From Leucobacter exalbidus (GTDB lineage: Bacteria; Actinomycetota; Actinomycetes; Actinomycetales; Microbacteriaceae): DNA of 64,000 nt. Both the position numbers and the translations under genes were made by a program. The DNA lies in the NCBI RefSeq assembly GCF_017834145.1, contig NZ_JAFIDA010000001.1, positions 1 to 64,000 on the forward strand, in the 5' to 3' direction. This document shows positions 1-64,000 of this stretch, piece after piece. Numbering within the stretch: the first letter of the stretch is position 1; each line of letters begins with the position of its first letter. The notes below the pieces were generated by a model. The model was not told the origin of the DNA and did no database searches. It saw only the letters and a list, made by a program, of their open reading frames with translations.

Positions 1-828
1 CTGCAGATTCCCAACGTCACTTTGAACAGTGGGAGCGTGATTCCGCAGCTGGGCGTGGGCACCTATCTGATCGAGCCAGAGCACACCGAACGCGTGGTCA
101 GCGAAGCGTTCAAAGCCGGCTACCGACACATCGATACGGCGAGTTTCTACCAGAACGAACCGGCCGTCGGCGCGGCCGTGAAAAACAGCGGAATCGCCCG
201 AAACGAGATCTTCATCACCACGAAGCTGTGGAATACCGACCAGACGCGCGGCGTGGCCGCTTTTGAAGAAAGCCTCGACCGCTTGGGGCTCGACCGCGTC
301 GACCTCTTTTTAATTCACTGGCCGCAGCCGGTGTACGGCGAAGCCCTCACCGCGTGGCGCTCGCTGATCGAGATTGCGCAGTCGGGGCGGTCGACCGCGA
401 TTGGTGTCTCGAACTTTGAAATCTCAGATTTGCAGGAGCTGATTGATGAGACAGGTGTGGTGCCCGCGGTCAACCAGATAGAGCTGCACCCCTTCCACCA
501 GCGCCGTGAACTGCGGGCGTTCTGCGCCGATCACGGGATCGCAGTTGAGGCCTGGGGCCCGCTCGCCCGTGGCCGTACCGATTTGCTTGAGCGCCCCGAA
601 GTGACCGCGGCGGCGCAGGCGCTGGGCAAGAGCCCGGCCCAGATCGTGCTTCGCTGGCACGTGCAGCAAGATCGCATCATCTTCCCGAAGACCACGCGGC
701 GTGAACGACTGATCGAGAACGCGCAGCTGTTCGACTTTGAACTCTCGATCGATCAGATGGCCGCGATTGATGCCCTCGAAGAGGCCCGCAATCTCGGCCC
801 AGACCCCAGAACCGACGCTCGCCGATAG
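1..828 (+). CDS. Aldo/keto reductase, 5' end cut by window edge
   Basis: NADPH-dependent reductase of carbonyl compounds, AKR superfamily (2,5-diketo-gluconate reductase-like). The frame is open from base 1 and its first residues (LQIPNVTLNSG) already match the usual AKR N-terminus, so the true start lies left of the window; the TTG at 22 is not a convincing start. The catalytic tetrad is visible: Asp and Tyr in HIDTASFYQNE, Lys in TTKLWN and His in FLIHWP. The NADP-binding C-terminal part (FPKTTRRERLIEN) is intact and the C-terminus is complete. Substrate cannot be told from sequence. Confidence 0.9.
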   Translation: MQIPNVTLNSGSVIPQLGVGTYLIEPEHTERVVSEAFKAGYRHIDTASFYQNEPAVGAAVKNSGIARNEIFITTKLWNTDQTRGVAAFEESLDRLGLDRVDLFLIHWPQPVYGEALTAWRSLIEIAQSGRSTAIGVSNFEISDLQELIDETGVVPAVNQIELHPFHQRRELRAFCADHGIAVEAWGPLARGRTDLLERPEVTAAAQALGKSPAQIVLRWHVQQDRIIFPKTTRRERLIENAQLFDFELSIDQMAAIDALEEARNLGPDPRTDARR

Positions 829-843
829 CAAAAATGGGGGTGA

Positions 844-2337
<1,494 letters not shown>

Positions 2338-2346
2338 GTTCCTTGA

Positions 2347-2370
2347 GCCCGCACCCGATCGGGTGCGGGC
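2347..2370. terminator. 24-bp perfect palindrome after argG
   Basis: GCCCGCACCC-GATC-GGGTGCGGGC starts 9 nt past the argG stop. It is GC-rich and lacks a following T-run, so it is either a first weak terminator or an mRNA 3'-end stabiliser ahead of the better terminator at 2394. Confidence 0.5.
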
Positions 2371-2393
2371 AGCCCCGCTAGCGGGTGCAGAAC

Positions 2394-2449
2394 ATGCGAC
2401 GTGGGTGGCAGCTTCGACTATCGAGGCGGCCGCCCACGTCGCATTTTTG
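2394..2449 (+). terminator. Rho-independent terminator of argG
   Basis: A 12-bp perfect stem, ATGCGACGTGGG (2394-2405) with CCCACGTCGCAT (2433-2444), followed by TTTTTG. This is one of the few hairpins in the window with a proper U-tract. Confidence 0.8.
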
Positions 2450-2480
2450 TTGCTGGGGGAGCGAAGGCCTGCACATACAA

Positions 2481-2522
2481 GAAGGCTCCGGTGTCAGTCT
2501 TTCGACCAACACCGGAGCCTTC
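2481..2522 (-). terminator. Hairpin terminator of the whiB gene
   Basis: A 14-bp perfect stem, GAAGGCTCCGGTGT (2481-2494) with its complement at 2509-2522, lies just past the stop of the leftward whiB gene. Read on the minus strand it is followed by TTGTATGT, a weak U-tract. Confidence 0.65.
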
Positions 2523-2546
2523 TGAGAGTGAGGAGCCCCGAAGAAT

Positions 2547-2795
2547 CTAGGACGCGCGGCGTGCGCGTGCAGCGCGACGCTTCAATGCGCGACGCTCATC
2601 TTCGCTGAGGCCACCCCAAACACCCGAATCCTGGCCGGTGTCCATTGCGTACTGCAGGCACATTTCGGTGACTGTGCAACGTGCGCACACCGACTTAGCG
2701 CGTTCAATCTGCTCTACTGCCGGGCCTGTGTTTCCCACCGGGAAAAACAGCTCGGGGTCTACAGTGAGGCACGCAGCCTGTTCACGCCAATCCAT
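2547..2795 (-). CDS. whiB1: WhiB-family transcriptional regulator, WhiB1-like
   Basis: Small [4Fe-4S] protein that binds the primary sigma factor and senses redox or NO; WhiB1 is essential in mycobacteria. The 82 residues carry the four cluster cysteines (C9, C37, C40, C46), the GVWGG turn at 58-62 and a basic C-terminal tail (ALKRRAARARR) that contacts DNA. The run DPELFFPVGN and the TGQDSGVWGG-SEDERRALKRR ending resemble WhiB1 more than other paralogues. Its start has a clear AGAGGAG ribosome site, so this mRNA is leadered, with a long AT-richer upstream region (2796-2985) shared with the divergent membrane protein gene. Confidence 0.92.
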   Translation of the reverse strand: MDWREQAACLTVDPELFFPVGNTGPAVEQIERAKSVCARCTVTEMCLQYAMDTGQDSGVWGGLSEDERRALKRRAARARRAS

Positions 2796-2985
2796 TGATG
2801 ATCTCCTCTTAAATGCACGCGCACGAGAGAGTCAGGCCATATAGCCTAGTACTCGCGCCGTAGTTACCTGATACGTGGCTGAGAATGCTCACGTCGGTGT
2901 GCGCGAAACTCGACGAAATATATAGTTTCATGGATGCAAGCGCAAATCAATAGGTAATTTGTAATTCATAAGAAAGAGAGTCGAA

Positions 2986-3390
2986 ATGGTCTCGCAACCT
3001 GCCGGACATCCGCGGTCGAATATTGCTTGGAAAGTGCTGCGTTTGCTGCTGGCGGCTGAGACGCTCGGGCTCATCGCCCTAGTGGCCTTCACGATCATGG
3101 AATCATTTGCCCAGCCGGGCGCGGTGGCGCAAGAAGTGAGCCTGGTGCTGATGGCCGTGGCCGCGCTGGTGTGGGTCGGCCTCACCTTCTTTGGCGTGGC
3201 GCGATCGCAGGCAAGTTGGGCGAGGGGCAGCTCGGTCACGATTCATGTGCTGGCTTTTGCGGCTGGCACCGGATGTCTGCAGCTGGGCATCGGGCAGTGG
3301 TGGCTCGGCCTAGGAATCGTGCTTGTCGCCCTCATCGGATTCGCCGCGGCGGTCATTGCGCGACCCGAACGCTCCTCAGAAGCGGCCTAA
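2986..3390 (+). CDS. Small integral membrane protein, unknown function
   Basis: A 134-residue protein with about four hydrophobic helices (roughly residues 16-40, 48-70, 82-98, 104-124) and short charged ends. No catalytic motif is visible. The ATG is preceded by AGAAAGAG at a suitable distance. It diverges from the whiB gene across 190 bp that is noticeably more AT-rich than its surroundings and probably holds both promoters. Confidence 0.7.
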   Translation: MVSQPAGHPRSNIAWKVLRLLLAAETLGLIALVAFTIMESFAQPGAVAQEVSLVLMAVAALVWVGLTFFGVARSQASWARGSSVTIHVLAFAAGTGCLQLGIGQWWLGLGIVLVALIGFAAAVIARPERSSEAA

Positions 3391-3407
3391 GCGACGCCAA
3401 GAAATTG

Positions 3408-3466
3408 TTAGGTGGCCCCGTGTCGGGGTACTGGAGCCTCAAGTACCCCGACACGGGGCCACCTAA
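3408..3466. repeat. 25-bp perfect inverted repeat, 9-nt loop
   Basis: The left arm 3408-3432 and right arm 3442-3466 are exact reverse complements, starting TTAGGTGGCCCCG and ending CGGGGCCACCTAA. It lies between convergent genes and has no U-tract. A second, weaker stem (GGGCCGCTG 3617-3625 with CAGCGGCCC 3643-3651) lies nearer the bcp stop. The rest of 3391-3684 holds nothing else I recognise. Confidence 0.75.
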
Positions 3467-3684
3467 GCGCTCGCCCGGCGTTATGAGATGCGCAAGCGCG
3501 GGCTAAACGCAGCCAAACACCGCCAGGTGGCCACAGAACGGCCCACAGGGCGAGAAATCAACGCCAATGACTACACGTGTGATAATGATGCTTTGCGTGC
3601 CTCCTAGGCGCGCGTAGGGCCGCTGTCACCAGGAAAAAGTGTCAGCGGCCCGACGTTTGCCCCGGGAGCAGTGTGCGCGAAGCG

Positions 3685-4164
3685 TTACGCGTCGACGCCG
3701 AGAATCTTGCGAATGCGCGCGACGTGGGCGGTGGCCTTCACGTTGTACAGGGCGTGCTCGATGTTGCCCTGCTCGTCGATGATGAAGGTCGAACGAATGA
3801 CGCCCTCCACCAGTCGGCCATAGCTGTTCTTTGTGCCAAATGCACCGTAGGCGTGGTGGACTTCGAGCTCGGGGTCGCTGAGCAGCGGGTAGCCAAGATC
3901 GTCACGGTCGGCGAACTTGCGCTGCTTCGCGACCTGGTCGCGCGAGACGCCGAGCACGCGCACGCCGCTGGCCTGCAGCGCGGCTTCAGAGTCGCGAAAG
4001 TCACACGCCTGCTTGGTGCAGCCGGGGGTCATCGCTGCGGGGTAGAAAAAGAGCACGACCTTTTCGCCGCGGTAATCGGCGAGGGCACGGGTGGTGCCGT
4101 CTTGGTCCTGGAGTGAAAACTCGGGAGCGGGCTGGCCTACTTCAAGAATTACGCGTTCGGTCAT
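3685..4164 (-). CDS. bcp: Thioredoxin-dependent peroxiredoxin, Bcp/PrxQ type
   Basis: Reduces hydrogen peroxide and organic hydroperoxides. The 159-residue protein has the peroxidatic-site motif TPGCTKQACDF: Cys49 is peroxidatic and Cys54 the resolving cysteine five residues on, the classic PrxQ arrangement. Its ATG lies 6 nt from a TAGGCT box (4171-4176 on the minus strand). Downstream is the hairpin-rich convergent region; upstream is the rsgA stop, so it is its own transcription unit. Confidence 0.95.
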   Translation of the reverse strand: MTERVILEVGQPAPEFSLQDQDGTTRALADYRGEKVVLFFYPAAMTPGCTKQACDFRDSEAALQASGVRVLGVSRDQVAKQRKFADRDDLGYPLLSDPELEVHHAYGAFGTKNSYGRLVEGVIRSTFIIDEQGNIEHALYNVKATAHVARIRKILGVDA

Positions 4165-4170
4165 GCAACC

Positions 4171-4176
4171 AGCCTA
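4171..4176 (-). promoter_or_regulatory. -10 box of bcp, leaderless type
   Basis: TAGGCT on the minus strand, 6 nt before the ATG at 4164. Confidence 0.6.
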
Positions 4177-4190
4177 GCGCCCGGGTGTTG

Positions 4191-5246
4191 CTACTTCAGC
4201 AGCCGACGGAGTGACTCCACGCGCGATGCGCCGGTCGCGTCGAGCACGCCGCTTTCGATGGCCGCGTCGAGCTCGCAGTTGGGGGCATCGTCGTGGTGTG
4301 TGCACCCGCGCGGGCACGAATCAATCAGCTCGGCAAGGTCGGTGAACCCGCGCAAAATGCCGTCACTGGTGACGTGACCGAGCCCAAACGAACGTACACC
4401 CGGGGTATCGACTACCCATCCGGCCTCGCCAGCTTCGGCACCGGGGGTTTCGGCCCGCAGCGCCACCGACGATGACGAGGTGTGTCGGCCGCGACCGGTG
4501 ACCTCGTTGACATGGCCCGTGGCGCGGTACGCCTCGGGCACGAGGGCATTGATCAGGGTCGATTTGCCCACGCCTGAGTGGCCCACAAACACGGTGGTTT
4601 TACCGGCGAGCGTCTCGCGAATCTCGTCGAGCGGCCAGGTCTCGGGCGACGACCGAAACACCGGTACCTCGAGCGCCGAGAAGTGCTCGAGAAACGGCTC
4701 GGGGTCGGCGAGGTCAATTTTGGTGATGCAGATCAGCGGCTGAATACCGGCGTCATATGCGGCGACGAGATAGCGGTCGACCAAGCGCACGCGCGGCTCA
4801 GGGTTAGCGGCAGCCACCACGATGAGCATCTGGTCGGCATTGGCGACCATGACGCGCTCGACACGGTCGGAGTCATCGGCGCTGCGACGCAGCAGGGTGG
4901 AGCGGTCTTCGATGCGCACGATGCGTGACAGCGACCCGATCTCGCCCGAGGTGTTGCCGACGATGTGCACGCGGTCACCGATGACGATCGGGTTGCGGCG
5001 CAGCTCGCGGGCGCGGGCAGCGGTGACGCTGCGCTCGCTGGGATCTTCGGGATCAACGCCGGCCGGCACCAGCACCGAGTAGCGGCCACGGTCGACGCCC
5101 GTGACCATGCCCGTGATCGCCTCAGAATGCTCGGGGCGACGCTTCGTGCGCGGCTTATTTGCCTTGGGATTGGGGCGCACGCGAATACGGTCACCGTAAT
5201 CGGCGTACCGGTCGTCGCTGTCGCTATCGTCTGTAAGCCAGCTCAT
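4191..5246 (-). CDS. rsgA: Ribosome small-subunit assembly GTPase
   Basis: Circularly permuted GTPase that checks late 30S maturation. Motif order is G4 (TKID, 175-178), G1 (GHSGVGKST, 222-230), G3 (DTPG, 280-283), the permutation diagnostic of RsgA. An OB-fold precedes it (about 45-110), and a C-terminal zinc site has Cys311, Cys315, His317 or His318 and Cys324 (CPRGCTHHDDAPNC). The start lies 1 nt past the aroA stop, so the two are co-transcribed and probably translationally coupled, aroA first. Confidence 0.96.
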   Translation of the reverse strand: MSWLTDDSDSDDRYADYGDRIRVRPNPKANKPRTKRRPEHSEAITGMVTGVDRGRYSVLVPAGVDPEDPSERSVTAARARELRRNPIVIGDRVHIVGNTSGEIGSLSRIVRIEDRSTLLRRSADDSDRVERVMVANADQMLIVVAAANPEPRVRLVDRYLVAAYDAGIQPLICITKIDLADPEPFLEHFSALEVPVFRSSPETWPLDEIRETLAGKTTVFVGHSGVGKSTLINALVPEAYRATGHVNEVTGRGRHTSSSSVALRAETPGAEAGEAGWVVDTPGVRSFGLGHVTSDGILRGFTDLAELIDSCPRGCTHHDDAPNCELDAAIESGVLDATGASRVESLRRLLK

Positions 5247-5247
5247 A

Positions 5248-6693
5248 TTAAAAACCCTTGAGGTACGAAGTGGTGCCGGCGCTCATGCCGCCCAGGCTGA
5301 ACGAACCACCGCTTGCCGCGCCGGGGCCGTCAACGAGGGCCTGCCACAGCTCGGGGAACTGGGGCAGCGTCTTCGACGTGCACGCAATGTCTTCCACTTC
5401 GACGCCTGCCACAACGAGGCCAATGAGTGCGCCGGTGGTGGCAATGCGGTGATCGGCGTAACTGTGCCACACGCCGCCGTGCAGGGTGGCGGGGCGCACC
5501 TCGATGCCATCTTCCAGCTCGTGGGCGTCACCGCCGAGCGCGCGAATCTCGGCAACGAGCGCTTCGAGTCGGTTGGTTTCGTGGTGGCGGGTGTGGCCAA
5601 TGCCGGTGATGCGGCTCGTGTGGCCAAGCTGACCGGCGAGAGCTGCCAGCCCCACCACGGTGGGGGAGAGCTCTCCAGCTTCGGGCAGGTGGAGGTCGGC
5701 CCCCGTGAGGTCGCCGGTGCGGCTGACGGTCAGCGCGCCATCGGCTGACAGCTCAGCGGTGGCACCAAACGCGGTCAAAATCGTGCGCAGCTGGTCGCCC
5801 ACCTGCGTGGTTTCTGCCGGCCAATCGGTGATCGTGACGCTGCCGCCCAGGGCGACCGCGGCCGACAAAAACGGTGCGGCGTTTGAGAGGTCAGGTTCGA
5901 GGCGCAGGTTGCGCGCTGCAATGGGGCCGGGCTCCACGAGCCACTCACCGGTGGCGGGTGAAGACGCGGTGACGCCGCGGGCGCGCAGCGCCGCGAGGGT
6001 CATCTCGATGTGGGGCACGCTGGGCAGGTGCTCGCCCGTGTGCACGACGTGTACGCCGTTGGTGAAGCGGGGGGCGGCGAGCAGCAGGGCTGACACGAAC
6101 TGACTCGACAGGGAGGCATCGACCTCCACGCGGCCGCCGGCGAGTGTGCCGGTGCCGTGCACCGTGAACGGCAGGGCGCCGCGTCCCTCGTCAGAGATGT
6201 CGGCGCCGAGTGCGCGCAGCGCCTCGAGTAGCGGGCGCATGGGGCGCTTGCGCGCGTACGGGTCGCCATCGAAGGCGACGGGCCCGAGGGCGAGCGCCGC
6301 CAGCGGCGGCACGAAACGCATGACGGTGCCGGCGAGGCCGCACTCGATCGTGGTTGAGCCGGTGAGCTCATCGGTGGGAGTGATGCGCAGGTCGGCGCCG
6401 AAGGCACCGGTGCCGGGCACCTCCTCGATGCGTGCGCCGAGCGCCCGCATCGCCTCCACCATCAAGTCTGAGTCGCGCGAGTGCAGCGGCGCGTGCAGCG
6501 TGCCGGGTGCATCGGCGAGGGCTGAGAGGATGAGCTCTCGGCCGGTGAGTGACTTCGACGCGGGCAGTTGCAGCCTGCCATAAATGGGCGCACTCATGTG
6601 CGGCGCGGCCCAGTGTGTGACCTCGCCTTCGAGGCTCTCGCCCGAACCGACTTCGTCGCCGTCTTTACCCTGATTCATCTTTGCGATCAACAT
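5248..6693 (-). CDS. aroA: 3-phosphoshikimate 1-carboxyvinyltransferase (EPSP synthase)
   Basis: Transfers enolpyruvate from PEP to shikimate-3-phosphate in the aromatic amino-acid pathway. The core begins at LPASKSLTGREL and contains GLAGTVMRF and DPYARKRPM, the substrate-binding segments. I start it at the ATG at 6693: it follows a TAGACT box by 7 nt, and the longer in-frame option at 6801 would overlap the divergent sigma gene. This leaves about 30 residues of polar extension before the EPSPS core; the ATG at 6597 is a shorter alternative. The enzyme is 481 residues by this start, slightly long for the family. Confidence 0.93.
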   Translation of the reverse strand: MLIAKMNQGKDGDEVGSGESLEGEVTHWAAPHMSAPIYGRLQLPASKSLTGRELILSALADAPGTLHAPLHSRDSDLMVEAMRALGARIEEVPGTGAFGADLRITPTDELTGSTTIECGLAGTVMRFVPPLAALALGPVAFDGDPYARKRPMRPLLEALRALGADISDEGRGALPFTVHGTGTLAGGRVEVDASLSSQFVSALLLAAPRFTNGVHVVHTGEHLPSVPHIEMTLAALRARGVTASSPATGEWLVEPGPIAARNLRLEPDLSNAAPFLSAAVALGGSVTITDWPAETTQVGDQLRTILTAFGATAELSADGALTVSRTGDLTGADLHLPEAGELSPTVVGLAALAGQLGHTSRITGIGHTRHHETNRLEALVAEIRALGGDAHELEDGIEVRPATLHGGVWHSYADHRIATTGALIGLVVAGVEVEDIACTSKTLPQFPELWQALVDGPGAASGGSFSLGGMSAGTTSYLKGF

Positions 6694-6700
6694 CACTACG

Positions 6701-6706
6701 AGTCTA
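6701..6706 (-). promoter_or_regulatory. -10 box of aroA-rsgA, leaderless type
   Basis: TAGACT on the minus strand, 7 nt before the ATG at 6693. Confidence 0.55.
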
Positions 6707-6767
6707 GCTGTCTTGCCCGCTGCGGGCTGAAACGGGGCGTTCCAGGGGCTACGCGGGTGCGTCGCGC

Positions 6768-6773
6768 TAGGAT
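6768..6773 (+). promoter_or_regulatory. -10 box of the ECF sigma gene
   Basis: TAGGAT, 6 nt before the GTG at 6780. It looks like a housekeeping promoter; I found no GGAAT-N18-GTT autoregulatory SigH/SigR site here. Confidence 0.55.
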
Positions 6774-6779
6774 CGGCGT

Positions 6780-7385
6780 GTGACCAATTCCACCACGCCA
6801 AAGGACCTGGAGCTCAGGTTCACCCAGGAGGCGCTGCCGCTGCTCGATCAGCTGTACGGCGCCGCCATGAAGATGACGCGTAACCCGCAAGATGCGCAAG
6901 ACCTGGTGCAAGAGACCTATCTGAAAGCGTTTGCGGCCTTTGCGTCGTTCACCGAGGGCACCAATCTCAAGGCGTGGCTCTACCGCATTCTCACCAACAG
7001 CTATATCAACACGTATCGCAAGAAGCAGCGCGAACCGTACCTCGGCGTTGTCGAGGAGCTCGAGGATTGGCAGCTGGGCGGTGCCGAGTCAACGACGGCG
7101 ATGACGACGCGTTCGGCCGAGGCCGAAGCGATCGATCGCGCCCCCGATTCTGTGGTGACGAACGCGCTCAACGCGCTGCCTGAAGACTTTCGTATGGCGG
7201 TGTATCTCGCCGATGTTGAAGGCTTCAGCTATCAAGAGATCGCCGACATCGCTGAAGTGCCCATCGGTACCATCATGAGCCGCCTCCACCGGGGCCGCGC
7301 CAGGTTGCGTAAGGCACTTGGGGAATACGCGGCGGAGCAGGGCGTTGGTATAGGTAGAGACACTGGGAAAGGAAGCACACGATGA
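6780..7385 (+). CDS. sigH: ECF sigma factor, SigH/SigR type
   Basis: Directs RNA polymerase to thiol-oxidative and heat-stress promoters. The 201-residue protein has region 2 ([14 protein letters not shown], about 38-51, then [17 protein letters not shown]) and region 4 ([26 protein letters not shown], then [18 protein letters not shown]). The GTG start follows a TAGGAT box by 6 nt. It overlaps the next gene by ATGA, and that gene is its anti-sigma factor; this pairing is what identifies it as the SigH/SigR subgroup. Confidence 0.95.
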
Positions 7386-7642
7386 GCGAGTGTGACGGCG
7401 CTAAAGGCAAGCTGTACGAGCTGTTACGTGGTGAATTGTGCGCCGAAGAGTCGGCACCGATTCGCGATCACCTGGCCTGCTGCCCCGATTGCCAGAGCGA
7501 GCAAGATGTCTGCCGCCAGCTGATGGGGGTCGTCAAGCGCGCCTGCGTCGAAGAGCGCGACAGCAACTGCCCGCCCACGCAGCTGCGCGACGATATTCTC
7601 GCGAGCCTGCGTGGCTTGGCGAGCGAGCAGCCCAGCGCGTAG
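7382..7642 (+). CDS. rsrA: Zinc anti-sigma factor, RsrA/RshA-like
   Basis: Thiol-disulphide switch that holds the upstream sigma factor inactive until oxidised. The 86-residue protein has the ZAS signature His30-x3-Cys34-x2-Cys37 plus Cys4, matching the Cys/His set that binds zinc in RsrA. Further cysteines (C20, C33, C44, C54, C62) lie outside the motif. Its ATG overlaps the sigma stop by 4 nt, giving coupled, stoichiometric synthesis. Confidence 0.93.
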
Positions 7643-7674
7643 GTTCGATCCGGATCACGCCCCGCCGTGGCCCG

Positions 7675-8391
7675 TTACTGCGTGAGCCGCTGCTCCAGCG
7701 TGGTGAGCGTGGCGTCGGTGACCCCGTGCGCGCGCAGGTAGTCGTGCACGCCGCCCTGGGCTTCAACAACCTGCGTCAATGCGCGGTCGAGGGCCGCCGC
7801 GGGTGACGCTCCAACGAGATCGCTGACCTCGGGGGTGAGCGTGACGCCCCTGCGCTGAAGCCACGAAAGCTGGTCGGTCATCCACTGGCCGCGCAAATTC
7901 AGCTCTGATGCGGCGTAATTGTCGAGCACATCGTCGCGGTCGACGCCGAGCGCGAGCAGCGTGAGCGCCGCGATGGCGCCCGTGCGGTCTTTGCCCGCGG
8001 TGCAGTGAAACACCGTCGGGGTGCCATCGGCGAGCAGTGTGATGCCCGCTGCGAGGGCCGCGGCATGCTCGCGATAGATCAGCTCGGTGAGCGAGAAGAT
8101 CGTGATGTTGCGGTCAATATGCGCGCTGGCACTCGGAAAAATGGGGTGCGCAATCAGCTCAACCCCCGCGGGCAGCGCATCGGGGTTGGTGGCGCGCTCA
8201 CGGTCGTCACGCAGATCGATGACGCGGGTGACGCCGAGATCCTGCAGCTGCGCTTGGCCCGTGGCGCCCAGCTTGGCGAGGGAATCGGCGCGATACAACG
8301 CGCCCGATCGCGTGCGGCGATCGCCCGCCCGCAACCCTCCGAGGTCGCGAAAATTGAAGGTGCCGTCAACAGGAAGCGCATCATTGGACAT
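7675..8391 (-). CDS. Protein tyrosine phosphatase, MptpB-like family
   Basis: Dephosphorylates phosphotyrosine, possibly also phosphoserine or phosphoinositides as in the PtpB family. The P-loop HCTAGKDRTG gives the C-x5-R signature with Cys130 as nucleophile and Arg136. The N-terminal FRDLGG and LYRADSLAKL segments and the DLRDDRER turn are also typical of this family. No signal peptide is seen. It converges on the rsrA gene with a 32-nt gap. Confidence 0.9.
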   Translation of the reverse strand: MSNDALPVDGTFNFRDLGGLRAGDRRTRSGALYRADSLAKLGATGQAQLQDLGVTRVIDLRDDRERATNPDALPAGVELIAHPIFPSASAHIDRNITIFSLTELIYREHAAALAAGITLLADGTPTVFHCTAGKDRTGAIAALTLLALGVDRDDVLDNYAASELNLRGQWMTDQLSWLQRRGVTLTPEVSDLVGASPAAALDRALTQVVEAQGGVHDYLRAHGVTDATLTTLEQRLTQ

Positions 8392-8472
8392 GCCTCCATG
8401 CTGGCAGACGCCCTGGCAATTGCGGTGAGCACCGATCGTGTCGCGCCGTTTCAGCGGGGACAGCGAGCGCTC

Positions 8473-8910
8473 TCAGCGGGGAGAGCGCTCGCTGCGATCT
8501 CGGGTTGCGCGGCGCACGTAGCCGCCGTCTTCTAAGCCAGCTTCGATCTCGAACCGGTTGCGCAGCGGGTTACGACCGGCGAGCGCGTAGAGCAGCGGCA
8601 TCGCGAAACCGTAGTGCCGCCACTGGTCGCGGTGCACGCGCTCGTGGCGCAGCACCGCCGGCGACACATTGTGGCCGGTGAGATAGCACGAACCGACGCA
8701 GGTGCCGCCGCGTTGATAGGTCCACTTGGGCATGTCACGAAACACCCACAGGCCCTCGTGGCGTTCAATCGGGCCGGTGCTCCAGATCGCGCCCCACACA
8801 AACCCCACGCAGGTGGCGTAGGCGTAGCCGAGCCACGCGAAGGGGAGCGGGCGGCGGCGCTGCGGCGCGGCAGGCGTCTCGGCGGGCTCGCCGCCCGGCA
8901 CGGCCGTCAC
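8473..8910 (-). CDS. Putative HExxH membrane-associated protein, unknown function
   Basis: A 145-residue protein with one likely membrane segment (about 24-44) and HERVH at 89-93, which fits an HExxH zinc site. The conserved-looking tail RNRFEIEAGLEDGGY could supply a third acidic ligand. Its GTG overlaps the stop of the arginase-like gene (GTGA), so the two are translated together. I do not recognise a named family; a small membrane metalloprotein is the simplest reading but is not proven. Confidence 0.65.
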   Translation of the reverse strand: MTAVPGGEPAETPAAPQRRRPLPFAWLGYAYATCVGFVWGAIWSTGPIERHEGLWVFRDMPKWTYQRGGTCVGSCYLTGHNVSPAVLRHERVHRDQWRHYGFAMPLLYALAGRNPLRNRFEIEAGLEDGGYVRRATRDRSERSPR

Positions 8911-9812
8911 GCGGTGCCCGCCTGGCGGCCTGAGGTGAGGGCCGCGAGAATGCGCAGCACCGTGGGCAGATCATCGTCGGCCGCGGCAGCGTCGGCGGGC
9001 GCAAACTCGCAAATTGACGCCCCCGCGAGCGGCAGCGTTTCGAGCACGGCCCGCAGCACCCCCGTGAGCTCGGCCACTTGCAACCCAAACGGCACGGGCG
9101 CGTGCACCGAACCAAACTCGGCGGGGTCGAGCACGTCGAGATCAATGTGCACGTAGAGGTGGGTGGCGCCCGCGGCGCGCGTCACGAACTCGGCCGCGAG
9201 GGCGGCATAGGCGGCGGGGCCGGTGAGGGCCTGCGGGTCAGGATCCTGCGTGATGCGCTGCACATCAGTAATGTGCATCGGCGAGATGCCGAGCCGGGCA
9301 AGCTCGGCGTCTTCTTCGGGGTCAATGTCGCGAGTGCCCACGAGAATGAGCCGCTCCGTGCTGATGGGGTGCTGCGCGCGCAGGTCTTCGGTGCCGTCGC
9401 CGAGTGCGTGCCGCAGCGTCATTCCCGACGCTGCGCCCGAGGGCGAGGTGCTGGGATGCTGCAGATCGGGGTGGGCGTCAAACCACAGCACCGCAAGATT
9501 CTCGCTGCCGTGTCGGCGGGCGGCCGCCTCAAGCCCGGGCAGTGATGACGCACAATCACCGCCCACAATAATGGGGGTACCGGTGGACTGGGCGAGCAAA
9601 TCGCGCGCTGAATCACGGGCGCGAATCAGGCTCGAAAGCCGGGCAACCGGGGTGCCCAGCGCGTCACCGGCCTCGAGTGGCACCGGCACATCAATGCGGG
9701 CCGACGCCGGCAGATCCTCGCGCAGCAGCTGCGCGCCCTCGGTCAACCGCATCGCGCGCGACGACGCCGAACCCTGCCACTGGGGCAGAACAAAAAACAC
9801 GGGTTGAGACAT
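8907..9812 (-). CDS. Arginase/agmatinase-fold hydrolase with Cys in first metal motif
   Basis: Ureohydrolase-fold enzyme, normally a binuclear Mn hydrolase of guanidino compounds. The 301-residue protein shows FDAHPD (Asp112, His114, Asp116) and the C-terminal HIDLDVLDP with its metal aspartates. The first motif reads GGDCASS, whereas arginases have GGDH with His as Mn ligand. Substrate is therefore uncertain: arginase, agmatinase or formiminoglutamase are all possible. The start at 9812 has a GAGG ribosome site and removes a 10-residue artefactual extension. It is followed by the coupled HExxH gene. Confidence 0.8.
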   Translation of the reverse strand: MSQPVFFVLPQWQGSASSRAMRLTEGAQLLREDLPASARIDVPVPLEAGDALGTPVARLSSLIRARDSARDLLAQSTGTPIIVGGDCASSLPGLEAAARRHGSENLAVLWFDAHPDLQHPSTSPSGAASGMTLRHALGDGTEDLRAQHPISTERLILVGTRDIDPEEDAELARLGISPMHITDVQRITQDPDPQALTGPAAYAALAAEFVTRAAGATHLYVHIDLDVLDPAEFGSVHAPVPFGLQVAELTGVLRAVLETLPLAGASICEFAPADAAAADDDLPTVLRILAALTSGRQAGTA

Positions 9813-9957
9813 TGCTACCTCGCTACATTTGCAACCTTGCACCGCGACCGGCGCTGATGCTCCAATGCTACGCCCCGCACCCCCGAACGGGCACAGGGCC
9901 GCGCGTGCAATGCGGGGGATCGGCGGCCTGCGGGGGTTGATCCGGATCGAACGCCCG

Positions 9958-10794
9958 TTAGTCGACGGTCACGAAGTCAATGAGCTGCTCCACCCGGCCC
10001 ACCAGCTCGGGCTCGAGGTCACGAAAGTTACGCACGCGGCCGCGAATGCGGGCCCACGCCTCGGCGATGTCGGCGGGCTCGTCGCCGGGCCAGCCCAGCG
10101 CCCGGCAGATGCCCGTCTTCCACTCGATCGAGCGGGGAATGACGGGCCACTCGGCGAGGCCCACACGCTCAGGTTTCACAGCCTGCCAGACGTCGACATA
10201 GGGGTGGCCGACGATCATCACGTGGGCGCCATGCGGGCCGCGCGCAATGGCGTCGGCGATGCGCGTCTCCTTGCTGCCGCGCACGAGATGGTCGAGCAGT
10301 ACGCCCGCCTTGCGGCCCGTCCCCGGCCCAAAATGGGCGAGCACCGCCTCGAGATTATCGGCGCCCTGCAGCATCTCAACCACCACGCCCTCGACCCGCA
10401 GATCGGCGCCCCACACCTGCTCAACGAGCTGGGCGTCGTGCTTGCCCTCCACAAAAATGCGGCTGGGCATGGCGACCCGCGCACGCTCTTGCGGGGCCGC
10501 AAATGACCCCGAAGCGGTGCGGGCGCGGCCGGCAGGTTTGCGCTTGGGCATCACGAGCGTGACCGGTTCGCCATCGATCATGAAGCCATCGGTGAGCGCG
10601 AAGGCGCGCAGCTTGCCGCGATAGTCCTCCAGCTGCACGAGCCCCTCGCGCACCCCCGTGACGGCGCCGCACCATTCGGTCTCAGAATGCTCCACGACGA
10701 GGCCGCGTGCCAGCGGCACCTCGCGCCGCGCTGCGGGCCCGCGGCGCGGTTTCATGCGGGCGATGGGATCGAGATCGTAACGGTCATCTAACAC
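9958..10794 (-). CDS. DUF3097 family protein
   Basis: Conserved actinobacterial protein of unknown function with a Toprim-like middle. Recognisable segments are TASGSFAA, the RIFVEGKHDAQLVEQVWGADLRVEGVVVE stretch (Toprim acidic region) and GHPYVDVWQAVKP. I moved the start to a GTG at 10794, which gives MLDDRYDLDP, the usual N-terminus. It sits 7 nt after a TAGGCT box, whereas the longer frame begins upstream of that promoter. It diverges from the MFS gene. Confidence 0.9.
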   Translation of the reverse strand: MLDDRYDLDPIARMKPRRGPAARREVPLARGLVVEHSETEWCGAVTGVREGLVQLEDYRGKLRAFALTDGFMIDGEPVTLVMPKRKPAGRARTASGSFAAPQERARVAMPSRIFVEGKHDAQLVEQVWGADLRVEGVVVEMLQGADNLEAVLAHFGPGTGRKAGVLLDHLVRGSKETRIADAIARGPHGAHVMIVGHPYVDVWQAVKPERVGLAEWPVIPRSIEWKTGICRALGWPGDEPADIAEAWARIRGRVRNFRDLEPELVGRVEQLIDFVTVD

Positions 10795-10801
10795 GATTTC
10801 G

Positions 10802-10807
10802 AGCCTA
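10802..10807 (-). promoter_or_regulatory. -10 box of the DUF3097 gene
   Basis: TAGGCT on the minus strand, 7 nt before the GTG at 10794. Confidence 0.55.
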
Positions 10808-10857
10808 CCCGGTGACACTGCATGACGGGGCTCGCATGCGCGCCGCGAGCGGTGCGA

Positions 10858-10863
10858 TAGCGT
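10858..10863 (+). promoter_or_regulatory. -10 box of the MFS gene
   Basis: TAGCGT, 6 nt before the GTG at 10870. Confidence 0.5.
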
Positions 10864-10869
10864 GCAGGG

Positions 10870-12198
10870 GTGAGTGCACCAGAGCCCGAGACGCCCCAGC
10901 CCAAGCGTGGCCTCCGCGGGTTACTCGTTGACACCACCCCGTTGCGTGCCAGCCCGGCGTTCGCGAGGCTGTGGGCGGGCAGCGCGGTGGCCCAGATCGG
11001 GGCGCAGATCACCATCGTCACGGTCGGCCTGCACATCTATCACCTCACCGGCTCAACCCTCGCGGTGTCACTCGTCGCCCTGTGGGCCATCGGCCCGATG
11101 ATTCTCGCCGGCTTCATCGGCGGCGCGCTCGCCGACACCTTCGACCGCCGCACCGTCGCCCTCATCACCGCGTGCGCGGCCTGGGTGAGCATCGGCACCC
11201 TCACCACCATCGCGTTTCTGGGCGTCACCGCCACCTGGCCCTACTACGCGCTCGCCGCAGTGAACGCCGCCTCGGCCACCATTTTGGGGGCCACCCGCGG
11301 GGCGATCCTGCCGCAACTCTTGCCCGCCCAGCTACTGCCGGCCGCCGCCGCACTCACCGGCATCACCATGGGGCTCGCGGTGACCGTCGGCCCCGCCGTC
11401 GCGGGCGTGCTCGTCGCCGGGGTCGGCTACCCGTGGACGTATCTCGCAGACGCCGTGCTCTTCACCGGAGCGTTTTTGGGCATCGCGAGCCTGCCGCGCA
11501 TGACGCCCACGGGGCCGGGTGCCGCGCCAGGCCTCGGCTCAGTGCTCGAAAGCCTGCGCTTTTTGAAAACCGCCCCCAACGTGCGCGCCACCTTTGTGTG
11601 GGACCTCGTCGCCATGACGCTGGGCAACCCGCGCGTCGTGTTTCCCGCCGCCGGCGCCCTCGTGCTTGGCGGGGGAGCCGTCACCGTCGGCGCTCTCACC
11701 GCATCGTTCGCGATCGGTGCCCTTGTCAGTAGCCTGTTCTCGGGCCCGCTCGGCCGCGTGCACCGACAGGGTCGCGCCGTCACCTACGCCATCGCCGTCT
11801 TCGGCGTCTTCACGGCACTGTTCGGGATCGTGCTGCTCATCACTTTTCTCACGGCGGGCACCCAAGACGGGCGCGCCCCAATCGTGCCCGCCATCGTGCT
11901 CGCGGGGCTCGCCCTCGCCGGCACCGGCGCCGCAGACAACGTCAGTTCGGTGTTCCGCTCGACCATCTTGCAAACGGCGGCCCCCGACGAGGTGCGCGGC
12001 CGCATGCAGGGCCTCTTCTACGTCGTGGTCGCCGGCGGCCCCAGAGTGGGCGACCTGATCGCGGGCACCGTGGCCACCACCATCGCCCTGTGGGCTCCGC
12101 CGCTGCTGGGCGGCATCGCAATCGTCGGCATCATGCTCATTCTCGCCCGCTCAGCCAGCGGATTCTTGCACTACGACGCCCGCCACCCCACCCCGTAA
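10870..12198 (+). CDS. MFS transporter, EntS-like
   Basis: Proton-driven exporter with about 12 helices in 442 residues. The loop GGALADTFDRRTVAL is the MFS motif A (G-x-x-x-D-x-x-x-R-R). Long helices begin after an N-terminal cytoplasmic stretch ending SPAFARLWAGS, as in the MFS_3/EntS group of siderophore and drug exporters. There is no biosynthetic gene nearby to name the substrate. The start is leaderless-type. Confidence 0.88.
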   Translation: MSAPEPETPQPKRGLRGLLVDTTPLRASPAFARLWAGSAVAQIGAQITIVTVGLHIYHLTGSTLAVSLVALWAIGPMILAGFIGGALADTFDRRTVALITACAAWVSIGTLTTIAFLGVTATWPYYALAAVNAASATILGATRGAILPQLLPAQLLPAAAALTGITMGLAVTVGPAVAGVLVAGVGYPWTYLADAVLFTGAFLGIASLPRMTPTGPGAAPGLGSVLESLRFLKTAPNVRATFVWDLVAMTLGNPRVVFPAAGALVLGGGAVTVGALTASFAIGALVSSLFSGPLGRVHRQGRAVTYAIAVFGVFTALFGIVLLITFLTAGTQDGRAPIVPAIVLAGLALAGTGAADNVSSVFRSTILQTAAPDEVRGRMQGLFYVVVAGGPRVGDLIAGTVATTIALWAPPLLGGIAIVGIMLILARSASGFLHYDARHPTP

Positions 12199-12271
12199 CC
12201 GGGCACACGCCAGCAGCTCGCGGCACGCCCGCCCCCACCAAAACTTTGCGGCCCGATCAAGTTTCGGCTGC

Positions 12272-12277
12272 TACGGT
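12272..12277 (+). promoter_or_regulatory. -10 box of the enoyl-CoA hydratase-family gene
   Basis: TACGGT, 6 nt before the ATG at 12284. Confidence 0.5.
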
Positions 12278-12283
12278 GCTGCT

Positions 12284-13498
12284 ATGAGCACCGCAACGAC
12301 GCAGCCCGAAACCACTCAGCCGCGGGTGTACGTACGCCGCGAAGGCGCCATCACCCGCATCACCCTCAACCGGCCCCGCGCCTTAAACGCGCTCACCAGC
12401 GACATGTTCGCCCTCGTGAAAGCGGGCGTGGCCGCCGCCCAAACCGACGGCTCACAAGCCATCGTGCTCGACGGCGCAGGCGACCGCGGCTTCTGCGGCG
12501 GCGGTGACATCAAACAGCTCTCCGGCCCCGGCAGCCGCGACATCCTCGCCCTCGAGTACAGCGTCGACTATGCGGTCGCCACCTCACAGGTGCCCGTCAT
12601 CGGCATGATGGACGGCGTCACCATGGGCGGCGGCATCGGGTTGGCCGGTCACGCCCACCACCGCATCGTCACCGAGCGTTCACGCCTCGCCATGCCCGAA
12701 GCGCGCATCGGCATCGTCCCCGACGTCGGCGGCCACAAACTGCTCGCCCGCGCCCCGCACCACCTCGGCGAATACCTCGCACTCACCGCAAGCGAAATGA
12801 CCCCCGCCGACGCCCTCGCCCTCGACTTTGCCGACCACCTCGTGCCGCACGCAGACCTCGATGCGCTGCGTGAAGCGCTCGCCGCGGGGGAGGCCCCGGC
12901 GGCGGCGTGCGCGCGCTTTGCCACGGTGTCGGTGCCCCGCGAGGAAGCCATCTCAGAGTTCAGTGTGAGCACCAACACCGGGGCGATCACCACGGTGCAA
13001 CCCCACGCGTTGCAGGCGGCCCCGAAGCTGCAGTCTGCGCCGCTCATGGTGTTGGCCGAGTGGTGGGGGCCGCTCGCAGCCCAGGCGCTCGGGGAGAACT
13101 GGCGCGCAGTGTTTGCCGACCCCGCGGCCGCGGCGCTGCGCATCATCGCCGCGCTTGAAGCCGCCGCCGCAACCGACGCTGACCATGCCCAAGCTGCGGC
13201 CGCGACCGCCGTGACCATCAAAGCAATGTGCCCCACCTCGCTCGCGGTGACGCTCGCGCAGATCGCACGCACGCGCGCCTTCGACTTTTCGCTCGCCGAG
13301 GTGCTCACCGATGATCTGCGGGTCGTCGGCCGGCTCGCGGTGCGGCCCGACTTCGCCGAGGGAGCGCGCGCCCAGGTCATCGACAAAGACCGCAACCCGA
13401 TTTGGCAGCCGGCCACCCTCGAAGGCCTCGACGCGCACGATCTCGCGGGCATTCTCGACCCCGCGCTGCACGCCGATGAACCGCCGCTGGGGCTCTAG
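12284..13498 (+). CDS. 3-hydroxyisobutyryl-CoA hydrolase-like, crotonase superfamily
   Basis: Crotonase-fold enzyme, most like the hydrolase that releases 3-hydroxyisobutyrate in valine degradation. The oxyanion-hole segments are RGFCGGGDIKQL and MDGVTMGGGIGLAGHAHHRI, with the catalytic acidic loop in MPEARIGIVPDVGG. The C-terminal half, with the near-end motif DFAEGARAQVIDKDRNP-W, separates this hydrolase branch from simple enoyl-CoA hydratases, which are about 260 residues rather than 404. It stands alone with its own leaderless-type promoter. Confidence 0.87.
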   Translation: MSTATTQPETTQPRVYVRREGAITRITLNRPRALNALTSDMFALVKAGVAAAQTDGSQAIVLDGAGDRGFCGGGDIKQLSGPGSRDILALEYSVDYAVATSQVPVIGMMDGVTMGGGIGLAGHAHHRIVTERSRLAMPEARIGIVPDVGGHKLLARAPHHLGEYLALTASEMTPADALALDFADHLVPHADLDALREALAAGEAPAAACARFATVSVPREEAISEFSVSTNTGAITTVQPHALQAAPKLQSAPLMVLAEWWGPLAAQALGENWRAVFADPAAAALRIIAALEAAAATDADHAQAAAATAVTIKAMCPTSLAVTLAQIARTRAFDFSLAEVLTDDLRVVGRLAVRPDFAEGARAQVIDKDRNPIWQPATLEGLDAHDLAGILDPALHADEPPLGL

Positions 13499-13522
13499 GC
13501 CCACGTCTCAGCCCAGGCCCAC

Positions 13523-13528
13523 TACGAT
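13523..13528 (+). promoter_or_regulatory. -10 box of the methyltransferase gene
   Basis: TACGAT, 6 nt before the GTG at 13535. Confidence 0.5.
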
Positions 13529-13534
13529 TGATGG

Positions 13535-14398
13535 GTGAGTGAAAGCTGGGATTCCCTGGGCCCAAACCAGGTCTACGCGGGCGACAACCTGCCCATTTTG
13601 AAGTCGTTGCCGTCTGAATCGTTTCAGCTGATCTACCTCGACCCGCCCTTTAACACGGGTCGCGAGCGGCACACCGAGCGCGTGCGCGGCGTGCGCGCCG
13701 AGGTGGAAGACGGCGGCCGGCTCGGCTTTCGCGGGCAGGGCTACGCGGTTACCCGCGAGCGCACCATCTCGTTCGACGACCGCTTTCGCGACTACTGGTC
13801 GTTCCTCGAACCGCGCATGGAAGAGGCGTGGCGCCTGCTTGCCCCAGACGGCATGCTGTATCTGCACCTCGACTACCGCGAGGTGCACTACGCGAAGGTG
13901 ATGCTCGACGCCATGTTTGGCCCCGATTGCTTCGTGAACGAGATCATTTGGGCGTACGACTATGGCGGGCGCACCAAGCGGCGCTGGCCCACCAAGCACG
14001 ACAATATTCTGGTGTATGCCAAAGATCCGGATCGATACTTTTTCAACGCCGAGGCCGTTGATCGCGAGCCGTACATGGCACCCGGGCTGGTGACGCCCGA
14101 GAAAGCCGCGCTGGGTAAATTGCCCACCGATGTGTGGTGGCATACGATCGTGTCACCCACGGGCAAGGAGCGCACGGGGTATCCGACGCAGAAGCCGCTG
14201 GGCATTATGCGCCGCATCATTCAGGCGTCGTCGCGGCCCGGTGATTGGGTGCTTGACCCGTTTGCGGGCAGTGGCACCACGGGCGCTGCCGCCGAAGAGC
14301 TGTACCGCCGGTTCGTGCTGATCGACGATAACCCCGAGGCCGCCAAGGTGATGCTGCGGCGGTTCACGAACCCCGAAATGCACTTCATTGTGAAGTAG
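13535..14398 (+). CDS. Site-specific DNA methyltransferase, beta class, orphan
   Basis: Adds a methyl group to adenine-N6 or cytosine-N4. Motif IV (DPPFNTG) comes first, near residue 37, and the SAM-binding motif I (LDPFAGSGTTG) comes late, near residue 238: the permuted beta-class order. The region between them (Arg-rich after DPPF, then FDDRFRDYW and WPTKHDNILVYAK) would hold target recognition. No endonuclease or specificity gene is adjacent, so it is probably a regulatory or orphan methylase like CcrM or YhdJ. The GTG start follows a TACGAT box. Confidence 0.9.
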   Translation: MSESWDSLGPNQVYAGDNLPILKSLPSESFQLIYLDPPFNTGRERHTERVRGVRAEVEDGGRLGFRGQGYAVTRERTISFDDRFRDYWSFLEPRMEEAWRLLAPDGMLYLHLDYREVHYAKVMLDAMFGPDCFVNEIIWAYDYGGRTKRRWPTKHDNILVYAKDPDRYFFNAEAVDREPYMAPGLVTPEKAALGKLPTDVWWHTIVSPTGKERTGYPTQKPLGIMRRIIQASSRPGDWVLDPFAGSGTTGAAAEELYRRFVLIDDNPEAAKVMLRRFTNPEMHFIVK

Positions 14399-14460
14399 CG
14401 AGGCACCGCGAGTCAAGGCGCAGTAGCGCGCAGTTACGCACAGAAAAGGTCGATGTACGA

Positions 14461-15885
14461 ATGGGTATCGCGGGCGAATTGCCGATCACGCTGGATCGCT
14501 CAGGCAGCGCCACGCTGCCCGCGCAGGTTGCGGCGGGGCTGCGTGACGCCATTGACCGCGACATGCTGCGCCCGGGGGAGTCGCTGCCGTCAACGCGCGA
14601 CCTGGCCGCGCGTCTCGACGTCGCCCGCGGCGTGATTGTGGCCGCATACGAGCAACTCGTGGCCGAGGGCTACCTGCTCTCGGGGCACGGCCGCGGCACC
14701 GTCGTGCACCCGAGGCTTGATCGTGCGCGCGCAGGTCAGCACGGTGAGCCAGTCGATGCAACCGAGGCCACTGCGCTGCCCGCGGCGCTGCCGGCTCACG
14801 GCCCGCTTGCGCCCGGCACCCCGCTCGCCGACGCGGTGGACCGGCCAGCGTGGCGTTCGGCCTGGCGGCACGCGGCGACGCTCGCGCACCTCGCCGCCCC
14901 CGAGCTCGGCGACCCCCGGCTGCGCGAGGAGATCGCCGAGCACCTGCGCCAAATGCGTGGTACTCGCCGTTCACCCGCCGACGTGATCGTCACCGCGGGC
15001 GCGCGCGATGGGTTGTCGCTGCTGCTCACCGCGCTGGGCACCACGCGTGGCCGGGCGCTCGTGGTGGGTGTGGAGGATCCAGGGTATCCGTCGCTGCGTC
15101 AGGTGGCCGCGCGTCACGGTGCCCGCATCGTGGCGCTGCCGGTGGATGCCGACGGTCTTGTGACCACGTCGCTACCGACCGGGGTGCTTGATGTCGTGAT
15201 CGTGACGCCGAGTCACCAGTACCCACTGGGCGGTTCGCTGCCACTGACGCGGCGCCGCGAACTGCTCGACTGGGCCACCCGCACGGGCGTGGTGATCGTG
15301 GAAGACGATTACGATTCTGAGCTGCGTCACGTGGGCAGTCCGCTGCCTACGCTCACCGCGCTTGACGACCCCGAGACCGGCACCGTGGTGCTGCTGGGCA
15401 CGTTCTCAAAAACGCTGTCACCGGCGCTGGCGGCCGGCTTTCTGCTGGCCCCGCGCGGGCTGCGGCGGCTCATTGAGCCGGTGCGGTCAGACCTCGGCGG
15501 CCCCGTCTCTGCGGTCGTACAAGCGGCGCTTGCGCGCTACCTGTCTGAGGGCGAGCTGCGCCGGCACATCGCACGCATGCGTCGCCGGTATGCGCGCCGC
15601 CGCGACCTGCTCTCTGAGCGCCTCGCCGGGCAGCCCGGGTGGCGGGTGCGCCCAACGAGCGGCGGCCTGCACGCCGTCATCGAGCTCACCCCCGGCAGCA
15701 CCGCACGAGAACAACGAGTGCTCGAGCTCGCTGACGCCGCGGGGCTCGGCGCGGTGGGGCTCAGTAGCTACTGGGAAGCCAGCAACGTGGCGGGCTCCAC
15801 CGGATTGGTGATCGGCATGGGCGGGCCCGACGATGACGGCTTTGACCGGGCGCTCACGGTGCTGCGCCGGGTGCTCGCGGCGTAA
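14461..15885 (+). CDS. MocR/PdxR-type regulator (GntR HTH fused to aminotransferase domain)
   Basis: The N-terminal winged helix (LRPGESLPSTRDLAARLDVARGVIVAAYEQL) is GntR type. The rest, from about residue 110, is a fold-type I aminotransferase with the PLP lysine in GTFSKTLSPALAAG and VIVEDDYDSELR for the cofactor aspartate. The family senses PLP or amino compounds and usually controls a neighbouring gene. Here no pdxST or GABA gene is adjacent, so its target is unknown. The start has no good ribosome site or -10 match and is less certain than the rest. Confidence 0.88.
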   Translation: MGIAGELPITLDRSGSATLPAQVAAGLRDAIDRDMLRPGESLPSTRDLAARLDVARGVIVAAYEQLVAEGYLLSGHGRGTVVHPRLDRARAGQHGEPVDATEATALPAALPAHGPLAPGTPLADAVDRPAWRSAWRHAATLAHLAAPELGDPRLREEIAEHLRQMRGTRRSPADVIVTAGARDGLSLLLTALGTTRGRALVVGVEDPGYPSLRQVAARHGARIVALPVDADGLVTTSLPTGVLDVVIVTPSHQYPLGGSLPLTRRRELLDWATRTGVVIVEDDYDSELRHVGSPLPTLTALDDPETGTVVLLGTFSKTLSPALAAGFLLAPRGLRRLIEPVRSDLGGPVSAVVQAALARYLSEGELRRHIARMRRRYARRRDLLSERLAGQPGWRVRPTSGGLHAVIELTPGSTAREQRVLELADAAGLGAVGLSSYWEASNVAGSTGLVIGMGGPDDDGFDRALTVLRRVLAA

Positions 15886-15909
15886 CACCCAGCCGGTGGG
15901 AGTGCAGCG

Positions 15910-16347
15910 TCAGGTTGTGCTGGTGCTGGTGCTGGTGTCTGAACTGGTGCTGGTCGCTGCGCCCGGATCTAAGGCTGCCCGCTCGGTGAGCGCTTGCAGC
16001 AACACCACCGCGTGGTTCACCCGCTCGTCTTTTGCGCCGTACACGAGGGACACCCGATCGTGCTCGCGAGCAAGCGCAATGAGGCCATCGAGGGCTTGCG
16101 ACGCGACTCCTATGGCGAGCTCGGCGCGATAGTCGGCGGCGAACGCAGCAAACCGTGCGGGGGAGTGTGCGAGGGGGTCTGCGTGCCAGCTGCGCCGCAG
16201 CGCGGTGCTGGGCGCGACGGCTGCACACTGCAGGTCGATGGCCGCGCGCTCACGGGTGAGGCCGCGCGGCCAGAGCCGGTCAACGAGTACGCGCAGGCCA
16301 TCGCTCGCGGCGGGGGCCGCATACACTCGTTTGATTCTGACGTCCAT
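15910..16347 (-). CDS. DUF488 family protein
   Basis: YeaO-like DUF488 protein, 145 residues, function unknown. Signatures are VLVDRLWPRGLTRE, APSTALRRSWHADP and the near-C-terminal SLVYGAKDERVNHAVVL. After the domain the chain ends in a Ser/Thr-rich tail (STSSDTSTSTSTT) encoded by a short CAC/CAG-type repeat at about 15918-15955, which probably arose by slippage and may be dispensable. It converges on the MocR gene. Confidence 0.82.
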   Translation of the reverse strand: MDVRIKRVYAAPAASDGLRVLVDRLWPRGLTRERAAIDLQCAAVAPSTALRRSWHADPLAHSPARFAAFAADYRAELAIGVASQALDGLIALAREHDRVSLVYGAKDERVNHAVVLLQALTERAALDPGAATSTSSDTSTSTSTT

Positions 16348-16415
16348 GATTTCTTCAGTGTCCTCCTGCCGGGCCGTTCACGCCAGGGGTGGGTGTGTCT
16401 CATAGCCGTTGCGGG

Positions 16416-16421
16416 TAGCCT
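16416..16421 (+). promoter_or_regulatory. -10 box of the DtxR-family gene
   Basis: TAGCCT, 6 nt before the GTG at 16428. Confidence 0.5.
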
Positions 16422-16427
16422 AAACGG

Positions 16428-17126
16428 GTGAGCGTTGACGAAATTTCCCCCAGCATGCAGAACTACCTGAAGGTTATTTGGGGCCTGCAAGAGTGGTCTG
16501 AGGCACCCGTCTCAAACTCGGCCATCGCCGAAGCCGCGGGGGTGCGACTTTCGACCGTCTCAGACGCGCTGCGCAAACTCTCCGATCTCGAGTTCATCGG
16601 GCACGCTCGCTACGGCAGCGTCACCCTCACCGATGCTGGCCGGCAGCACGCCGTCGCCATGATCAGGCGGCACCGGTTGCTCGAAACCTTTCTCGTCGAC
16701 ATGCTCGGGTATGAGTGGGATGAAGTGCATGACGAAGCCGACCGGCTCGAACACGCGGTCTCCGACCAGCTGATCGACCGGGTTGACCGTGCGCTGGGGT
16801 ACCCCACCCGTGACCCGCACGGCGACCCGATTCCCAGCGCCGATGGCCGGGTGCACCGGCCCGACGCGGCGCCGCTGTCTCAGTTCACGGGGCCGGGCAG
16901 GGTGCGCGTCGAGCGCATCTCTGATTCAGACAACGAGATGCTGCAGTACTTCGCGAGCCGCGGGCTCGTGGTCGACGTGCTGCTCGACGTGCTGCCCGGT
17001 GAACCCTACTCAGAGACCGTCACAGTGAGCGTGAACGGTGCCGAAGCGGTGCGGCTGGGCCCCGCGGCCGCGGCCGCGGTGTGGGTTTCGGTGGGCGCTA
17101 CCGACGAAACCCCCGCAGCCGACTAA
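16428..17126 (+). CDS. mntR: DtxR-family metal-dependent repressor, probably Mn-responsive
   Basis: Metal-activated repressor of metal uptake or efflux genes. The N-terminal winged helix covers about 1-70; the dimerisation/metal helix reads VHDEADRLEH, where DtxR has VHDEACRWEH. The DtxR ligand Cys102 is therefore Asp, and Met10 aligns with Asn12: acidic ligands, as in Mn-sensing MntR rather than Fe-sensing DtxR/IdeR. A C-terminal SH3/FeoA-like domain (from about 150) is present, as in the long members. No metal transporter is next to it. The MntR assignment is inference. Confidence 0.82.
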   Translation: MSVDEISPSMQNYLKVIWGLQEWSEAPVSNSAIAEAAGVRLSTVSDALRKLSDLEFIGHARYGSVTLTDAGRQHAVAMIRRHRLLETFLVDMLGYEWDEVHDEADRLEHAVSDQLIDRVDRALGYPTRDPHGDPIPSADGRVHRPDAAPLSQFTGPGRVRVERISDSDNEMLQYFASRGLVVDVLLDVLPGEPYSETVTVSVNGAEAVRLGPAAAAAVWVSVGATDETPAAD

Positions 17127-17509
17127 GGCTGCTGCGGGTCGCGGGCAAACTTCAGCCCGATCACGCAGCCGATGATGCCGGCGAGAAACAGCAGCTTGAG
17201 TACCGAGGGGTCTTCGGCGCCCGCGAGCATCGAGACCGCGACAGTGAGCGCCGCCCCGGTGCCCGTCCAGATCGCGTAGGCCACGCTCACGGCGATGCCG
17301 CGCATCGCGTACGCGAGCCCGACCATGCTGAGCGCGCACGCAATCACAAACACGACCGATGGCCACAGCACGGTGAAGCCGGCTGAAGCGTCGAGCGCGA
17401 GCGCCCACACCGCTTCGAGGATGGCACTTGCAAATAGCACCGCCCAGTGGCGGCCGCTGGCCTGTTTCTGGGGGCGGGCAGCAGCTACCTGGTGATCCAA
17501 CGCGGTCAT
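17123..17509 (-). CDS. SMR-family exporter subunit B (Gdx/YkkD-like)
   Basis: Small four-helix exporter of 128 residues with a 20-residue cytosolic N-tail. The proton/substrate glutamate is in helix 1 (ASAILEAVWAL) and helix 3 has AYAIWTGTGAA. Its ATG lies 1 nt after the stop of the partner SMR gene, so the two are coupled. Paired SMR genes form antiparallel heterodimers (EbrAB, YkkCD). Its stop overlaps the end of the convergent DtxR gene by 4 nt. Confidence 0.88.
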   Translation of the reverse strand: MTALDHQVAAARPQKQASGRHWAVLFASAILEAVWALALDASAGFTVLWPSVVFVIACALSMVGLAYAMRGIAVSVAYAIWTGTGAALTVAVSMLAGAEDPSVLKLLFLAGIIGCVIGLKFARDPQQP

Positions 17510-17510
17510 C

Positions 17511-17831
17511 TCAGCTCACCGCCTTCAGGCCAGCAACACAGGCAATCAGCCCGGCCAGCAACAGTACGCGGGCGAGTGTGACGCGGTCGGCGCCGGTGAT
17601 GAATGCCCACGCCGTGGTGAGCACCGCACCGATGCCCACCCATACGGCGTAGGCCGTGCCCACGGGGATCTCGTGCAGCGCATACGAAAGCCCCGCCATG
17701 CTCGCGATCACCGACACCGCAAAAATAACCGAGGGCCACAGCCGACGAAAGCCCTGAGTCGCATCGAGCGCGGTCGCCCAGACCGCCTCAAGCATGCCGC
17801 TCAAAATTAGAATGATCCAGGCGAGTGCCAT
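17511..17831 (-). CDS. SMR-family exporter subunit A (Gdx/SugE-like)
   Basis: A 106-residue four-helix exporter, first gene of the pair. It has the helix-1 glutamate (GMLEAVWAT), a SugE/Gdx-like helix 3 (VGTAYAVWVGIGAV) and the ending GLKAVS, close to SugE's. That hints at guanidinium-type substrates rather than quaternary ammonium, but this is inference. The start at 17831 has AGAGGGAA upstream; the in-frame extension to 17948 adds a Cys-rich non-SMR segment and is rejected. The 5' leader contains the perfect palindrome CCCCAGCTGGGG (17887-17898). Confidence 0.88.
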   Translation of the reverse strand: MALAWIILILSGMLEAVWATALDATQGFRRLWPSVIFAVSVIASMAGLSYALHEIPVGTAYAVWVGIGAVLTTAWAFITGADRVTLARVLLLAGLIACVAGLKAVS

Positions 17832-18040
17832 GGTCGTATTCCCTCTGGCAGTCGTCACTATGCGGGTACTGCTCCCTCGTCCGCACCCCAGCTGGGGGTC
17901 ACCAAATATTTTGGCACAGCAGCCTGTGCAATGGGCCATCATGGTCACTATATGAGTCGTGAGTGTGGCGAATGTATGAATGGTCAGCGATATCAGCGAT
18001 AATAGAAAGGTCGCACTGATGTGCGCCTGAGGGGAGTGCG

Positions 18041-18733
18041 GTGTTCGGCAGATCGAAGAAACGCAAGAGCAGTGGTTCTCGAGGGCTGCGTCGACTTCCT
18101 AAGCGCGTGCTCGCTCCGGTCGAAGAGATCGTTGAGCAGGGCCTGCTGGTCGCCGATGTGGCCGTGCGCATGACCGTGAAAAACACGATCATCATGAACG
18201 CGTTGAAGCGCAACGTCGATTATGACGCGACGCAGATCAACACGATGGTGCACGACTCATGCGTAGATCTTGCTGAAGAGCGCGAGCGCGACGCTCGTCA
18301 CATTGCGCGCATGCGCAACGAAATTCGTGACACCGGGCGCAGCTCGTGGAGCGAATCAGACTACGGCAACGACGATAACCGCACGCTGCGGCACCGCCAA
18401 GAAGTGTATGAGCAAGTGGCTGAAGAGCTGCACAAGCGCGCTTCTGACCCGACCTATTTGGAAGAGACCGCTGAGCGCGCCCGTCAAGCTGCGTGGCACG
18501 AGATTGGCGGGTCACTTGCTGACCGCGCCACTCAGCCCTATTACAGCGGTAACTACAACGACGAGTACGGCAGCGAGCGAGACAGCCGTATTCAGCAGCT
18601 CATCGAGAAAGACCTCACCTCGTTGATCCGGGAGCAGGCGGCGAAGGCCGCGGGCGAGAGTGGCGAAACGCTGAGCGACGCGCCCAAGAAGCGCATCTTC
18701 AAACGTAAAGACCGCAGCGCCTCGGCGAGCTAA
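18041..18733 (+). CDS. Conserved hypothetical cytoplasmic protein
   Basis: A 230-residue highly charged protein with a basic N-terminus (KKRKSSGSRGLRRLPKR) and long helical, probably coiled-coil stretches (about 75-95, 115-160, 190-220). No enzyme motif, signal peptide or membrane helix. GTG start with GGGGAG upstream. Its stop overlaps the stop of the convergent acetyltransferase gene by 4 nt. Similar proteins exist in Microbacteriaceae under vague names; I assign no function. Confidence 0.75.
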   Translation: MFGRSKKRKSSGSRGLRRLPKRVLAPVEEIVEQGLLVADVAVRMTVKNTIIMNALKRNVDYDATQINTMVHDSCVDLAEERERDARHIARMRNEIRDTGRSSWSESDYGNDDNRTLRHRQEVYEQVAEELHKRASDPTYLEETAERARQAAWHEIGGSLADRATQPYYSGNYNDEYGSERDSRIQQLIEKDLTSLIREQAAKAAGESGETLSDAPKKRIFKRKDRSASAS

Positions 18734-19074
18734 CCCTGATCGGTCGGCGTGCTCGCTGAACGCAGCTCGGGGTGCTTCTTGAGGTAGCCCTCAATGAACC
18801 AGCACGAGGCTGCGATGCGGCGGCTCTGGGCGAGCTCGCTCGAGAGCGCGTGCTGCGCCAGCAACCCAGAAAGCCCGGTGCCGCGCAGCGTCGGGGTGAC
18901 CAGCGTGTGGTCAAAATCGATGACGGTCTCACCGAGCAGCGAGTAGTGAGCCTCGCCCACGAGCTCGGGCCCGGCTGCTGTCGCGTGCGTCACGGTGAAC
19001 CGGTGCGCCTCAGGTTCGTGCGCAATCGTGAACCCTGCCGCTGCCGCCTGTGCTTCATCGAGATATCTAGCCAT
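18730..19074 (-). CDS. GNAT-like N-acetyltransferase, YjdJ type
   Basis: Short (114 residue) acetyltransferase of the type in which the acetyl-CoA loop reads RGTGLSGLLAQHAL and the end has CWFIEGYLKKHPE. An IDFDHTLVTP beta strand precedes the loop. The family is the minimal GNAT (Gcn5-related, type 2). The ATG is 6 nt from a TAAGGT box. Its promoter is back-to-back with that of the lipoprotein gene. Confidence 0.88.
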   Translation of the reverse strand: MARYLDEAQAAAAGFTIAHEPEAHRFTVTHATAAGPELVGEAHYSLLGETVIDFDHTLVTPTLRGTGLSGLLAQHALSSELAQSRRIAASCWFIEGYLKKHPELRSASTPTDQG

Positions 19075-19080
19075 GTGCTC

Positions 19081-19086
19081 ACCTTA
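19081..19086 (-). promoter_or_regulatory. -10 box of the acetyltransferase gene
   Basis: TAAGGT on the minus strand, 6 nt before the ATG at 19074. Only 22 bp separate it from the opposing box at 19109. Confidence 0.5.
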
Positions 19087-19108
19087 CGCGGGTGGCGTCG
19101 GCCCCGGC

Positions 19109-19114
19109 TATCCT
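19109..19114 (+). promoter_or_regulatory. -10 box of the lipoprotein/SAHH-like operon
   Basis: TATCCT, 7 nt before a GTG at 19122. Confidence 0.5.
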
Positions 19115-19121
19115 AAAAGGT

Positions 19122-19820
19122 GTGCAAATGAAGTTACGTGCTCGAGCCGCTGCGCTCGCGATCGCGGCCACCGGGCTGCTCTTGGCCGGCTGCAGTGCCG
19201 GCGCAGGCTCCGCTGAACCCAAGCCCAAACCCGAGGTGCTCTCTGCGAGCGAAGCCGGGGGAATCTATCTTGATGCGGTGTGCCCGGTGAACCAGGCCTG
19301 GGATGCCGCCGATGTGGAGCTTGACCGGTTACGCCTCACGATCTCGCGGGGCGAGCCCGATACGCGCAGGTTCGCCTCGGCCATGAACAAGGTCGCCGCC
19401 GCGAGCAAAACCGCCGCGAATGATCTTGACCCGAAGACCCTCGATACCGACGGGCACGTGTGGCCCAAGGACGCACTCACCGAGGTTGCTGCGGTGCAGC
19501 GCACGCTCACGAGCGACCAGGCGCAGGCGACCAAGGTCGCAAAGTTTGGAGTCAACCAGGTGCTGGGTTACGAGTGGGACGGGGCCGAAGATCTGGGCGC
19601 GGCAGCAAGCGCCGCTCGTGCCGCGCTCGGTCTGCCCGCCGACGGCGAAAATGCCTGCCAGCAGTGGCACGACCAGGTAGCCGCCGACGAAGCAGCCGCA
19701 AAAAAGGCCGCTGCTGACTCCGGATCAACGGGCAAGGACTCAGCTGAGAAGTCGCCCGCCGAGAAGCCGGCATCCAAGCCAGCACAGAAATCTTCTTCCG
19801 ATTCGAGTAGCACCTCATGA
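19122..19820 (+). CDS. Secreted lipoprotein, unknown function
   Basis: Exported lipoprotein with a basic N-terminus, hydrophobic core and lipobox LLAGC ahead of a helical domain. The C-terminal 45 residues are a low-complexity Ala/Lys/Ser tail (KSPAEKPASKPAQKSS). Two cysteines (in DAVCPVN and ENACQQW) may form a disulphide. The start is either GTG 19122 (7 nt after TATCCT) or ATG 19128. It overlaps the SAHH-like gene by ATGA, a surprising coupling of an envelope lipoprotein to a cytoplasmic enzyme-fold protein. Confidence 0.82.
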   Translation: MQMKLRARAAALAIAATGLLLAGCSAGAGSAEPKPKPEVLSASEAGGIYLDAVCPVNQAWDAADVELDRLRLTISRGEPDTRRFASAMNKVAAASKTAANDLDPKTLDTDGHVWPKDALTEVAAVQRTLTSDQAQATKVAKFGVNQVLGYEWDGAEDLGAAASAARAALGLPADGENACQQWHDQVAADEAAAKKAAADSGSTGKDSAEKSPAEKPASKPAQKSSSDSSSTS

Positions 19821-21454
19821 CGCTCGCGGGGGATTCGGCCGCGCTCGCGATCGAGCGTGCGGTGCGCGCCGCGGCGCGATCGGGCAACCGGCTGCTCTCG
19901 GGCAGCACCGCGCTCGTCTCGGTGACCGATGACCTCGCGCGCACCACCCTGCAGCATGCGCTCGCACGCATGGGCGTGCGGGCAGCATTACCGGGCCACC
20001 CAGCAGACTTCGTGTTTGTTGACACCAGCGATGCAGCAGAGTTTGCTGCGTCTGACGCTGCGGCCGACTCAAGCCTCCCCGCCGTGGTCGTGGCCCTCGA
20101 CGGCGGCATCGTGTCACCGCGTGGAACCGACCCGGCTGCGCGCATCGCATGGGCCGAGCGCGGCATGCCCGCCACCGCCGCCCTCGCCCGCGAACTTGCG
20201 CAGGGCATGGTGGGCGGCGCCGCGCCGCGCGTGGCCGTGAGCCTAGTGCTCGAGCCCAAGACCGCGGCGTTTACGCTGACGCTCGCGGCAGCGAGGTGTG
20301 ACGTCGCGGTGTTCAGTGCGGTGTCAGAGACCGATCCCGAGATCGCACGCGAGCTTGCCAAAGACGGCAGGGTCGCCGTGTTCGCCCCCACCGATGAGAC
20401 CTCAAGCTCGCGCATCAAGAGTGTTGATGCGGCGCACGCCGCCGCCATCTTGGAGTGGGCCCCCGACTACCTCATTGACGACGGTTCACACCTGATCAGG
20501 CTTGCACACACTGAGCGCCCTGACGCCCTAGACTGGCTGGTCGGTGCGGCTGAAGAAACCACGAGTGGGGTGCGGCCGCTGCTCGAAATGGTGCAGCAGG
20601 GTGATCTGCGCATTCCCGTGATCGCGGTCAATGATGCGCGCACCAAAACCGGGTTTGACAACCTCATTGGCACGGGGCAATCGTGCGTGTTCGCGATCGC
20701 CGATGTGCTCGACGCCGCTGGCTGGCACGCGCCCGCACAGCAGCACCGTGACGACGGCGCCACTTACGCAGGGCTCCACGGCACACGGTGGACCGTGATC
20801 GGGTACGGCCCCGTGGGCGTGGGCACCGCGCGGTTTGCCGCGGCGCTGGGCGCGACGGTCACCGTGGTTGAACGCGATCCGGTGCGCGCCCTCGACGCCC
20901 TGCACGACGGATTCGAAGCGCGCAGCATGGCTGACGCGCTCGCTACTGCAGACGTGGTGGTGAGCGCGACCGGTGTGTGGCACACGCTCGGGCGCACGCA
21001 CTTCGCCGCGATGCGCCCGGGCACCGCGGTCGCGGTCGCCGGCGGCATCGACGACGAACTCGCGCTCGACGAACTGCGCGCCGCGGGCTGGACGATGGCA
21101 CCTATCGGATCGCCCGCATCCGCGCTCGAAGAGTGGCGCGCACCCGATGCGACCGCCGGCCCCTATGTGGTCGCGGGCGGCGGTGGCGTGAACTATACCG
21201 CGGGGGAGGGCAACCCCATCGAAGTGATGGATCTGTCGTTTGCCACGCAGCTCGCAGCACTCGCGAGGCTGATGCGCGAGCGCCCGGCGCCCGGCGTGCA
21301 CGCGCTTTCTGCGGCTGAGGAGCGGCTCGTGGCTCGGGCGGCGCTCGCAGCGCGCGGCGGCAGCGCCGACGCAGATCCGGAATCTACGCGTGCCGGAGGC
21401 GCCGCGCAGCCGTGGCCCATCCACCGCTACCGCACGCACAACATCGAGCAATAA
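19817..21454 (+). CDS. S-adenosylhomocysteine hydrolase-like protein, active-site histidines lost
   Basis: The SAHH fold is recognisable from about residue 105: RIAWAERGMP, then SLVLEPKTA (archaeal-type LHLExKTA), DDG (221-223), AEETTSG (245-251), NDARTKTGFDN (272-282), the NAD loop GYGPVGVG (329-336) and EGNPIEVMDLSF (464-475). Human His55, His301 and His353 align with Val144, Gly410 and Asn466, and Cys195 with Thr286; Asp131, Glu156, Lys186, Asp190 and Asn191 equivalents remain. A 100-residue N-terminal extension is unusual. It probably binds NAD but is unlikely to be an ordinary SAH hydrolase. It is the second gene of an operon and sits 18 nt before a deaminase-like gene. Confidence 0.8.
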   Translation: MTLAGDSAALAIERAVRAAARSGNRLLSGSTALVSVTDDLARTTLQHALARMGVRAALPGHPADFVFVDTSDAAEFAASDAAADSSLPAVVVALDGGIVSPRGTDPAARIAWAERGMPATAALARELAQGMVGGAAPRVAVSLVLEPKTAAFTLTLAAARCDVAVFSAVSETDPEIARELAKDGRVAVFAPTDETSSSRIKSVDAAHAAAILEWAPDYLIDDGSHLIRLAHTERPDALDWLVGAAEETTSGVRPLLEMVQQGDLRIPVIAVNDARTKTGFDNLIGTGQSCVFAIADVLDAAGWHAPAQQHRDDGATYAGLHGTRWTVIGYGPVGVGTARFAAALGATVTVVERDPVRALDALHDGFEARSMADALATADVVVSATGVWHTLGRTHFAAMRPGTAVAVAGGIDDELALDELRAAGWTMAPIGSPASALEEWRAPDATAGPYVVAGGGGVNYTAGEGNPIEVMDLSFATQLAALARLMRERPAPGVHALSAAEERLVARAALAARGGSADADPESTRAGGAAQPWPIHRYRTHNIEQ

Positions 21455-21460
21455 ACGCCC

Positions 21461-21466
21461 TAGAAT
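21461..21466 (+). promoter_or_regulatory. -10 box of the amidohydrolase gene
   Basis: TAGAAT, 6 nt before the GTG at 21473, within the 18-nt gap after the SAHH-like gene. Confidence 0.5.
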
Positions 21467-21472
21467 CAGGGG

Positions 21473-22786
21473 GTGAGCTCCCAGCAAGAAATCGTCGTGT
21501 ACAGCGCGGCCCTCGTATTTCCCGTGACCAGCCCCCGCATCGCCGATGGGGCGGTCGCGGTGCTGGGTAAGCGCATTTTGCACGTCGGCGACCGCCGCTG
21601 GGTGCTCGAAGCGCTTGAAGAGCGCGGCGCGCAGTACCGCGAAGAGCACTGGGACGGCGTGCTCGCCCCCGGGCTCGTCAACGGGCACACCCACCTGCAG
21701 TACACCCACATGGCCGAGGTTGCCAACCGCAACTACCGCGGGTTTGACGACTGGGGCGACGCGTTCGACGCCGTGTACGAACGCGTCGGGCACGACTGGG
21801 CTGCTGCGGCCGCTGACGGGGCGGCCCTGAGCCTGGCCGCAGGCGTCACCGCCGCGGCCGACGTTGTAACCGACCGCGAAGCCCTCTCAGCCCTGCACAC
21901 CGCGGGAATGCACGGCATCGCCTACTGGGAGGTGTACGGCGCCGATAACGCGGGCTGGACGAACGAAGCCAAAGACGCGGTGCGCGAGCAGATTCGCTCG
22001 ATTCCCTCGCCCCCCGGCGCCGGAGTTTCGCCGCACGCCCCATACTCGCTTGACGTGCAGCCGCTGCTCGAGCTGCCCGACATCGTGCGCGAGGAAGGCC
22101 TGCGCCTGCACATTCACCTCGCCGAGGCGCACATGGAGCGTGAGTTCGACGGCATCGACGGGTACGCCGGCCCCGGCGGGCACGGCTCGTGGCCGTCGCT
22201 CGGCGCCGACAGCTTTCGGGCGCTGCGCTCGCACGGCATCGGCGTCTCATCGACCCAGTTCGTCGACCACCTGGGCGTGCTCGGCCCCGACTGCCACATC
22301 GCCCACGGCGTGTACGTCAGCGCTGAAGACCGCGCCCTGCTGCGCGCCCGCGGCACGAGCGTCGCCCTGTGCCCCCGCTCCAACGAGGTCATCGGGCTCG
22401 ATATGCCCCCGGTGGCGGCCTACCTGCGCGAGGGCAACCAGATCGCGGTGGGCACCGACTCGCTCTCGTCGTCACCCTCGCTCGACCTGCTCGCCGACGT
22501 CGGCAAGCTATACCGGGTCGCCCGCGACCAGGGATACCGCGGCGACGACCTGCACCAGCGCCTGTTTGGTGCGGCGACGCTCGGCGGCGCCGCGGCACTC
22601 GGTCTGCACGTGGGCAAGAACCGGATCGGGCAGCTTGGCGTCGGCGCCATGGCTGACCTCGCGTTCTTCGACGTGCCCACCCACAACCCCGATGTCGCCC
22701 TCGCCGAGCTCGTGGAGGCCGGCGCGGGTCGCGCCCGGCGCACCATCGTGGCCGGTGTTGAAAAATACAACGTCACCTCGGGCTAA
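21473..22786 (+). CDS. Amidohydrolase, SAH/MTA deaminase-like
   Basis: Metal-dependent hydrolase of the cytosine-deaminase/TrzN group. Ligands visible: His72 and His74 (GHTHL), His215 (HIHLAE, with Glu218), His278 (HIAHG) and Asp329 (GTDS). The SPHAPYS segment (186-192) is typical of 5'-methylthioadenosine/SAH deaminases and aminofutalosine deaminases. At 437 residues it has the family length. The substrate is not decided by sequence. The SAHH-like neighbour makes an adenosyl thioether or a related nucleoside a reasonable guess. Confidence 0.85.
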   Translation: MSSQQEIVVYSAALVFPVTSPRIADGAVAVLGKRILHVGDRRWVLEALEERGAQYREEHWDGVLAPGLVNGHTHLQYTHMAEVANRNYRGFDDWGDAFDAVYERVGHDWAAAAADGAALSLAAGVTAAADVVTDREALSALHTAGMHGIAYWEVYGADNAGWTNEAKDAVREQIRSIPSPPGAGVSPHAPYSLDVQPLLELPDIVREEGLRLHIHLAEAHMEREFDGIDGYAGPGGHGSWPSLGADSFRALRSHGIGVSSTQFVDHLGVLGPDCHIAHGVYVSAEDRALLRARGTSVALCPRSNEVIGLDMPPVAAYLREGNQIAVGTDSLSSSPSLDLLADVGKLYRVARDQGYRGDDLHQRLFGAATLGGAAALGLHVGKNRIGQLGVGAMADLAFFDVPTHNPDVALAELVEAGAGRARRTIVAGVEKYNVTSG

Positions 22787-22815
22787 CCGATTCTGGGACT
22801 GTTGCTCACGTCTCG

Positions 22816-22821
22816 TAGAAT
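22816..22821 (+). promoter_or_regulatory. -10 box of the ABC importer operon
   Basis: TAGAAT about 58 nt before the ATG at 22880. Unlike most promoters here, it produces a leadered mRNA with an AGGAG site (22868-22872). Confidence 0.5.
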
Positions 22822-22879
22822 GAGGAGCAGCCTGAAGCTCGCACCTTCTTTCGATTCACTTTTACATAGGAGTACTCGC

Positions 22880-23704
22880 ATGTCTCGTACGTCTCGCGTT
22901 GTTGCCGCGGTCGCCGCTGGCGCTGCCGCCCTGCTTGTCCTTTCCGCCTGCACCAGCGGTGCCGCAGACTCTGCCGAGATTGGTTCGGTTACCGAGGGCA
23001 AACTCACTATCGCGACGGGCGAACCCGCGTACGCGCCGTGGATGATCGATAACACCCCCGAAAATGGCGAGGGCTTCGAATCGGCCGTGGCCTACGCCGT
23101 GGCAGAGGAGATGGGCTATACCGCCGAGGACGTCGTGTGGATTCGTACCCCGTTCGAGTCGGCCATCGCGCCCGGCCCGAAGGAGTTCGACCTGAACATG
23201 CAGCAGTTCTCGGCGACGCCCGAGCGCGAGAACGCGGTTGATTTCTCCTCGCCGTACTATGTCACCACCCAGGCCATCGTCGCGAATGCGGGCAGCGAAG
23301 CCGCGAACGCAAAGTCGATCAAGGATCTTGACGGCACCGTCTTCGGTGTCGCTTCGGGCACCACGTCATTCACGGCCGCCGAGAAGGTCTTCGGCGACAC
23401 CGCCAAAGTGCAGGTGTTCAACAACCTCGATGACGTGGTCGCTGCGCTGCAGAACGGCAACATCGACGCGCTCGTGACCGACCTGCCCGGTGCGTTCTAC
23501 GTACGTGATGCGCAGCTCGATGACGGTGTCATCGTGGGCCAGCTCGCCGATGAGGCGGGCGACGAATTCGCCTTCCTACTGCCGAAGGGCTCGAACCTCA
23601 CCAAGCCCGTCTCTGACGCGGTCGATACGCTGCGCGAAGACGGCACCCTCGACGAGCTCGCCGCAGAGTGGATTGCTGACCAGGGTGCACCCGTGCTGAA
23701 GTAA
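22880..23704 (+). CDS. ABC importer substrate-binding lipoprotein, amino-acid type
   Basis: Extracellular family-3 solute-binding protein. Signal peptide with lipobox VLSAC, then KLTIATGEPAYAPW, the usual opening lobe strand, and FDLNMQQFSATPERENAVDFSSPYY, the amino-acid-binding signature. The start at 22880 is set by the AGGAG site; the longer frame has no signal logic. It is followed by a strong intergenic stem-loop, then permease and ATPase. Substrate is probably a polar amino acid or derivative. Confidence 0.92.
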   Translation: MSRTSRVVAAVAAGAAALLVLSACTSGAADSAEIGSVTEGKLTIATGEPAYAPWMIDNTPENGEGFESAVAYAVAEEMGYTAEDVVWIRTPFESAIAPGPKEFDLNMQQFSATPERENAVDFSSPYYVTTQAIVANAGSEAANAKSIKDLDGTVFGVASGTTSFTAAEKVFGDTAKVQVFNNLDDVVAALQNGNIDALVTDLPGAFYVRDAQLDDGVIVGQLADEAGDEFAFLLPKGSNLTKPVSDAVDTLREDGTLDELAAEWIADQGAPVLK

Positions 23705-23712
23705 CGCGCTGA

Positions 23713-23753
23713 CGCGTAGTGTGCGGTGAGTCAGGCTCACCGCACACTACGCG
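23713..23753 (+). terminator. 18-bp perfect intergenic stem-loop
   Basis: Arms 23713-23730 and 23736-23753 are exact complements (CGCGTAGTGTGCGGTGAG), with a 5-nt loop and no U-tract. A second perfect palindrome, CCGGGGCATGCCCCGG, lies at 23766-23781. Between the binding-protein and permease genes such structures normally lower downstream expression or protect the upstream mRNA. Confidence 0.7.
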
Positions 23754-23814
23754 CCGGTTGATGTACCGGGGCATGCCCCGGCCCTAGCACTTCTTTATAT
23801 GACAGGACCCACAG

Positions 23815-24660
23815 TTGACCCACACTGTCAGCGCCATTGAACTGGACCGCCGCGCGTATCGCCGTGCGCGCGGGCGACGCTCGGTGCTTGTGAGCTTGCT
23901 CAGCACGCTCGTCTTCGCCGCGGTGCTCGTGCTCGTGCTCGTATCGAGCCCCGGTTGGGAGAGCGTGCGGCACAGCTTCTTTGATTTCAACGTCGCGGTG
24001 CAGGCCTTCCCGCGCGTAATCGAGGGCCTGTGGCTCAACGTGCAGGTGCTGTTTATCGCAGGCATCGGTGTGGCGATATTGGGCACCCTGCTCGCGGTGG
24101 CCCGCACCCTCAAGGGGGCCGTGTTCACGCCCATTCGGCTCTTGGCGGCCGGCTACACCGACCTGTTTCGCGGTATTCCGGTGCTGCTCGTGCTGTACCT
24201 CGTCGGCTTCGGCATCCCCGGCCTCGAGCTCACCAACTGGATGCCCCCGCAGTTCTGGGGCACCATCGCCCTGATCCTGTGCTATTCGGCCTACATCGCC
24301 GAGGTGCTGCGCGCGGGCATCGACGCCGTGCACCCCTCGCAGCGGCTCGCCGCTCGTTCGCTCGGCCTGAGCCACGGCAAGACGCTGCGCCTCGTGGTGC
24401 TGCCGCAGGCGGTGCGCAAGGTCACCCCCGCGCTGATGAACGACTTTGTATCGTTGCAGAAGGACGTGGGGTTGATCTCGGTGTTGGGCGCGGTGGACGC
24501 TGTGCGTGCCGCCCAGATCGAGGTGGCAACGGCCTACAACTTCACGCCGTACGTGCTCGCGGGGCTGCTGTTCGTATTGATGTCGCTGCCGTTCATTCGG
24601 CTCACCGACTGGTTGACGGCCCGCGCGCAGAAGCGTGAGCAGATTGGGGGCGTCGTATGA
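23815..24660 (+). CDS. ABC importer permease, amino-acid type
   Basis: Inner-membrane component with five to six helices in 281 residues. The EAA loop that docks the ATPase reads AARSLGLSHGKTLRLVVLPQAVRKVTPAL, and YTDLFRGIPVLLVLYL is typical of HisM/GlnP permeases. I accept the TTG start at 23815 because CAGGA (23803-23807) lies 7 nt before it. It overlaps the ATPase gene by ATGA. A single permease gene implies a homodimeric channel. Confidence 0.92.
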   Translation: MTHTVSAIELDRRAYRRARGRRSVLVSLLSTLVFAAVLVLVLVSSPGWESVRHSFFDFNVAVQAFPRVIEGLWLNVQVLFIAGIGVAILGTLLAVARTLKGAVFTPIRLLAAGYTDLFRGIPVLLVLYLVGFGIPGLELTNWMPPQFWGTIALILCYSAYIAEVLRAGIDAVHPSQRLAARSLGLSHGKTLRLVVLPQAVRKVTPALMNDFVSLQKDVGLISVLGAVDAVRAAQIEVATAYNFTPYVLAGLLFVLMSLPFIRLTDWLTARAQKREQIGGVV

Positions 24661-25442
24661 CCGGCGAACAGACCACTTCAGCGGCAAATCCCCGCACTTC
24701 ACCCGTGCTCGACGTGCGCGGGGTCGTAAAAACGTTTGGCGACCAACCGGTGCTGCGTGGCATCGACCTCACCGTCGACAAGCACGAGGTCGTCGTGCTC
24801 ATCGGGGCTTCGGGCTCGGGCAAGTCGACGCTGCTGAAAACGATCAACCTGCTCGAGCAAGTTGATGACGGCCAGATCATGCTCGGCGACACCGATATCA
24901 CTGACCCGAGCGCTAACACCGACAAAGTGCGTGCGCGCATCGGCGTGGTATTTCAGCACTACAACCTGTTTCCCCACATGAACGTGCTCGACAACGTCAC
25001 CCTCGCGGCCCGCAAGGTGTTTGGCACCCCGCGCGCACAGGCCGAGGCCCGCGGCCTCGAGCTGCTCGCCCGCATCGGCCTGGGCGACAAAGCCAAAGAG
25101 TTTCCCGATCGACTCTCGGGCGGCCAGCAGCAGCGCGTGGCGATCGCGCGCGCGATCGCCACTGATCCGGAGCTGTTATTGCTCGATGAGATCACGAGCG
25201 CCCTCGATCCGCAGCTCGTGGGCGAGGTGCTTGACATGGTGGGGGAGCTGAAGCGCGCCGGATCAACGATCGTGATGGCGACCCATGAGATGTCGTTTGC
25301 GCGTCGAGTGGCTGACCGGGTGGTGTATTTGAAGGACGGGGTGATCATCGAGTCGGGCACCCCCGAGGAGATCTTCGAGCGCCCCCAGCGCGCAGAAACA
25401 CGCGAGTTTTTGGCGCGGCTGCGCGACCCGTTCGCGCCGTAA
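24657..25442 (+). CDS. ABC importer ATPase, amino-acid type
   Basis: Powers the preceding importer. Walker A GASGSGKST, Q-loop VFQHYNLFPHM, signature LSGGQQQR, Walker B LLLLDEITSALD and the switch His in ATHEMSFARRVAD are all present in 261 residues. It matches the GlnQ/HisP class. Last gene of the three-gene operon. Confidence 0.95.
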   Translation: MTGEQTTSAANPRTSPVLDVRGVVKTFGDQPVLRGIDLTVDKHEVVVLIGASGSGKSTLLKTINLLEQVDDGQIMLGDTDITDPSANTDKVRARIGVVFQHYNLFPHMNVLDNVTLAARKVFGTPRAQAEARGLELLARIGLGDKAKEFPDRLSGGQQQRVAIARAIATDPELLLLDEITSALDPQLVGEVLDMVGELKRAGSTIVMATHEMSFARRVADRVVYLKDGVIIESGTPEEIFERPQRAETREFLARLRDPFAP

Positions 25443-25500
25443 GTCGTAGGGCCCGCGGTACCGACCAGCGAGACCGGCGGGGTGTAGCTGACCGCGCACC

Positions 25501-25506
25501 TAGGGT
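25501..25506 (+). promoter_or_regulatory. Probable -10 box of the DHA2 MFS gene
   Basis: TAGGGT, 14 nt before the ATG at 25521. This would leave a leader of only a few bases. Confidence 0.4.
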
Positions 25507-25520
25507 AAGGTTGAACCCTT

Positions 25521-26981
25521 ATGTCTGAAACTGAAAATCGCCCATTTGGTGCAACCGAGCAGCTCGCCGTCTGGGTGCTGCTGATCTCGGCGTTCGTCGT
25601 TATCTTGAACGAAACGATCATGGGTGTCGCGCTGCCGAAGCTGATGGCTGACCTGCACGTGTCAGCGGTCGCCGGGCAGTGGCTGACCACGGCCTTCTTG
25701 CTCACCATGAGCATCGTGATTCCCATCACGGGCATGCTGATTCAGCGGGTCAAGACCCGCCATCTCTTCACCATTGCCATGTCGCTGTTCAGCGCGGGCA
25801 CGCTGATCGCCGCAACCGCTCCCGGCTTCGAAATGTTGCTGGTGGGCCGCGTCGTGCAGGCCGGCGGCACCGCCATCATGATGCCGCTGCTGATGACCAC
25901 GGTCGTCACCCTCGTCCCCGAACACCAGCGCGGCCGCCTCATGGGGCGCATCGCGATCGTGATTTCGGTGGCCCCCGCGCTCGGCCCGACCATCTCGGGC
26001 ATCATCTTGCAGTCACTGAGCTGGCGATGGCTCTTCATCATCATGCTGCCGATCGCCCTCGGGGCGCTCGTGTTCGGCCTGATTCGCATGCCCAACGTGG
26101 GCGAGCAGAGCCACGCCAAGATCGATATCTTCTCGGTGATGCTCTCGGTATTCGCCTTTGGTGGCATCATCTACGGGCTCAGCCTCGTGGGTGAATCGGC
26201 CAACGGTGACGCGCTGATTCCCGCCTGGATCCCGCTCGTTGTGGGTGTGCTCGCGCTGGGTGTCTTCGTCTGGCGTCAGCTGGTGCTGCAGCGCGAAGAC
26301 CGTGCCCTGCTCGACCTGCGCACGTTCAAATCACGCCCCTTCGCGCTCTCGGTACTGCTGTTCATCTTCAGCTCGATGGCACTGTTTGGTTCGCTCATTC
26401 TGCTGCCGATCTACGCGCAGAGCGTGCTTGGCTACAACACTCTGCAGACGGGCCTGATGCTCTTGCCCGGCGGGCTGCTGATGGGTCTGCTCGGCCCGAT
26501 CGTGGGCCGTATGGTCGACGCCCGCGGCTCACAGTTCATCTTGATTCCCGGCACGCTCATCACCGCGCTCGCGATGTGGAGCATGGGGCTGTTCACCGAG
26601 TCGACCACGATCTGGCAGATCCTCGCCACGCACCTCGCGCTGAGCGTGGGGCTTGCTGGTGTGTTCACGCCGCTGTTCTCGGTGTCGCTCGGTTCGCTGC
26701 CCACGAAGCTCGCCTCGCACGGCAGCGCCACGCTGTCGACCGCGCAGCAGGTGGCTGGCGCCGCGGGCACCGCGTTGTTCATCACCGTGATGACGCTTGT
26801 GTCGGTCTCGGCAGCGGGCTCGCCCAGCGCCGTTGACCCGCACGATCTGGCCCTCGGCACGCGCGCCGCGTTTATCCTCGGTGGCGCCGTGGCAACGATC
26901 GGATTCGTGGTGTCATTCTTCGTGCGTGACCCGGCTCCCGTTGCTGATCCGGCGCTGATTGAAGCACCGGTCGCGAAGTAA
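25521..26981 (+). CDS. MFS drug exporter, DHA2 (EmrB/QacA) family
   Basis: Fourteen-helix proton antiporter, 486 residues. FVVILNETIMGVALPKLMADL is the DHA2 helix-1 motif (the family motif is usually LDxTIVNVALP, here LNETIMGVALP). VGRVVQAGGTAIMMPLLMT is motif B/C-like, and the GRLMGRIAIVISVAPALGPTISG stretch is the antiporter motif C. Likely exports toxic compounds. No TetR-type regulator is adjacent; the downstream LysR gene reads the other way. Confidence 0.9.
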   Translation: MSETENRPFGATEQLAVWVLLISAFVVILNETIMGVALPKLMADLHVSAVAGQWLTTAFLLTMSIVIPITGMLIQRVKTRHLFTIAMSLFSAGTLIAATAPGFEMLLVGRVVQAGGTAIMMPLLMTTVVTLVPEHQRGRLMGRIAIVISVAPALGPTISGIILQSLSWRWLFIIMLPIALGALVFGLIRMPNVGEQSHAKIDIFSVMLSVFAFGGIIYGLSLVGESANGDALIPAWIPLVVGVLALGVFVWRQLVLQREDRALLDLRTFKSRPFALSVLLFIFSSMALFGSLILLPIYAQSVLGYNTLQTGLMLLPGGLLMGLLGPIVGRMVDARGSQFILIPGTLITALAMWSMGLFTESTTIWQILATHLALSVGLAGVFTPLFSVSLGSLPTKLASHGSATLSTAQQVAGAAGTALFITVMTLVSVSAAGSPSAVDPHDLALGTRAAFILGGAVATIGFVVSFFVRDPAPVADPALIEAPVAK

Positions 26982-27010
26982 GAAACACCTGGCGCAATTC
27001 GCGCCCCGAC

Positions 27011-27043
27011 GCAGCCGGCTCCCGCATCAGCGGGGCCGGCTGC
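27011..27043. terminator. Hairpin between convergent MFS and LysR genes
   Basis: GCAGCCGGC (27011-27019) pairs with GCCGGCTGC (27035-27043), extended inward by a wobble pair and two C-G pairs. The U-tract is weak. Probably bidirectional. Confidence 0.55.
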
Positions 27044-27105
27044 TGTCATATGTAGGCTGGTCGGGCCGCCCGCTCTGCCCGCTTGCGTGCGTGACCCGCA
27101 GCCCG

Positions 27106-28020
27106 CTAATCGAGTGCGCTGATGGAGCGCCGCACGACCTCAGCCAGCTGCCGCACCGCCGCAGACGGGCCACCGGGCCCCGCGGGCGCCGCGAGAATCA
27201 GCTCGCGCGTGAAGCGCGGGTCTTCGATGGGGCGCAGCGCGACTCCGGGCGGGGGATTGTTGCTCACGAGGCTCGGCACGAGCGCGACCGCCATACCCGC
27301 CGCGACGAGGCCCAGCACCACCGAATAATCATCGGTGCGAATGGCCGTGGCGACCTTGTGGCCCGCGGCGGCAAACACCTCGCGCACCAGATCATCGAGG
27401 GTGTCACCGGGCGTCGAACCCATCACCCAGCTCTCGCCCGCGAGCGTGAGTAGCCGTTCGCGATCGAACGACGCGTGCTTCGCCGCGGGATGCGTCTCGG
27501 GCAGCGCGAGCAGCATCGGGTCGGTGAACAGGTGCGTGGTGTGCACCTCGGCGCGAAACGGTAGCTGATACCCGCCGGCCGCATACACGAGCGCTGCATC
27601 GAGGGTGTGCTGATTGACGCGCGTGACGAGCGGGGCGAGCTCTTCGAGCGACGCATCGAGCTCGATGCCGAGCTCGGCGACGCGGCTCGCGATGCCGGGC
27701 AGCAGGCGGGCGGCCGCGGTGGGGAAGGTGCCAAAGCGCAGCCGGATCTTGCCCAGCTTGGCGAGGTCACGCACGTCAGTGAGTGCGCGCTCGGCGAGGC
27801 TCAGAATCTCTTCGCCGCGCTCCAGCATCAACGCCCCCGCGGTCGTGAGCCGTGAGCCGCGCGTGCTGCGCAGGGTGAGGTCGGCGCCGACGAGCCGGTC
27901 GAGGTTGCGCAAGTGATAGTCGACCGTGGGCTGACTCCAGCCCAGCCTGAGGGCCGCGCGCGCCACCGACCCCTCGGCGGCGACGGCGCTGAGGGCCTGC
28001 AGCTGTCGAACATCGATCAT
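27106..28020 (-). CDS. LysR-family transcriptional regulator
   Basis: The N-terminal HTH (LQALSAVAAEGSVARAALRLGWSQPTVDYHLRNLDRLVG) is followed by a two-lobed effector domain, 304 residues by the start MIDVRQLQ at 28020. The longer frame to 28074 adds 18 unrelated residues. It diverges from the PLP decarboxylase gene, so that gene is its most likely target. A CCATA-N5-TATGG palindrome in the gap is a candidate operator. Confidence 0.9.
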   Translation of the reverse strand: MIDVRQLQALSAVAAEGSVARAALRLGWSQPTVDYHLRNLDRLVGADLTLRSTRGSRLTTAGALMLERGEEILSLAERALTDVRDLAKLGKIRLRFGTFPTAAARLLPGIASRVAELGIELDASLEELAPLVTRVNQHTLDAALVYAAGGYQLPFRAEVHTTHLFTDPMLLALPETHPAAKHASFDRERLLTLAGESWVMGSTPGDTLDDLVREVFAAAGHKVATAIRTDDYSVVLGLVAAGMAVALVPSLVSNNPPPGVALRPIEDPRFTRELILAAPAGPGGPSAAVRQLAEVVRRSISALD

Positions 28021-28043
28021 TGAGTACCCCACGTTCTTTCGAT

Positions 28044-28085
28044 GCTGGGAGACTACTTCGCAGCCCAGCTCCATAGAGTATATGG
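28044..28085. promoter_or_regulatory. Candidate LysR operator region
   Basis: Two inverted repeats lie between the divergent genes: GCTGGG (28044-28049) with CCCAGC (28064-28069), and CCATA (28071-28075) N5 TATGG (28081-28085). Spacing and position suit LysR binding; the identity is inference. Confidence 0.4.
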
Positions 28086-28141
28086 CACCAGGGAGACCTT
28101 CTGGGGTTCCATCTTGCCGCCGTTCACGCCACGGTGGAAGT

Positions 28142-29752
28142 ATGTTCGAACACAGTAGCCACTACTCCGTATCCCTCCCCAGCGCCCCCGCGGCGGGCGA
28201 GCATATGGGCACAAAGTTAAGTGTGCTGCCCGACGCCGGCCAGCAGACGTGGCCGCTCGCTGCTCGGCTGTCACCCGCGCAGCGCGAGACCCCCTACGCC
28301 GATGCATTGCGCGGTTTCGCCGACGCCGAGACGCTGTCGCTGATGGTGCCCGGCCACGGTAACGACCCCAGCCGCGGCGCCGCCCACCTCGTCGAGTTCT
28401 TCGGCGAGCAGGTCACCCGCATGGACGCGCCGCTGATGCTCGAGGGCATCGACCTGGGGGAGAACTCGCCCGTTGAACAGGCGCGCGTGCTCGCCGCCGA
28501 AGCCTGGGGCGCCAAGCGCACCTGGTTCTTGACGAACGGTGCCTCGCAGGCCAACCGCACGGCCGCCATCGCGGTGCGCGGCCTGGGCGAGCGCGTACTG
28601 ATTCAGCGCAGCATGCACTCAAGCTTCACCGACGGCGTGCTGCTGTCGGGCCTGATTCCCGCATTCGTGATGCCCAACGTCGATGTGCGCCACGGTATCG
28701 CCCACGGGCTCACCCCGGCAGTGCTCAACGAGGCACTTGAGCGCGAGGCGACCGCGGGCCGCCCCGTCTCGAGTGTGTACGTCGTGTCGCCCAGCTACTT
28801 TGGGTCAACCGCCGACGTTGCCGGCCTCGCCGAGGTCGCTCACGCCCACGGTGCTGCCTTGATTGTTGACGGTGCCTGGGGCGCCCACTTTGGCTTCCAC
28901 CGCGAGCTGCCCGAGTCGCCCGTGCGCTTGGGCGCTGACCTCGTGGTGTCGAGCACGCACAAGCTTGCCGGCTCGTTTACCCAGTCGGCGATGCTGCACC
29001 TGGGCAGCGGCCCGCTGGCCGCGAAGCTTGAGCCGCTCGTGGAGCGTGCGTTCTCGATGACCTCTTCAACCTCGGCGAGCGGCATTCTGATGGGTTCGCT
29101 CGACGCGGCCAGGCGTGCCCTGGTGCTCGGCGACGCGCAGATCGGCGAGGCCGTGGCCGCGGCGAAGCAGCTGCGCGACCTGCTGCGCACCGATGACCGG
29201 TTCGACATCATCAGCGACCACTTCGACGAGTTCGACGACATCGTCGAGACCGACCTGCTGCGCGTGCCCATCGATATCTCGGCGCTCGGCCAGAGCGGGC
29301 ACTGGGTGCGCTCGCGCGTGCGCGAGCAGCACGGCATCTACTTCGAAATGTCGACCGCCACGAGCGTGGTCGCCGTGATCGGTGCACTCGTGAAGCCCGA
29401 CGTTGAGCGCGTTATGGCCGCGTTGCGCGCGGTCGCTGATGAGGCCGCCACGATGGCGCCAGACCCCGCCGTCGCTGGCGGGTTCCCCGAGCTGCCCGCA
29501 CCGGGCGCCCTGGTGACCGCGCCGCGCGAGGCCTACTTCAGTGAGAGCGAGCTGGTGAACGCTGAGGATGCGATCGGTCGCGTCTCGGTTGACACACTCG
29601 CCGCCTACCCGCCGGGAATCCCCAACCTGCTGCCCGGCGAAGAAATCACCGCCGACACTGTCGCATTCTTGCGGGCCGTTGCCGCTTCACCGACCGGATA
29701 TGTGCGTGGCGCCGTCGATGCGCTCGTGACTCAGTTCCGCGTGGCACGGTAG
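28142..29752 (+). CDS. Orn/Lys/Arg decarboxylase-family PLP enzyme
   Basis: Fold-type I PLP decarboxylase of the major-domain family. PLP contacts are visible: TNGASQANRTAA, the Asp of IVDGAWGAHF (about 243) and Lys274 in SSTHKLAGSFTQS. The chain of about 536 residues lacks the large wing domain of E. coli LdcI/AdiA, like the shorter Gram-positive enzymes. Start is uncertain: ATG 28142 (FEHSSHYS) or ATG 28205 (GTKLSVLP). The substrate (lysine, arginine or ornithine) cannot be told. The divergent LysR gene suggests inducible control. Confidence 0.87.
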   Translation: MFEHSSHYSVSLPSAPAAGEHMGTKLSVLPDAGQQTWPLAARLSPAQRETPYADALRGFADAETLSLMVPGHGNDPSRGAAHLVEFFGEQVTRMDAPLMLEGIDLGENSPVEQARVLAAEAWGAKRTWFLTNGASQANRTAAIAVRGLGERVLIQRSMHSSFTDGVLLSGLIPAFVMPNVDVRHGIAHGLTPAVLNEALEREATAGRPVSSVYVVSPSYFGSTADVAGLAEVAHAHGAALIVDGAWGAHFGFHRELPESPVRLGADLVVSSTHKLAGSFTQSAMLHLGSGPLAAKLEPLVERAFSMTSSTSASGILMGSLDAARRALVLGDAQIGEAVAAAKQLRDLLRTDDRFDIISDHFDEFDDIVETDLLRVPIDISALGQSGHWVRSRVREQHGIYFEMSTATSVVAVIGALVKPDVERVMAALRAVADEAATMAPDPAVAGGFPELPAPGALVTAPREAYFSESELVNAEDAIGRVSVDTLAAYPPGIPNLLPGEEITADTVAFLRAVAASPTGYVRGAVDALVTQFRVAR

Positions 29753-29791
29753 CCGTCACCGGGTGGGCGGCTTCAGCTCCCACCCGGCCCA

Positions 29792-29839
29792 AACGCAATC
29801 AGGGGCAGGATCCATATGGATCCTGCCCCTGATTGCGTT
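29792..29839. terminator. 48-bp perfect palindrome between convergent genes
   Basis: Twenty-four-base arms meet with no spacer; the centre is GGATCCATATGGATCC and the outer ends are AACGCAATC and GATTGCGTT. As RNA it forms a very stable hairpin for both strands, and as DNA it could extrude a cruciform. A shorter stem, CCGGGTGGG with CCCACCCGG (29759-29787), precedes it. No U-tract on either side. Confidence 0.75.
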
Positions 29840-29850
29840 ATCGGACGAGC

Positions 29851-30069
29851 TTACTTCTTCTCGAAGAGGTTGCCGATCAGCGTCGAACCGATCAGAACGA
29901 CGGCAAGCAGCACCACGCCCACGATCGAGATGGCCACCACGTTGACGGGCTGGCCGGCTGCTGAGTAGATGTCAGCTGCCTGGCCCTCGGTAGCGAACGC
30001 AGGTACAGCGACGAACACCGATGCAAAAGCTGCGGCCGTTGCGGTGGCGATTCGGGTGCGGATCTTCAC
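29851..30069 (-). CDS. Small exported single-span membrane protein, unknown
   Basis: A 72-residue protein with a signal peptide (basic MKIRTR, hydrophobic core, probable cleavage after PAFA), a short polar segment and a C-terminal transmembrane helix (about 43-66) ending FEKK. The GTG start has AGGAG 7-8 nt upstream. Nothing identifies a function. It is alone between a decarboxylase and a peptidase. Confidence 0.72.
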   Translation of the reverse strand: MKIRTRIATATAAAFASVFVAVPAFATEGQAADIYSAAGQPVNVVAISIVGVVLLAVVLIGSTLIGNLFEKK

Positions 30070-30165
30070 GGATATCTCCTCGCGGGTGTGATGTGCCGAA
30101 TTGGCGATGCCTCCATCCTAGCTGGTTGTGTGCTGATGCAACTCCGGTCACCACGCGATCGGCCC

Positions 30166-30171
30166 TAGGAT
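30166..30171 (+). promoter_or_regulatory. -10 box of the DUF885 gene
   Basis: TAGGAT, 6 nt before the ATG at 30178. Confidence 0.6.
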
Positions 30172-30177
30172 CGAAGT

Positions 30178-31893
30178 ATGGACGCCGCACGCACTCCCAC
30201 GCCCATTGACCGCATCGCTGAGGACTGGGTCGACACCCTGGTGGAATTTGACCCCACCACCGGCACTTACATTGGGCGGGTGAGCAGCGCCCTGCCTGAC
30301 TACTCGCCCGAGGGCGCTGAGGCCGCTGCCGAGGCCGAACGACGGGTGATGCAGCAGCTGGCGTCGGCCACGGCGGTGGACGCGGTTGATGCGGTCACCC
30401 AGGCTGATCTCGCCGCCGAGCTCACACTGTCACTCGCGCAGCACGACGCGGGCGAACACCTGCGCAATCTCAACGTGATCGCCTCGCCCATGCAAGACAT
30501 GCGCGACGTGTTCGACCTGATGGCCACCGACTCCACCGCCGATTGGGAGCGCATCGCCGAGCGACTGCGGGCCGTGCCCGCCGCGGTATCGGGATATCAG
30601 CGCTCACTCGCCCAGGGCGCAGCGCAGGGACTCGTGCCGGCTATCAGGCAGGTCAGCGAGGTCGCCGCCCAGGTGCGCCGCGCTGCTGGCACCGCCGAAG
30701 CCCCCGCGTTCGCCGCGTCACTGCGCGCGCAGGCCGCCGAGGGCGACCTCGTGGCCCCCGCGCTGCAGCGCGAAATTGCGCAGGCCGCAGCGCGGGCTTC
30801 TGACGCATACAGTGACTTCGCGGGGTTCCTTGAACGCGAGATCGCCCCGCACGCCCCCGCCGCCGACGCGTTTGGCCGAGACCGCTATGAGCTGGCCTCA
30901 GAAGCATTTCTGGGCGCCCGCGTCGATCTCGACGAAACGTATGAGTGGGGGATTGAAGAACTCGCCCGCATGGTCGATGAGCAAGAGCGTATCGCCGCAG
31001 AAATTGTTGGCGGATCGCCCCGGCCGGGCATCGTGGCTGAGGCAATCGCGAAGCTCGACCGCGACGAATCACGCAAACTGCACGGCACCGCCGAGCTGCA
31101 GCGATGGATGCAGGAAACGAGCGACCGCGCGGTCGCCGAGCTCGGGGCCACGCAGTTCGATATTCCCGAGGAGATTCGCGCGCTCGAGTGCATGATCGCC
31201 CCCAATGACGAAGGCGGCATCTATTACACGGGCCCGAGCGACGATTTCTCGCGCCCCGGCCGCATGTGGTGGTCGGTGCCCGAGGGCGTCACCACGTTTG
31301 ACACCTGGCGCGAACTCACGACCGTGTTCCACGAGGGAGTGCCCGGCCACCACCTGCAGATCGGTCAGGCCGTGGTCAACCGCGGCACCCTGAACGAGTG
31401 GCGCAGACAGCTCGCCGGCACCTCAGGTCACGCCGAAGGCTGGGCGCTGTACGCCGAACGCCTGATGGAGCAGCTGGGCTACCTCGATGATCCCGCCGAT
31501 CGCTTGGGTATGCTCGACGGCCAGCGCATGCGTGCGGCACGCGTTGTACTCGACATTGGTGTGCACCTCGGTAAGCAGCGCCCCGACGGGGCAGGGGTGT
31601 GGACGGGCGATTACGCGTTTGAGTTCATGGGGCAGCACGTCAACATGGAGCCCGGCTTTGTGCGATTCGAGGTGCTGCGCTACCTCGGTTGGGCTGGTCA
31701 GGCGCCCTCCTACAAGATCGGGCAGCGCATCTGGGAGCGGCTGCGCGACGAAGCACACGCGCAGGCGACCGCACGGGGTGCGGCATTCGACATTCGTGAT
31801 TTCCACCGCAACGCTCTGGCGCTTGGCGGCGTGCGACTCGACACCCTGCAGCAGTCACTGCGGGGCGGTATGACGGGTGGTCGCCATGCGTGA
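30178..31893 (+). CDS. DUF885 family metallopeptidase-like protein
   Basis: A 571-residue DUF885 protein, a family of zinc-peptidase-like proteins. The metal motif reads VFHEGVPGHHLQIG, with a downstream GHAEGWALYAERLM glutamate helix that completes the site. No signal peptide, so cytoplasmic. It ends 8 nt inside the following YchJ gene, forming an operon. Confidence 0.9.
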   Translation: MDAARTPTPIDRIAEDWVDTLVEFDPTTGTYIGRVSSALPDYSPEGAEAAAEAERRVMQQLASATAVDAVDAVTQADLAAELTLSLAQHDAGEHLRNLNVIASPMQDMRDVFDLMATDSTADWERIAERLRAVPAAVSGYQRSLAQGAAQGLVPAIRQVSEVAAQVRRAAGTAEAPAFAASLRAQAAEGDLVAPALQREIAQAAARASDAYSDFAGFLEREIAPHAPAADAFGRDRYELASEAFLGARVDLDETYEWGIEELARMVDEQERIAAEIVGGSPRPGIVAEAIAKLDRDESRKLHGTAELQRWMQETSDRAVAELGATQFDIPEEIRALECMIAPNDEGGIYYTGPSDDFSRPGRMWWSVPEGVTTFDTWRELTTVFHEGVPGHHLQIGQAVVNRGTLNEWRRQLAGTSGHAEGWALYAERLMEQLGYLDDPADRLGMLDGQRMRAARVVLDIGVHLGKQRPDGAGVWTGDYAFEFMGQHVNMEPGFVRFEVLRYLGWAGQAPSYKIGQRIWERLRDEAHAQATARGAAFDIRDFHRNALALGGVRLDTLQQSLRGGMTGGRHA

Positions 31894-32329
31894 GCAGTCG
31901 CCTGATCCGGCGCTCGACACGGCGCTCGACACGGCGCTCGACCTCGCCCAGAAGTGCCCGTGCGGGCGCGGCGACACCTACGGTGCATGCTGTGCACCGC
32001 TGCACGCGGGGGAGGCCGCGCCCACCGCTGAACGCCTGATGCGTTCGCGGTATGCGGCGTTCGCGCTGGGGCTCGTGCCTTACCTCGAGCGCAGCTGGCA
32101 TGCGAGCACGAGGCCCGATGACCTCGAGCTTGACCCCGAAGTCGTGTGGCGGCGCCTGCTCATCGAACACGTGGAAGCCGGCAGCCCGTTCGACCAAGAG
32201 GGCTTCGTTACCTTCGCGGCGATTGGGCGCGGCCCCGATGGGCGCTTCGAACAGCGCGAGCGCAGCCGATTCGTGCGCGACAAAGCGGGGCGCTGGGTGT
32301 ACCTCGACGGCGACGCTGTCTTCGAGTAG
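31886..32329 (+). CDS. YchJ family protein (UPF0225)
   Basis: A SEC-C-type N-terminal metal motif (CPCGRGDTYGACCAPLHAG) precedes an NTF2-like domain with SRFVRDKAGRWVYLDG near the end. Function unknown; the SEC-C cysteines probably bind zinc. The start is ATG 31886 inside the DUF885 gene, with a GTG at 31877 as the alternative. A 12-bp unit is tandemly repeated early in the gene (about 31913-31942), giving LDTALDTALD. Confidence 0.87.
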   Translation: MREQSPDPALDTALDTALDLAQKCPCGRGDTYGACCAPLHAGEAAPTAERLMRSRYAAFALGLVPYLERSWHASTRPDDLELDPEVVWRRLLIEHVEAGSPFDQEGFVTFAAIGRGPDGRFEQRERSRFVRDKAGRWVYLDGDAVFE

Positions 32330-32337
32330 CGCTTACG

Positions 32338-32373
32338 CCACCTCGACGTTAGCGAATGTAGACGTCGAGGTGG
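32338..32373. terminator. Hairpin at the YchJ / 3D-domain gene junction
   Basis: CCACCTCGACG (32338-32348) pairs with CGTCGAGGTGG (32363-32373). The right arm lies inside the end of the convergent gene; there is no U-tract. Confidence 0.45.
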
Positions 32374-32933
32374 TTACCAAAGGTGCCCCGGTCGTAAATC
32401 TTGCCGGGGTACCCGAATGGGGTCTCAAAGACGGTGCCCTTGGGGTGATCGCTCGCGAGCACGACGAAGCCATCCTCGTCGCTGACATAGCCGCCCGGGT
32501 TGAGATGGCGGCCGGGAATCGCAAGCCCCGGGCCCGGCAGCACCTTTTCGCTGTAGAACGTGAACCGGTAGCCGCCCCAGTTCACCACCCCGCTAAACAT
32601 GAACTCCTCGAGCGAGTACAGGGCAGCCTGCGCGCCCGTGGCTTTCTTCGCTGGCGCGGCCGCAATCTCCACGCCCTCCACGCTGGTGCTCAACAGCGCA
32701 CTCGACGAGTCCGCTGCGTTGAAAAACTGTGTCTTGCGCGCGGGCTGGGGTGGTGGGCCGTCGAGCGCAAACGCATCGGCCATTGAGAACGGTGCCAGGG
32801 CGGCGGTGCCGAGAAAAACGGTCACCGCCGCCACCGCACCCACACTGCGCACGCGCCCCCACGGGGTCACCGGGCGCGCCGCAGGCACCCGCGGGGGCGG
32901 GAGCGTGGGCAGATGCGGCTGAGCGGAACTCAT
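32349..32933 (-). CDS. Exported protein with 3D/RlpA-like C-terminal domain
   Basis: After a Pro-rich cytosolic start, one membrane segment (about 29-55) anchors or exports the protein. The C-terminal part carries YSEKVLPGPGLAIPGR and ends KIYDRGTFGNHLDVYIR, resembling the double-psi-barrel 3D domains of peptidoglycan-active proteins (DRG and D-x-Y for the 3D aspartates). The start at 32933 (SSAQPHL) is the sensible one; the upstream frame is Arg/Cys-rich. It probably shares a transcript with the upstream aminopeptidase gene. Confidence 0.65.
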   Translation of the reverse strand: MSSAQPHLPTLPPPRVPAARPVTPWGRVRSVGAVAAVTVFLGTAALAPFSMADAFALDGPPPQPARKTQFFNAADSSSALLSTSVEGVEIAAAPAKKATGAQAALYSLEEFMFSGVVNWGGYRFTFYSEKVLPGPGLAIPGRHLNPGGYVSDEDGFVVLASDHPKGTVFETPFGYPGKIYDRGTFGNHLDVYIR

Positions 32934-32967
32934 CAAGACACCGGGGGAGCAGACGAAGCGTGGCGCG

Positions 32968-34350
32968 TTAGCCGCGCGCCTGCTGCACCCACGCCTCAAC
33001 GTCATCGGCCGCGCGCGGAATGTTCGCAGACAGGTTGACGCAGCCATCAGCGATTACCACGATGTCATCCTCGATGCGCACACCGATGCCGCGGTACTCT
33101 GCGGGAACGGTGAGGTCATCGGGCTGGAAATACAGGCCGGGCTCAATCGTGAACACCATGCCCTCTTCGAGCTTGCCGTCGAGATACATGTCGCGACGTG
33201 CCTGCGCGCAGTCGTGCACGTCCATGCCGAGGTGGTGGCTCGTGCCGTGCACCATGTAGCGGCGGTAGTACGCCGTGCCGTCATCTTCGGGCAGGAAGCC
33301 CCACTCGCGGGTCTTGCGCTCGATGACCGCCATGGCGGTGTCGTGCACGTCACCGAAGCGAATGCCCGGGCGCACGATGGCGCGGGCGGCGTCGGCAGCC
33401 TCGAGCACAGCCTCGTAGACGCGGCGCTGCACCTCGGTAAACGTGCCCGAGATCGGAACGGTGCGCGTGATGTCGGCCGTGTAGAGGCTGTCGAGCTCGA
33501 TACCCGCGTCGAGCAGCAACAGGTCGCCCTCATTGACGGGGCCGTTGTTGGTGATCCAGTGCAGGGTGCAGGCGTGCGGGCCCGATGCCGCGATCGTTTC
33601 GTACCCCACGGTGTTGCCGTCGAGGCGGGCGCGCTGGTTAAAGACGCCCTCCACGATGCGCTCACCGCGCGGGTGCGCGCTGGCCTGCGGCAGCGCCGCA
33701 AGCACCTCGTTGAAACCGGTCGCGGTGGCATCCACCGCAGCCTGCATCTCGGCGATCTCGTAGGAGTCCTTCACCAAACGCAGCTCAGAGGCCGCACGGG
33801 CAAAATCGGCGTCGTCGAGCGTGAGGTCGGAGTCGCCCGCCACGAAGTCGGCCAGGGGAGCGGTGCGAATACCCAGCGCCGCGGCGGTCTGGGCGAGCGA
33901 CGGGCGTGCGCCGATCCAAAACTCACCAATCTCGGGGTTCGCGAAGAACTCATTGCTGTCGCGGCCCGCGCGCTCACGGAAGTAGAGGGTCGCCTCATGC
34001 GCCGCGTCACCCGCGGGGTCGAGCACGAGCACCGCACCGGGCTCAGAGTCTGAACCCCAGCCGGTGAGGTGCGCGAACGCGCTGTGCGCGCGGTACTCGT
34101 AGAACGTGTCGTTGGAGCGCTGCTTCATCGAGCCCGCGGCGATGACCAGGCGAACACCTGGGAACTGTGCGCCGAGCGCTGCGCGGCGCTGCGCGGCAAA
34201 TGGAGCGGCCGCAACGAGCTCGGGCATGATCTCGGGGCGGTCGGCCCAGTGCGCGCTGATATACGAGGTAAATACATCGGTGTCGGGCGTCGTGCTGCGG
34301 TTACTGTTATCAATCTCCACCTCATGGGTGGACTGCGCGCTCTCAGTCAT
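32968..34350 (-). CDS. pepP: Xaa-Pro aminopeptidase (creatinase/peptidase M24B)
   Basis: Removes N-terminal residues next to proline. The dimetal site is visible: Asp in LLLDAGIELDSLY and TADITRTVP, His in HGTSHHLGMDVHD, Glu in FTIEPGLYF and Glu in GVRIEDDI. An N-terminal creatinase-like domain (about 40-210) precedes it. I prefer the ATG at 34350 (TESAQS); the ATG at 34359 is equally possible. It diverges from the PHP gene. Confidence 0.93.
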   Translation of the reverse strand: MTESAQSTHEVEIDNSNRSTTPDTDVFTSYISAHWADRPEIMPELVAAAPFAAQRRAALGAQFPGVRLVIAAGSMKQRSNDTFYEYRAHSAFAHLTGWGSDSEPGAVLVLDPAGDAAHEATLYFRERAGRDSNEFFANPEIGEFWIGARPSLAQTAAALGIRTAPLADFVAGDSDLTLDDADFARAASELRLVKDSYEIAEMQAAVDATATGFNEVLAALPQASAHPRGERIVEGVFNQRARLDGNTVGYETIAASGPHACTLHWITNNGPVNEGDLLLLDAGIELDSLYTADITRTVPISGTFTEVQRRVYEAVLEAADAARAIVRPGIRFGDVHDTAMAVIERKTREWGFLPEDDGTAYYRRYMVHGTSHHLGMDVHDCAQARRDMYLDGKLEEGMVFTIEPGLYFQPDDLTVPAEYRGIGVRIEDDIVVIADGCVNLSANIPRAADDVEAWVQQARG

Positions 34351-34382
34351 ACCTGCCATTGTCTCACTCGCGACTGAGCGAC

Positions 34383-34391
34383 ACATAGAAT
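34383..34391 (+). promoter_or_regulatory. -10 box of the PHP gene
   Basis: TAGAAT lies 6 nt before the ATG at 34398 (hexamer 34386-34391). Confidence 0.55.
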
Positions 34392-34397
34392 GGCGGG

Positions 34398-35249
34398 ATG
34401 GCGACCTCCTTGATCGGCCCAGGCTTCGATCTGCACACGCACTCCGTCTGCTCAGACGGCACGACCACCCCGGCTGAAATCGCCGTAGAAGCCGCCGAAG
34501 TGGGGCTGCAGGGTTTCGCGCTGACCGACCACGACACGATCGATGGCTGGGATGAAGCGCGCGCCGCGGCCGAGCGCGTCGGGGTGTCCTTTCTACCGGG
34601 CATCGAGATCACCACCAAGCACAATGACCGCTCGCGCCACCTCCTCGGGTACGGCATCACGCCGGGCCACGGTGAACTGTTTGCCGCGCTGGCACGCGTG
34701 CGTGAAGCCCGGCTCGAACGGGTGCGTGAAATGGTGCGCCGCGTCTCAGCCGATTTTGCCATCACGCTCGACGACGTCGTAGGTGAGGGCGATGCCCGCA
34801 CCGTGGGGCGCCCGCACATCGCTGATGCGCTGGTCGCCAAGGGCTACTTTGCTGACCGCTCAGTGGTGTTCGCTGAGGTGCTGCACCCGGGCTCTCCCTA
34901 TTACCTCGGCACCCTCGCCATCAATACGCTTGAGGCGATCTCGCTGGTGCGCTCAGCGGGCGGCGTGGCCGTGCTCGCGCACCCCGCGGCGTTTCGGCAG
35001 CGCGCCGCGATTAGCGTGGCAGACGTTACCGAGCTAGCGGCGCATGGCATGTGGGGCATCGAACTCGAACACCCCGAGAACCGGGAAGATTGGCTGCCGC
35101 CGCTGCGCGCCGCAGCACATGATCTGGGGCTCCAAGTGACGGGATCGAGTGACTATCACGGCGCGGGCAAGCCCAATAAGCTCGGAGAGAAACGCTCACC
35201 GGCCGCACTCGTTGAGCAAATTCGACAGCTGGTCTCGAACCCGCACTGA
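34398..35249 (+). CDS. PHP-domain phosphoesterase
   Basis: Trinuclear-metal phosphatase of the PHP family. The metal residues lie in FDLHTHSVCSDGTTTP, FALTDHDTIDGW, FLPGIEIT, VAVLAHPAA and TGSSDYHG. Related proteins act as 3',5'-nucleoside bisphosphate phosphatases or RNase AM (TrpH/YciV). It is 283 residues long, normal for the class, and leaderless-type. Confidence 0.9.
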   Translation: MATSLIGPGFDLHTHSVCSDGTTTPAEIAVEAAEVGLQGFALTDHDTIDGWDEARAAAERVGVSFLPGIEITTKHNDRSRHLLGYGITPGHGELFAALARVREARLERVREMVRRVSADFAITLDDVVGEGDARTVGRPHIADALVAKGYFADRSVVFAEVLHPGSPYYLGTLAINTLEAISLVRSAGGVAVLAHPAAFRQRAAISVADVTELAAHGMWGIELEHPENREDWLPPLRAAAHDLGLQVTGSSDYHGAGKPNKLGEKRSPAALVEQIRQLVSNPH

Positions 35250-35271
35250 TCCTGAATGCGATCAGCACCAC

Positions 35272-35309
35272 GCACAATGCCACGCCCCAAACAGGGCGTG
35301 GCATTGTGC
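35272..35309. terminator. Bidirectional terminator after the PHP and helicase genes
   Basis: A 16-bp perfect stem, GCACAATGCCACGCCC (35272-35287) with its complement at 35294-35309, a 6-nt loop, then TTTCGGG on the plus strand. Confidence 0.7.
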
Positions 35310-35340
35310 TTTCGGGCAGTACTACCCGGTACAGCAGCGA

Positions 35341-37002
35341 CTACTCTGCTGCGGCAGCTGAGCCGGTCGACTCAGCTGCAGCGGTCGACTCGGTGCTCTG
35401 ACCGCCCTCACCGCTGCTGCGGCGACGCGTGCGGCGACGGCGCGGGGCAACCGTGCCGTCTTCAGCGGTGCGCTCTGACTTCTCGCCGCGGAACAGGGGA
35501 GCACCGGGCTCGCCGCCGCCGTCAGCGTCGTGGCCGTGCTGCTCGTGACCGTGTGACTCGTGGCGACCACGGCCCTGGGGGTTCGCGCTGCGGGTGCGGC
35601 GACGGGTGCGGCTGCGACCCTCGCCGGCCTCAGCCGTGGCCTGCTCGCCCTCGGCGGGTGCGGCAGCTGCCTGATCTGAAGTGCGGGGGCTGTCTGAACG
35701 GCTGTCTGAACGGCCGCCCGAGCGTGCGCCCGAACGGTTGCCGCTGCGGCCACCTTCGCTGCGCCCACCCGTGCGCTCGCCGGCACGGCGGGGCGGGGTG
35801 TGCTCCTTGATGGGGGTGGCCTTCAACCGGCCCTTCGACCCCTCGGGAATGTTCAGATCGGCGAACAGGTGGGGCGATGACGAGTACGTCTCGACGGGCT
35901 CGGGCACACCGAACTCGAGCGCCTTGTTGATCAGCGCCCACTTGTGCATGTCTTCCCAGTCAACAAACGTGACGGCAATGCCGGTGCGGCCAGCGCGGCC
36001 GGTACGGCCCACACGGTGCAGGTAGGTCTTCTCATCGTCGGGCACCGTGTGGTTGATGACGTGGGTGACATCGTCAACGTCGATACCGCGGGCGGCGACA
36101 TCGGTGGCGATGAGGATTTCCTTCTTACCCGACTTGAACTCGGCCATGGCCCGCTCGCGCTGCTCTTGGTTCAGGTCACCGTGCACGCCGGCGGTGCTGA
36201 AGCCGCGGTCGTTGAGCTCTTCCTGCAGCTTGGCGGCTGCGCGCTTGGTGCGCATGAACACGACCGTCTTGCCGCGGCCTTCAGCCTGCAGAATGCGGCC
36301 GATGACCTCATCTTTGTCGAGCGAGTGCGCGCGGTAGATGATGTGCTCGATGTTGGCCTGCGCGAGCCCCTCATCGGGGTCGGTGGCGCGAATGTGCACG
36401 GGGTTCGACATGAAGCGACGCGCGAGCGTCACGATCGTGCCGGGCATCGTGGCTGAGAACAGCATCGTGTGGCGAATCTCGGGGATGCGCGAGAACAGCT
36501 TCTCAATGTCGGGGAGGAAGCCGAGGTCGAGCATCTTGTCGGCCTCATCGAGCACCATTTCGCGCACGTTTGAGAGGTCGAGCAGACGCTGGCTGGCGAG
36601 GTCGAGCAGGCGCCCGGGGGTGCCCACCACGATCTGAGCGCCGGCCTTCAGCTGCTCAATCTGGCCCTCGTAGGCCTTGCCGCCGTAGATCGGCACAACG
36701 GTCGCGGGGCGACCGACGGCCGCGAGGGCGAGGTCTTCGTACACCTGCACGGCGAGCTCACGGGTGGGCACGACGACAAGTGCCTGCACACCGGGCTCGG
36801 GGGTTGCGCCGATGCGCTGCAGCAGCGGCAGACCAAAACCGAAGGTCTTGCCGGTGCCGGTCTTTGCCTGGCCGATGATGTCTTGGCCCGAGAGCGCCAG
36901 CGGAATGGTCTGCTCTTGAATGGGGAAGGCTTCTACGATGCCCTTGGCGGCCAGCTGGTCAACCATGTCTTGGTCAACGCCAAGCTCAAGAAAAGTCGTC
37001 AC
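35341..37002 (-). CDS. DEAD-box RNA helicase, RhlE/DeaD-like
   Basis: Unwinds RNA duplexes in ribosome assembly or RNA decay. Motifs in order: Q motif (PIQEQTIPLALSG), I (AKTGTGKT), Ia (PTRELA), Ib (TPGRLL), II (DEAD), III (SAT), V/VI (DVAARGIDVDDV, HRVGRTGRAG). The core ends near residue 400; the last 130 residues are a low-complexity Arg/Gly/Ser then acidic tail that would bind RNA loosely. The GTG at 37002 with AAGGA upstream is the right start; the longer frame is non-homologous. A TAGACT box at 37100-37105 (minus) implies a leader of about 90 nt. Confidence 0.95.
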   Translation of the reverse strand: MTTFLELGVDQDMVDQLAAKGIVEAFPIQEQTIPLALSGQDIIGQAKTGTGKTFGFGLPLLQRIGATPEPGVQALVVVPTRELAVQVYEDLALAAVGRPATVVPIYGGKAYEGQIEQLKAGAQIVVGTPGRLLDLASQRLLDLSNVREMVLDEADKMLDLGFLPDIEKLFSRIPEIRHTMLFSATMPGTIVTLARRFMSNPVHIRATDPDEGLAQANIEHIIYRAHSLDKDEVIGRILQAEGRGKTVVFMRTKRAAAKLQEELNDRGFSTAGVHGDLNQEQRERAMAEFKSGKKEILIATDVAARGIDVDDVTHVINHTVPDDEKTYLHRVGRTGRAGRTGIAVTFVDWEDMHKWALINKALEFGVPEPVETYSSSPHLFADLNIPEGSKGRLKATPIKEHTPPRRAGERTGGRSEGGRSGNRSGARSGGRSDSRSDSPRTSDQAAAAPAEGEQATAEAGEGRSRTRRRTRSANPQGRGRHESHGHEQHGHDADGGGEPGAPLFRGEKSERTAEDGTVAPRRRRTRRRSSGEGGQSTESTAAAESTGSAAAAE

Positions 37003-37099
37003 GTGTGCGTCCTTGTCAGTGTGCGGTGCTGCGCACGCAATACTCAAGGCGCAGCTGCGGGGCTCCTGCGGCGCCCGCGGTGAAAATACGTACGCGGCC

Positions 37100-37105
37100 A
37101 GTCTA
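37100..37105 (-). promoter_or_regulatory. Probable -10 box of the DEAD helicase gene
   Basis: TAGACT on the minus strand, about 98 nt before the GTG start: the longest predicted leader in the window. Confidence 0.4.
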
Positions 37106-37130
37106 TTCCAGCGGTTTGTACATCCGGCGC

Positions 37131-37136
37131 TAAACT
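37131..37136 (+). promoter_or_regulatory. -10 box of the ferritin-like gene
   Basis: TAAACT, 6 nt before the GTG at 37143. Confidence 0.5.
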
Positions 37137-37142
37137 GGCGGG

Positions 37143-37862
37143 GTGTTTGAATGGATCCGTGGCCTGCGTAGGCAAGCAACCCCCGCCCGCAAGCTGCGCT
37201 CTCGAGGCGCAGGCGGCGATGCCGAGCGCGTAGAACTTGCTGAGTTCGCCCCCGGGATCCTGCCATTTTTGGGCATGACCGCCTATCTGCAGCTCGAACT
37301 GTATGAGGCAGCCACCCGTGCGGTGTCGGGCGCAGCGACGCTGCAGGCGAAGAATGTGCTCGCCCACGTGGCGGGCCAAACGCTGGCAAAACATCAGCGC
37401 CTCACCCAAGAAATGCGTGATCGCGGGCATGAACCGCACACGTTGATGGCACCGTACGCGCGCGTCATCGATGCGTATGTTGAGCGCATTGAGACGGGCG
37501 ACTGGCACCAGCACGTGCTGTCGCTGTACCTCGTGGGCGGGCTGTTCGACGACTTCTTCGCGACCCTTGCGCAGGGACTGAAAGACGGGTTCCGCTCAGA
37601 AGCGATCTCGATTTTGCAGAGCGAAACGGGGCGCGGCGAGGTGAAGGAGCTGCTCGAGGGCGAGCTCGCTGCCGACGACGCGCTGGGCAGCTGGCTGGCA
37701 CTGTGGGGCCGCCGCCTCGTGGGCGACACGCTGCTCGTGTCGCGTGCCGTGCTCGCGCTGAGCGAGACCCGCGAGTTCGACGCGACCGAGGTGGAGCCCG
37801 TCTTCACCGAGCTCATCGCCGACCACATTCGCCGCATGGATGGTCTTGGGCTCACCGCCTAA
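37143..37862 (+). CDS. Ferritin-like fold protein (MiaE-like)
   Basis: A 239-residue helical-bundle protein of the ferritin-like/MiaE-like group that sits beside a DEAD helicase gene in many actinobacteria. Possible iron ligands are in LQLELYEAATR, NVLAHVAGQTLAKHQ and TELIADHIRRM. No enzymatic activity is known for this branch. It starts leaderless-type and reads straight into rlmC, 12 nt away. Confidence 0.8.
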   Translation: MFEWIRGLRRQATPARKLRSRGAGGDAERVELAEFAPGILPFLGMTAYLQLELYEAATRAVSGAATLQAKNVLAHVAGQTLAKHQRLTQEMRDRGHEPHTLMAPYARVIDAYVERIETGDWHQHVLSLYLVGGLFDDFFATLAQGLKDGFRSEAISILQSETGRGEVKELLEGELAADDALGSWLALWGRRLVGDTLLVSRAVLALSETREFDATEVEPVFTELIADHIRRMDGLGLTA

Positions 37863-37874
37863 GCCTCAAGTTTT

Positions 37875-39149
37875 ATGCCTCAACCGCTTCCCCTGCCCAC
37901 TTTTCACCCCGACCAGACCCCGCTTGCGGCCCCCGCACCCGACTGCGCCTATTTCGATGCAGGCGCGTGCCGATCGTGCGCGCTGATCGAGACCCCCTAC
38001 GCCCAGCAACTGCGGGCGAAAGAGGATCGTTGCCGGGCGCTGTTGCCCGGCGTCGCGGCTGAGGCCTGGCTCGAGAGCGTCGCTGGCGGCGTGCGCGGGT
38101 TTCGCAACAAGGCCAAGCTCGTGGTGGGCGGGGAGGCCGGGCACGTCACGCTCGGCATCTTGGGGCCCGACGGCCACGGCGTTGATCTGCGCGAGTGCCT
38201 GATCCAATCGCCCGAGATCCACGCCGCGATTCCCGCGATCGCGCGGCTGCTTGAGGAGTCGGGGCTCGCGCCCTATGACGTGCCCGGGCGCCGCGGCGAA
38301 CTGAAGTTTGTGCACGTCACGTCGTCACCCACGGGGCAGCTGATGCTGCGGTTCGTGGTGCGAACCGCGCACGCCGCCGACCGGCTCGCGAAGCTCACGC
38401 AGCGCCTCACCGATCTCGTGCCCAACGTCGAGGCCGCATCGGTGAACCTGCTGCCCGAACACAAGGCCGTGCTCGAGGGCGATGAGGAGCGCGCGCTCAT
38501 CGGCTCGTCGCTCACGATGCAGCTGGGCAACATCTCGCTGCACCTGCTGCCGCGCAGTTTCTTCCAAACCAACACCCCCGTCGCCCGCGCGCTCTACGCG
38601 CAGGCGGCCGAGTGGGTGGCCGAGGTGCAGCCCGCCTCGCTGTGGGATCTCTACTGCGGCGTCGGCGGGTTCGCGCTGCACTGCGCGCCCGCGGGCCAGG
38701 GCGCGAGCGATCTCTCTGGCGATTCCGGATCCGGATCAGCATCCCAGCACGCCCCCGTGCCTTCGGGTACCGCCGCCGTCGGCCCCGTCGTCACGGGCGT
38801 GGAGATCAGCGAGGCCGCGGTCGCTTCGGCGCAGCGCAGTGCGCGCGACGCCGCGATCGATGCCCGCTTCATCGCGGCAGACGCGACGGCATTCGCGCTC
38901 GGATCGAGCGCGAGCGAGGCCCCCGAAATGGTGATTGTGAACCCGCCGAGGCGGGGGATCGGCGCCGATCTTGCTGGCTGGCTCGAACAGTCGCAGATCA
39001 ACCACGTCATCTACTCGAGCTGCAACCCCGAGTCGCTCGCCCGCGACCTCGCGGCCATGCCGGGGTTCACGGTGCGCCGGGCGCGCGTGTTCGACATGTT
39101 TCCGCACACCGCGCACCTCGAGGCCATGCTGCTGCTCGAACGCGTCTAA
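37875..39149 (+). CDS. rlmC: 23S rRNA (uracil-C5) methyltransferase, RlmC/RumB type
   Basis: Methylates a 23S rRNA uridine (U747 in E. coli). The N-terminal iron-sulphur cysteines are in APDCAYFDAGACRSC; the catalytic site is YSSCNPESLARDL with the nucleophilic Cys. FFQTNTPVARALY and DLYCGVGGFAL are the SAM-domain signatures. A Ser/Gly-rich insertion of about 30 residues (GASDLSGDSGSGSAS) interrupts the SAM domain after the CGVGGFALHC strand. It is coupled to the upstream ferritin-like gene. Confidence 0.9.
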   Translation: MPQPLPLPTFHPDQTPLAAPAPDCAYFDAGACRSCALIETPYAQQLRAKEDRCRALLPGVAAEAWLESVAGGVRGFRNKAKLVVGGEAGHVTLGILGPDGHGVDLRECLIQSPEIHAAIPAIARLLEESGLAPYDVPGRRGELKFVHVTSSPTGQLMLRFVVRTAHAADRLAKLTQRLTDLVPNVEAASVNLLPEHKAVLEGDEERALIGSSLTMQLGNISLHLLPRSFFQTNTPVARALYAQAAEWVAEVQPASLWDLYCGVGGFALHCAPAGQGASDLSGDSGSGSASQHAPVPSGTAAVGPVVTGVEISEAAVASAQRSARDAAIDARFIAADATAFALGSSASEAPEMVIVNPPRRGIGADLAGWLEQSQINHVIYSSCNPESLARDLAAMPGFTVRRARVFDMFPHTAHLEAMLLLERV

Positions 39150-39222
39150 GTTCGGCGGGTACACGCGGCTTCTTCGGCGTCGCCTCGGCCATTTCGGCGA
39201 CAAATAGTGCGAAGATGAAACC

Positions 39223-40638
39223 GTGAACATCGTATTGGGAGTGACCGGCGGCATTGCCGCATACAAGGCTGTGCTGCTCGCGCGACTGCTCGTCGAGGCA
39301 GGCCATGACGTGCATGTGGTGCCGACCGACGACGCGCTGAAGTTCGTGGGGAAGCCGACGTGGGAGGCCATTAGTCGTCACCCCGTCACCACGTCGGTGC
39401 ACGAAGACGTGCCTGAGGTGCGCCACGTCGCCCTCGGCCAGCGCGCCGATCTCATCATTGTCGCGCCCGCGACCGCAAATTCGATCGCGCGCATGACGGC
39501 GGGGCTCGCCGATGATCTGCTCGGCACGACCCTGCTGGCGACCCGCGCCCCGGTGCTCATCGCCCCCGCGATGCACACCGAAATGTGGCAGCACCCCGCC
39601 ACCCAAGACAACATAGCCATTCTGCGTTCGCGCGGCGTGCGCCTCGTCGGCCCCGAAGACGGGCGCCTCACCGGCAACGATTCGGGCCAGGGCCGCATGA
39701 GCGAGCCCGACGCGATCTTCGATGCCGCCACCGCGCTGCTCGCGCAGATCGCGGGCGAGGGGATTGATCCGGATCCCCAGCCTGCCGTGCCCGCAGAGCC
39801 CGCGGCCACCCAGGTCGTGTCCACGCCGGCCGTAGAGGCGCCTGCGCCCGTGGCCGCCCCGGCGCACGCGGCCCCGGCCGTCGCCGCGCAGGCTCCCTGG
39901 TTCGCGCGTGACCCGCACGAGCCCGCGCCCGAGCAAGATCTTGCGGGGCTGCGCATGCTCGTCACCGCGGGTGGGACGCGCGAGCCCATCGACCCCGTGC
40001 GCTATCTCGGCAATCGGTCGAGCGGGCGGCAGGGCGCAGCCGTCGCCGCGGCGGCAGCGCTGCGCGGCGCCAAAGTGGTGCTGCTCGCCGCCAACATCGA
40101 TGAGTCAGTGCTGGCGGGCGTGCGCGAACTGGCGGGCGTGCGCATCGTGCCCGTGGGCACCGCGGCCGAGCTCGAAGAGGCCGCGCGGGCCGCTGCGGCA
40201 GGGGCGCGTGCGATCGTGATGGCCGCGGCCGTCGCCGATTACCGCATTGCGGCCCCCGCAGATCATAAGATTCGCAAGGAAGATGCTCCGGGGCAGGCGC
40301 CCACTCTCACCCTCGTGGAGAACCCCGACATTTTGGTGGGGCTCGTGCGCGACCGCATCGCCGACCAGATCATCGTCGGGTTCGCCGCAGAAACCGTGGA
40401 GAGCGAAGACGAGCTGCTTGAGCGCGGGCTGCGCAAGCTCGCGCGCAAGGGCGTCGATCTGCTCGCCGTCAACGCGGTGGGCTGGGAGACCGGGTTTGAA
40501 TCGGGCGAGAACGAGCTGCTCGTGCTCGACGCCGATGGCCACGTGGTGACCCGCACCGCGGGCAGCAAACGCCAGGTCGCCGATCGCCTGCTCGACGCGG
40601 TACGCGAAGAGCTGCGCGACGACCTCACCTCGTACTAA
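39223..40638 (+). CDS. coaBC: Bifunctional phosphopantothenoylcysteine decarboxylase / synthetase
   Basis: Second and third steps of coenzyme A synthesis. The CoaC flavoprotein half (1-180) has GGIAAYKA, APATANSIARMTAG and the substrate clamp PAMHTEMW. The CoaB half (about 245-471) has VTAGGTREPIDPVRYLGNRSSG and the nucleotide-binding AAAVADYR. They are joined by a Pro/Ala-rich linker of about 60 residues (roughly 183-243), longer than usual. GTG start; the upstream -10 is not clear. Confidence 0.95.
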   Translation: MNIVLGVTGGIAAYKAVLLARLLVEAGHDVHVVPTDDALKFVGKPTWEAISRHPVTTSVHEDVPEVRHVALGQRADLIIVAPATANSIARMTAGLADDLLGTTLLATRAPVLIAPAMHTEMWQHPATQDNIAILRSRGVRLVGPEDGRLTGNDSGQGRMSEPDAIFDAATALLAQIAGEGIDPDPQPAVPAEPAATQVVSTPAVEAPAPVAAPAHAAPAVAAQAPWFARDPHEPAPEQDLAGLRMLVTAGGTREPIDPVRYLGNRSSGRQGAAVAAAAALRGAKVVLLAANIDESVLAGVRELAGVRIVPVGTAAELEEAARAAAAGARAIVMAAAVADYRIAAPADHKIRKEDAPGQAPTLTLVENPDILVGLVRDRIADQIIVGFAAETVESEDELLERGLRKLARKGVDLLAVNAVGWETGFESGENELLVLDADGHVVTRTAGSKRQVADRLLDAVREELRDDLTSY

Positions 40639-40642
40639 CGCT

Positions 40643-40685
40643 CAGACGGGAGGCACGCGCTGAATGGGCGCGTGTCTCCCGTCTG
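40643..40685. terminator. Hairpin between convergent coaBC and hypothetical gene
   Basis: CAGACGGGAGGCACGCGC (40643-40660) pairs with 40668-40685 over 18 bp with one G-U pair and a 7-nt loop. No U-tract. Confidence 0.65.
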
Positions 40686-40694
40686 CTGTGCGCG

Positions 40695-41048
40695 TTAGCG
40701 CTTGGGCAGTTCGATCTCGGCGAGATCTGCGAGGCGCACGAGGCACCACTCAGCGGCTTCTTTGCGCGCCGCGTCGTCGGCCGCATCGAACGGGTAGAGC
40801 GCGTAGCCGTGGGGCCCACCGATGACGGTGTTCTCTGCGATCTCGCCCCTGATCCAGGCCAGCGCTGCCGGGCGAAAATCAGGAAAGTCGGCGGCAATAT
40901 CTTGCACCGCAGAGCGCGTCGCCCGAATCGCCTCGGCGCGGGTGGCATACCCGGGCCCAAACTCAGACGTGCGCTCTTCAAGGTCGATCCAGACCCAGTT
41001 CCATCGTTCGCCCGACGGCTGCGCGGCCTCGGCAAGATTCTCAGTCAT
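40695..41048 (-). CDS. Hypothetical protein
   Basis: A 117-residue soluble protein with no recognised domain. It has aromatic NWVWIDLEERT near the start and WCLVRLADLAEIELP at the end. The ATG is 6 nt from a TATCCT box (41055-41060, minus), which supports it as a real gene. A DUF1508-like or other small domain is possible but not visible. Confidence 0.65.
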   Translation of the reverse strand: MTENLAEAAQPSGERWNWVWIDLEERTSEFGPGYATRAEAIRATRSAVQDIAADFPDFRPAALAWIRGEIAENTVIGGPHGYALYPFDAADDAARKEAAEWCLVRLADLAEIELPKR

Positions 41049-41054
41049 CGGTTC

Positions 41055-41060
41055 AGGATA
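41055..41060 (-). promoter_or_regulatory. -10 box of the 40695-41048 gene
   Basis: TATCCT on the minus strand, 6 nt before the ATG at 41048. Confidence 0.5.
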
Positions 41061-41126
41061 GTGCGACCGGGCGCCACAACAGAACCACCACCCCGTAGCT
41101 GGTTATGGCTAAGCCCCGTAACGCAG

Positions 41127-41166
41127 CAGGGGAGGCTGCCGGCGCACGCGCCAACAACCTCCCCTG
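41127..41166 (-). terminator. Hairpin after the DUF3107 gene
   Basis: CAGGGGAGG (41127-41135) pairs with CCTCCCCTG (41158-41166). It lies downstream of the leftward DUF3107 gene; no U-tract. Confidence 0.45.
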
Positions 41167-41208
41167 AGGTGCATCGCCGCTGCCCAAACGGGTGCGACGA
41201 CACGAAAC

Positions 41209-41433
41209 CTAGCTGATGAAGCCCACCTTGCGAGTGGCTTCGCCGCCGAGCTCAACGAAGCTGATGGAGCCCGTTGCTACGAGAAACTGGTTTCCCTTCA
41301 CATCGGTCAGCGAGACGAGCGCAGCACCTGAGGTGAGGGCTTCTTCGACGAGCGTACGTACTTCGCTCGCGGTAGAGGTGGTCTCAAAGGTGAGCTCACG
41401 GGGGGAATCCTTGATGCCGATGCGAACTTCCAC
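41209..41433 (-). CDS. DUF3107 family protein
   Basis: A 74-residue conserved actinobacterial protein of unknown function, typically next to the adnAB/helicase block. The family pattern VEVRIGIKDSPRELTFET begins the protein and GGEATRKVGF ends it. I start at the GTG 41433, which has AAGGAGG 5 nt upstream; the frame continues 11 residues further without support. A TAGACT box (41506-41511, minus) gives a leader of about 65 nt. The remaining bases to 41627 hold no other gene. Confidence 0.88.
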   Translation of the reverse strand: MEVRIGIKDSPRELTFETTSTASEVRTLVEEALTSGAALVSLTDVKGNQFLVATGSISFVELGGEATRKVGFIS

Positions 41434-41615
41434 GGTGCCTCCTTGGATCGGTGGCGCGGGGGCCACGGGTGCCCGGCGGATGCCTGGGCGTGAATACCTA
41501 CTTTGAGTCTAGAGGCGCAAGGCCCGTGTGTGCTGGGTGGGCGGGCTTCGTTCGCCCTGAGCGCAGCCCACGGGATGCCCGGCCGGGTGAATACGACGAT
41601 GTCGGGGGTCAGAAG

Positions 41616-41621
41616 TAGGCT
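41616..41621 (+). promoter_or_regulatory. -10 box of adnAB
   Basis: TAGGCT, 6 nt before the ATG at 41628. It excludes the in-frame GTG at 41622 as start. Confidence 0.55.
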
Positions 41622-41627
41622 GTGGCC

Positions 41628-44600
41628 ATGATCGAATTTGACGATTCGCAGCAGCTCGTGTTCGCGCTTGATGCGGGGTTACACGCCAGTGTGCTGGGGG
41701 CGCCGGGCACCGGCAAAACGGCGACGCTTGTAGAAAGTCACGTGCGCGCGCTCGAGCGCGACGGGTGGAGCGAAGAAGACGTGCTCTCCCTCGCCCCCAA
41801 CCGTTTGAGCGCTGGCGTGCTGCGGCAGCAGATCGAGGAGCGCGCACACACCGCCATGGGCGGCACCGCCGCGCGCACGGCGGCATCGCTTGCATTCTCG
41901 ATCCTGGCCCGCGGGGCCGCGCTGCACGGCGAAGATGTGCCGCGGCTGCTCACCGGTACCGTGCAAGACGAGGCGATCGCCACACTGCTTGACAGCGAAG
42001 ACGCCCGGGCCATGCTGGGGGAGTCAGCGTTTCCCCCCGAAGTGCTCATCAGCCCCGCCTTCCGCGGGGAGCTGCGTGAACTGTGGCGGGTGAGCGATGA
42101 CTACGCGCGCGACCGCGGCGAGCTGGCCCACGAGGTGCTGGCCGCTGCCGCACGCGGCGCGCGCGAAGCCCAGTCTGAGGCCCCCGACGCGGGGCTTGCC
42201 GCGCGCTGGGCCGCAGGCCTCTCCCTCATCGACGCCGTGGCCGCGAAACTTAGGGCCGACCGCCCGGGCGAACTGTCATCGAGTGGCCTGCTGCGGGCCG
42301 CGGCAGCACTCGTGCACGCCGAGGGCGGCGTCCACGACGGTGCACGCCTGCGGCTCCCCAAACTCATCTTGGTTGATGACGCCCAAGAAACCGGCGAGGG
42401 CGCCCTCGCGCTCATCGCCGCGTGCGCCGCACGGGGCAGCTCAGTGTGGGCCTTTGGCGACCCCGATGTGTCGACCGCCGCGTTCCAGGGAGAGGCGAGC
42501 GACCTCGCCGTGCACCCCGAACACGAACTCGTGCGCCGCGGCGGGGCGGGTGCACAGCGCGACGCCCAGCAACGGGTGGTGCTCGCCACCGTGCACCGGC
42601 ACGGGGCGCTGCTGCGCGGGCTCGTTGCCGATCTCAGCGGCCGGGTCGGCAACCGCGGCGCCGGCCAGCAACGGGCGGCGGTGCCGGTGGCTCAGCGAGT
42701 CACCTCGCAGCCAACACAGCAGACAAATCAGTCGGCATCGCAGCCGGGAGACCCGGCTACGAACCCACCTGAGGCTGCGCCGACCACCGAGCAGGTGAGG
42801 TTCACCCTCGCCCAGTCAGTCACCGAACAGCTCGGCATCGTGGCCCACCAACTACGCACACGACGATTGGGGCTCGACGGCGGTGCCCCCCTCGACTGGA
42901 GCGACATGGCCGTCATCTGCCGCAGCCGCGCAGACGCGGTGCGCACTTCACGCGCCCTCGCTCTGCACCAGGTTCCCACGGCGCTCGCCGCAGGTGGCCT
43001 CGTGCTGCGCGAACACCAACTCGTGCGTGACCTGATCTGCTTGCTGCGCCACGCGCTCGGAGAAACCACGATCGGGCCAAGCGAGGTGCTCGAGATTGTT
43101 GGGGGTCCGATTGGTGGGCTCGACCCGGTGGCCCGCCGCCGGTTGCGCCGGGAGCTACTCATCAGTGAGCGCCGCGCCGCCGCTGCCGAGGGGCGAGCAC
43201 CATCCTCAATCGAGGAGTGCGTGTTTGCCGCCTTCCAACTTCCCGCAGGCGAACCCGTGGTCGACAGCGCGGGCGGCCGCGCACTGCGCAAAGTGGCTCG
43301 CGTCGCAGACGCTGGCAAGCGGGTGCGCACCGCCGGCGGCACCGCCCGCGAAACCCTGTGGGCGGTGTGGGACGAAACGAAGCTCGCCGCCAAGCTGCAG
43401 GCCGAAGCCCTTGACGGCCGGCCCGCCCGCGCAGACGAGGCAAACCGTGCCCTTGACGCCGTAATGGGGCTGTTCTTCGCCCTGCAACGACACGAAGAAA
43501 CCGACAGTGCTCAGCCCATCGCCGAGCTGCTCGCCGACATTATGGAGAACACGCTCCCCGAGGATTCCCTCGCGCGTCAATCAGACCGCCAAATGGTGAC
43601 CGTGACGACCCCGCAAGGTGCGATCGGGCGCGAATTCGGTGTGGTCGCCGTACTCGGGTTGCAAGACGGCAGCTGGCCGAACCTGCGAGCCCGCGGCATG
43701 CTGCTCGGCTCGGTCGCGCTCGAACGGTGGCTGCGTGGCGGGCCCGCCAGCACCCCGTCGCGGCGCGACACCATTCATGATGAGCTGCGGCTACTGACGC
43801 TGTGCTGCGCTCGCGCCAGCGATGAGCTGCTCGTGGTGGCCATCGCCGATGAAGAGCAGCACCCCTCGGCTTTCTTCCGCTTTGGCGAGGCTCATCGGCA
43901 AGAGGGGCTGCCCAGCGCACGACTCACGCTGCGCGGCGCCACCGCACAGATGCGCCGGGAACTCGTGCGAGACCCCGCCAACGACGAGGCGCTCGACACC
44001 CTCAGCGCGCTCACGCGGGCGGGTGTGCCCGGCGCCGATCCAGAGACCTGGTACGGGGTGGCCGCGGCGAGCACGCAGCGCCCCCTGATCGATCTCGCGG
44101 GCGACCCCGAGGCGACGGTGCCGGTGAGCCCGTCACAGCTCGAACGGGTGGAACAATGCCCGCTGAACTGGGCGGTGGCCGTGCTCGGCGGGGGCAGCGG
44201 CAACATCGCCTCAAGCATCGGCACGCTCGTGCACCACGCCTTCGAAACGGTGGCAGAGCCCGACCCCGACAAACTGATGGCAGCGGTGCGATCGCAGTGG
44301 TCCAAGCTGCCCTTCGACACCGAATGGGAATCGCAGCGCTCTGAACGCACCGCGCAGGCCATGGTCGATGGACTGGCCGGGTACCTGCGCGAATTCGCGT
44401 CGTCTGACCGCGAACTCTTGGGCCAAGAAGCACGGTTTCAGACCGTGATCGAACGGGCCCTCTTGCGCGGCAGCGCCGACCGACTCGAAGGGCGTACGCT
44501 GCCCGACGGCACCCTCGAAGTAACCGTGCTCGACCTCAAAACGGGGCGCACCCTCCCCACCGCCAACGAGACCGCCGAGCATGCACAGCTGCAGGCCTAC

Positions 44601-45038
44601 CAACTGGGCGTCGCGCTGGGCGCATTCGCCCTCGGGCACGATGCCCACCACGATGACGCGGTCACGGTGGCCCCGCAAGACGCAGCAGGCGTGGAATCTG
44701 GAAGTGATGCCGCGCAGGAGGTTCCAGCCGAGCCTGCCACCGAGACCGCGCTCACGCCCGAGTCCGATTCCGCCCCCGAGTCCGAGCCCGAGGTGGTAAC
44801 GGGCGGCGCACGACTGCTGTACGTGCACCCCGACGCCACCAAGGCCAACGCATTTGTGGAGCGCGCGCAGGCGCCCATCACCGACGAGATGAAAGAAGCT
44901 TTCATGCAGCGAATCGCCAATGCGGCCCAGGTGATGGCCGCGGGGGAGTTCACGGCCAGGGTCGAGCACCACTGTTCAGACCAATACAAACCAGGTGAAT
45001 GTCAGATCCACATCATTCCGGCGGTGAGCCGCGCATGA
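41628..45038 (+). CDS. adnA: AdnA-type helicase-nuclease subunit
   Basis: One subunit of the actinobacterial end-resection motor-nuclease AdnAB. The UvrD-like motor has Walker A GAPGTGKT (24-31) and Walker B VDDAQE (Asp-Asp in place of Asp-Glu). The C-terminal RecB-like nuclease has GSADRLEG, VLDLKTGR (the D-x-K pair) and HAQLQAYQLG. Two insertions are low complexity: Gln/Thr-rich at about 365-390, and a 55-residue acidic run at about 1005-1060 that splits the nuclease module. Only three cysteines lie near the nuclease (EQCPLNW, HHC, GEC), so an AddB-type four-Cys iron-sulphur staple is not complete. It overlaps adnB by ATGA. Confidence 0.88.
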   Translation: MIEFDDSQQLVFALDAGLHASVLGAPGTGKTATLVESHVRALERDGWSEEDVLSLAPNRLSAGVLRQQIEERAHTAMGGTAARTAASLAFSILARGAALHGEDVPRLLTGTVQDEAIATLLDSEDARAMLGESAFPPEVLISPAFRGELRELWRVSDDYARDRGELAHEVLAAAARGAREAQSEAPDAGLAARWAAGLSLIDAVAAKLRADRPGELSSSGLLRAAAALVHAEGGVHDGARLRLPKLILVDDAQETGEGALALIAACAARGSSVWAFGDPDVSTAAFQGEASDLAVHPEHELVRRGGAGAQRDAQQRVVLATVHRHGALLRGLVADLSGRVGNRGAGQQRAAVPVAQRVTSQPTQQTNQSASQPGDPATNPPEAAPTTEQVRFTLAQSVTEQLGIVAHQLRTRRLGLDGGAPLDWSDMAVICRSRADAVRTSRALALHQVPTALAAGGLVLREHQLVRDLICLLRHALGETTIGPSEVLEIVGGPIGGLDPVARRRLRRELLISERRAAAAEGRAPSSIEECVFAAFQLPAGEPVVDSAGGRALRKVARVADAGKRVRTAGGTARETLWAVWDETKLAAKLQAEALDGRPARADEANRALDAVMGLFFALQRHEETDSAQPIAELLADIMENTLPEDSLARQSDRQMVTVTTPQGAIGREFGVVAVLGLQDGSWPNLRARGMLLGSVALERWLRGGPASTPSRRDTIHDELRLLTLCCARASDELLVVAIADEEQHPSAFFRFGEAHRQEGLPSARLTLRGATAQMRRELVRDPANDEALDTLSALTRAGVPGADPETWYGVAAASTQRPLIDLAGDPEATVPVSPSQLERVEQCPLNWAVAVLGGGSGNIASSIGTLVHHAFETVAEPDPDKLMAAVRSQWSKLPFDTEWESQRSERTAQAMVDGLAGYLREFASSDRELLGQEARFQTVIERALLRGSADRLEGRTLPDGTLEVTVLDLKTGRTLPTANETAEHAQLQAYQLGVALGAFALGHDAHHDDAVTVAPQDAAGVESGSDAAQEVPAEPATETALTPESDSAPESEPEVVTGGARLLYVHPDATKANAFVERAQAPITDEMKEAFMQRIANAAQVMAAGEFTARVEHHCSDQYKPGECQIHIIPAVSRA

Positions 45039-48000
45039 ACCAGCACACGCCAGATACTCCGGCCCCCACGTCAGTTCCCTCGACGCCGTCTCCCACAGAC
45101 GCCGAAGGCACCCCTCGCGTGGTCTTCTCGGCGGCCCGCATCGCCGAGCTGCTGACCATTCCGCCGAACACCCCGCTGACGCCCACCGCTGAGCAGCAGG
45201 CCGTCATCGAATACCCCATCGAGGGCACGGCCCTGGTCGTGGCGGGCGCGGGCAGTGGCAAAACCGAAACCATGGCCAACCGCGTCGTCTGGCTCGTTGC
45301 CAATGGGCTCGTGGCGCCCGACGAAGTGCTCGGCCTGACGTTTACGCGCAAGGCCGCAGGTGAACTTCGCGAACGCATCGCGGGCAGGCTCGCGACCTTC
45401 GCCGAGCGCCTCATCGATGCCCGTGAACGCGGTCTCCTCAGCGAAGCAGAAAGCGCACGCGCAGACGAGGTCGGTGAGCTTCTCGCCGACGGCCTCGAAC
45501 TGCCCGACGTGAGTACTTACAACGCGTTCGCGGCCGCCGTGCTGCAAGAGTTTGGCGTCGCTGCGGGCGTTGCTCCCGGCGCCGCCATCATTGATGAGGC
45601 CACCGCGTGGGGCGTGGCGCGCGAAACCGTGATCGATAGCCGAGACCCGGCGCTCGTGGCGAGCAAGCTGTCCATCGGCAAACTCGTCGGCCACATCCTG
45701 CAGCTCGATCACGCCGTTGCAGATAACCTCACCTCGTTTGACCGGGTCGACCAGGTGATCGAAGAATTTCGCCGGGTCGAACATCTGCCCTATAACGAGA
45801 AAGCCCGAGAATCGGGGGCAACCGGCAAAGTGTATGCGCCCGTGCGCGACGCTCTGCGTGCGCTCGAAGAAACCCCGCTCATCACCCGGCTCGCGCGCGG
45901 ATATGCCGCCGAGAAGCAGCGGCGCGGGCTGCTCGAATTCTCTGACCAGCTGGCGCTCGCCACACAGGTGATCGAACGCTCGGCCGAAGCCGTGCAATCC
46001 ATTCGTCGCCGATACCGCACGGTGCTGCTTGATGAGGTGCAAGACACCTCGGTGGGCCAGACAAGGTTCCTATCGCGCATCTTTGCCGGATCAGCGGTGA
46101 TGGCCGTGGGCGACCCCCACCAGTCGATTTACGGCTGGCGCGGCGCCTCAGCCGAAGGCCTCTCCTCGTTCCACCAAGATTTTGGTGGGCGGGGAACCCC
46201 CGCGGCCACCCTGTCGCTGTCCACCAGTTGGCGTAACCCGGTTGACGTGCTCACCGCGGCGAACGCGATCTCGGCGCCGCTCGCTGCGGAGTCGGCGGTC
46301 GACGTGCCACGCCTGGTGTCGCGCACGGGCGCCGCAACCGGCAGCGTGGAGTGGCGCTTCCCCGAAACCGTGCACGAGGAGCGCCGCGCGCTCGCCGAAT
46401 GGATGCGTGATGCCCGCATCGCGCATATGCGCGAGCACGGCAAACCGCCCACCGCGGCGATCGTGTTTCGCACGCGCTCGCACATGGCCGCGTTCTCCGC
46501 GGCCCTGCACGACGTCGGAGTGCCCAACCGTATTGTCGGCCTGGGTGGCCTCCTCACCACCCCAGAGGTGACCGATGTCGTCAGCATGCTGCGCTGCATT
46601 TGGTACGCCGATGCGAACAGCGAACTCATCCGTATTCTCACCGGCCCGCGTTTCAGGGTGGGGACGGCCGATCTCGTCGGACTGCGCGAAGCCGCACGCT
46701 GGTTTGGTGATCGCGATGTGACCCAGCAACCCCTCAACGCCGAAGACCGCGAGGCCGACCGTGTGCTGCCCCACCCCGATCGCAGCTTCACTCTCGTTGA
46801 TGCCCTCGATCAGTTGGCTCGCATGAAGCCGGGCCGTCACCGCGCGTTTGCGAACGTCAGCGATGTGGGGCTCGAGCGCCTGCGCGAGGCCGGCGAGATG
46901 CTGGCCGATCTGCGGTTCGGTGTCGGTGGCAGTATCACCGAGCTCATCACCGAAACCGTGTTCGCGTTGCGCCTCGACATTGAACTCGACGCCAATGAGG
47001 CGCGCGAAACAGCGGGCACCTCGGCCGCGCACGCGAACATCGATTCGTTTGTGCACCTCGTCGATCAGTTCCTCACCCTCGACGGTGCGGCCACCCTCGC
47101 ATCACTCCTCGAATGGATCGAGCGCGCCACCGAAGCCGACGAGGTCGCCGAACACGTGGCCGCGCCCTCACCCGACACGGTGCACCTGATCACCGCGCAC
47201 GGTTCGAAAGGGCTGGAATGGGATCTCGTGGCGGTGCCGCGGCTCGTCTCAGGTGAGTTTCCCGGCCAAGCCCGCAGCGGCAATGGCTGGTTGCGTACCG
47301 GTGAGATTCCCGATGAATTGCGCGGAGACGCGGGTGCCCGGCCCGAGCTGAACTGGCGCATCTCAGAGACCCAACAAGAACTGAAAGAGCGGATGGCCGA
47401 GTATGCCCAAGCGCTCAAAGACCGTCACGCGCAAGAGGAGCGACGCCTCGCCTATGTCGCGGTGACCCGTGCGGCCTCACGGCTGCTGGTGACCGGCTCC
47501 TTCTGGGGTGGGCAGTCACGCCCGCGCACCCCGTCGCCGTTTCTGCTCGAGCTGCAGGAGGCCGGCCTTTTGGCGGGGCTTCCCGAAGAAAGCGCCCACG
47601 AAACCGATCCGAGTGAGCACGACGAACTCACGCTCACCTGGCCGCTCGACCCGCTCGGGGCCCGCGGTGCGGCAGTGCTCACCGCTGCCGCAAACCTGCG
47701 CGACCGGATCGAAAAAACAGGCGACGCTGGTGACCAAGACGCCGCCATCCATGCAACGGTGCGGCTGCTGCTGGCCGAGCGCAGCGCACAGCAGCACCAT
47801 TCCGAGGTCCCGCTTCCCACGCGCATCACCGCGTCGACCTTCCACGAGTTCATTGACGACCCGGTGCAGGCCGAACGGGTGCGATTGCGCCCCGTGCCGC
47901 AGCGCCCATTCCGGCGCACACGCGTGGGCAACCGCTTCCACGAGTGGGTCGAGCGGCGGGCCACCACGGCGCGGGGCACCGCGCTGACACTGGCCGGGTT

Positions 48001-48481
48001 TGATCCCGAGGGCGACGAACTCGCCCTGCTCGCCAACAGCCCCGAAGACCTCGGCGAAGATGCGGCCGACCTGCAGCCCCTCATCGACCAGTTCGAACGG
48101 TCGCGCTGGGCCGACCGGCAACCCATCGCCGTGGAACAAGAGGTCGTATTGCCATTCGCAGGGCGCTCGCTCGTGTGCAAGCTCGATGCCGTGTTTGAAA
48201 ACCCGGGTGACGACGGCACCCCGCGTTACGAGGTCGTCGACTGGAAATCGGGTCGCGCACCCGCCACAAAGGCCGAACGAGAAAGCCGGTTCTTCCAGCT
48301 CGATCTCTACCGCCACGCATACGCACAGTGGGCCGGCATCGACCCCGCGCGCATCGATGTCACCCTGTTCTACGTCGCTGAGGGCATCGAACTGTGCGGG
48401 GAGCACCCCAGAGACCTCGCCGAACTCGAACGGCTGTGGCTGGAAGCCGCCGACCACCGCTTCTCGGCAGCAGGCGAGTGA
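45035..48481 (+). CDS. adnB: AdnB-type helicase-nuclease subunit
   Basis: Partner of AdnA with both motor and nuclease intact. Motor: Walker A AGAGSGKT (70-77), TFTRKAAGELRER, Walker B LLDEVQDTS, GDPHQSIYGWRGA, and motifs V/VI TAHGSKGLEWD and RRLAYVAVTRA. Nuclease: FHEWVERR, LVCKLDAVF, VVDWKSGR and FQLDLYRHAY. The ATG at 45035 overlaps the adnA stop; the longer frame from 44999 is antisense to that logic. A 50-residue Pro/Thr-rich N-tail precedes the Q motif. Confidence 0.92.
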   Translation: MNQHTPDTPAPTSVPSTPSPTDAEGTPRVVFSAARIAELLTIPPNTPLTPTAEQQAVIEYPIEGTALVVAGAGSGKTETMANRVVWLVANGLVAPDEVLGLTFTRKAAGELRERIAGRLATFAERLIDARERGLLSEAESARADEVGELLADGLELPDVSTYNAFAAAVLQEFGVAAGVAPGAAIIDEATAWGVARETVIDSRDPALVASKLSIGKLVGHILQLDHAVADNLTSFDRVDQVIEEFRRVEHLPYNEKARESGATGKVYAPVRDALRALEETPLITRLARGYAAEKQRRGLLEFSDQLALATQVIERSAEAVQSIRRRYRTVLLDEVQDTSVGQTRFLSRIFAGSAVMAVGDPHQSIYGWRGASAEGLSSFHQDFGGRGTPAATLSLSTSWRNPVDVLTAANAISAPLAAESAVDVPRLVSRTGAATGSVEWRFPETVHEERRALAEWMRDARIAHMREHGKPPTAAIVFRTRSHMAAFSAALHDVGVPNRIVGLGGLLTTPEVTDVVSMLRCIWYADANSELIRILTGPRFRVGTADLVGLREAARWFGDRDVTQQPLNAEDREADRVLPHPDRSFTLVDALDQLARMKPGRHRAFANVSDVGLERLREAGEMLADLRFGVGGSITELITETVFALRLDIELDANEARETAGTSAAHANIDSFVHLVDQFLTLDGAATLASLLEWIERATEADEVAEHVAAPSPDTVHLITAHGSKGLEWDLVAVPRLVSGEFPGQARSGNGWLRTGEIPDELRGDAGARPELNWRISETQQELKERMAEYAQALKDRHAQEERRLAYVAVTRAASRLLVTGSFWGGQSRPRTPSPFLLELQEAGLLAGLPEESAHETDPSEHDELTLTWPLDPLGARGAAVLTAAANLRDRIEKTGDAGDQDAAIHATVRLLLAERSAQQHHSEVPLPTRITASTFHEFIDDPVQAERVRLRPVPQRPFRRTRVGNRFHEWVERRATTARGTALTLAGFDPEGDELALLANSPEDLGEDAADLQPLIDQFERSRWADRQPIAVEQEVVLPFAGRSLVCKLDAVFENPGDDGTPRYEVVDWKSGRAPATKAERESRFFQLDLYRHAYAQWAGIDPARIDVTLFYVAEGIELCGEHPRDLAELERLWLEAADHRFSAAGE

Positions 48482-48603
48482 TCGGCAACCCGCGAGTGAT
48501 CGACTACGGCGAGCGAGTTTCTGAGTGACCCACCGAATGATCCGGCGCATCACGCGCTGAGATCAACAGCCGCAGGTGACGGAACGACCGGCAGGCCGTT
48601 CCG

Positions 48604-49866
48604 TTACCGGCGGTCGGGTGCCCCGGGTGAGCCCGGCTGCAGCGTCGGGTCGGTGGAGCCCTCATCCAGCGCATCGCGATCGATCACATCGGTCGTCAGT
48701 ACATCGGTGGCGAGCGACGCATCGTCGGCGGGATCGGCTGCCGCATCCCCGGTGTCACCTGCGGTGGCGGGGTCGGTGGCCGCATCCGGATCCACGCGAG
48801 GCTCCCTGAAATCAGGGTCGGTGCCGAACACGCGATCCTCATCGAGGGCCTCGTACGCCGCGGTGTCAGACAGAAAATCAATCACCTCGGGGGTCTCACT
48901 CAAAATGAGTTCGGCTTCGTCTTGTGACAGCGGTGCACGGTCGCGCGCACGGGCCACGGCCGAGGCGAGCGTGTGGCCACCGCCGACGAGCCGATCGAGC
49001 ATGGCGACGGCGTCATCGATGATCGTCTGATCGTGAGAATCGGTGCCCTGTAGCAGCCAGCGGGCCACCTCAAGCTCGTGATAGAGCGCGATGCGTGAGC
49101 GCAGCTTATCGAGCACGCCCGGGTTGTGTAGATCGGCATACCGCTCGAGCACAGCATCGAGCACGGGGGTATTGGCGCCCAACAGCCAGAAGAAATCGAG
49201 CGCGGGGTCATCGACAGCGCAAGCAGACCAGCCCAAAACACCGGTCACCACATCATCTGCGATCAAGAGCTGCTCGTCACTCATCGTGCCGTGCACCATG
49301 GTCGGCGCAAAGTCCCACAGCTGGGCATCCTCCACCACGCTCAGCCAGCGACGCATCACGGTCTCGGGCACCAGCCGGGTCTGCACGGCACGGTCAATCA
49401 GGCGGGTCGCGGCGAGGCGAGACTCGTTGGCAGTGCGCTCGGGCAAGCCACCATTTTGCGCCACGCTCGTGGGCAGCGCATGAATCGAGGCGATGGTGCG
49501 GGCAATCGACTCGATCAGCAACGAATCGTCATGCAGATCAGCGACATCGAAGGCGCCGCCCGACAGGTACGTCGTGACCACCGCGCGGGTTTGACCGGCG
49601 CGCGTAATGCCCAGCGCCTGCGGCACGCTGAACGGCAGTTGCGACCGCGGGCCCTCGGTGAGTGCCGCGAGACCGAGGAGTTCGCCGCGCTGAATCGTTT
49701 CAGCGGCGTGGGTGCGGGGCACCCGCACGAGCAGCTCGGAGTCTTCGCTCACGATGACGGCTTCAGCGTATTCAGTGTTGGGACTGAGCGCGCGGGTAGC
49801 GAACACCGTAAGGTCTGGAACCGCGGAGGTGGCGAGCGCGGCTAAAGTGAGAGGAATGCTGGCCAT
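48604..49866 (-). CDS. APH-fold phosphotransferase-like protein, catalytic motif degenerate
   Basis: The fold is that of aminoglycoside/macrolide phosphotransferases, but the Brenner motif HGD-x4-N reads HGT-x4-Q (His192, Thr194, Gln199). The metal-binding IDW becomes LGW (Gly212 for Asp), while PALDFFWL after it is kept. So the catalytic and metal aspartates are both missing. After about residue 330 the chain is an acidic, low-complexity tail. Start at 49866 is 6 nt from a TACGCT box; the longer frame is artefactual. It lies between adnB and nudC, a fixed position in relatives as far as I recall. A weak ACGGAACG/CGTTCCGT stem lies at its 3' end (48579-48604). Confidence 0.78.
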   Translation of the reverse strand: MASIPLTLAALATSAVPDLTVFATRALSPNTEYAEAVIVSEDSELLVRVPRTHAAETIQRGELLGLAALTEGPRSQLPFSVPQALGITRAGQTRAVVTTYLSGGAFDVADLHDDSLLIESIARTIASIHALPTSVAQNGGLPERTANESRLAATRLIDRAVQTRLVPETVMRRWLSVVEDAQLWDFAPTMVHGTMSDEQLLIADDVVTGVLGWSACAVDDPALDFFWLLGANTPVLDAVLERYADLHNPGVLDKLRSRIALYHELEVARWLLQGTDSHDQTIIDDAVAMLDRLVGGGHTLASAVARARDRAPLSQDEAELILSETPEVIDFLSDTAAYEALDEDRVFGTDPDFREPRVDPDAATDPATAGDTGDAAADPADDASLATDVLTTDVIDRDALDEGSTDPTLQPGSPGAPDRR

Positions 49867-49872
49867 GTACAC

Positions 49873-49878
49873 AGCGTA
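49873..49878 (-). promoter_or_regulatory. -10 box of the APH-like gene
   Basis: TACGCT on the minus strand, 6 nt before the ATG at 49866. Confidence 0.5.
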
Positions 49879-49927
49879 GGCATCTGCACGCGTGGCCGGG
49901 CTGCGCCACGCGCAAGGAGGAGAATCG

Positions 49928-50842
49928 ATGAACCAGGCAGTACCCCCACTCGCACAGGGAACCCTCGACCGAGATGCCCCCACCAGACTTGATGAGACGC
50001 TGCTGGCTGCGGCCTGGCACGAGCCTGGTGCGCGGTTGTTGCGGCTTCGCCCCGCCGAGATTCCGGTCATCGGGGACTCTCAACTGGCGCTCGTGCCGAC
50101 CGACGGTGAATGGACGCCCGCGACGGCCGACAGCGCCGTGCACCACGTCTATCTGGGACGAATCGAGGGGGCCCCGATGTTTGCGCGCGCGGCCACCCCC
50201 GACGAAGCTGCTGACGCTGACGCGCAGTGGCGACCGACGTTTGATGCTGCGGTGCAGCTGAGCGAATCTGAACGCGAGCTGGTGGCCGCGGGCTCAGCGC
50301 TGCTGCGGTGGCACGACGCCGCCAAGTTCTCTGGCGTCGACGGGGCCCTCACAAGCCCGGTGCAGGGCGGCTGGGCCCGCGTCGACGCGAGCGGCCGCGA
50401 GTTCTTTCCGCGCACCGACCCCGCGGTGATCGTGCTCATTGAGCACGAGGGCCGCGTGCTGCTGGGCTCGAACGCGCTGTGGGAAACGGGCAGGTTTTCG
50501 CTGCTCGCTGGCTTCGTCGAGGCGGGGGAGTCACTCGAACAGGCCGCACGGCGTGAGGTCTTTGAAGAGTCGGGGGTGACCCTCGGCGACGTGCAGTACG
50601 TGGGGTCGCAGCCCTGGCCATTCCCGCGTTCGCTGATGCTCGGCTTCCGCGCCACCCTCGCGCCGGGGCACGACCCCGAGGCGCTGCAGGCCGACGTTAC
50701 CGAGATCTCTGAACTGCGCTGGTTTAGCCGTGACGAGCTGCGCACCCCGCCGCCGGGAGTTATTTTGCCCGGATCACTGTCGATCGCCCGATGGATGATG
50801 GACCGCTGGTGCGAGGAAGGCGAGACTGAGCTTGGCCACTGA
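49928..50842 (+). CDS. nudC: NAD(+) diphosphatase (NudC-like), zinc ribbon lost
   Basis: Hydrolyses NAD(H) and can remove NAD caps from RNA. The Nudix box starts GFVEAGESLEQAARREVFEES (from residue 195) and the NudC signature SQPWPFPRSLM is at 227-237. Where E. coli NudC has a C4 zinc ribbon, this protein has Ser135, Asp138, Asp153 and Gly156, although the surrounding GGW and FPRTDPAVI framework is kept. The start at 49928 has AAGGAGG upstream. It overlaps uvrD2 by 11 nt. Confidence 0.92.
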   Translation: MNQAVPPLAQGTLDRDAPTRLDETLLAAAWHEPGARLLRLRPAEIPVIGDSQLALVPTDGEWTPATADSAVHHVYLGRIEGAPMFARAATPDEAADADAQWRPTFDAAVQLSESERELVAAGSALLRWHDAAKFSGVDGALTSPVQGGWARVDASGREFFPRTDPAVIVLIEHEGRVLLGSNALWETGRFSLLAGFVEAGESLEQAARREVFEESGVTLGDVQYVGSQPWPFPRSLMLGFRATLAPGHDPEALQADVTEISELRWFSRDELRTPPPGVILPGSLSIARWMMDRWCEEGETELGH

Positions 50843-52526
50843 CCCGATTCTGTCGGGCCTCGATCCCGAACAGCGTGAGATCGCCGAGTGGCTGCGCGGC
50901 CCCGTCGTGGTGCTCGCGGGCGCGGGTACGGGCAAGACGCGCGCCATCACGCACCGCATCGCGCACGGCGTGCGCTCGGGGGTGTATGCCCCGGATCGCG
51001 TACTCGCGGTGACCTTCACCCGTAAGGCCGCCGGCGAACTGCAGGGCCGGCTTCGTGAACTCGGCGCCGATGGCGTGCGCGCGCAAACCTTCCACGGTGC
51101 CGCGCTGGCACAGCTGGGCCATTTCTGGCCCGATGTGGTGGGCGGCACCGCCCCGCAGATCGTGACGGGCAAGTCGACCGTGGTGTCGCAGGTGCTCGAA
51201 TCGATGAAGCTACGCGCGAGCGGCGAGACCGTGCGCGATGTCGCCTCAGAAATTGAGTGGCGTAAAACGTCGATGCTCAGCATCGACGACTACGAAGCTC
51301 GCATCGAGAGCCGCCCGCTGCCGCAGGGGCTCACCGCTGAACAAATCGTTGACGTGCAGCGCGGCTACATGGCCATTCTTGAAGAGCGACGTCAGATCGA
51401 CTTCGAAGACGTGCTCGTGTTGATGACGGGCATGCTGGAGGCCGAACCGCGGGTCGCACTGCAGGTGCGTGAACGCTACCGCTTCTTTACCGTTGACGAG
51501 TACCAGGACGTTTCGCCGCTGCAGCATGCCCTGCTGTCAACGTGGCTCGGCAACCGTGATGACCTGTGTGTGGTGGGCGACGCGAGCCAGACCATTTACT
51601 CCTTCGCGGGGGCATCAAGCTCGTACCTCTTGAAGTTTGGGGCGGAGTACCCACACGCCAGGCAGATCAAGCTGGAACGCAACTACCGTTCCACCGAACC
51701 CGTGGTGCGCCTCGCCAACAAGCTGATGCGTGACCGGCCCGGGGCACTCACACTGCGGGCACATCGTCCCGCCGTGACCGAGGGCAAGGGCGCAGTGGTG
51801 CAGGCGCCCTCCTTCGAAATGTTCGCCTCTGAGGGAGACGAAGCCGCTGCGGTGGCCGCCTCGATTAAAGCTGCCGTTGATTCGGGGGTGCCCGCGTCAC
51901 AGATCGCGGTGCTCTACCGCACCAACGCCCAGTCGGCGAGATTCGAACAGGCGCTGCAGTTGCAGGGGGTAAACACGCGGGTGCACGGGGCACAACGGTT
52001 CTTTGACCGTGCCGACGTGCGCAAGGCCGTGATGCTGATGCGCGGTGAAGCCAAAGTCGCCGATACCCGGCCGCTGTTTCAAATTGTCAGCGATGTGCTG
52101 CGCTCGAGCGGCTGGACGGCCCGCGCCCCCGAGGGGGCGGCCGCCCGTGAAAAATGGGAGGCACTCGCGGCACTGCTGTCACTGGTGGATGAGATGCCCG
52201 AGGGCGCCGGAATCAAGGAATTCAGCGAGGAACTCATCGCGCGGCAGCGCACCCAACACGAGCCGACGCTGCAGGCGGTGACGCTGAGCGCGATCCACGC
52301 GGCGAAAGGCCTCGAATGGTCGCTCGTGCACGTTGTAGGGATGAGCGAGGGGGTGCTGCCCATCGCGCACGCCGCCGATGAAGACGCCATCGATGAAGAG
52401 CGGCGGCTGTGTTACGTCGCGTTTACGCGTGCGAAAGACTCGTTGCGGCTCTCAGGAGTGGCGGGCGGTGCTCGCGGCAGGCGGCAACCGTCACGCTTCT
52501 TGGCGGAGGCGGGGCTAGCGGTCTGA
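50832..52526 (+). CDS. uvrD2: UvrD2-like SF1A DNA helicase, short form
   Basis: 3'-5' helicase with Walker A AGAGTGKT, TFTRKAAGELQGR, Walker B FTVDEYQDVS, GDASQTIYSFAGA, the NYRSTEPVV motif IV region, IHAAKGLEW and CYVAFTRAKDSL. Position after nudC matches mycobacterial uvrD2. It has 564 residues and stops after motif VI; the HRDC domain and the four-Cys domain of the mycobacterial protein are absent. The TTG start at 50832 lies inside nudC and gives the expected N-terminus. Confidence 0.9.
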   Translation: MATDPILSGLDPEQREIAEWLRGPVVVLAGAGTGKTRAITHRIAHGVRSGVYAPDRVLAVTFTRKAAGELQGRLRELGADGVRAQTFHGAALAQLGHFWPDVVGGTAPQIVTGKSTVVSQVLESMKLRASGETVRDVASEIEWRKTSMLSIDDYEARIESRPLPQGLTAEQIVDVQRGYMAILEERRQIDFEDVLVLMTGMLEAEPRVALQVRERYRFFTVDEYQDVSPLQHALLSTWLGNRDDLCVVGDASQTIYSFAGASSSYLLKFGAEYPHARQIKLERNYRSTEPVVRLANKLMRDRPGALTLRAHRPAVTEGKGAVVQAPSFEMFASEGDEAAAVAASIKAAVDSGVPASQIAVLYRTNAQSARFEQALQLQGVNTRVHGAQRFFDRADVRKAVMLMRGEAKVADTRPLFQIVSDVLRSSGWTARAPEGAAAREKWEALAALLSLVDEMPEGAGIKEFSEELIARQRTQHEPTLQAVTLSAIHAAKGLEWSLVHVVGMSEGVLPIAHAADEDAIDEERRLCYVAFTRAKDSLRLSGVAGGARGRRQPSRFLAEAGLAV

Positions 52527-52553
52527 CCCGTGCCGACTCACGCTTAACCGGGT

Positions 52554-53363
52554 CTACCCGAGCATGCAGGCGCAGTCATCGTGCGGAGTGACCGTCTCAA
52601 AATAGGGCGGCGCATGCACCCGGCCGTGGCTGGTGGGAATAACGATGCGGGTGCGGCGGGCATCTTCTAACCCGCTTTTCCAATCGCGAATCAGCGAGCC
52701 AGCAAAGCCCGCAGCCACACCGGCGGTGCCCGCCGTCTCACTGCGCGGGGTGACGTGCATGAGTTGCGCGGCCATCACCGGGTACGACGGGTCGCGTGAC
52801 ACGAGATCGAGCGCGATACAGGTGTGGCAGGGGCTGCCGGGTGGCTCAATAATGGGGCCAACATGCACCGCGGTGTCGGTGAACCGAATGAGCAGTTGCG
52901 GGATGCCCGCGATCAACCAGCGCTGTGCACGTGCGAGGGGCTCGAGAAACCGCTCGACATGCACCACGAGATCGGGGGATTGCGTTTCGAGTGCGAAATC
53001 GAGCCGGCACAGCCCGGTGCCGGCAAGCGCGGTCGCCAAGCCAGCAACTTCACGGCCGGCGTCGCACACCGCGATGCACAGCGCGGGTGAACCCCGTGCC
53101 GCACGCGCTGACGTGGCGGGGGTGACGAGCGCCGGGGCAAGAGCGGCGAGCACCTCGCGCGCCTCCTGCGCCGAGATCCCCACGGCCCGTGCCGATTCAG
53201 CCACAAGCGCGGGGTCGACGCCGCGCAACAGCGCGTACAGCAGCCGCTGCACACCGGGCGAGGGATCGTGCAAACGTGCGTGCGCGTGTTCAAAACCGAC
53301 GCGCAGGGTGTCGGGATCTTCCCAACACAGCGGCAGATTGGGGTCGATCAGCAGTTCAGACAT
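52554..53363 (-). CDS. ThiF/SagC-like E1-fold protein, nucleotide site degenerate
   Basis: A 269-residue protein of the family found next to uvrD2 in actinobacteria, resembling the E1-like part of cyclodehydratase partner proteins. An N-terminal winged-helix-like part (about 20-90) precedes a Rossmann-like domain. The usual GxGxxG reads CDAGREVAG, so ATP binding is doubtful. Zinc-type cysteines are in SPCHTCIALDL and at the extreme C-terminus (DDCACML). No YcaO, dehydrogenase or precursor peptide gene is nearby. Role unknown. Confidence 0.7.
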   Translation of the reverse strand: MSELLIDPNLPLCWEDPDTLRVGFEHAHARLHDPSPGVQRLLYALLRGVDPALVAESARAVGISAQEAREVLAALAPALVTPATSARAARGSPALCIAVCDAGREVAGLATALAGTGLCRLDFALETQSPDLVVHVERFLEPLARAQRWLIAGIPQLLIRFTDTAVHVGPIIEPPGSPCHTCIALDLVSRDPSYPVMAAQLMHVTPRSETAGTAGVAAGFAGSLIRDWKSGLEDARRTRIVIPTSHGRVHAPPYFETVTPHDDCACMLG

Positions 53364-53458
53364 GCATCGAGTATGCGGCAGAAATACGTACGCTGCGGGT
53401 TATCCACAAGACACTTGTGTGGACCACGAGAACCGCGCTGTGCAGCGATGCTGTGGAC

Positions 53459-53496
53459 GACTCGGGGCGGCACCCACATGGCTGCCGCCCCGAGTC
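53459..53496 (-). terminator. Hairpin after the DUF2342 gene
   Basis: GACTCGGGGCGGCA (53459-53472) pairs perfectly with 53483-53496, with a 10-nt loop. It follows the leftward protease gene; no U-tract. Confidence 0.6.
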
Positions 53497-53516
53497 ACAA
53501 CGTGATGCGTCGCCGA

Positions 53517-54968
53517 TTACTCGGGCTTTGCGCCACCCTCAGCGGGGCCGGCATCGCCGAGCTCTTCGCCCGCCGTGTCATCGCTTGCCGCGTCATCGAC
53601 GTGCGGGGGCAGCGAGCCGTCGAGCAGCCGCGCGAGCGCCTCATCAAACTCGTCGGCCTCGGTCGTGGCGGTATCGCCCGCAAGCCCGAGCCGCTCGAGC
53701 AACCGGGCGGGGTGATCGAGCTCTTCGCCCGTCGGCAACAGATCGGGGTGCGCCCACAGGCCGTCGCGCAGGGCCTGCGAGCCGTTCTCAGACACAAGTC
53801 GCCACAGCGCCGCGGCCTCGCGCAGTCGTCGCGGCCGCAGCTCGAGCCCAACGAGGGAGGAGAATGCGTGCTCAGCGGGGCCGCCGGTCGCGCGGCGACG
53901 GCGCACCATCTCAGCGATAGCCTCGGCACCGGGGATGCGCTTGGCCGCCTCAGCGGTGACGACATCGACCCAGCCCTCAACGAGCGCAAGCATTGTCTCG
54001 AGGCGAGCGTGAGCCGCCTCCTGTGCCTCGGTCTTGGGCGGAATCAGTGCGCCGCCCGCGATCAGTTCTTGAATCTGCTCGGGGTGCTCGGGGTCAAGAT
54101 CTTGCGCGAATTCCTGAATGCGGTCGTGGTCGATGCGAATGCCACGCGCATAGTCGGTGATCGCGGTCAACAGGTGCAGGCGCAGCCACTTTGTGTGGCG
54201 GAACAGCCTGGCGTGTGCCAGCTCGCGCACGGCGAGATACAACACCACGGTGTCGAGGGACTGGTCGAGCCCCTCGGCAAACTTCGCGACGCTTGCGGGC
54301 AGCAAAGCACCGCCCTCGCGGCCGGGGCCCGACAACAGCGGAATACCCACATCGCCGGCCGAGACGACCTCGCCCGAGAGCTTGCCGATGATGGTGCCCA
54401 GCTGCACGGCGAATAGGGCGCCGCCGACGCTGCGCAGCATCGGGGTGGCGCCGCGCAGGGCGTCACCAAATTCTTCGGGCATCTGCTGGTCGAGGGCGCT
54501 CATGAGTGCGCCGGTGATCGAATCGGCAACGGGCTCGGCGAGCGCGATCCAGGTGTCGACGGTCTGCTGCACCCACTCGATGCGGTTCAGTACGCGTGGG
54601 GCGTCGGGCGTGGGCCCGAGCTCAGTGGCCTCGTCAAGCCATAGCGCTGCGACGGGGAAGGCACGCAGGGAAGGGGCCGAATCTGCGGCGGGTGCGCCGT
54701 CACTTGCGACCTCGATCGCGGTGCGCCGGGTCACTGACCAGTCGATGCCATCGCTCGGGTTTTGCATCGCGCCCTGGAGTGTGCTGAACAGATTCTGCAG
54801 CGTCGCAGGGTCAATCGGAATTCCCGCGGCCTTCGCGAACTGCTCGGCGTCTGCGGGGCTGTTTGCTTGGCCGTTGCCGGCAAACATGTCGCGCAGCAGG
54901 CGCTGAAGCTCCTCGAAGTCGGGGCCGTTGCCGGAGTCTTCTGGACGGTTGTTGTCGCCAGTTCCCAT
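53517..54968 (-). CDS. DUF2342 zinc-dependent metalloprotease family
   Basis: A 483-residue protein of the actinobacterial DUF2342 family. The central helix reads LAVRELAHARLFRHTKWLR, the family's metal motif (REAAH-like, here RELAH), and LLSGPGREGGALLPASVAKF precedes it. The N-terminus is polar and the C-terminal 60 residues acidic. AAGGAG lies 8 nt before the ATG. It sits divergent from the PDZ-Lon gene, as in mycobacteria, and may act in the same proteolytic system. Confidence 0.85.
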   Translation of the reverse strand: MGTGDNNRPEDSGNGPDFEELQRLLRDMFAGNGQANSPADAEQFAKAAGIPIDPATLQNLFSTLQGAMQNPSDGIDWSVTRRTAIEVASDGAPAADSAPSLRAFPVAALWLDEATELGPTPDAPRVLNRIEWVQQTVDTWIALAEPVADSITGALMSALDQQMPEEFGDALRGATPMLRSVGGALFAVQLGTIIGKLSGEVVSAGDVGIPLLSGPGREGGALLPASVAKFAEGLDQSLDTVVLYLAVRELAHARLFRHTKWLRLHLLTAITDYARGIRIDHDRIQEFAQDLDPEHPEQIQELIAGGALIPPKTEAQEAAHARLETMLALVEGWVDVVTAEAAKRIPGAEAIAEMVRRRRATGGPAEHAFSSLVGLELRPRRLREAAALWRLVSENGSQALRDGLWAHPDLLPTGEELDHPARLLERLGLAGDTATTEADEFDEALARLLDGSLPPHVDDAASDDTAGEELGDAGPAEGGAKPE

Positions 54969-55131
54969 GTCTATGCTCCTTCAGGTCGGTGCAACTTTAA
55001 CGGTACGGCACACGGCCAGAAACTGCCTGCTAGATTGGCGAGCGATCGACGTGTTGCGTTGCGCCGTGTGCGAACAGTGCACGGCAGCGGCCGCATGTGA
55101 GCCCCGCGCACCACTCAACGAAAGAAGCCGT

Positions 55132-56283
55132 GTGACCCTCGAACCGAAGCCCCACGAGCCCCTCCCTGTGCGCAGCCGCGCGGCGAATGTGTGGGCGAGC
55201 GTGCGCGGATTCGTGCGGCGTAACCGCACCGAATCTGTGGTGATGCTGATCGCCCTCGTTGTGTTTGCGAGCGCGGTGATCCCGTCACCGTTCGCGATCG
55301 AACGCCCGGGCCCGGTCGTTGATGTGCTGGGCGATATCGAGCTCGAGGGCGAGGCCGTGCCCGTGCTGAAGGTGGAGGGGGAACGCGAGACCGCGTCCTC
55401 GCACCAAGCCAACGAGGGCGCCCTGAACCTGCTCACGGTCTCGATTGCGGGCAGCCCGCAGCAGCCACTGGGCTGGCTCGCGCTGATCCCCGCCCTGTTT
55501 GACCCGTCGCAAAAGATCGCTCGCGTGGCCGAGTATTACCCCGAGGGCGTCACGGTCGAGCAGCGCGAGGAGTACAACTCACTGCAGATGGATGCGTCAC
55601 AGGTACAGGCCGCGGCGGCCGCGTTCACCCAGCTCGGGCTCGAGGTGGGCACCACCCTCAGCATCGGCGGCGTGGACGAAGCGGGCCCGGCCGCAGGCAA
55701 GCTGAAAACAGGCGACGTGCTCAACAAAGTCAACGGTGAACCGCTGCAGAACTTCGAACAGCTGCTCGAGACCGTATCTGCGGCAGACGGGCCGATCGAG
55801 TTCGAGATTGCGCGCGAGGGCGAGATCCGGATCGAAAGTGTGCAGCCCAAGGCCCCTGGCCCCGGTGAAGACCCGCGCCTGGGCGTCGTGATCAGCACGA
55901 CCTTCGAGCTGCCGCAGCAGGTCGACATCAGCGTGCCCAACATTGGTGGGCCGAGCGCCGGGCTCATCTTTGGGCTCGCCATTCTCGACCGGCTGGGCGA
56001 GACCTCCACCCTCAACGGGCTCACCGTGTCGGGCACGGGCACCCTCAACGCGCGCGGCGAGGTGGGCGCGATCGGGGGATTGACACAGAAAGCCTGGGCT
56101 GCATCGCAAGCCGAAAGTGACCTGTTTTTGATGCCGATGGCCAACTGCGGCGATGTCGAGGGGTTTCCCTCTGATCTGACGGTGGCCCCTGTGGCCACGC
56201 TCGCCGAGGCTGAAGCCGCGCTCGAATCAGCCGCCGCGGGGCATGCGGTCGCGGGCCTCGAACGGTGCGGCCTGGAGGGCTAA
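55132..56283 (+). CDS. PDZ and Lon-type serine protease, membrane-anchored
   Basis: One N-terminal membrane helix (about 36-55) anchors an extracytoplasmic PDZ domain (about 160-250) and a C-terminal Lon protease domain. The Lon dyad serine is in GGPSAGLIFGLAIL and the lysine in IGGLTQKAWAA. IERPGPVVDVLG after the helix is the family's N-terminal signature. The GTG at 55132 with GAAAGAAG upstream is chosen; the longer frame reads through the DUF2342 promoter. It is homologous to Rv3194c. Confidence 0.92.
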   Translation: MTLEPKPHEPLPVRSRAANVWASVRGFVRRNRTESVVMLIALVVFASAVIPSPFAIERPGPVVDVLGDIELEGEAVPVLKVEGERETASSHQANEGALNLLTVSIAGSPQQPLGWLALIPALFDPSQKIARVAEYYPEGVTVEQREEYNSLQMDASQVQAAAAAFTQLGLEVGTTLSIGGVDEAGPAAGKLKTGDVLNKVNGEPLQNFEQLLETVSAADGPIEFEIAREGEIRIESVQPKAPGPGEDPRLGVVISTTFELPQQVDISVPNIGGPSAGLIFGLAILDRLGETSTLNGLTVSGTGTLNARGEVGAIGGLTQKAWAASQAESDLFLMPMANCGDVEGFPSDLTVAPVATLAEAEAALESAAAGHAVAGLERCGLEG

Positions 56284-56414
56284 TCGGGCGGGGTTACGCT
56301 GCGGGCGCACCACGGCAATTGTCAGGCCTAATGGCGGGCTGAACGATAGGCTGAATGGATAGACAGCGCCCGGCACCGACGGGCGCGTGCTCGGACAGGA
56401 AGTTATACAGAGAC

Positions 56415-59400
56415 GTGACCGACCAGAACATTAATGCTCAGGCCGCCCGTCCGCGCCGGTTGTCACCGCTTGCGGTGACCATCGTGATCGTGGTGGCCCT
56501 TATCCTCGGCTTCCTCGCGGCAGCCGCAGTGATCACCGAAGTGCTGTGGTATCGACAGGTAGATTTCCTGCCGGTGTTGACCACGCAGTGGATAGCCGCC
56601 GCCTCGATGTTTGTGATCGGCTTCCTCGGATTGGCCGTACCCGTATTCTTTGCGATTGATATTGCCTATCGCAAGCGCCCGGTATATGCGCGTTTGACCG
56701 CGCAGCTCGACCGCTACCAAGAGCTGTTTGAGCCGCTGCGCAGGCTCGTGAAGTGGGCCCTGCCCATTCTCGTTGGCCTCTTTGGTGGCTTTGCGGCGGC
56801 CGCGAACTGGCAGCGTGCCCTGTTGTGGCTCAACAGTGAGAACACGGGGGAGAAAGACGCGCAGTTCGGTCTTGACGTCTCCTTCTTCATGTTTGATCTG
56901 CCGATGCTGCAGAGCATTGTTGCCTTTGCTTCAGCGGTTGTGCTGCTGTCGCTCATCGCGGGCGTTGCCACCAGCTACCTGTACGGCGGCATCTCGTTCT
57001 CAGGCCGCGATGTGCGCGTCTCGAAGGCCACCCGTATTCAGGCCGCGATTCTTGCCACGGTCTACCTGCTGCTGCAGGCGGTCAGCCTGTGGCTCGACCA
57101 GTACCGTGCGCTGACGGGCACCGAGGGCCTGCGCACCGGCGCCATGTTCCAAGACGTGCACGCGCTGATCCCCGGCAAGCAGATCCTTGCGGGCATCGCG
57201 ATCATCATCGCCGTGCTGTTCCTCGTGACGGCCTTCACCGGCAAGTGGCGCCTGCCCGTGATCGGCACCGCCCTGTTCCTCGTATCGAGCATCGTGCTGG
57301 GCATGGGCTACCCGTGGGCTGTGCAGCAGTTCCAGGTACAGCCTGACGAGAAGAGCCTCGAGTCTGAATATATTCAGCGCAATATTGATGCCACACGCAC
57401 CGCGTACGGCATCGACAGTGTGAAGACCGAGCGTTACGACGCTGTCACCGACGCTGAGCCCGGTGCGCTGCGTAACGACGCCGCCACCACCGCGAACATT
57501 CGCATCATTGACCCCGAGGTCGTCTCACCGACCTTCGCGCAGCTTGAGCAGATCAAGCAGTACTACCAGTTCCCCAAGTCGCTGAACGTTGACCGTTACG
57601 AGATCGACGGCAAGATCGAAGATACGGTGTCGGCTATTCGCGACATCGATATTCGTGACCAGACTGGTTGGTACAACCGCACTCTCGTGTACACCCACGG
57701 TTACGGCCTCGTCGCCGCATACGGCAACCAGCGCTCTGCAGGCGGTGAGCCCGTCTTCCTCGAAAGCGGCATCCCGTCAAGCGGCAAGCTGGGCAAGTTC
57801 GAGCCGCGCGTGTACTTCGGTTTGAACTCTCCCGCCTACTCCATCGTGGGTGGCGAGCGGAAGAAGTCGATCGAGCTCGATTTCCCGGCTGACGCTGAAA
57901 GCACTGCCGAAGCCGTCGTCGATGACGCGGTTCCCGCAGACGAAGCTGACGCCGCAGCAGTGCCCGAGGTAACTGCTGAAGAGCAGGCCGCCACTGACGC
58001 CGCTGAAGAAGCTGCCGATGAGGCTGCCGCGGCCGAAGCCGAAAAGCAGAACATGACCACGTTCTCAGGTGACGGTGGACCGAAGCTCGACAACCTGTTC
58101 ACGAAGCTGATCTATGCCCTGAAGTTCCAGGACATGGAGGTGCTCTTGTCGGGTGCCGTGGTTGACGGTTCGCAGGTGCTCTACGACCGTAACCCGGTTG
58201 ACCGCGTCAAGAAGGTCGCCCCGTACCTCACGATCGATGACTCACCGTACTCTTCGGTGGTTGACGGCCGCATCGTATGGATCATCGACGGCTACACCAC
58301 GTCGGCTGACTACCCGTACTCTGAAATGACCGACATGAACGCGGCGCTGGTTGACTCCGTTGACCGCGAGCGCAACCCGCTGCCGAAGCCGATCAACTAC
58401 ATTCGCAACTCGGTGAAGGCTACCGTTGACGCGTATGACGGTTCGATCAAGCTGTACGCGTGGGATGCCGAAGACCCGCTGCTGAAGTCGTGGGGCAAGA
58501 TCTTCCCCGGCACGCTGTCGAGCGTCTCTGAGATGAGCGGCGAGCTCATGAGCCACGTGCGTTACCCCTCTGACCTGTTCAAGGTGCAGCGCGCGATGCT
58601 CGGCGAATACCACGTGACCACTCCCGACGCGTTCTACTCGGCAGAGGACAAGTGGCGTACGCCTAATGATCCGGTTGCTTCGTCGCAGGCTGCGGCGCAG
58701 AAGTTCTTGCAGCCTCCCTACTACCTGACGCTCGCGGCGGGTGCCAAGGCTGACCCGAACTACTCGATCTACTCGACGTACATTCCGGCAGCAGAGGGGG
58801 AGACCGCGCGAGATATTCTCACGGGCTACCTCGCTGCGAACTCGAATGCGGGTACCGAAGCTGGCAAGGTCTCTGACGAATACGGTTCGTTGAAGCTGCT
58901 GACGCTCCCCAAGAGTAACTCGATCCCCGGCCCCGGCCAGGTACAGAACAGCTTCACCACCGACTCGAAGGTGTCGAACCTGCTGAACATTCTGCGCCAG
59001 GGCGAAACCGACGTGATCAGCGGTAACCTGCTGACACTGCCGGTGGGTGGCGGGCTGCTCTACGTGCAGCCGGTCTACGTTCAGGCGAAGACGGGCACGA
59101 GTTTCCCGATCCTGCAGAAGGTGCTCGTCTCCTTCGGTGACCAGATCGCCTTCGAGGACACCCTGGATGGCGCGCTCGACGCGCTCTTCAACGGTGACTC
59201 AGGGGCGCACGCCGGTGACGGCGACGTGGTGGTCGACGAGAACGAGCCGGCCGATGAATCGGAAGCCCCGGCTGACGATAAGGAATCCGGATCGACCGGC
59301 GGCGGCTCAGGCGCTGCGATGTCGCTTGATGACGCACTGAAGCAGATGCAGACCGCGTTCAAGGATCGTGACGCTGCTATGAAGAAGGGCGACTGGGCCG

Positions 59401-59462
59401 CATACGGCGTCGCTGACGAGAAGGTAAAGGTAGCGCTTGAAGCGGCACTCGCCGCTGAGTAG
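56415..59462 (+). CDS. UPF0182 family integral membrane protein
   Basis: A very large membrane protein (1015 residues by this start) with about seven N-terminal helices up to about residue 310 and a long extracytoplasmic domain. Conserved runs include GMGYPWAVQQFQVQPDE, YIQRNIDATRTAYGI, VYTHGYGLVAAYG and PGPGQVQNSF. A 50-residue acidic Ala/Glu run at about 510-560 and an acidic Gly/Ser run near the C-terminus are low complexity. Function unknown; it follows PDZ-Lon in all relatives I know. The GTG at 56415 has AGGAAG upstream; a TAGGCT at 56347-56352 would make a leader of about 55 nt. Confidence 0.92.
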   Translation: MTDQNINAQAARPRRLSPLAVTIVIVVALILGFLAAAAVITEVLWYRQVDFLPVLTTQWIAAASMFVIGFLGLAVPVFFAIDIAYRKRPVYARLTAQLDRYQELFEPLRRLVKWALPILVGLFGGFAAAANWQRALLWLNSENTGEKDAQFGLDVSFFMFDLPMLQSIVAFASAVVLLSLIAGVATSYLYGGISFSGRDVRVSKATRIQAAILATVYLLLQAVSLWLDQYRALTGTEGLRTGAMFQDVHALIPGKQILAGIAIIIAVLFLVTAFTGKWRLPVIGTALFLVSSIVLGMGYPWAVQQFQVQPDEKSLESEYIQRNIDATRTAYGIDSVKTERYDAVTDAEPGALRNDAATTANIRIIDPEVVSPTFAQLEQIKQYYQFPKSLNVDRYEIDGKIEDTVSAIRDIDIRDQTGWYNRTLVYTHGYGLVAAYGNQRSAGGEPVFLESGIPSSGKLGKFEPRVYFGLNSPAYSIVGGERKKSIELDFPADAESTAEAVVDDAVPADEADAAAVPEVTAEEQAATDAAEEAADEAAAAEAEKQNMTTFSGDGGPKLDNLFTKLIYALKFQDMEVLLSGAVVDGSQVLYDRNPVDRVKKVAPYLTIDDSPYSSVVDGRIVWIIDGYTTSADYPYSEMTDMNAALVDSVDRERNPLPKPINYIRNSVKATVDAYDGSIKLYAWDAEDPLLKSWGKIFPGTLSSVSEMSGELMSHVRYPSDLFKVQRAMLGEYHVTTPDAFYSAEDKWRTPNDPVASSQAAAQKFLQPPYYLTLAAGAKADPNYSIYSTYIPAAEGETARDILTGYLAANSNAGTEAGKVSDEYGSLKLLTLPKSNSIPGPGQVQNSFTTDSKVSNLLNILRQGETDVISGNLLTLPVGGGLLYVQPVYVQAKTGTSFPILQKVLVSFGDQIAFEDTLDGALDALFNGDSGAHAGDGDVVVDENEPADESEAPADDKESGSTGGGSGAAMSLDDALKQMQTAFKDRDAAMKKGDWAAYGVADEKVKVALEAALAAE

Positions 59463-59469
59463 CGAGACC

Positions 59470-59537
59470 GCGCGGCGACCGTAACGGTCGCCGCGCACCA
59501 CACACAAATACGGGGCCCGGCATGATGCCGGGCCCCG
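59470..59537. terminator. Tandem hairpins between UPF0182 and methyltransferase genes
   Basis: First stem: GCGCGGCGACCGT (59470-59482) with 59484-59496. Second stem: CGGGGCCCGGCA (59511-59522) with 59526-59537 and a TGA loop. Neither has a clear U-tract; together they separate two convergent genes. Confidence 0.65.
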
Positions 59538-59558
59538 CATTCGTGTCTCTACGGGAGG

Positions 59559-60287
59559 CTAGTGAGCGTCGGGGCGCTGAAACACCAGTAACGCGTCTGC
59601 GACGAGATCGTGGGGCAGACGATCCCAGTGGATCGGCACGGTCTCCACGTGGGAGAGATGCTCGCTGAGCACCCCGGTGCAGTCATGAATGAGCTGCGTC
59701 GTATGGTCCCTGAAATGAATATCGGCCACATTCCACACCACGAAGCCGCCCGGCCTTACGGCGCGCGCACACTGGGCGGCCACGAGCCCCAACTCGGCAA
59801 GATATCTGCCGTAGTCACCGCCGTCACGCTCGTACGCGGTGAGCGGGTCAGCCTCATGATCATGCTCCGTCATATACGGGGGAGACGTGAGAATGAGATC
59901 AACCGGTGCCTGGCGCTGCGCCTCGGGGGTTTCGACGAGCAGCCTGAGGAGTTCTCTGGCGTCCCCCTCGATCACGAGAGCGCGCGGTACGCGGGCGCTG
60001 AGGGGCTCTACACGCTCGGGCAGCAACTCGATACCGATCGCTGCGCGGCCGAGTGCGGTGGCGCGCTCGAGCGTCGTACCGAACCCAGCGAAGGGATCGA
60101 AGACTGTGTGGCCGGGTTCGCTGTACGTCGCGATCACGTGTTCAGCGATCGACGCCAGCATATGCACGTCTTCGTCGGTCTCGGGCAGGCGCTCGGCGAG
60201 AAAATCAGCGTGAATCGCGTGCAGGCCAGAAGCGGGCTGAACTGAGTGAACGGTTGGCGCGCAAAGGGAAGACTGGTCGGCAAGCAT
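59559..60287 (-). CDS. DNA/RNA amino-methyltransferase with TSPPY motif, solitary
   Basis: A 242-residue SAM-dependent methylase with motif I FDPFAGFGTTLERA first (about 63-76) and motif IV LTSPPYMTEHD later (about 133-143). This order fits gamma-class N6-adenine, N4-cytosine or TRM11-like RNA enzymes. No target-recognition insert of normal size and no restriction partner is present. ATG start 7 nt from a TAGACT box, back-to-back with the next gene's promoter. Confidence 0.82.
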   Translation of the reverse strand: MLADQSSLCAPTVHSVQPASGLHAIHADFLAERLPETDEDVHMLASIAEHVIATYSEPGHTVFDPFAGFGTTLERATALGRAAIGIELLPERVEPLSARVPRALVIEGDARELLRLLVETPEAQRQAPVDLILTSPPYMTEHDHEADPLTAYERDGGDYGRYLAELGLVAAQCARAVRPGGFVVWNVADIHFRDHTTQLIHDCTGVLSEHLSHVETVPIHWDRLPHDLVADALLVFQRPDAH

Positions 60288-60294
60288 CCCGTGC

Positions 60295-60300
60295 AGTCTA
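60295..60300 (-). promoter_or_regulatory. -10 box of the methyltransferase gene
   Basis: TAGACT on the minus strand, 7 nt before the ATG at 60287; 24 bp from the opposing box. Confidence 0.5.
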
Positions 60301-60324
60301 GCTGGGGGAGATGCGTGGTGCAGA

Positions 60325-60330
60325 TAGTAT
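60325..60330 (+). promoter_or_regulatory. -10 box of the 60338 membrane protein gene
   Basis: TAGTAT, 7 nt before the ATG at 60338. Confidence 0.55.
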
Positions 60331-60337
60331 GGGCATC

Positions 60338-60784
60338 ATGGCTCAGCCCGCGCACGGTCGCGACCCCAAAGACAATCCGACCCGTGCCCAGCGGCGGGAG
60401 TACTACCGCGGCATCCCCGAGCGTGAGGCCGCGAGAAACGGCATGACTCTAGCCGAGTATAAGAAGTATGCATCGATGTCGGGTGAGACCTCACACAAGC
60501 TGCACCAGCCGGTTGGACTGATTGTGACGGCGGCCATTATCAGCGTGCTCACGGGCGCGATCGTGGTGACGGCGATCGTGCAATGGGCGCTACACCAGGT
60601 GAATCTTCTTGAGTCGATCTGGGTGATCGTGCTCGTACTCGTTGCGCTGTCGGTATCCTCTTGGTTCTATGCGTTTCACGAGATGCGAACGGCGCGCAAC
60701 CGGCGAAACGACGGCGTAACCCTGCGCCCCTCGGGGCACGCTGCGACAATTGACGGGCCTGATCCGGGCGGCCCGGTCATCTGA
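60338..60784 (+). CDS. Small two-span membrane protein, unknown
   Basis: A 148-residue protein with a polar 55-residue N-terminus, two membrane helices (about 57-81 and 90-108) and a polar tail. The leaderless-type start at 60338 (AQPAHGRD) is preferred over the longer frame from 60311. No domain recognised. Confidence 0.7.
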   Translation: MAQPAHGRDPKDNPTRAQRREYYRGIPEREAARNGMTLAEYKKYASMSGETSHKLHQPVGLIVTAAIISVLTGAIVVTAIVQWALHQVNLLESIWVIVLVLVALSVSSWFYAFHEMRTARNRRNDGVTLRPSGHAATIDGPDPGGPVI

Positions 60785-60799
60785 GCGCTGAGGCAAAGC

Positions 60800-60841
60800 G
60801 AAAGGCCCCTGATCTGGTTTTCACCTGATCAGGGGCCTTTC
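60800..60841. terminator. Bidirectional rho-independent terminator
   Basis: GAAAGGCCCCTGATC (60800-60814) pairs with 60827-60841 over 15 bp; CCTTTCTC on the plus strand and CCTTTCGCTTT on the minus strand serve as U-tracts. It ends both the membrane protein gene and the tRNA. Confidence 0.85.
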
Positions 60842-60847
60842 TCACAG

Positions 60848-60921
60848 TTGCGGGAGCAGGATTTGAACCTACGACCTCCGGGTTATGAGCCCGGCGAGCT
60901 ACCGAACTGCTCCATCCCGCG
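60848..60921 (-). tRNA. Initiator tRNA-fMet (CAU)
   Basis: A 74-nt cloverleaf on the minus strand. The first base C1 faces A72, the mismatch that marks initiator tRNAs, and the anticodon stem ends in three G-C pairs around CTCATAA (anticodon CAU at 60885-60887). The TPsiC arm reads GGTTCAAATCC. The 3' CCA is not encoded. Confidence 0.97.
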
Positions 60922-61031
60922 TTACAAGAGTTAACATTACCAGGGGTGCACTGAGGCGACGATTCGTGGTGATTATGCGGCGATTCGCGCGGAGCTGTGT
61001 GTGCATGGAGGAGCGCTGTGAATTCTGCGGG

Positions 61032-61958
61032 CTACTTTTGTTCCTCCACGGTCACGGTGTAATTGGTGTTTGCGCCCATGACCTTCAAGAAATATTCGCC
61101 CTTGGCCTTGCGGAGAATGGTCTCGCCTGAGCCGGCCTCAGACACAATCACGTCTGGGAACGCGCCGTCGACCATGACGTCGGTGCCCTCGGTGAGTACA
61201 TAGACTGCGCCTACGATGGTGCCCTGGCCTGATGCGTCGGTGAAATCATAGGTGACCCGCACCTTATTGCCTGACAGGTGGATCGTGTCCGACTGCTGAT
61301 CGGCATTGCCGGTCATGGTCGTTACCTCGGTCCACTCGCCAGCTGCTGGTGACGCTGGCTCCTCTGTGGGTGCTGGCTTCTCTGTGGGTGCTGGCTCCTC
61401 TGTGGGTGCTGGCTCCTCTGTGGGTGCTGGCTCCTCTGTGGGCGCTGGTGCTTCGGTGACTTCTTCTGGGGTGGTGGAAGTAGCTTCATCGAGTTCTTCA
61501 GCGGCTTGCTCAAGTTCAGTAAGTACGGCTGAGGTTGCGGCGGGCGCCCCGACCAAAAAGGCATAGGTGGCAAAAGCTAGAGTAATCGAGGCGAGTACGG
61601 CGAGGCCACCGGTAATGATGCCGCTAATGGACATGCCTTTTGGTTGAGCCTTATTGAGGGCGATGATGCCGAGAATAACGGCGACGATGCCACCAATGCC
61701 TCCCAGAAATGGGACCGCGAACAACAACAAACTAACGATGCCCACAATCATTGCTGAGAGTGCGAGTCCCTTTGCTGCTGCGGGTTGCGTTGCGGGATAC
61801 GTTGAAGGGTAGCCTGCGGGAGGCACTGGAGATGCGGCACCGTACTGTGGGGTGGGAGGGATTTGTGTCGGGGGAGCTGGTGTATACGGGGGCGGAGTTG
61901 CAGCTTGAGGCGCTGGCTGCTGTGGAACCTGGTCATTGGGGAGATCTGGATCGGACAT
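61032..61958 (-). CDS. Pro-rich membrane protein with PTEEPA repeats
   Basis: A 308-residue protein: a Pro/Gln-rich cytosolic N-terminus (1-62), a DUF4190-like pair of helices (about 66-98 and 108-135), an acidic linker, the PAPTEE hexapeptide in five tandem copies, and a C-terminal extracytoplasmic beta domain (from about 212). The linker would space the domain away from the membrane. AAGGAG lies 9 nt before the ATG. No enzymatic motif. Confidence 0.75.
   Translation of the reverse strand: MSDPDLPNDQVPQQPAPQAATPPPYTPAPPTQIPPTPQYGAASPVPPAGYPSTYPATQPAAAKGLALSAMIVGIVSLLLFAVPFLGGIGGIVAVILGIIALNKAQPKGMSISGIITGGLAVLASITLAFATYAFLVGAPAATSAVLTELEQAAEELDEATSTTPEEVTEAPAPTEEPAPTEEPAPTEEPAPTEKPAPTEEPASPAAGEWTEVTTMTGNADQQSDTIHLSGNKVRVTYDFTDASGQGTIVGAVYVLTEGTDVMVDGAFPDVIVSEAGSGETILRKAKGEYFLKVMGANTNYTVTVEEQK
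61360..61449. repeat. Five 18-bp tandem repeats
   Basis: Units start at 61360, 61378, 61396, 61414 and 61432. Units 1, 3 and 4 are identical (TCCTCTGTGGGTGCTGGC); unit 2 differs at one base and unit 5 at two. In frame, so copy changes alter linker length without frameshift. Confidence 0.9.
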
Positions 61959-62098
61959 GGGCCTTGCTCCTTCAAATCAGTGACATGAAAATAATGACTG
62001 CGGAGGTAGCGATTGCCGTCGACGCGTGCCAATTTCAGTCTATGTAGATTCTGTCTAATATGCCGATCTAAATTATTTGCGGCTGTTGACTGCCCCGA

Positions 62099-62104
62099 TA
62101 GGCT
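62099..62104 (+). promoter_or_regulatory. -10 box of the small lipoprotein gene
   Basis: TAGGCT, 6 nt before the ATG at 62111. The rest of 61959-62098 is AT-richer than the window average and shows no other feature. Confidence 0.5.
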
Positions 62105-62110
62105 GGCGAC

Positions 62111-62512
62111 ATGCGCATCAATACACTTTTGGCCACTGCTGCCGCAGGAATGCTCGTGCTCGTCGCTTCCGGCTGTGCTGGGTCTGGCGATTCAGCTGAG
62201 GCTTCTGGAGTCAAATCTTTAGTCTCACAGGTCAGTAGCAAGACCGAGGACATTGCCTTCGACGCAGAATCGGCACAGCTTCTCGGTGAATACGACGGCG
62301 TAACGTTCGCGACCGCATCAAATTCAGCTCGACCGACAGACGTTTGTCTCCTTTTGATCGCTGAGAACGGTGATGACCTTGGCTCTGCGTGTGCAGACAA
62401 AGCACCCATGATGGTCAACTTCAAGGGCACGGATTATGCATACGGCGAGAAGCCGTCTGCAGAGTTCGGAGACGGATGGGCAGAAGAGTCGCCTGGTTTC
62501 TGGGTGCGATAG
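62111..62512 (+). CDS. Small lipoprotein, unknown function
   Basis: A 133-residue exported protein with lipobox VASGC and a mature part of about 110 residues ending DGWAEESPGFWVR. Two further cysteines (DVCLLL and SACADK) may pair. No domain recognised. Base composition is less GC-rich than the main block. Confidence 0.75.
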   Translation: MRINTLLATAAAGMLVLVASGCAGSGDSAEASGVKSLVSQVSSKTEDIAFDAESAQLLGEYDGVTFATASNSARPTDVCLLLIAENGDDLGSACADKAPMMVNFKGTDYAYGEKPSAEFGDGWAEESPGFWVR

Positions 62513-62530
62513 TGCGCACGATTGGCCAGC

Positions 62531-62603
62531 CCTTTACGGCTGTTTGAGGTGTCCCGTAAAGGGGAACGCTGACCGGGAAGACTCAAGCGGCACGGTCAGC
62601 GTT
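62531..62603 (+). terminator. Two hairpins after the lipoprotein gene
   Basis: CCTTTACGG (62531-62539) pairs with CCGTAAAGG (62554-62562). AACGCTGACCG (62565-62575) pairs with CGGTCAGCGTT (62593-62603), followed by TGTTGTTTCGTT, a fair U-tract. Confidence 0.65.
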
Positions 62604-62639
62604 TGTTGTTTCGTTGAGAACGCTAAAAGCAAGATGGGG

Positions 62640-62960
62640 TCAGGCGCGGTCGTAGGTAAGAACTCGCATACCTGAGTCGAGTAGCGTCTCGTTATTGGGT
62701 TCAAGCATCTGAGATTGGAAAGGCCCGTTAAAGAGCGGGATACCAGTTCCGATGATGGACCGGTGCTGTTTGAGTATGAGGCGATCAATTTTTGGTAACG
62801 AGGAATGGGCTAGCTTGCCGCCTCCCGCTAGCCACAGGTCTTTGCCTTCCTCGGCCTTGAGCGTTCGCACGCGGTTCAGCGCGTTACTGCGCACGATCTT
62901 GACTATCTGTATTGCGTAACGGTCAAGAGATATTGTTGGCAAAGGTGGCCTATAGGACAA
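62640..62960 (-). pseudogene. N-terminally truncated RibD_C/DHFR-fold remnant
   Basis: The frame keeps the C-terminal half of a dihydrofolate-reductase-like RibD_C protein: RTLKAEEGKDLWLAGGGKLA, then LILKQHRSIIGTGIPLFNG. The N-terminal half with the first nucleotide-binding strands is gone; the 15 or so residues before it are unrelated. Family members are about 180-200 residues, so about half is missing. The break lies near 62930-62960, just before the transposase. Confidence 0.7.
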
Positions 62961-62984
62961 AACGTGTGTACGAGATCTTGATCT

Positions 62985-64000
62985 AGCCCCAGGATGACGC
63001 GGTAAACCCAGGGAAGCTATGCCCGGGCACCCTTAACTGTGCCCAAAAGCGAGAACACCACCACCTGCCTGATATGCAACACCAAGCTCGTCAGGAATGG
63101 CACGACCCCCGCGGGAACCGTGCGTTGGAGATGCCCCAAATGCGGTGCTTCATCGGTTCGGAAACGCCCCGATGTGACACGCAAAGCGCAACTGGATCAG
63201 TTCCTCACCTGGATCACGGGGAAGGCCTCGCAGGCTGATCTCGGAGGTGCCAGCGCAGCTCGACAGTTCCGCCGCACGACGGCCTGGTGCTGGGCGCTCC
63301 GCCCCGTCATTCCAGTCACTGGCGCGGTGTACGACGTCCTCCAGATCGATGGGTTCAATCTGCGGACAGGCTGGTGTGTGCTGGTCGCCACTCACCGCGG
63401 AACCGTAGTCGCGTTCCAATGGTGTTCTCGTGAGTCAGCGGCTGCTTGGGGCGCGCTCATGCAACGGCTGCCGGCGCCCCTGGTCGTGGTGTGTGATGGC
63501 GGATCGGGCATGCATGCTGCGCTCAATACTCATTGGCCTACGGCCCAGGTTCAACGCTGTCTCGTGCATCTCCAACGCAACGTCCGGAAACACGTCACGA
63601 CCCGCTCAAAAACGCCTGCCGGTCAGGGGTTGTGGGGCCTTGCTCTGAAACTCACCCGCGTAAAAACTGTCACTGGGGGCGAGGAATGGGCGCAGCTTTT
63701 CCTGGCCTGGGAGAACTCGTTCCTGCACCTCACCAAGGAACGCACGTATCGCAAACACGCGGCCGAGGTGCCGTCGTGGGCGAGGCCGAACCAAACCTGG
63801 TGGTACACGCATCAACGCCTCAGGTCGGGCTACCAAGTGCTACAACGCGCTATCCAGGGCGGCCATCTATTTACGTTCCTCAGCCCGCAACTCGCGCATC
63901 TCAACGTGCCCTCCACGACGAACGAGATCGAGGGAGGCACGAACTCCCAGATGAGGCTTCTGCTCCGCCTCCATCGGGGCATGCCAGAAGAACATCAACG
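62985..64000 (+). mobile_element. IS1249-like insertion sequence (IS256 family), right part outside window
   Basis: The transposase gene and its upstream end are present; the right end lies past 64000. I could not place the left inverted repeat with confidence, so the start coordinate is approximate. Confidence 0.6.
63039..64000 (+). CDS. IS1249-like transposase (IS256 family), 3' end cut by window edge
   Basis: DDE transposase, frame open from a GTG at 63039 to the window end (320 codons, no stop). The N-terminal zinc ribbon has Cys10, Cys13, Cys32 and Cys35. Catalytic residues appear as Asp104 (QIDG), Asp153 (CDGGSG) and Glu298 in the IEGG of TTNEIEGGTNSQ. RCLVHLQRNVRKH is the IS256-type C/H motif after the second Asp. 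An in-frame stop at 63003 bars a longer start. No internal damage is seen, so the element may be functional. Confidence 0.88.
   Translation, partial: MPKSENTTTCLICNTKLVRNGTTPAGTVRWRCPKCGASSVRKRPDVTRKAQLDQFLTWITGKASQADLGGASAARQFRRTTAWCWALRPVIPVTGAVYDVLQIDGFNLRTGWCVLVATHRGTVVAFQWCSRESAAAWGALMQRLPAPLVVVCDGGSGMHAALNTHWPTAQVQRCLVHLQRNVRKHVTTRSKTPAGQGLWGLALKLTRVKTVTGGEEWAQLFLAWENSFLHLTKERTYRKHAAEVPSWARPNQTWWYTHQRLRSGYQVLQRAIQGGHLFTFLSPQLAHLNVPSTTNEIEGGTNSQMRLLLRLHRGMPEEHQ

Follow-up and report, generated by a model that had tools for sequence, protein, structure and literature searches.

The SAHH-like gene and its operon

The window, a stretch of 64,000 nucleotides at the start of the single-contig, 3.18 Mb genome of Leucobacter exalbidus, contains an intact forward-strand reading frame for a protein related to S-adenosylhomocysteine hydrolase (SAHH), followed after 18 bases by an amidohydrolase and then by the three components of an amino-acid-type ABC importer (Table 1). 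The SAHH-like protein exceeds the Pfam thresholds for AdoHcyase (67.3 versus 25 bits) and AdoHcyase_NAD (69.2 versus 27 bits) and matches five NCBIfam adenosylhomocysteinase models, all below their curated cut-offs (281.4 of 485 bits, its best score; 265.7 of 275, the nearest to a cut-off; 230.2 of 497.6; 147.7 of 512; and 52.4 of 440). By Pfam it is a member of the SAHH superfamily, and it lies outside the NCBIfam SAHH/AhcY equivalogs. The first-pass annotation had proposed a search for a second, canonical SAHH gene; none was found, and the window gene is the only PF05221 gene detected in the genome. Its ligand-free predicted model has a mean pLDDT of 94 over the whole chain. We use the term VGN for the clade whose members carry the equivalents of its V144, G410, and N466 in place of three histidines.

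Table 1. Features of the window operon and of fused relatives (L050 to L139 are loci in other genomes)
Feature	Position	Strand	Basis
SAHH-like VGN-clade protein, 545 aa	19817..21454	+	Pfam, NCBIfam, alignment, tree, predicted model
N-terminal extension, residues 1-105, likely remnant of partner NAD domain	19817..20131	+	Intermediates in other lineages; predicted alpha/beta fold
V144-L145-E146-P147-K148; Val for catalytic His, hypoxanthine-reading E/K kept	20246..20260	+	Alignment; motif meaning from an excerpt of PMC10978960
D222, equivalent of human D131 (C4' proton), kept	20480..20482	+	Alignment
K277 to N282; 3'-oxidation residues K277, D281, N282 kept	20645..20662	+	Alignment
G410-I411, gate His-Phe replaced	21044..21049	+	Alignment
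N466 in place of His353	21212..21214	+	Alignment
Amidohydrolase (PF01979), deaminase superfamily	21473..22786	+	Pfam, NCBIfam, co-occurrence
Family-3 (amino-acid type) substrate-binding protein	22802..23704	+	Pfam, NCBIfam, alignment
ABC permease, polar amino acid type	23815..24660	+	Pfam, NCBIfam
ABC ATPase, polar amino acid type	24657..25442	+	Pfam, NCBIfam
VGN-amidohydrolase fusions	L050:8472-11561; L051:7518-10799; L052:7209-10574; L139:3670-6630 (986 aa)		Single ORF

Upstream, an ORF of 242 aa (positions 19092-19820) that looks lipoprotein-like by eye shares 4 bases with the start of the SAHH-like gene. It has no Pfam or NCBIfam family match, and a relative of it precedes the SAHH-like gene in three other loci (L035, L036, and L039).

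Active-site residues kept and replaced

Both a HMMER alignment to the Pyrococcus SAHH structure 7r37 and a 107-row alignment (51 VGN proteins, 6 histidine-bearing partners, 49 canonical proteins, and Pyrococcus) place V144, G410, and N466 at the positions of human H55, H301 (Pfu H298), and H353 (Pfu H350), with no histidine at any of the three, and both retain K277, D281, and N282. The first-pass annotation had made these assignments by eye, and they hold. It had also paired Cys195 with T286; the residue is as stated, and its significance falls away because threonine occupies this position in 49/49 canonical, archaeal-type rows.

The replacements extend across the clade: the catalytic histidine of the HxExK motif is present in 0 of 51 VGN rows, and this residue, both gate residues, and the H353 equivalent are substituted in every one. 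Equally constant is what remains. The oxidation-site K, D, D, N, E, and T are invariant in all 51 rows; the 3'-oxidation set of S-inosylhomocysteine hydrolase (SIHH) and the C4' aspartate (K277, D281, N282, and D222 in the window protein), the 2'-OH and 3'-OH residues, and the hypoxanthine-reading glutamate and lysine (E146 and K148) are likewise kept in 51/51; and the NAD-ribose acid (the E352 equivalent) is glutamate in 47 rows and aspartate in 4. The first-pass annotation had noted that the window protein retains the NAD-binding and oxidation residues, and this is supported.

According to an excerpt of PMC4647836, H55, D131, and H301 of mouse SAHH surround the 5'-OH, with H55 as the water-activating base; the 3'-OH is held by K186/T157 and the 2'-OH by E156/D190, and H353 contacts the base via its main chain. 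PMC10978960 describes HxExK as marking enzymes with a preference for S-inosylhomocysteine over S-adenosylhomocysteine and a His-Phe pair as the molecular gate. Since the E/K pair, the C4' aspartate, and the 2'- and 3'-OH residues are kept whereas the histidine and the gate are replaced, base and ribose recognition appears to be preserved and the 5' side rebuilt. Judged by these residues, water activation, 5'-OH binding, and the gate are lost in VGN, and NAD binding, 3'-oxidation, C4' deprotonation, and hypoxanthine reading are kept. The "altered base and ribose contacts" of the first-pass annotation must therefore be corrected: the 2'/3' contacts and E146/K148 are in place, and it is instead the 5' side and the gate that have gone.

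Phylogeny, distribution, and the histidine-bearing sister

In a tree of 82 rows (50 VGN, 6 partners, 25 of the 49 canonical rows, and Pyrococcus), built by a quick method with SH-aLRT as the sole support measure, VGN rows and histidine-bearing partners each form a clade (support of 100 for both), and these are sister clades (98) that stand apart from the canonical rows. Two groupings, L058 with L059 and L053 with L055 and L056, reappear in both halves. By the tree, VGN and its histidine-bearing sister are products of one duplication. VGN proteins occur in Streptosporangiaceae, Nocardia, Mycobacteriaceae, Microbacteriaceae, Actinomycetaceae, and Acidimicrobiia, as well as in MAGs labeled Spirochaetales and Pseudomonadales. 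Within Microbacteriaceae, a match with E <1e-58 occurs in 60 of 398 genomes (counted by hand, with motifs checked only in the loci examined); 53 of these 60 lie outside Leucobacter, and 42 of the 53 show more than one match, not each match being a proven separate gene.

That the window gene is a decaying SAHH, as the loss of three histidines and a fast-evolving N-terminal part (dN/dS 0.31-0.56 against same-genus relatives, quicker than the rest of the protein) might suggest, is hardly credible. The same kind of replacements recurs in 51 sequences of one clade, the operon is conserved, and purifying selection acts on the SAHH domain (dN/dS of about 0.15, 0.23, and 0.28 against three same-genus relatives), so that the residue changes do not represent chance drift. 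On this point the first-pass annotation, which had argued against simple decay, was right.

The sister is found fused to VGN or beside it. Among the 120 matches listed, all 15 proteins of at least 797 aa are double: the first half carries the H301 and H353 equivalents in 15/15, with histidine (11 proteins) or glutamine (4) at the H55 position, and the second half carries V, G, and N in 15/15 (the predicted model of one double protein, P0092, has a pTM of 0.45, too low to define how its halves pack). Partner and VGN are adjoining genes in L053 and G400 (L138) and, as judged by position and score, in G399, G419, and G436.

Elsewhere, the partner is reduced. Against a model built from six partners, the sequence upstream of VGN gives E values of 4e-229 or lower in five full pairs, which are among the model's own sequences, and of 1.4e-66 in Rhizohabitans, where a 368-aa stretch has lost the catalytic motifs by eye. 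Two Streptosporangium loci, NEAU-GS5, and five Rathayibacter loci match over the NAD-domain region (E of about 2e-13 to 4e-7), and the remaining upstream stretches score from 7e-6 to above 1 (40 rows listed, the window's own stretch being outside them); most of the weaker matches begin at model positions 187-202, where the NAD domain starts. A profile of 96 extensions aligned by hhalign to the NAD-domain start of canonical and partner SAHH with E values of 0.001 and 0.002 (probabilities of 21% and 13%), near noise: reversed and column-shuffled controls gave 0.14-0.98, yet an unrelated part of the VGN profile also gave 0.0044.

The N-terminal extension of roughly 100 residues reported in the first-pass annotation is real, measures about 105 residues, and is modeled with confidence (pLDDT above 90 in seven of the ten 10-residue blocks of residues 1-100, the lowest being 77). 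Residues 1-93 are predicted to form helix 2-22, strand 31-35, helix 39-51, strand 65-68, helix 71-80, and strand 90-93, an order of elements equal to that which opens the protein's own NAD domain. Because of this order and of the intermediates in other lineages, the extension is likely a stub of the lost partner's NAD domain; evidence of a remnant is clear for those intermediates and weak for the window protein itself. Some lineages thus have the partner fused to VGN or next to it, in others it is eroded, and the VGN copy stays. If our reading is right, this would be an unusual case of an altered duplicate surviving as the standard copy wears down to a Rossmann stub.

The amidohydrolase neighbor

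We compared 51 VGN loci, namely, the window, 20 chosen from 60 family matches, and 30 from the best 80 loci; these were picked rather than drawn at random, and two of them (L045 and L091) are the same contig. An amidohydrolase lies near VGN in 50, the sole exception being L064, whose sequence stops about 950 bases past VGN. It was found in none of 50 other loci (49 canonical loci, mostly archaeal and therefore not a lineage-matched control, plus L055). L055, a partner-VGN pair that was filtered out of the 51, has no amidohydrolase in the 10 kb downstream, with 555 bases available upstream. Within Leucobacter, the amidohydrolase (E of at most 1e-60) is present in 35 of 54 genomes and VGN in the same 35, such that joint presence or absence holds in 54/54 genomes, which are related and not independent; a 36th SAHH match in the genus (G432; E of 1.8e-25, 32% identity) seems, from its score, to be of the canonical kind, and this genome is without the amidohydrolase. 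In at least four genomes, the two proteins are encoded in single ORFs of 986-1121 aa, and G428 appears, by equal open-frame length, to hold a fusion as well. Amidohydrolase-importer operons without VGN in place occur at G419:C16 (L136) and G436:C179 (L137); both genomes have a partner-VGN pair at a different site, accompanied by a second amidohydrolase that shares its contig in G419 and lies on another small contig in G436, an arrangement that amounts to a natural swap.

Fusion to the amidohydrolase, ancestral pairing with the histidine-bearing sister, and the loss of three conserved histidines would all suit a noncatalytic, NAD-binding subunit or regulator that binds an inosyl nucleoside and NAD and scaffolds or controls the amidohydrolase. 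A model for such a role exists in the animal proteins AHCYL1 and AHCYL2 (IRBIT), which are related to SAHH, extended at the N terminus, and altered in function, and of which AHCYL1 acts on its targets; 3gvp and 3mtg, structure matches of the window protein, are presumably these two. Unlike VGN, they have no operon, and the likeness is by description only. A scaffold would have no need of the oxidation-site K, D, D, N, E, and T that all 51 rows retain, and it is the putatively catalytic sister that erodes while VGN persists; we consider a regulatory role fairly unlikely. Of the two possibilities raised in the first-pass annotation, a different substrate or a regulatory NAD-binding role, the former is likely and the latter stands as this rival.

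The best NCBIfam match of the window amidohydrolase is 8-oxoguanine deaminase (113 of 532 bits), with every model far under its cut-off, including those for methylthioadenosine/SAH and 5'-deoxyadenosine deaminases (PRK15493, 48.6 of 779 bits; PRK07228, 88 of 522 bits). From its family and from the E/K pair of VGN, we would guess that it deaminates adenine.

Importers

The importer differs among lineages: an amino-acid ABC system lies near VGN in 29 of 51 loci and ECF S and T components in 18, and the two never co-occur. Of the others, L064 has an ECF ATPase alone, L053 and L056 have a sugar-type importer, and L078 has none of the types sought; G400 (L138) has a sugar-type importer and an amidohydrolase after its partner-VGN pair. 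The alignment of the window's substrate-binding protein with amino-acid binders covers two motifs that we take to be the amino-acid clamp, which suggests that part of the substrate is amino-acid-like. Among the ECF S components, of the family PF07155 that is named for riboflavin, that of L057 passes a riboflavin-transport model (209.5 of 99 bits), and by this score it does not suggest an adenosyl amino acid as cargo; those of L065 to L067 fall below the riboflavin-type equivalog cut-off, and a structure search with that of L066 found no solved relative.

A nonpurine substrate would also fit the occurrence of three importer types, one sugar-type and one passing the riboflavin model, and the only distant kinship of the amidohydrolase to known nucleoside deaminases; the amidohydrolase would then act on a different ring, and the SAHH fold would have been recruited for some other sugar or heterocycle. 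The invariance of the E/K pair and of both ribose-hydroxyl clamps makes this quite unlikely.

Proposed function

We tentatively read the window protein as a conserved, SIHH-type variant of SAHH that is likely to serve in the NAD-based removal of a nucleoside's 5' side chain after import and predicted deamination, a reading that is plausible if short of probable. The operon's ABC importer (ECF or sugar-type in other lineages) would take up an adenosyl compound whose 5' group is amino-acid-like, such as one of the S-adenosylhomocysteine or S-adenosylmethionine type; the amidohydrolase would turn its adenine into hypoxanthine; and VGN would oxidize the 3'-OH (K277/D281, NAD), with D222 taking the C4' proton and the 5' group being lost by beta-elimination. 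With no residues left to activate water and to protonate a poor leaving group, the leaving group should be a good one with no need of an acid, or the hydration half-reaction should differ from that of SAHH; the reaction may also stop earlier. Several observations on the sequences speak against this proposal: the E/K pair could be kept by ancestry, the amidohydrolase has weak model scores, a seemingly closer deaminase relative is encoded elsewhere in the genome, L057 has a riboflavin-type S component, and L055 appears to be without an amidohydrolase.

A route from a deaminase to SIHH is known from Methanocaldococcus and Thermotoga. VGN resembles the SIHH (EC 3.13.1.9; Methanocaldococcus, Pyrococcus, and Thermotoga type) that acts with the deaminase DadD in its fold, NAD site, ExK motif, and 2'/3' contacts, and the pathway partner also belongs to the amidohydrolase superfamily, as does the neighbor of VGN. 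VGN could therefore be, in effect, an SIHH in which other residues activate water, a scavenging form of that route; SIH-type enzymes are the closest solved relatives of the window protein, and its histidine-bearing sister is fused to VGN in some lineages. Unlike SIHH, VGN is without the catalytic histidine, the His-Phe gate, and H353, scores under the NCBIfam equivalog cut-offs, and has an importer linkage and an N-terminal extension. With the H55, H301, and gate phenylalanine equivalents replaced in 51/51 and the sister that has the histidines lost or eroded in many lineages that keep VGN, we regard this possibility as rather improbable. Classical SAHH (AhcY, HxTxE/Q) shares the fold and the NAD/3'-oxidation residues and differs from VGN in base motif, catalytic histidine, and gate.

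AgmF, an actinobacterial SAHH relative like VGN, is an NAD-dependent dehydratase of angustmycin A biosynthesis with chemistry different from that of SAHH, itself not acting on SAH, and its H56A and H299A variants are each inactive (excerpt of PMC8599513). AgmF keeps both histidines, whereas the window protein has V144 and G410 at the matching SAHH positions (AgmF itself being outside the alignment). That either single replacement kills AgmF weighs against an SIHH-like hydrolysis, and losing both histidines may mean no 5' chemistry at all.

A long shot is that VGN acts as an NAD-dependent lyase for sulfonium nucleosides, freeing a neutral thioether such as methionine from S-inosylmethionine, itself formed by deamination of imported S-adenosylmethionine. 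The histidines would be gone because thiolate and hydroxyl leaving groups need them and a sulfonium would repel them; the histidine-bearing sister of the double proteins would handle the thioether (S-inosylhomocysteine) branch. Deaminase, importer, and VGN would then form an uptake-and-breakdown pathway for adenosyl-sulfonium compounds.

We found no paper on a VGN-amidohydrolase-importer module in the open-access papers searched, and a term search of the available text of a 2026 SAHH review (PMC13406329) did not return SAHH-like, paralog, or Actinobacteria. The clade, named "adenosylhomocysteinase" in databases, lacks some of that enzyme's residues and travels with a deaminase-like enzyme and an importer; methyl-cycle capacity should not be called from this annotation. 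If our preferred reading is correct, the module would represent an unrecognized actinobacterial route for using external adenosyl or inosyl compounds, and VGN would provide a natural test of SAHH residues that separates oxidation from handling of the 5' group.

SAH recycling and other genes

The L. exalbidus genome contains a second salvage cluster (C1:1,430,814-1,439,962; L033, L034, and L135) with a TRZ/ATZ-type nucleoside deaminase relative, a nucleoside-phosphorylase-type ORF, a HAD-like ORF (by eye), LuxS, and a nucleosidase-like ORF. The deaminase relative (at best 329 of 540 bits) is much nearer to nucleoside-deaminase models than is the operon amidohydrolase, and the nucleosidase-like ORF reaches 116.6 of 129 bits; these two and the phosphorylase ORF are under cut-off, and LuxS is not. 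L. exalbidus is thus a LuxS genome without a clear Pfs, and the TIGR01704 nucleosidase cut-off is passed in 1 of 54 Leucobacter genomes. With LuxS, a nucleosidase-like ORF, and a closer SAH-deaminase relative elsewhere, the window gene need not be a housekeeping SAH hydrolase; such a role is unlikely, as 19 of the 54 genomes of the genus are without VGN.

A riboswitch link was considered and dropped: at Rfam gathering thresholds, the window yielded one tRNA only and seven VGN loci yielded nothing. A Cupin_5 (DUF985) gene lies near 27 of the 51 VGN loci (e.g., L041:11543-12025, L054:12242-12766, and L043:7469-7948) and was not found in the window operon by tblastn; a relative has been solved with GDP (3LZZ; excerpt of PMC11594714), which is a lead only. 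Upstream of a double-SAHH operon, L058:4316-7281 encodes a BPD_transp_2-type permease and a class I aldolase-like protein, which may hint at what becomes of the sugar.
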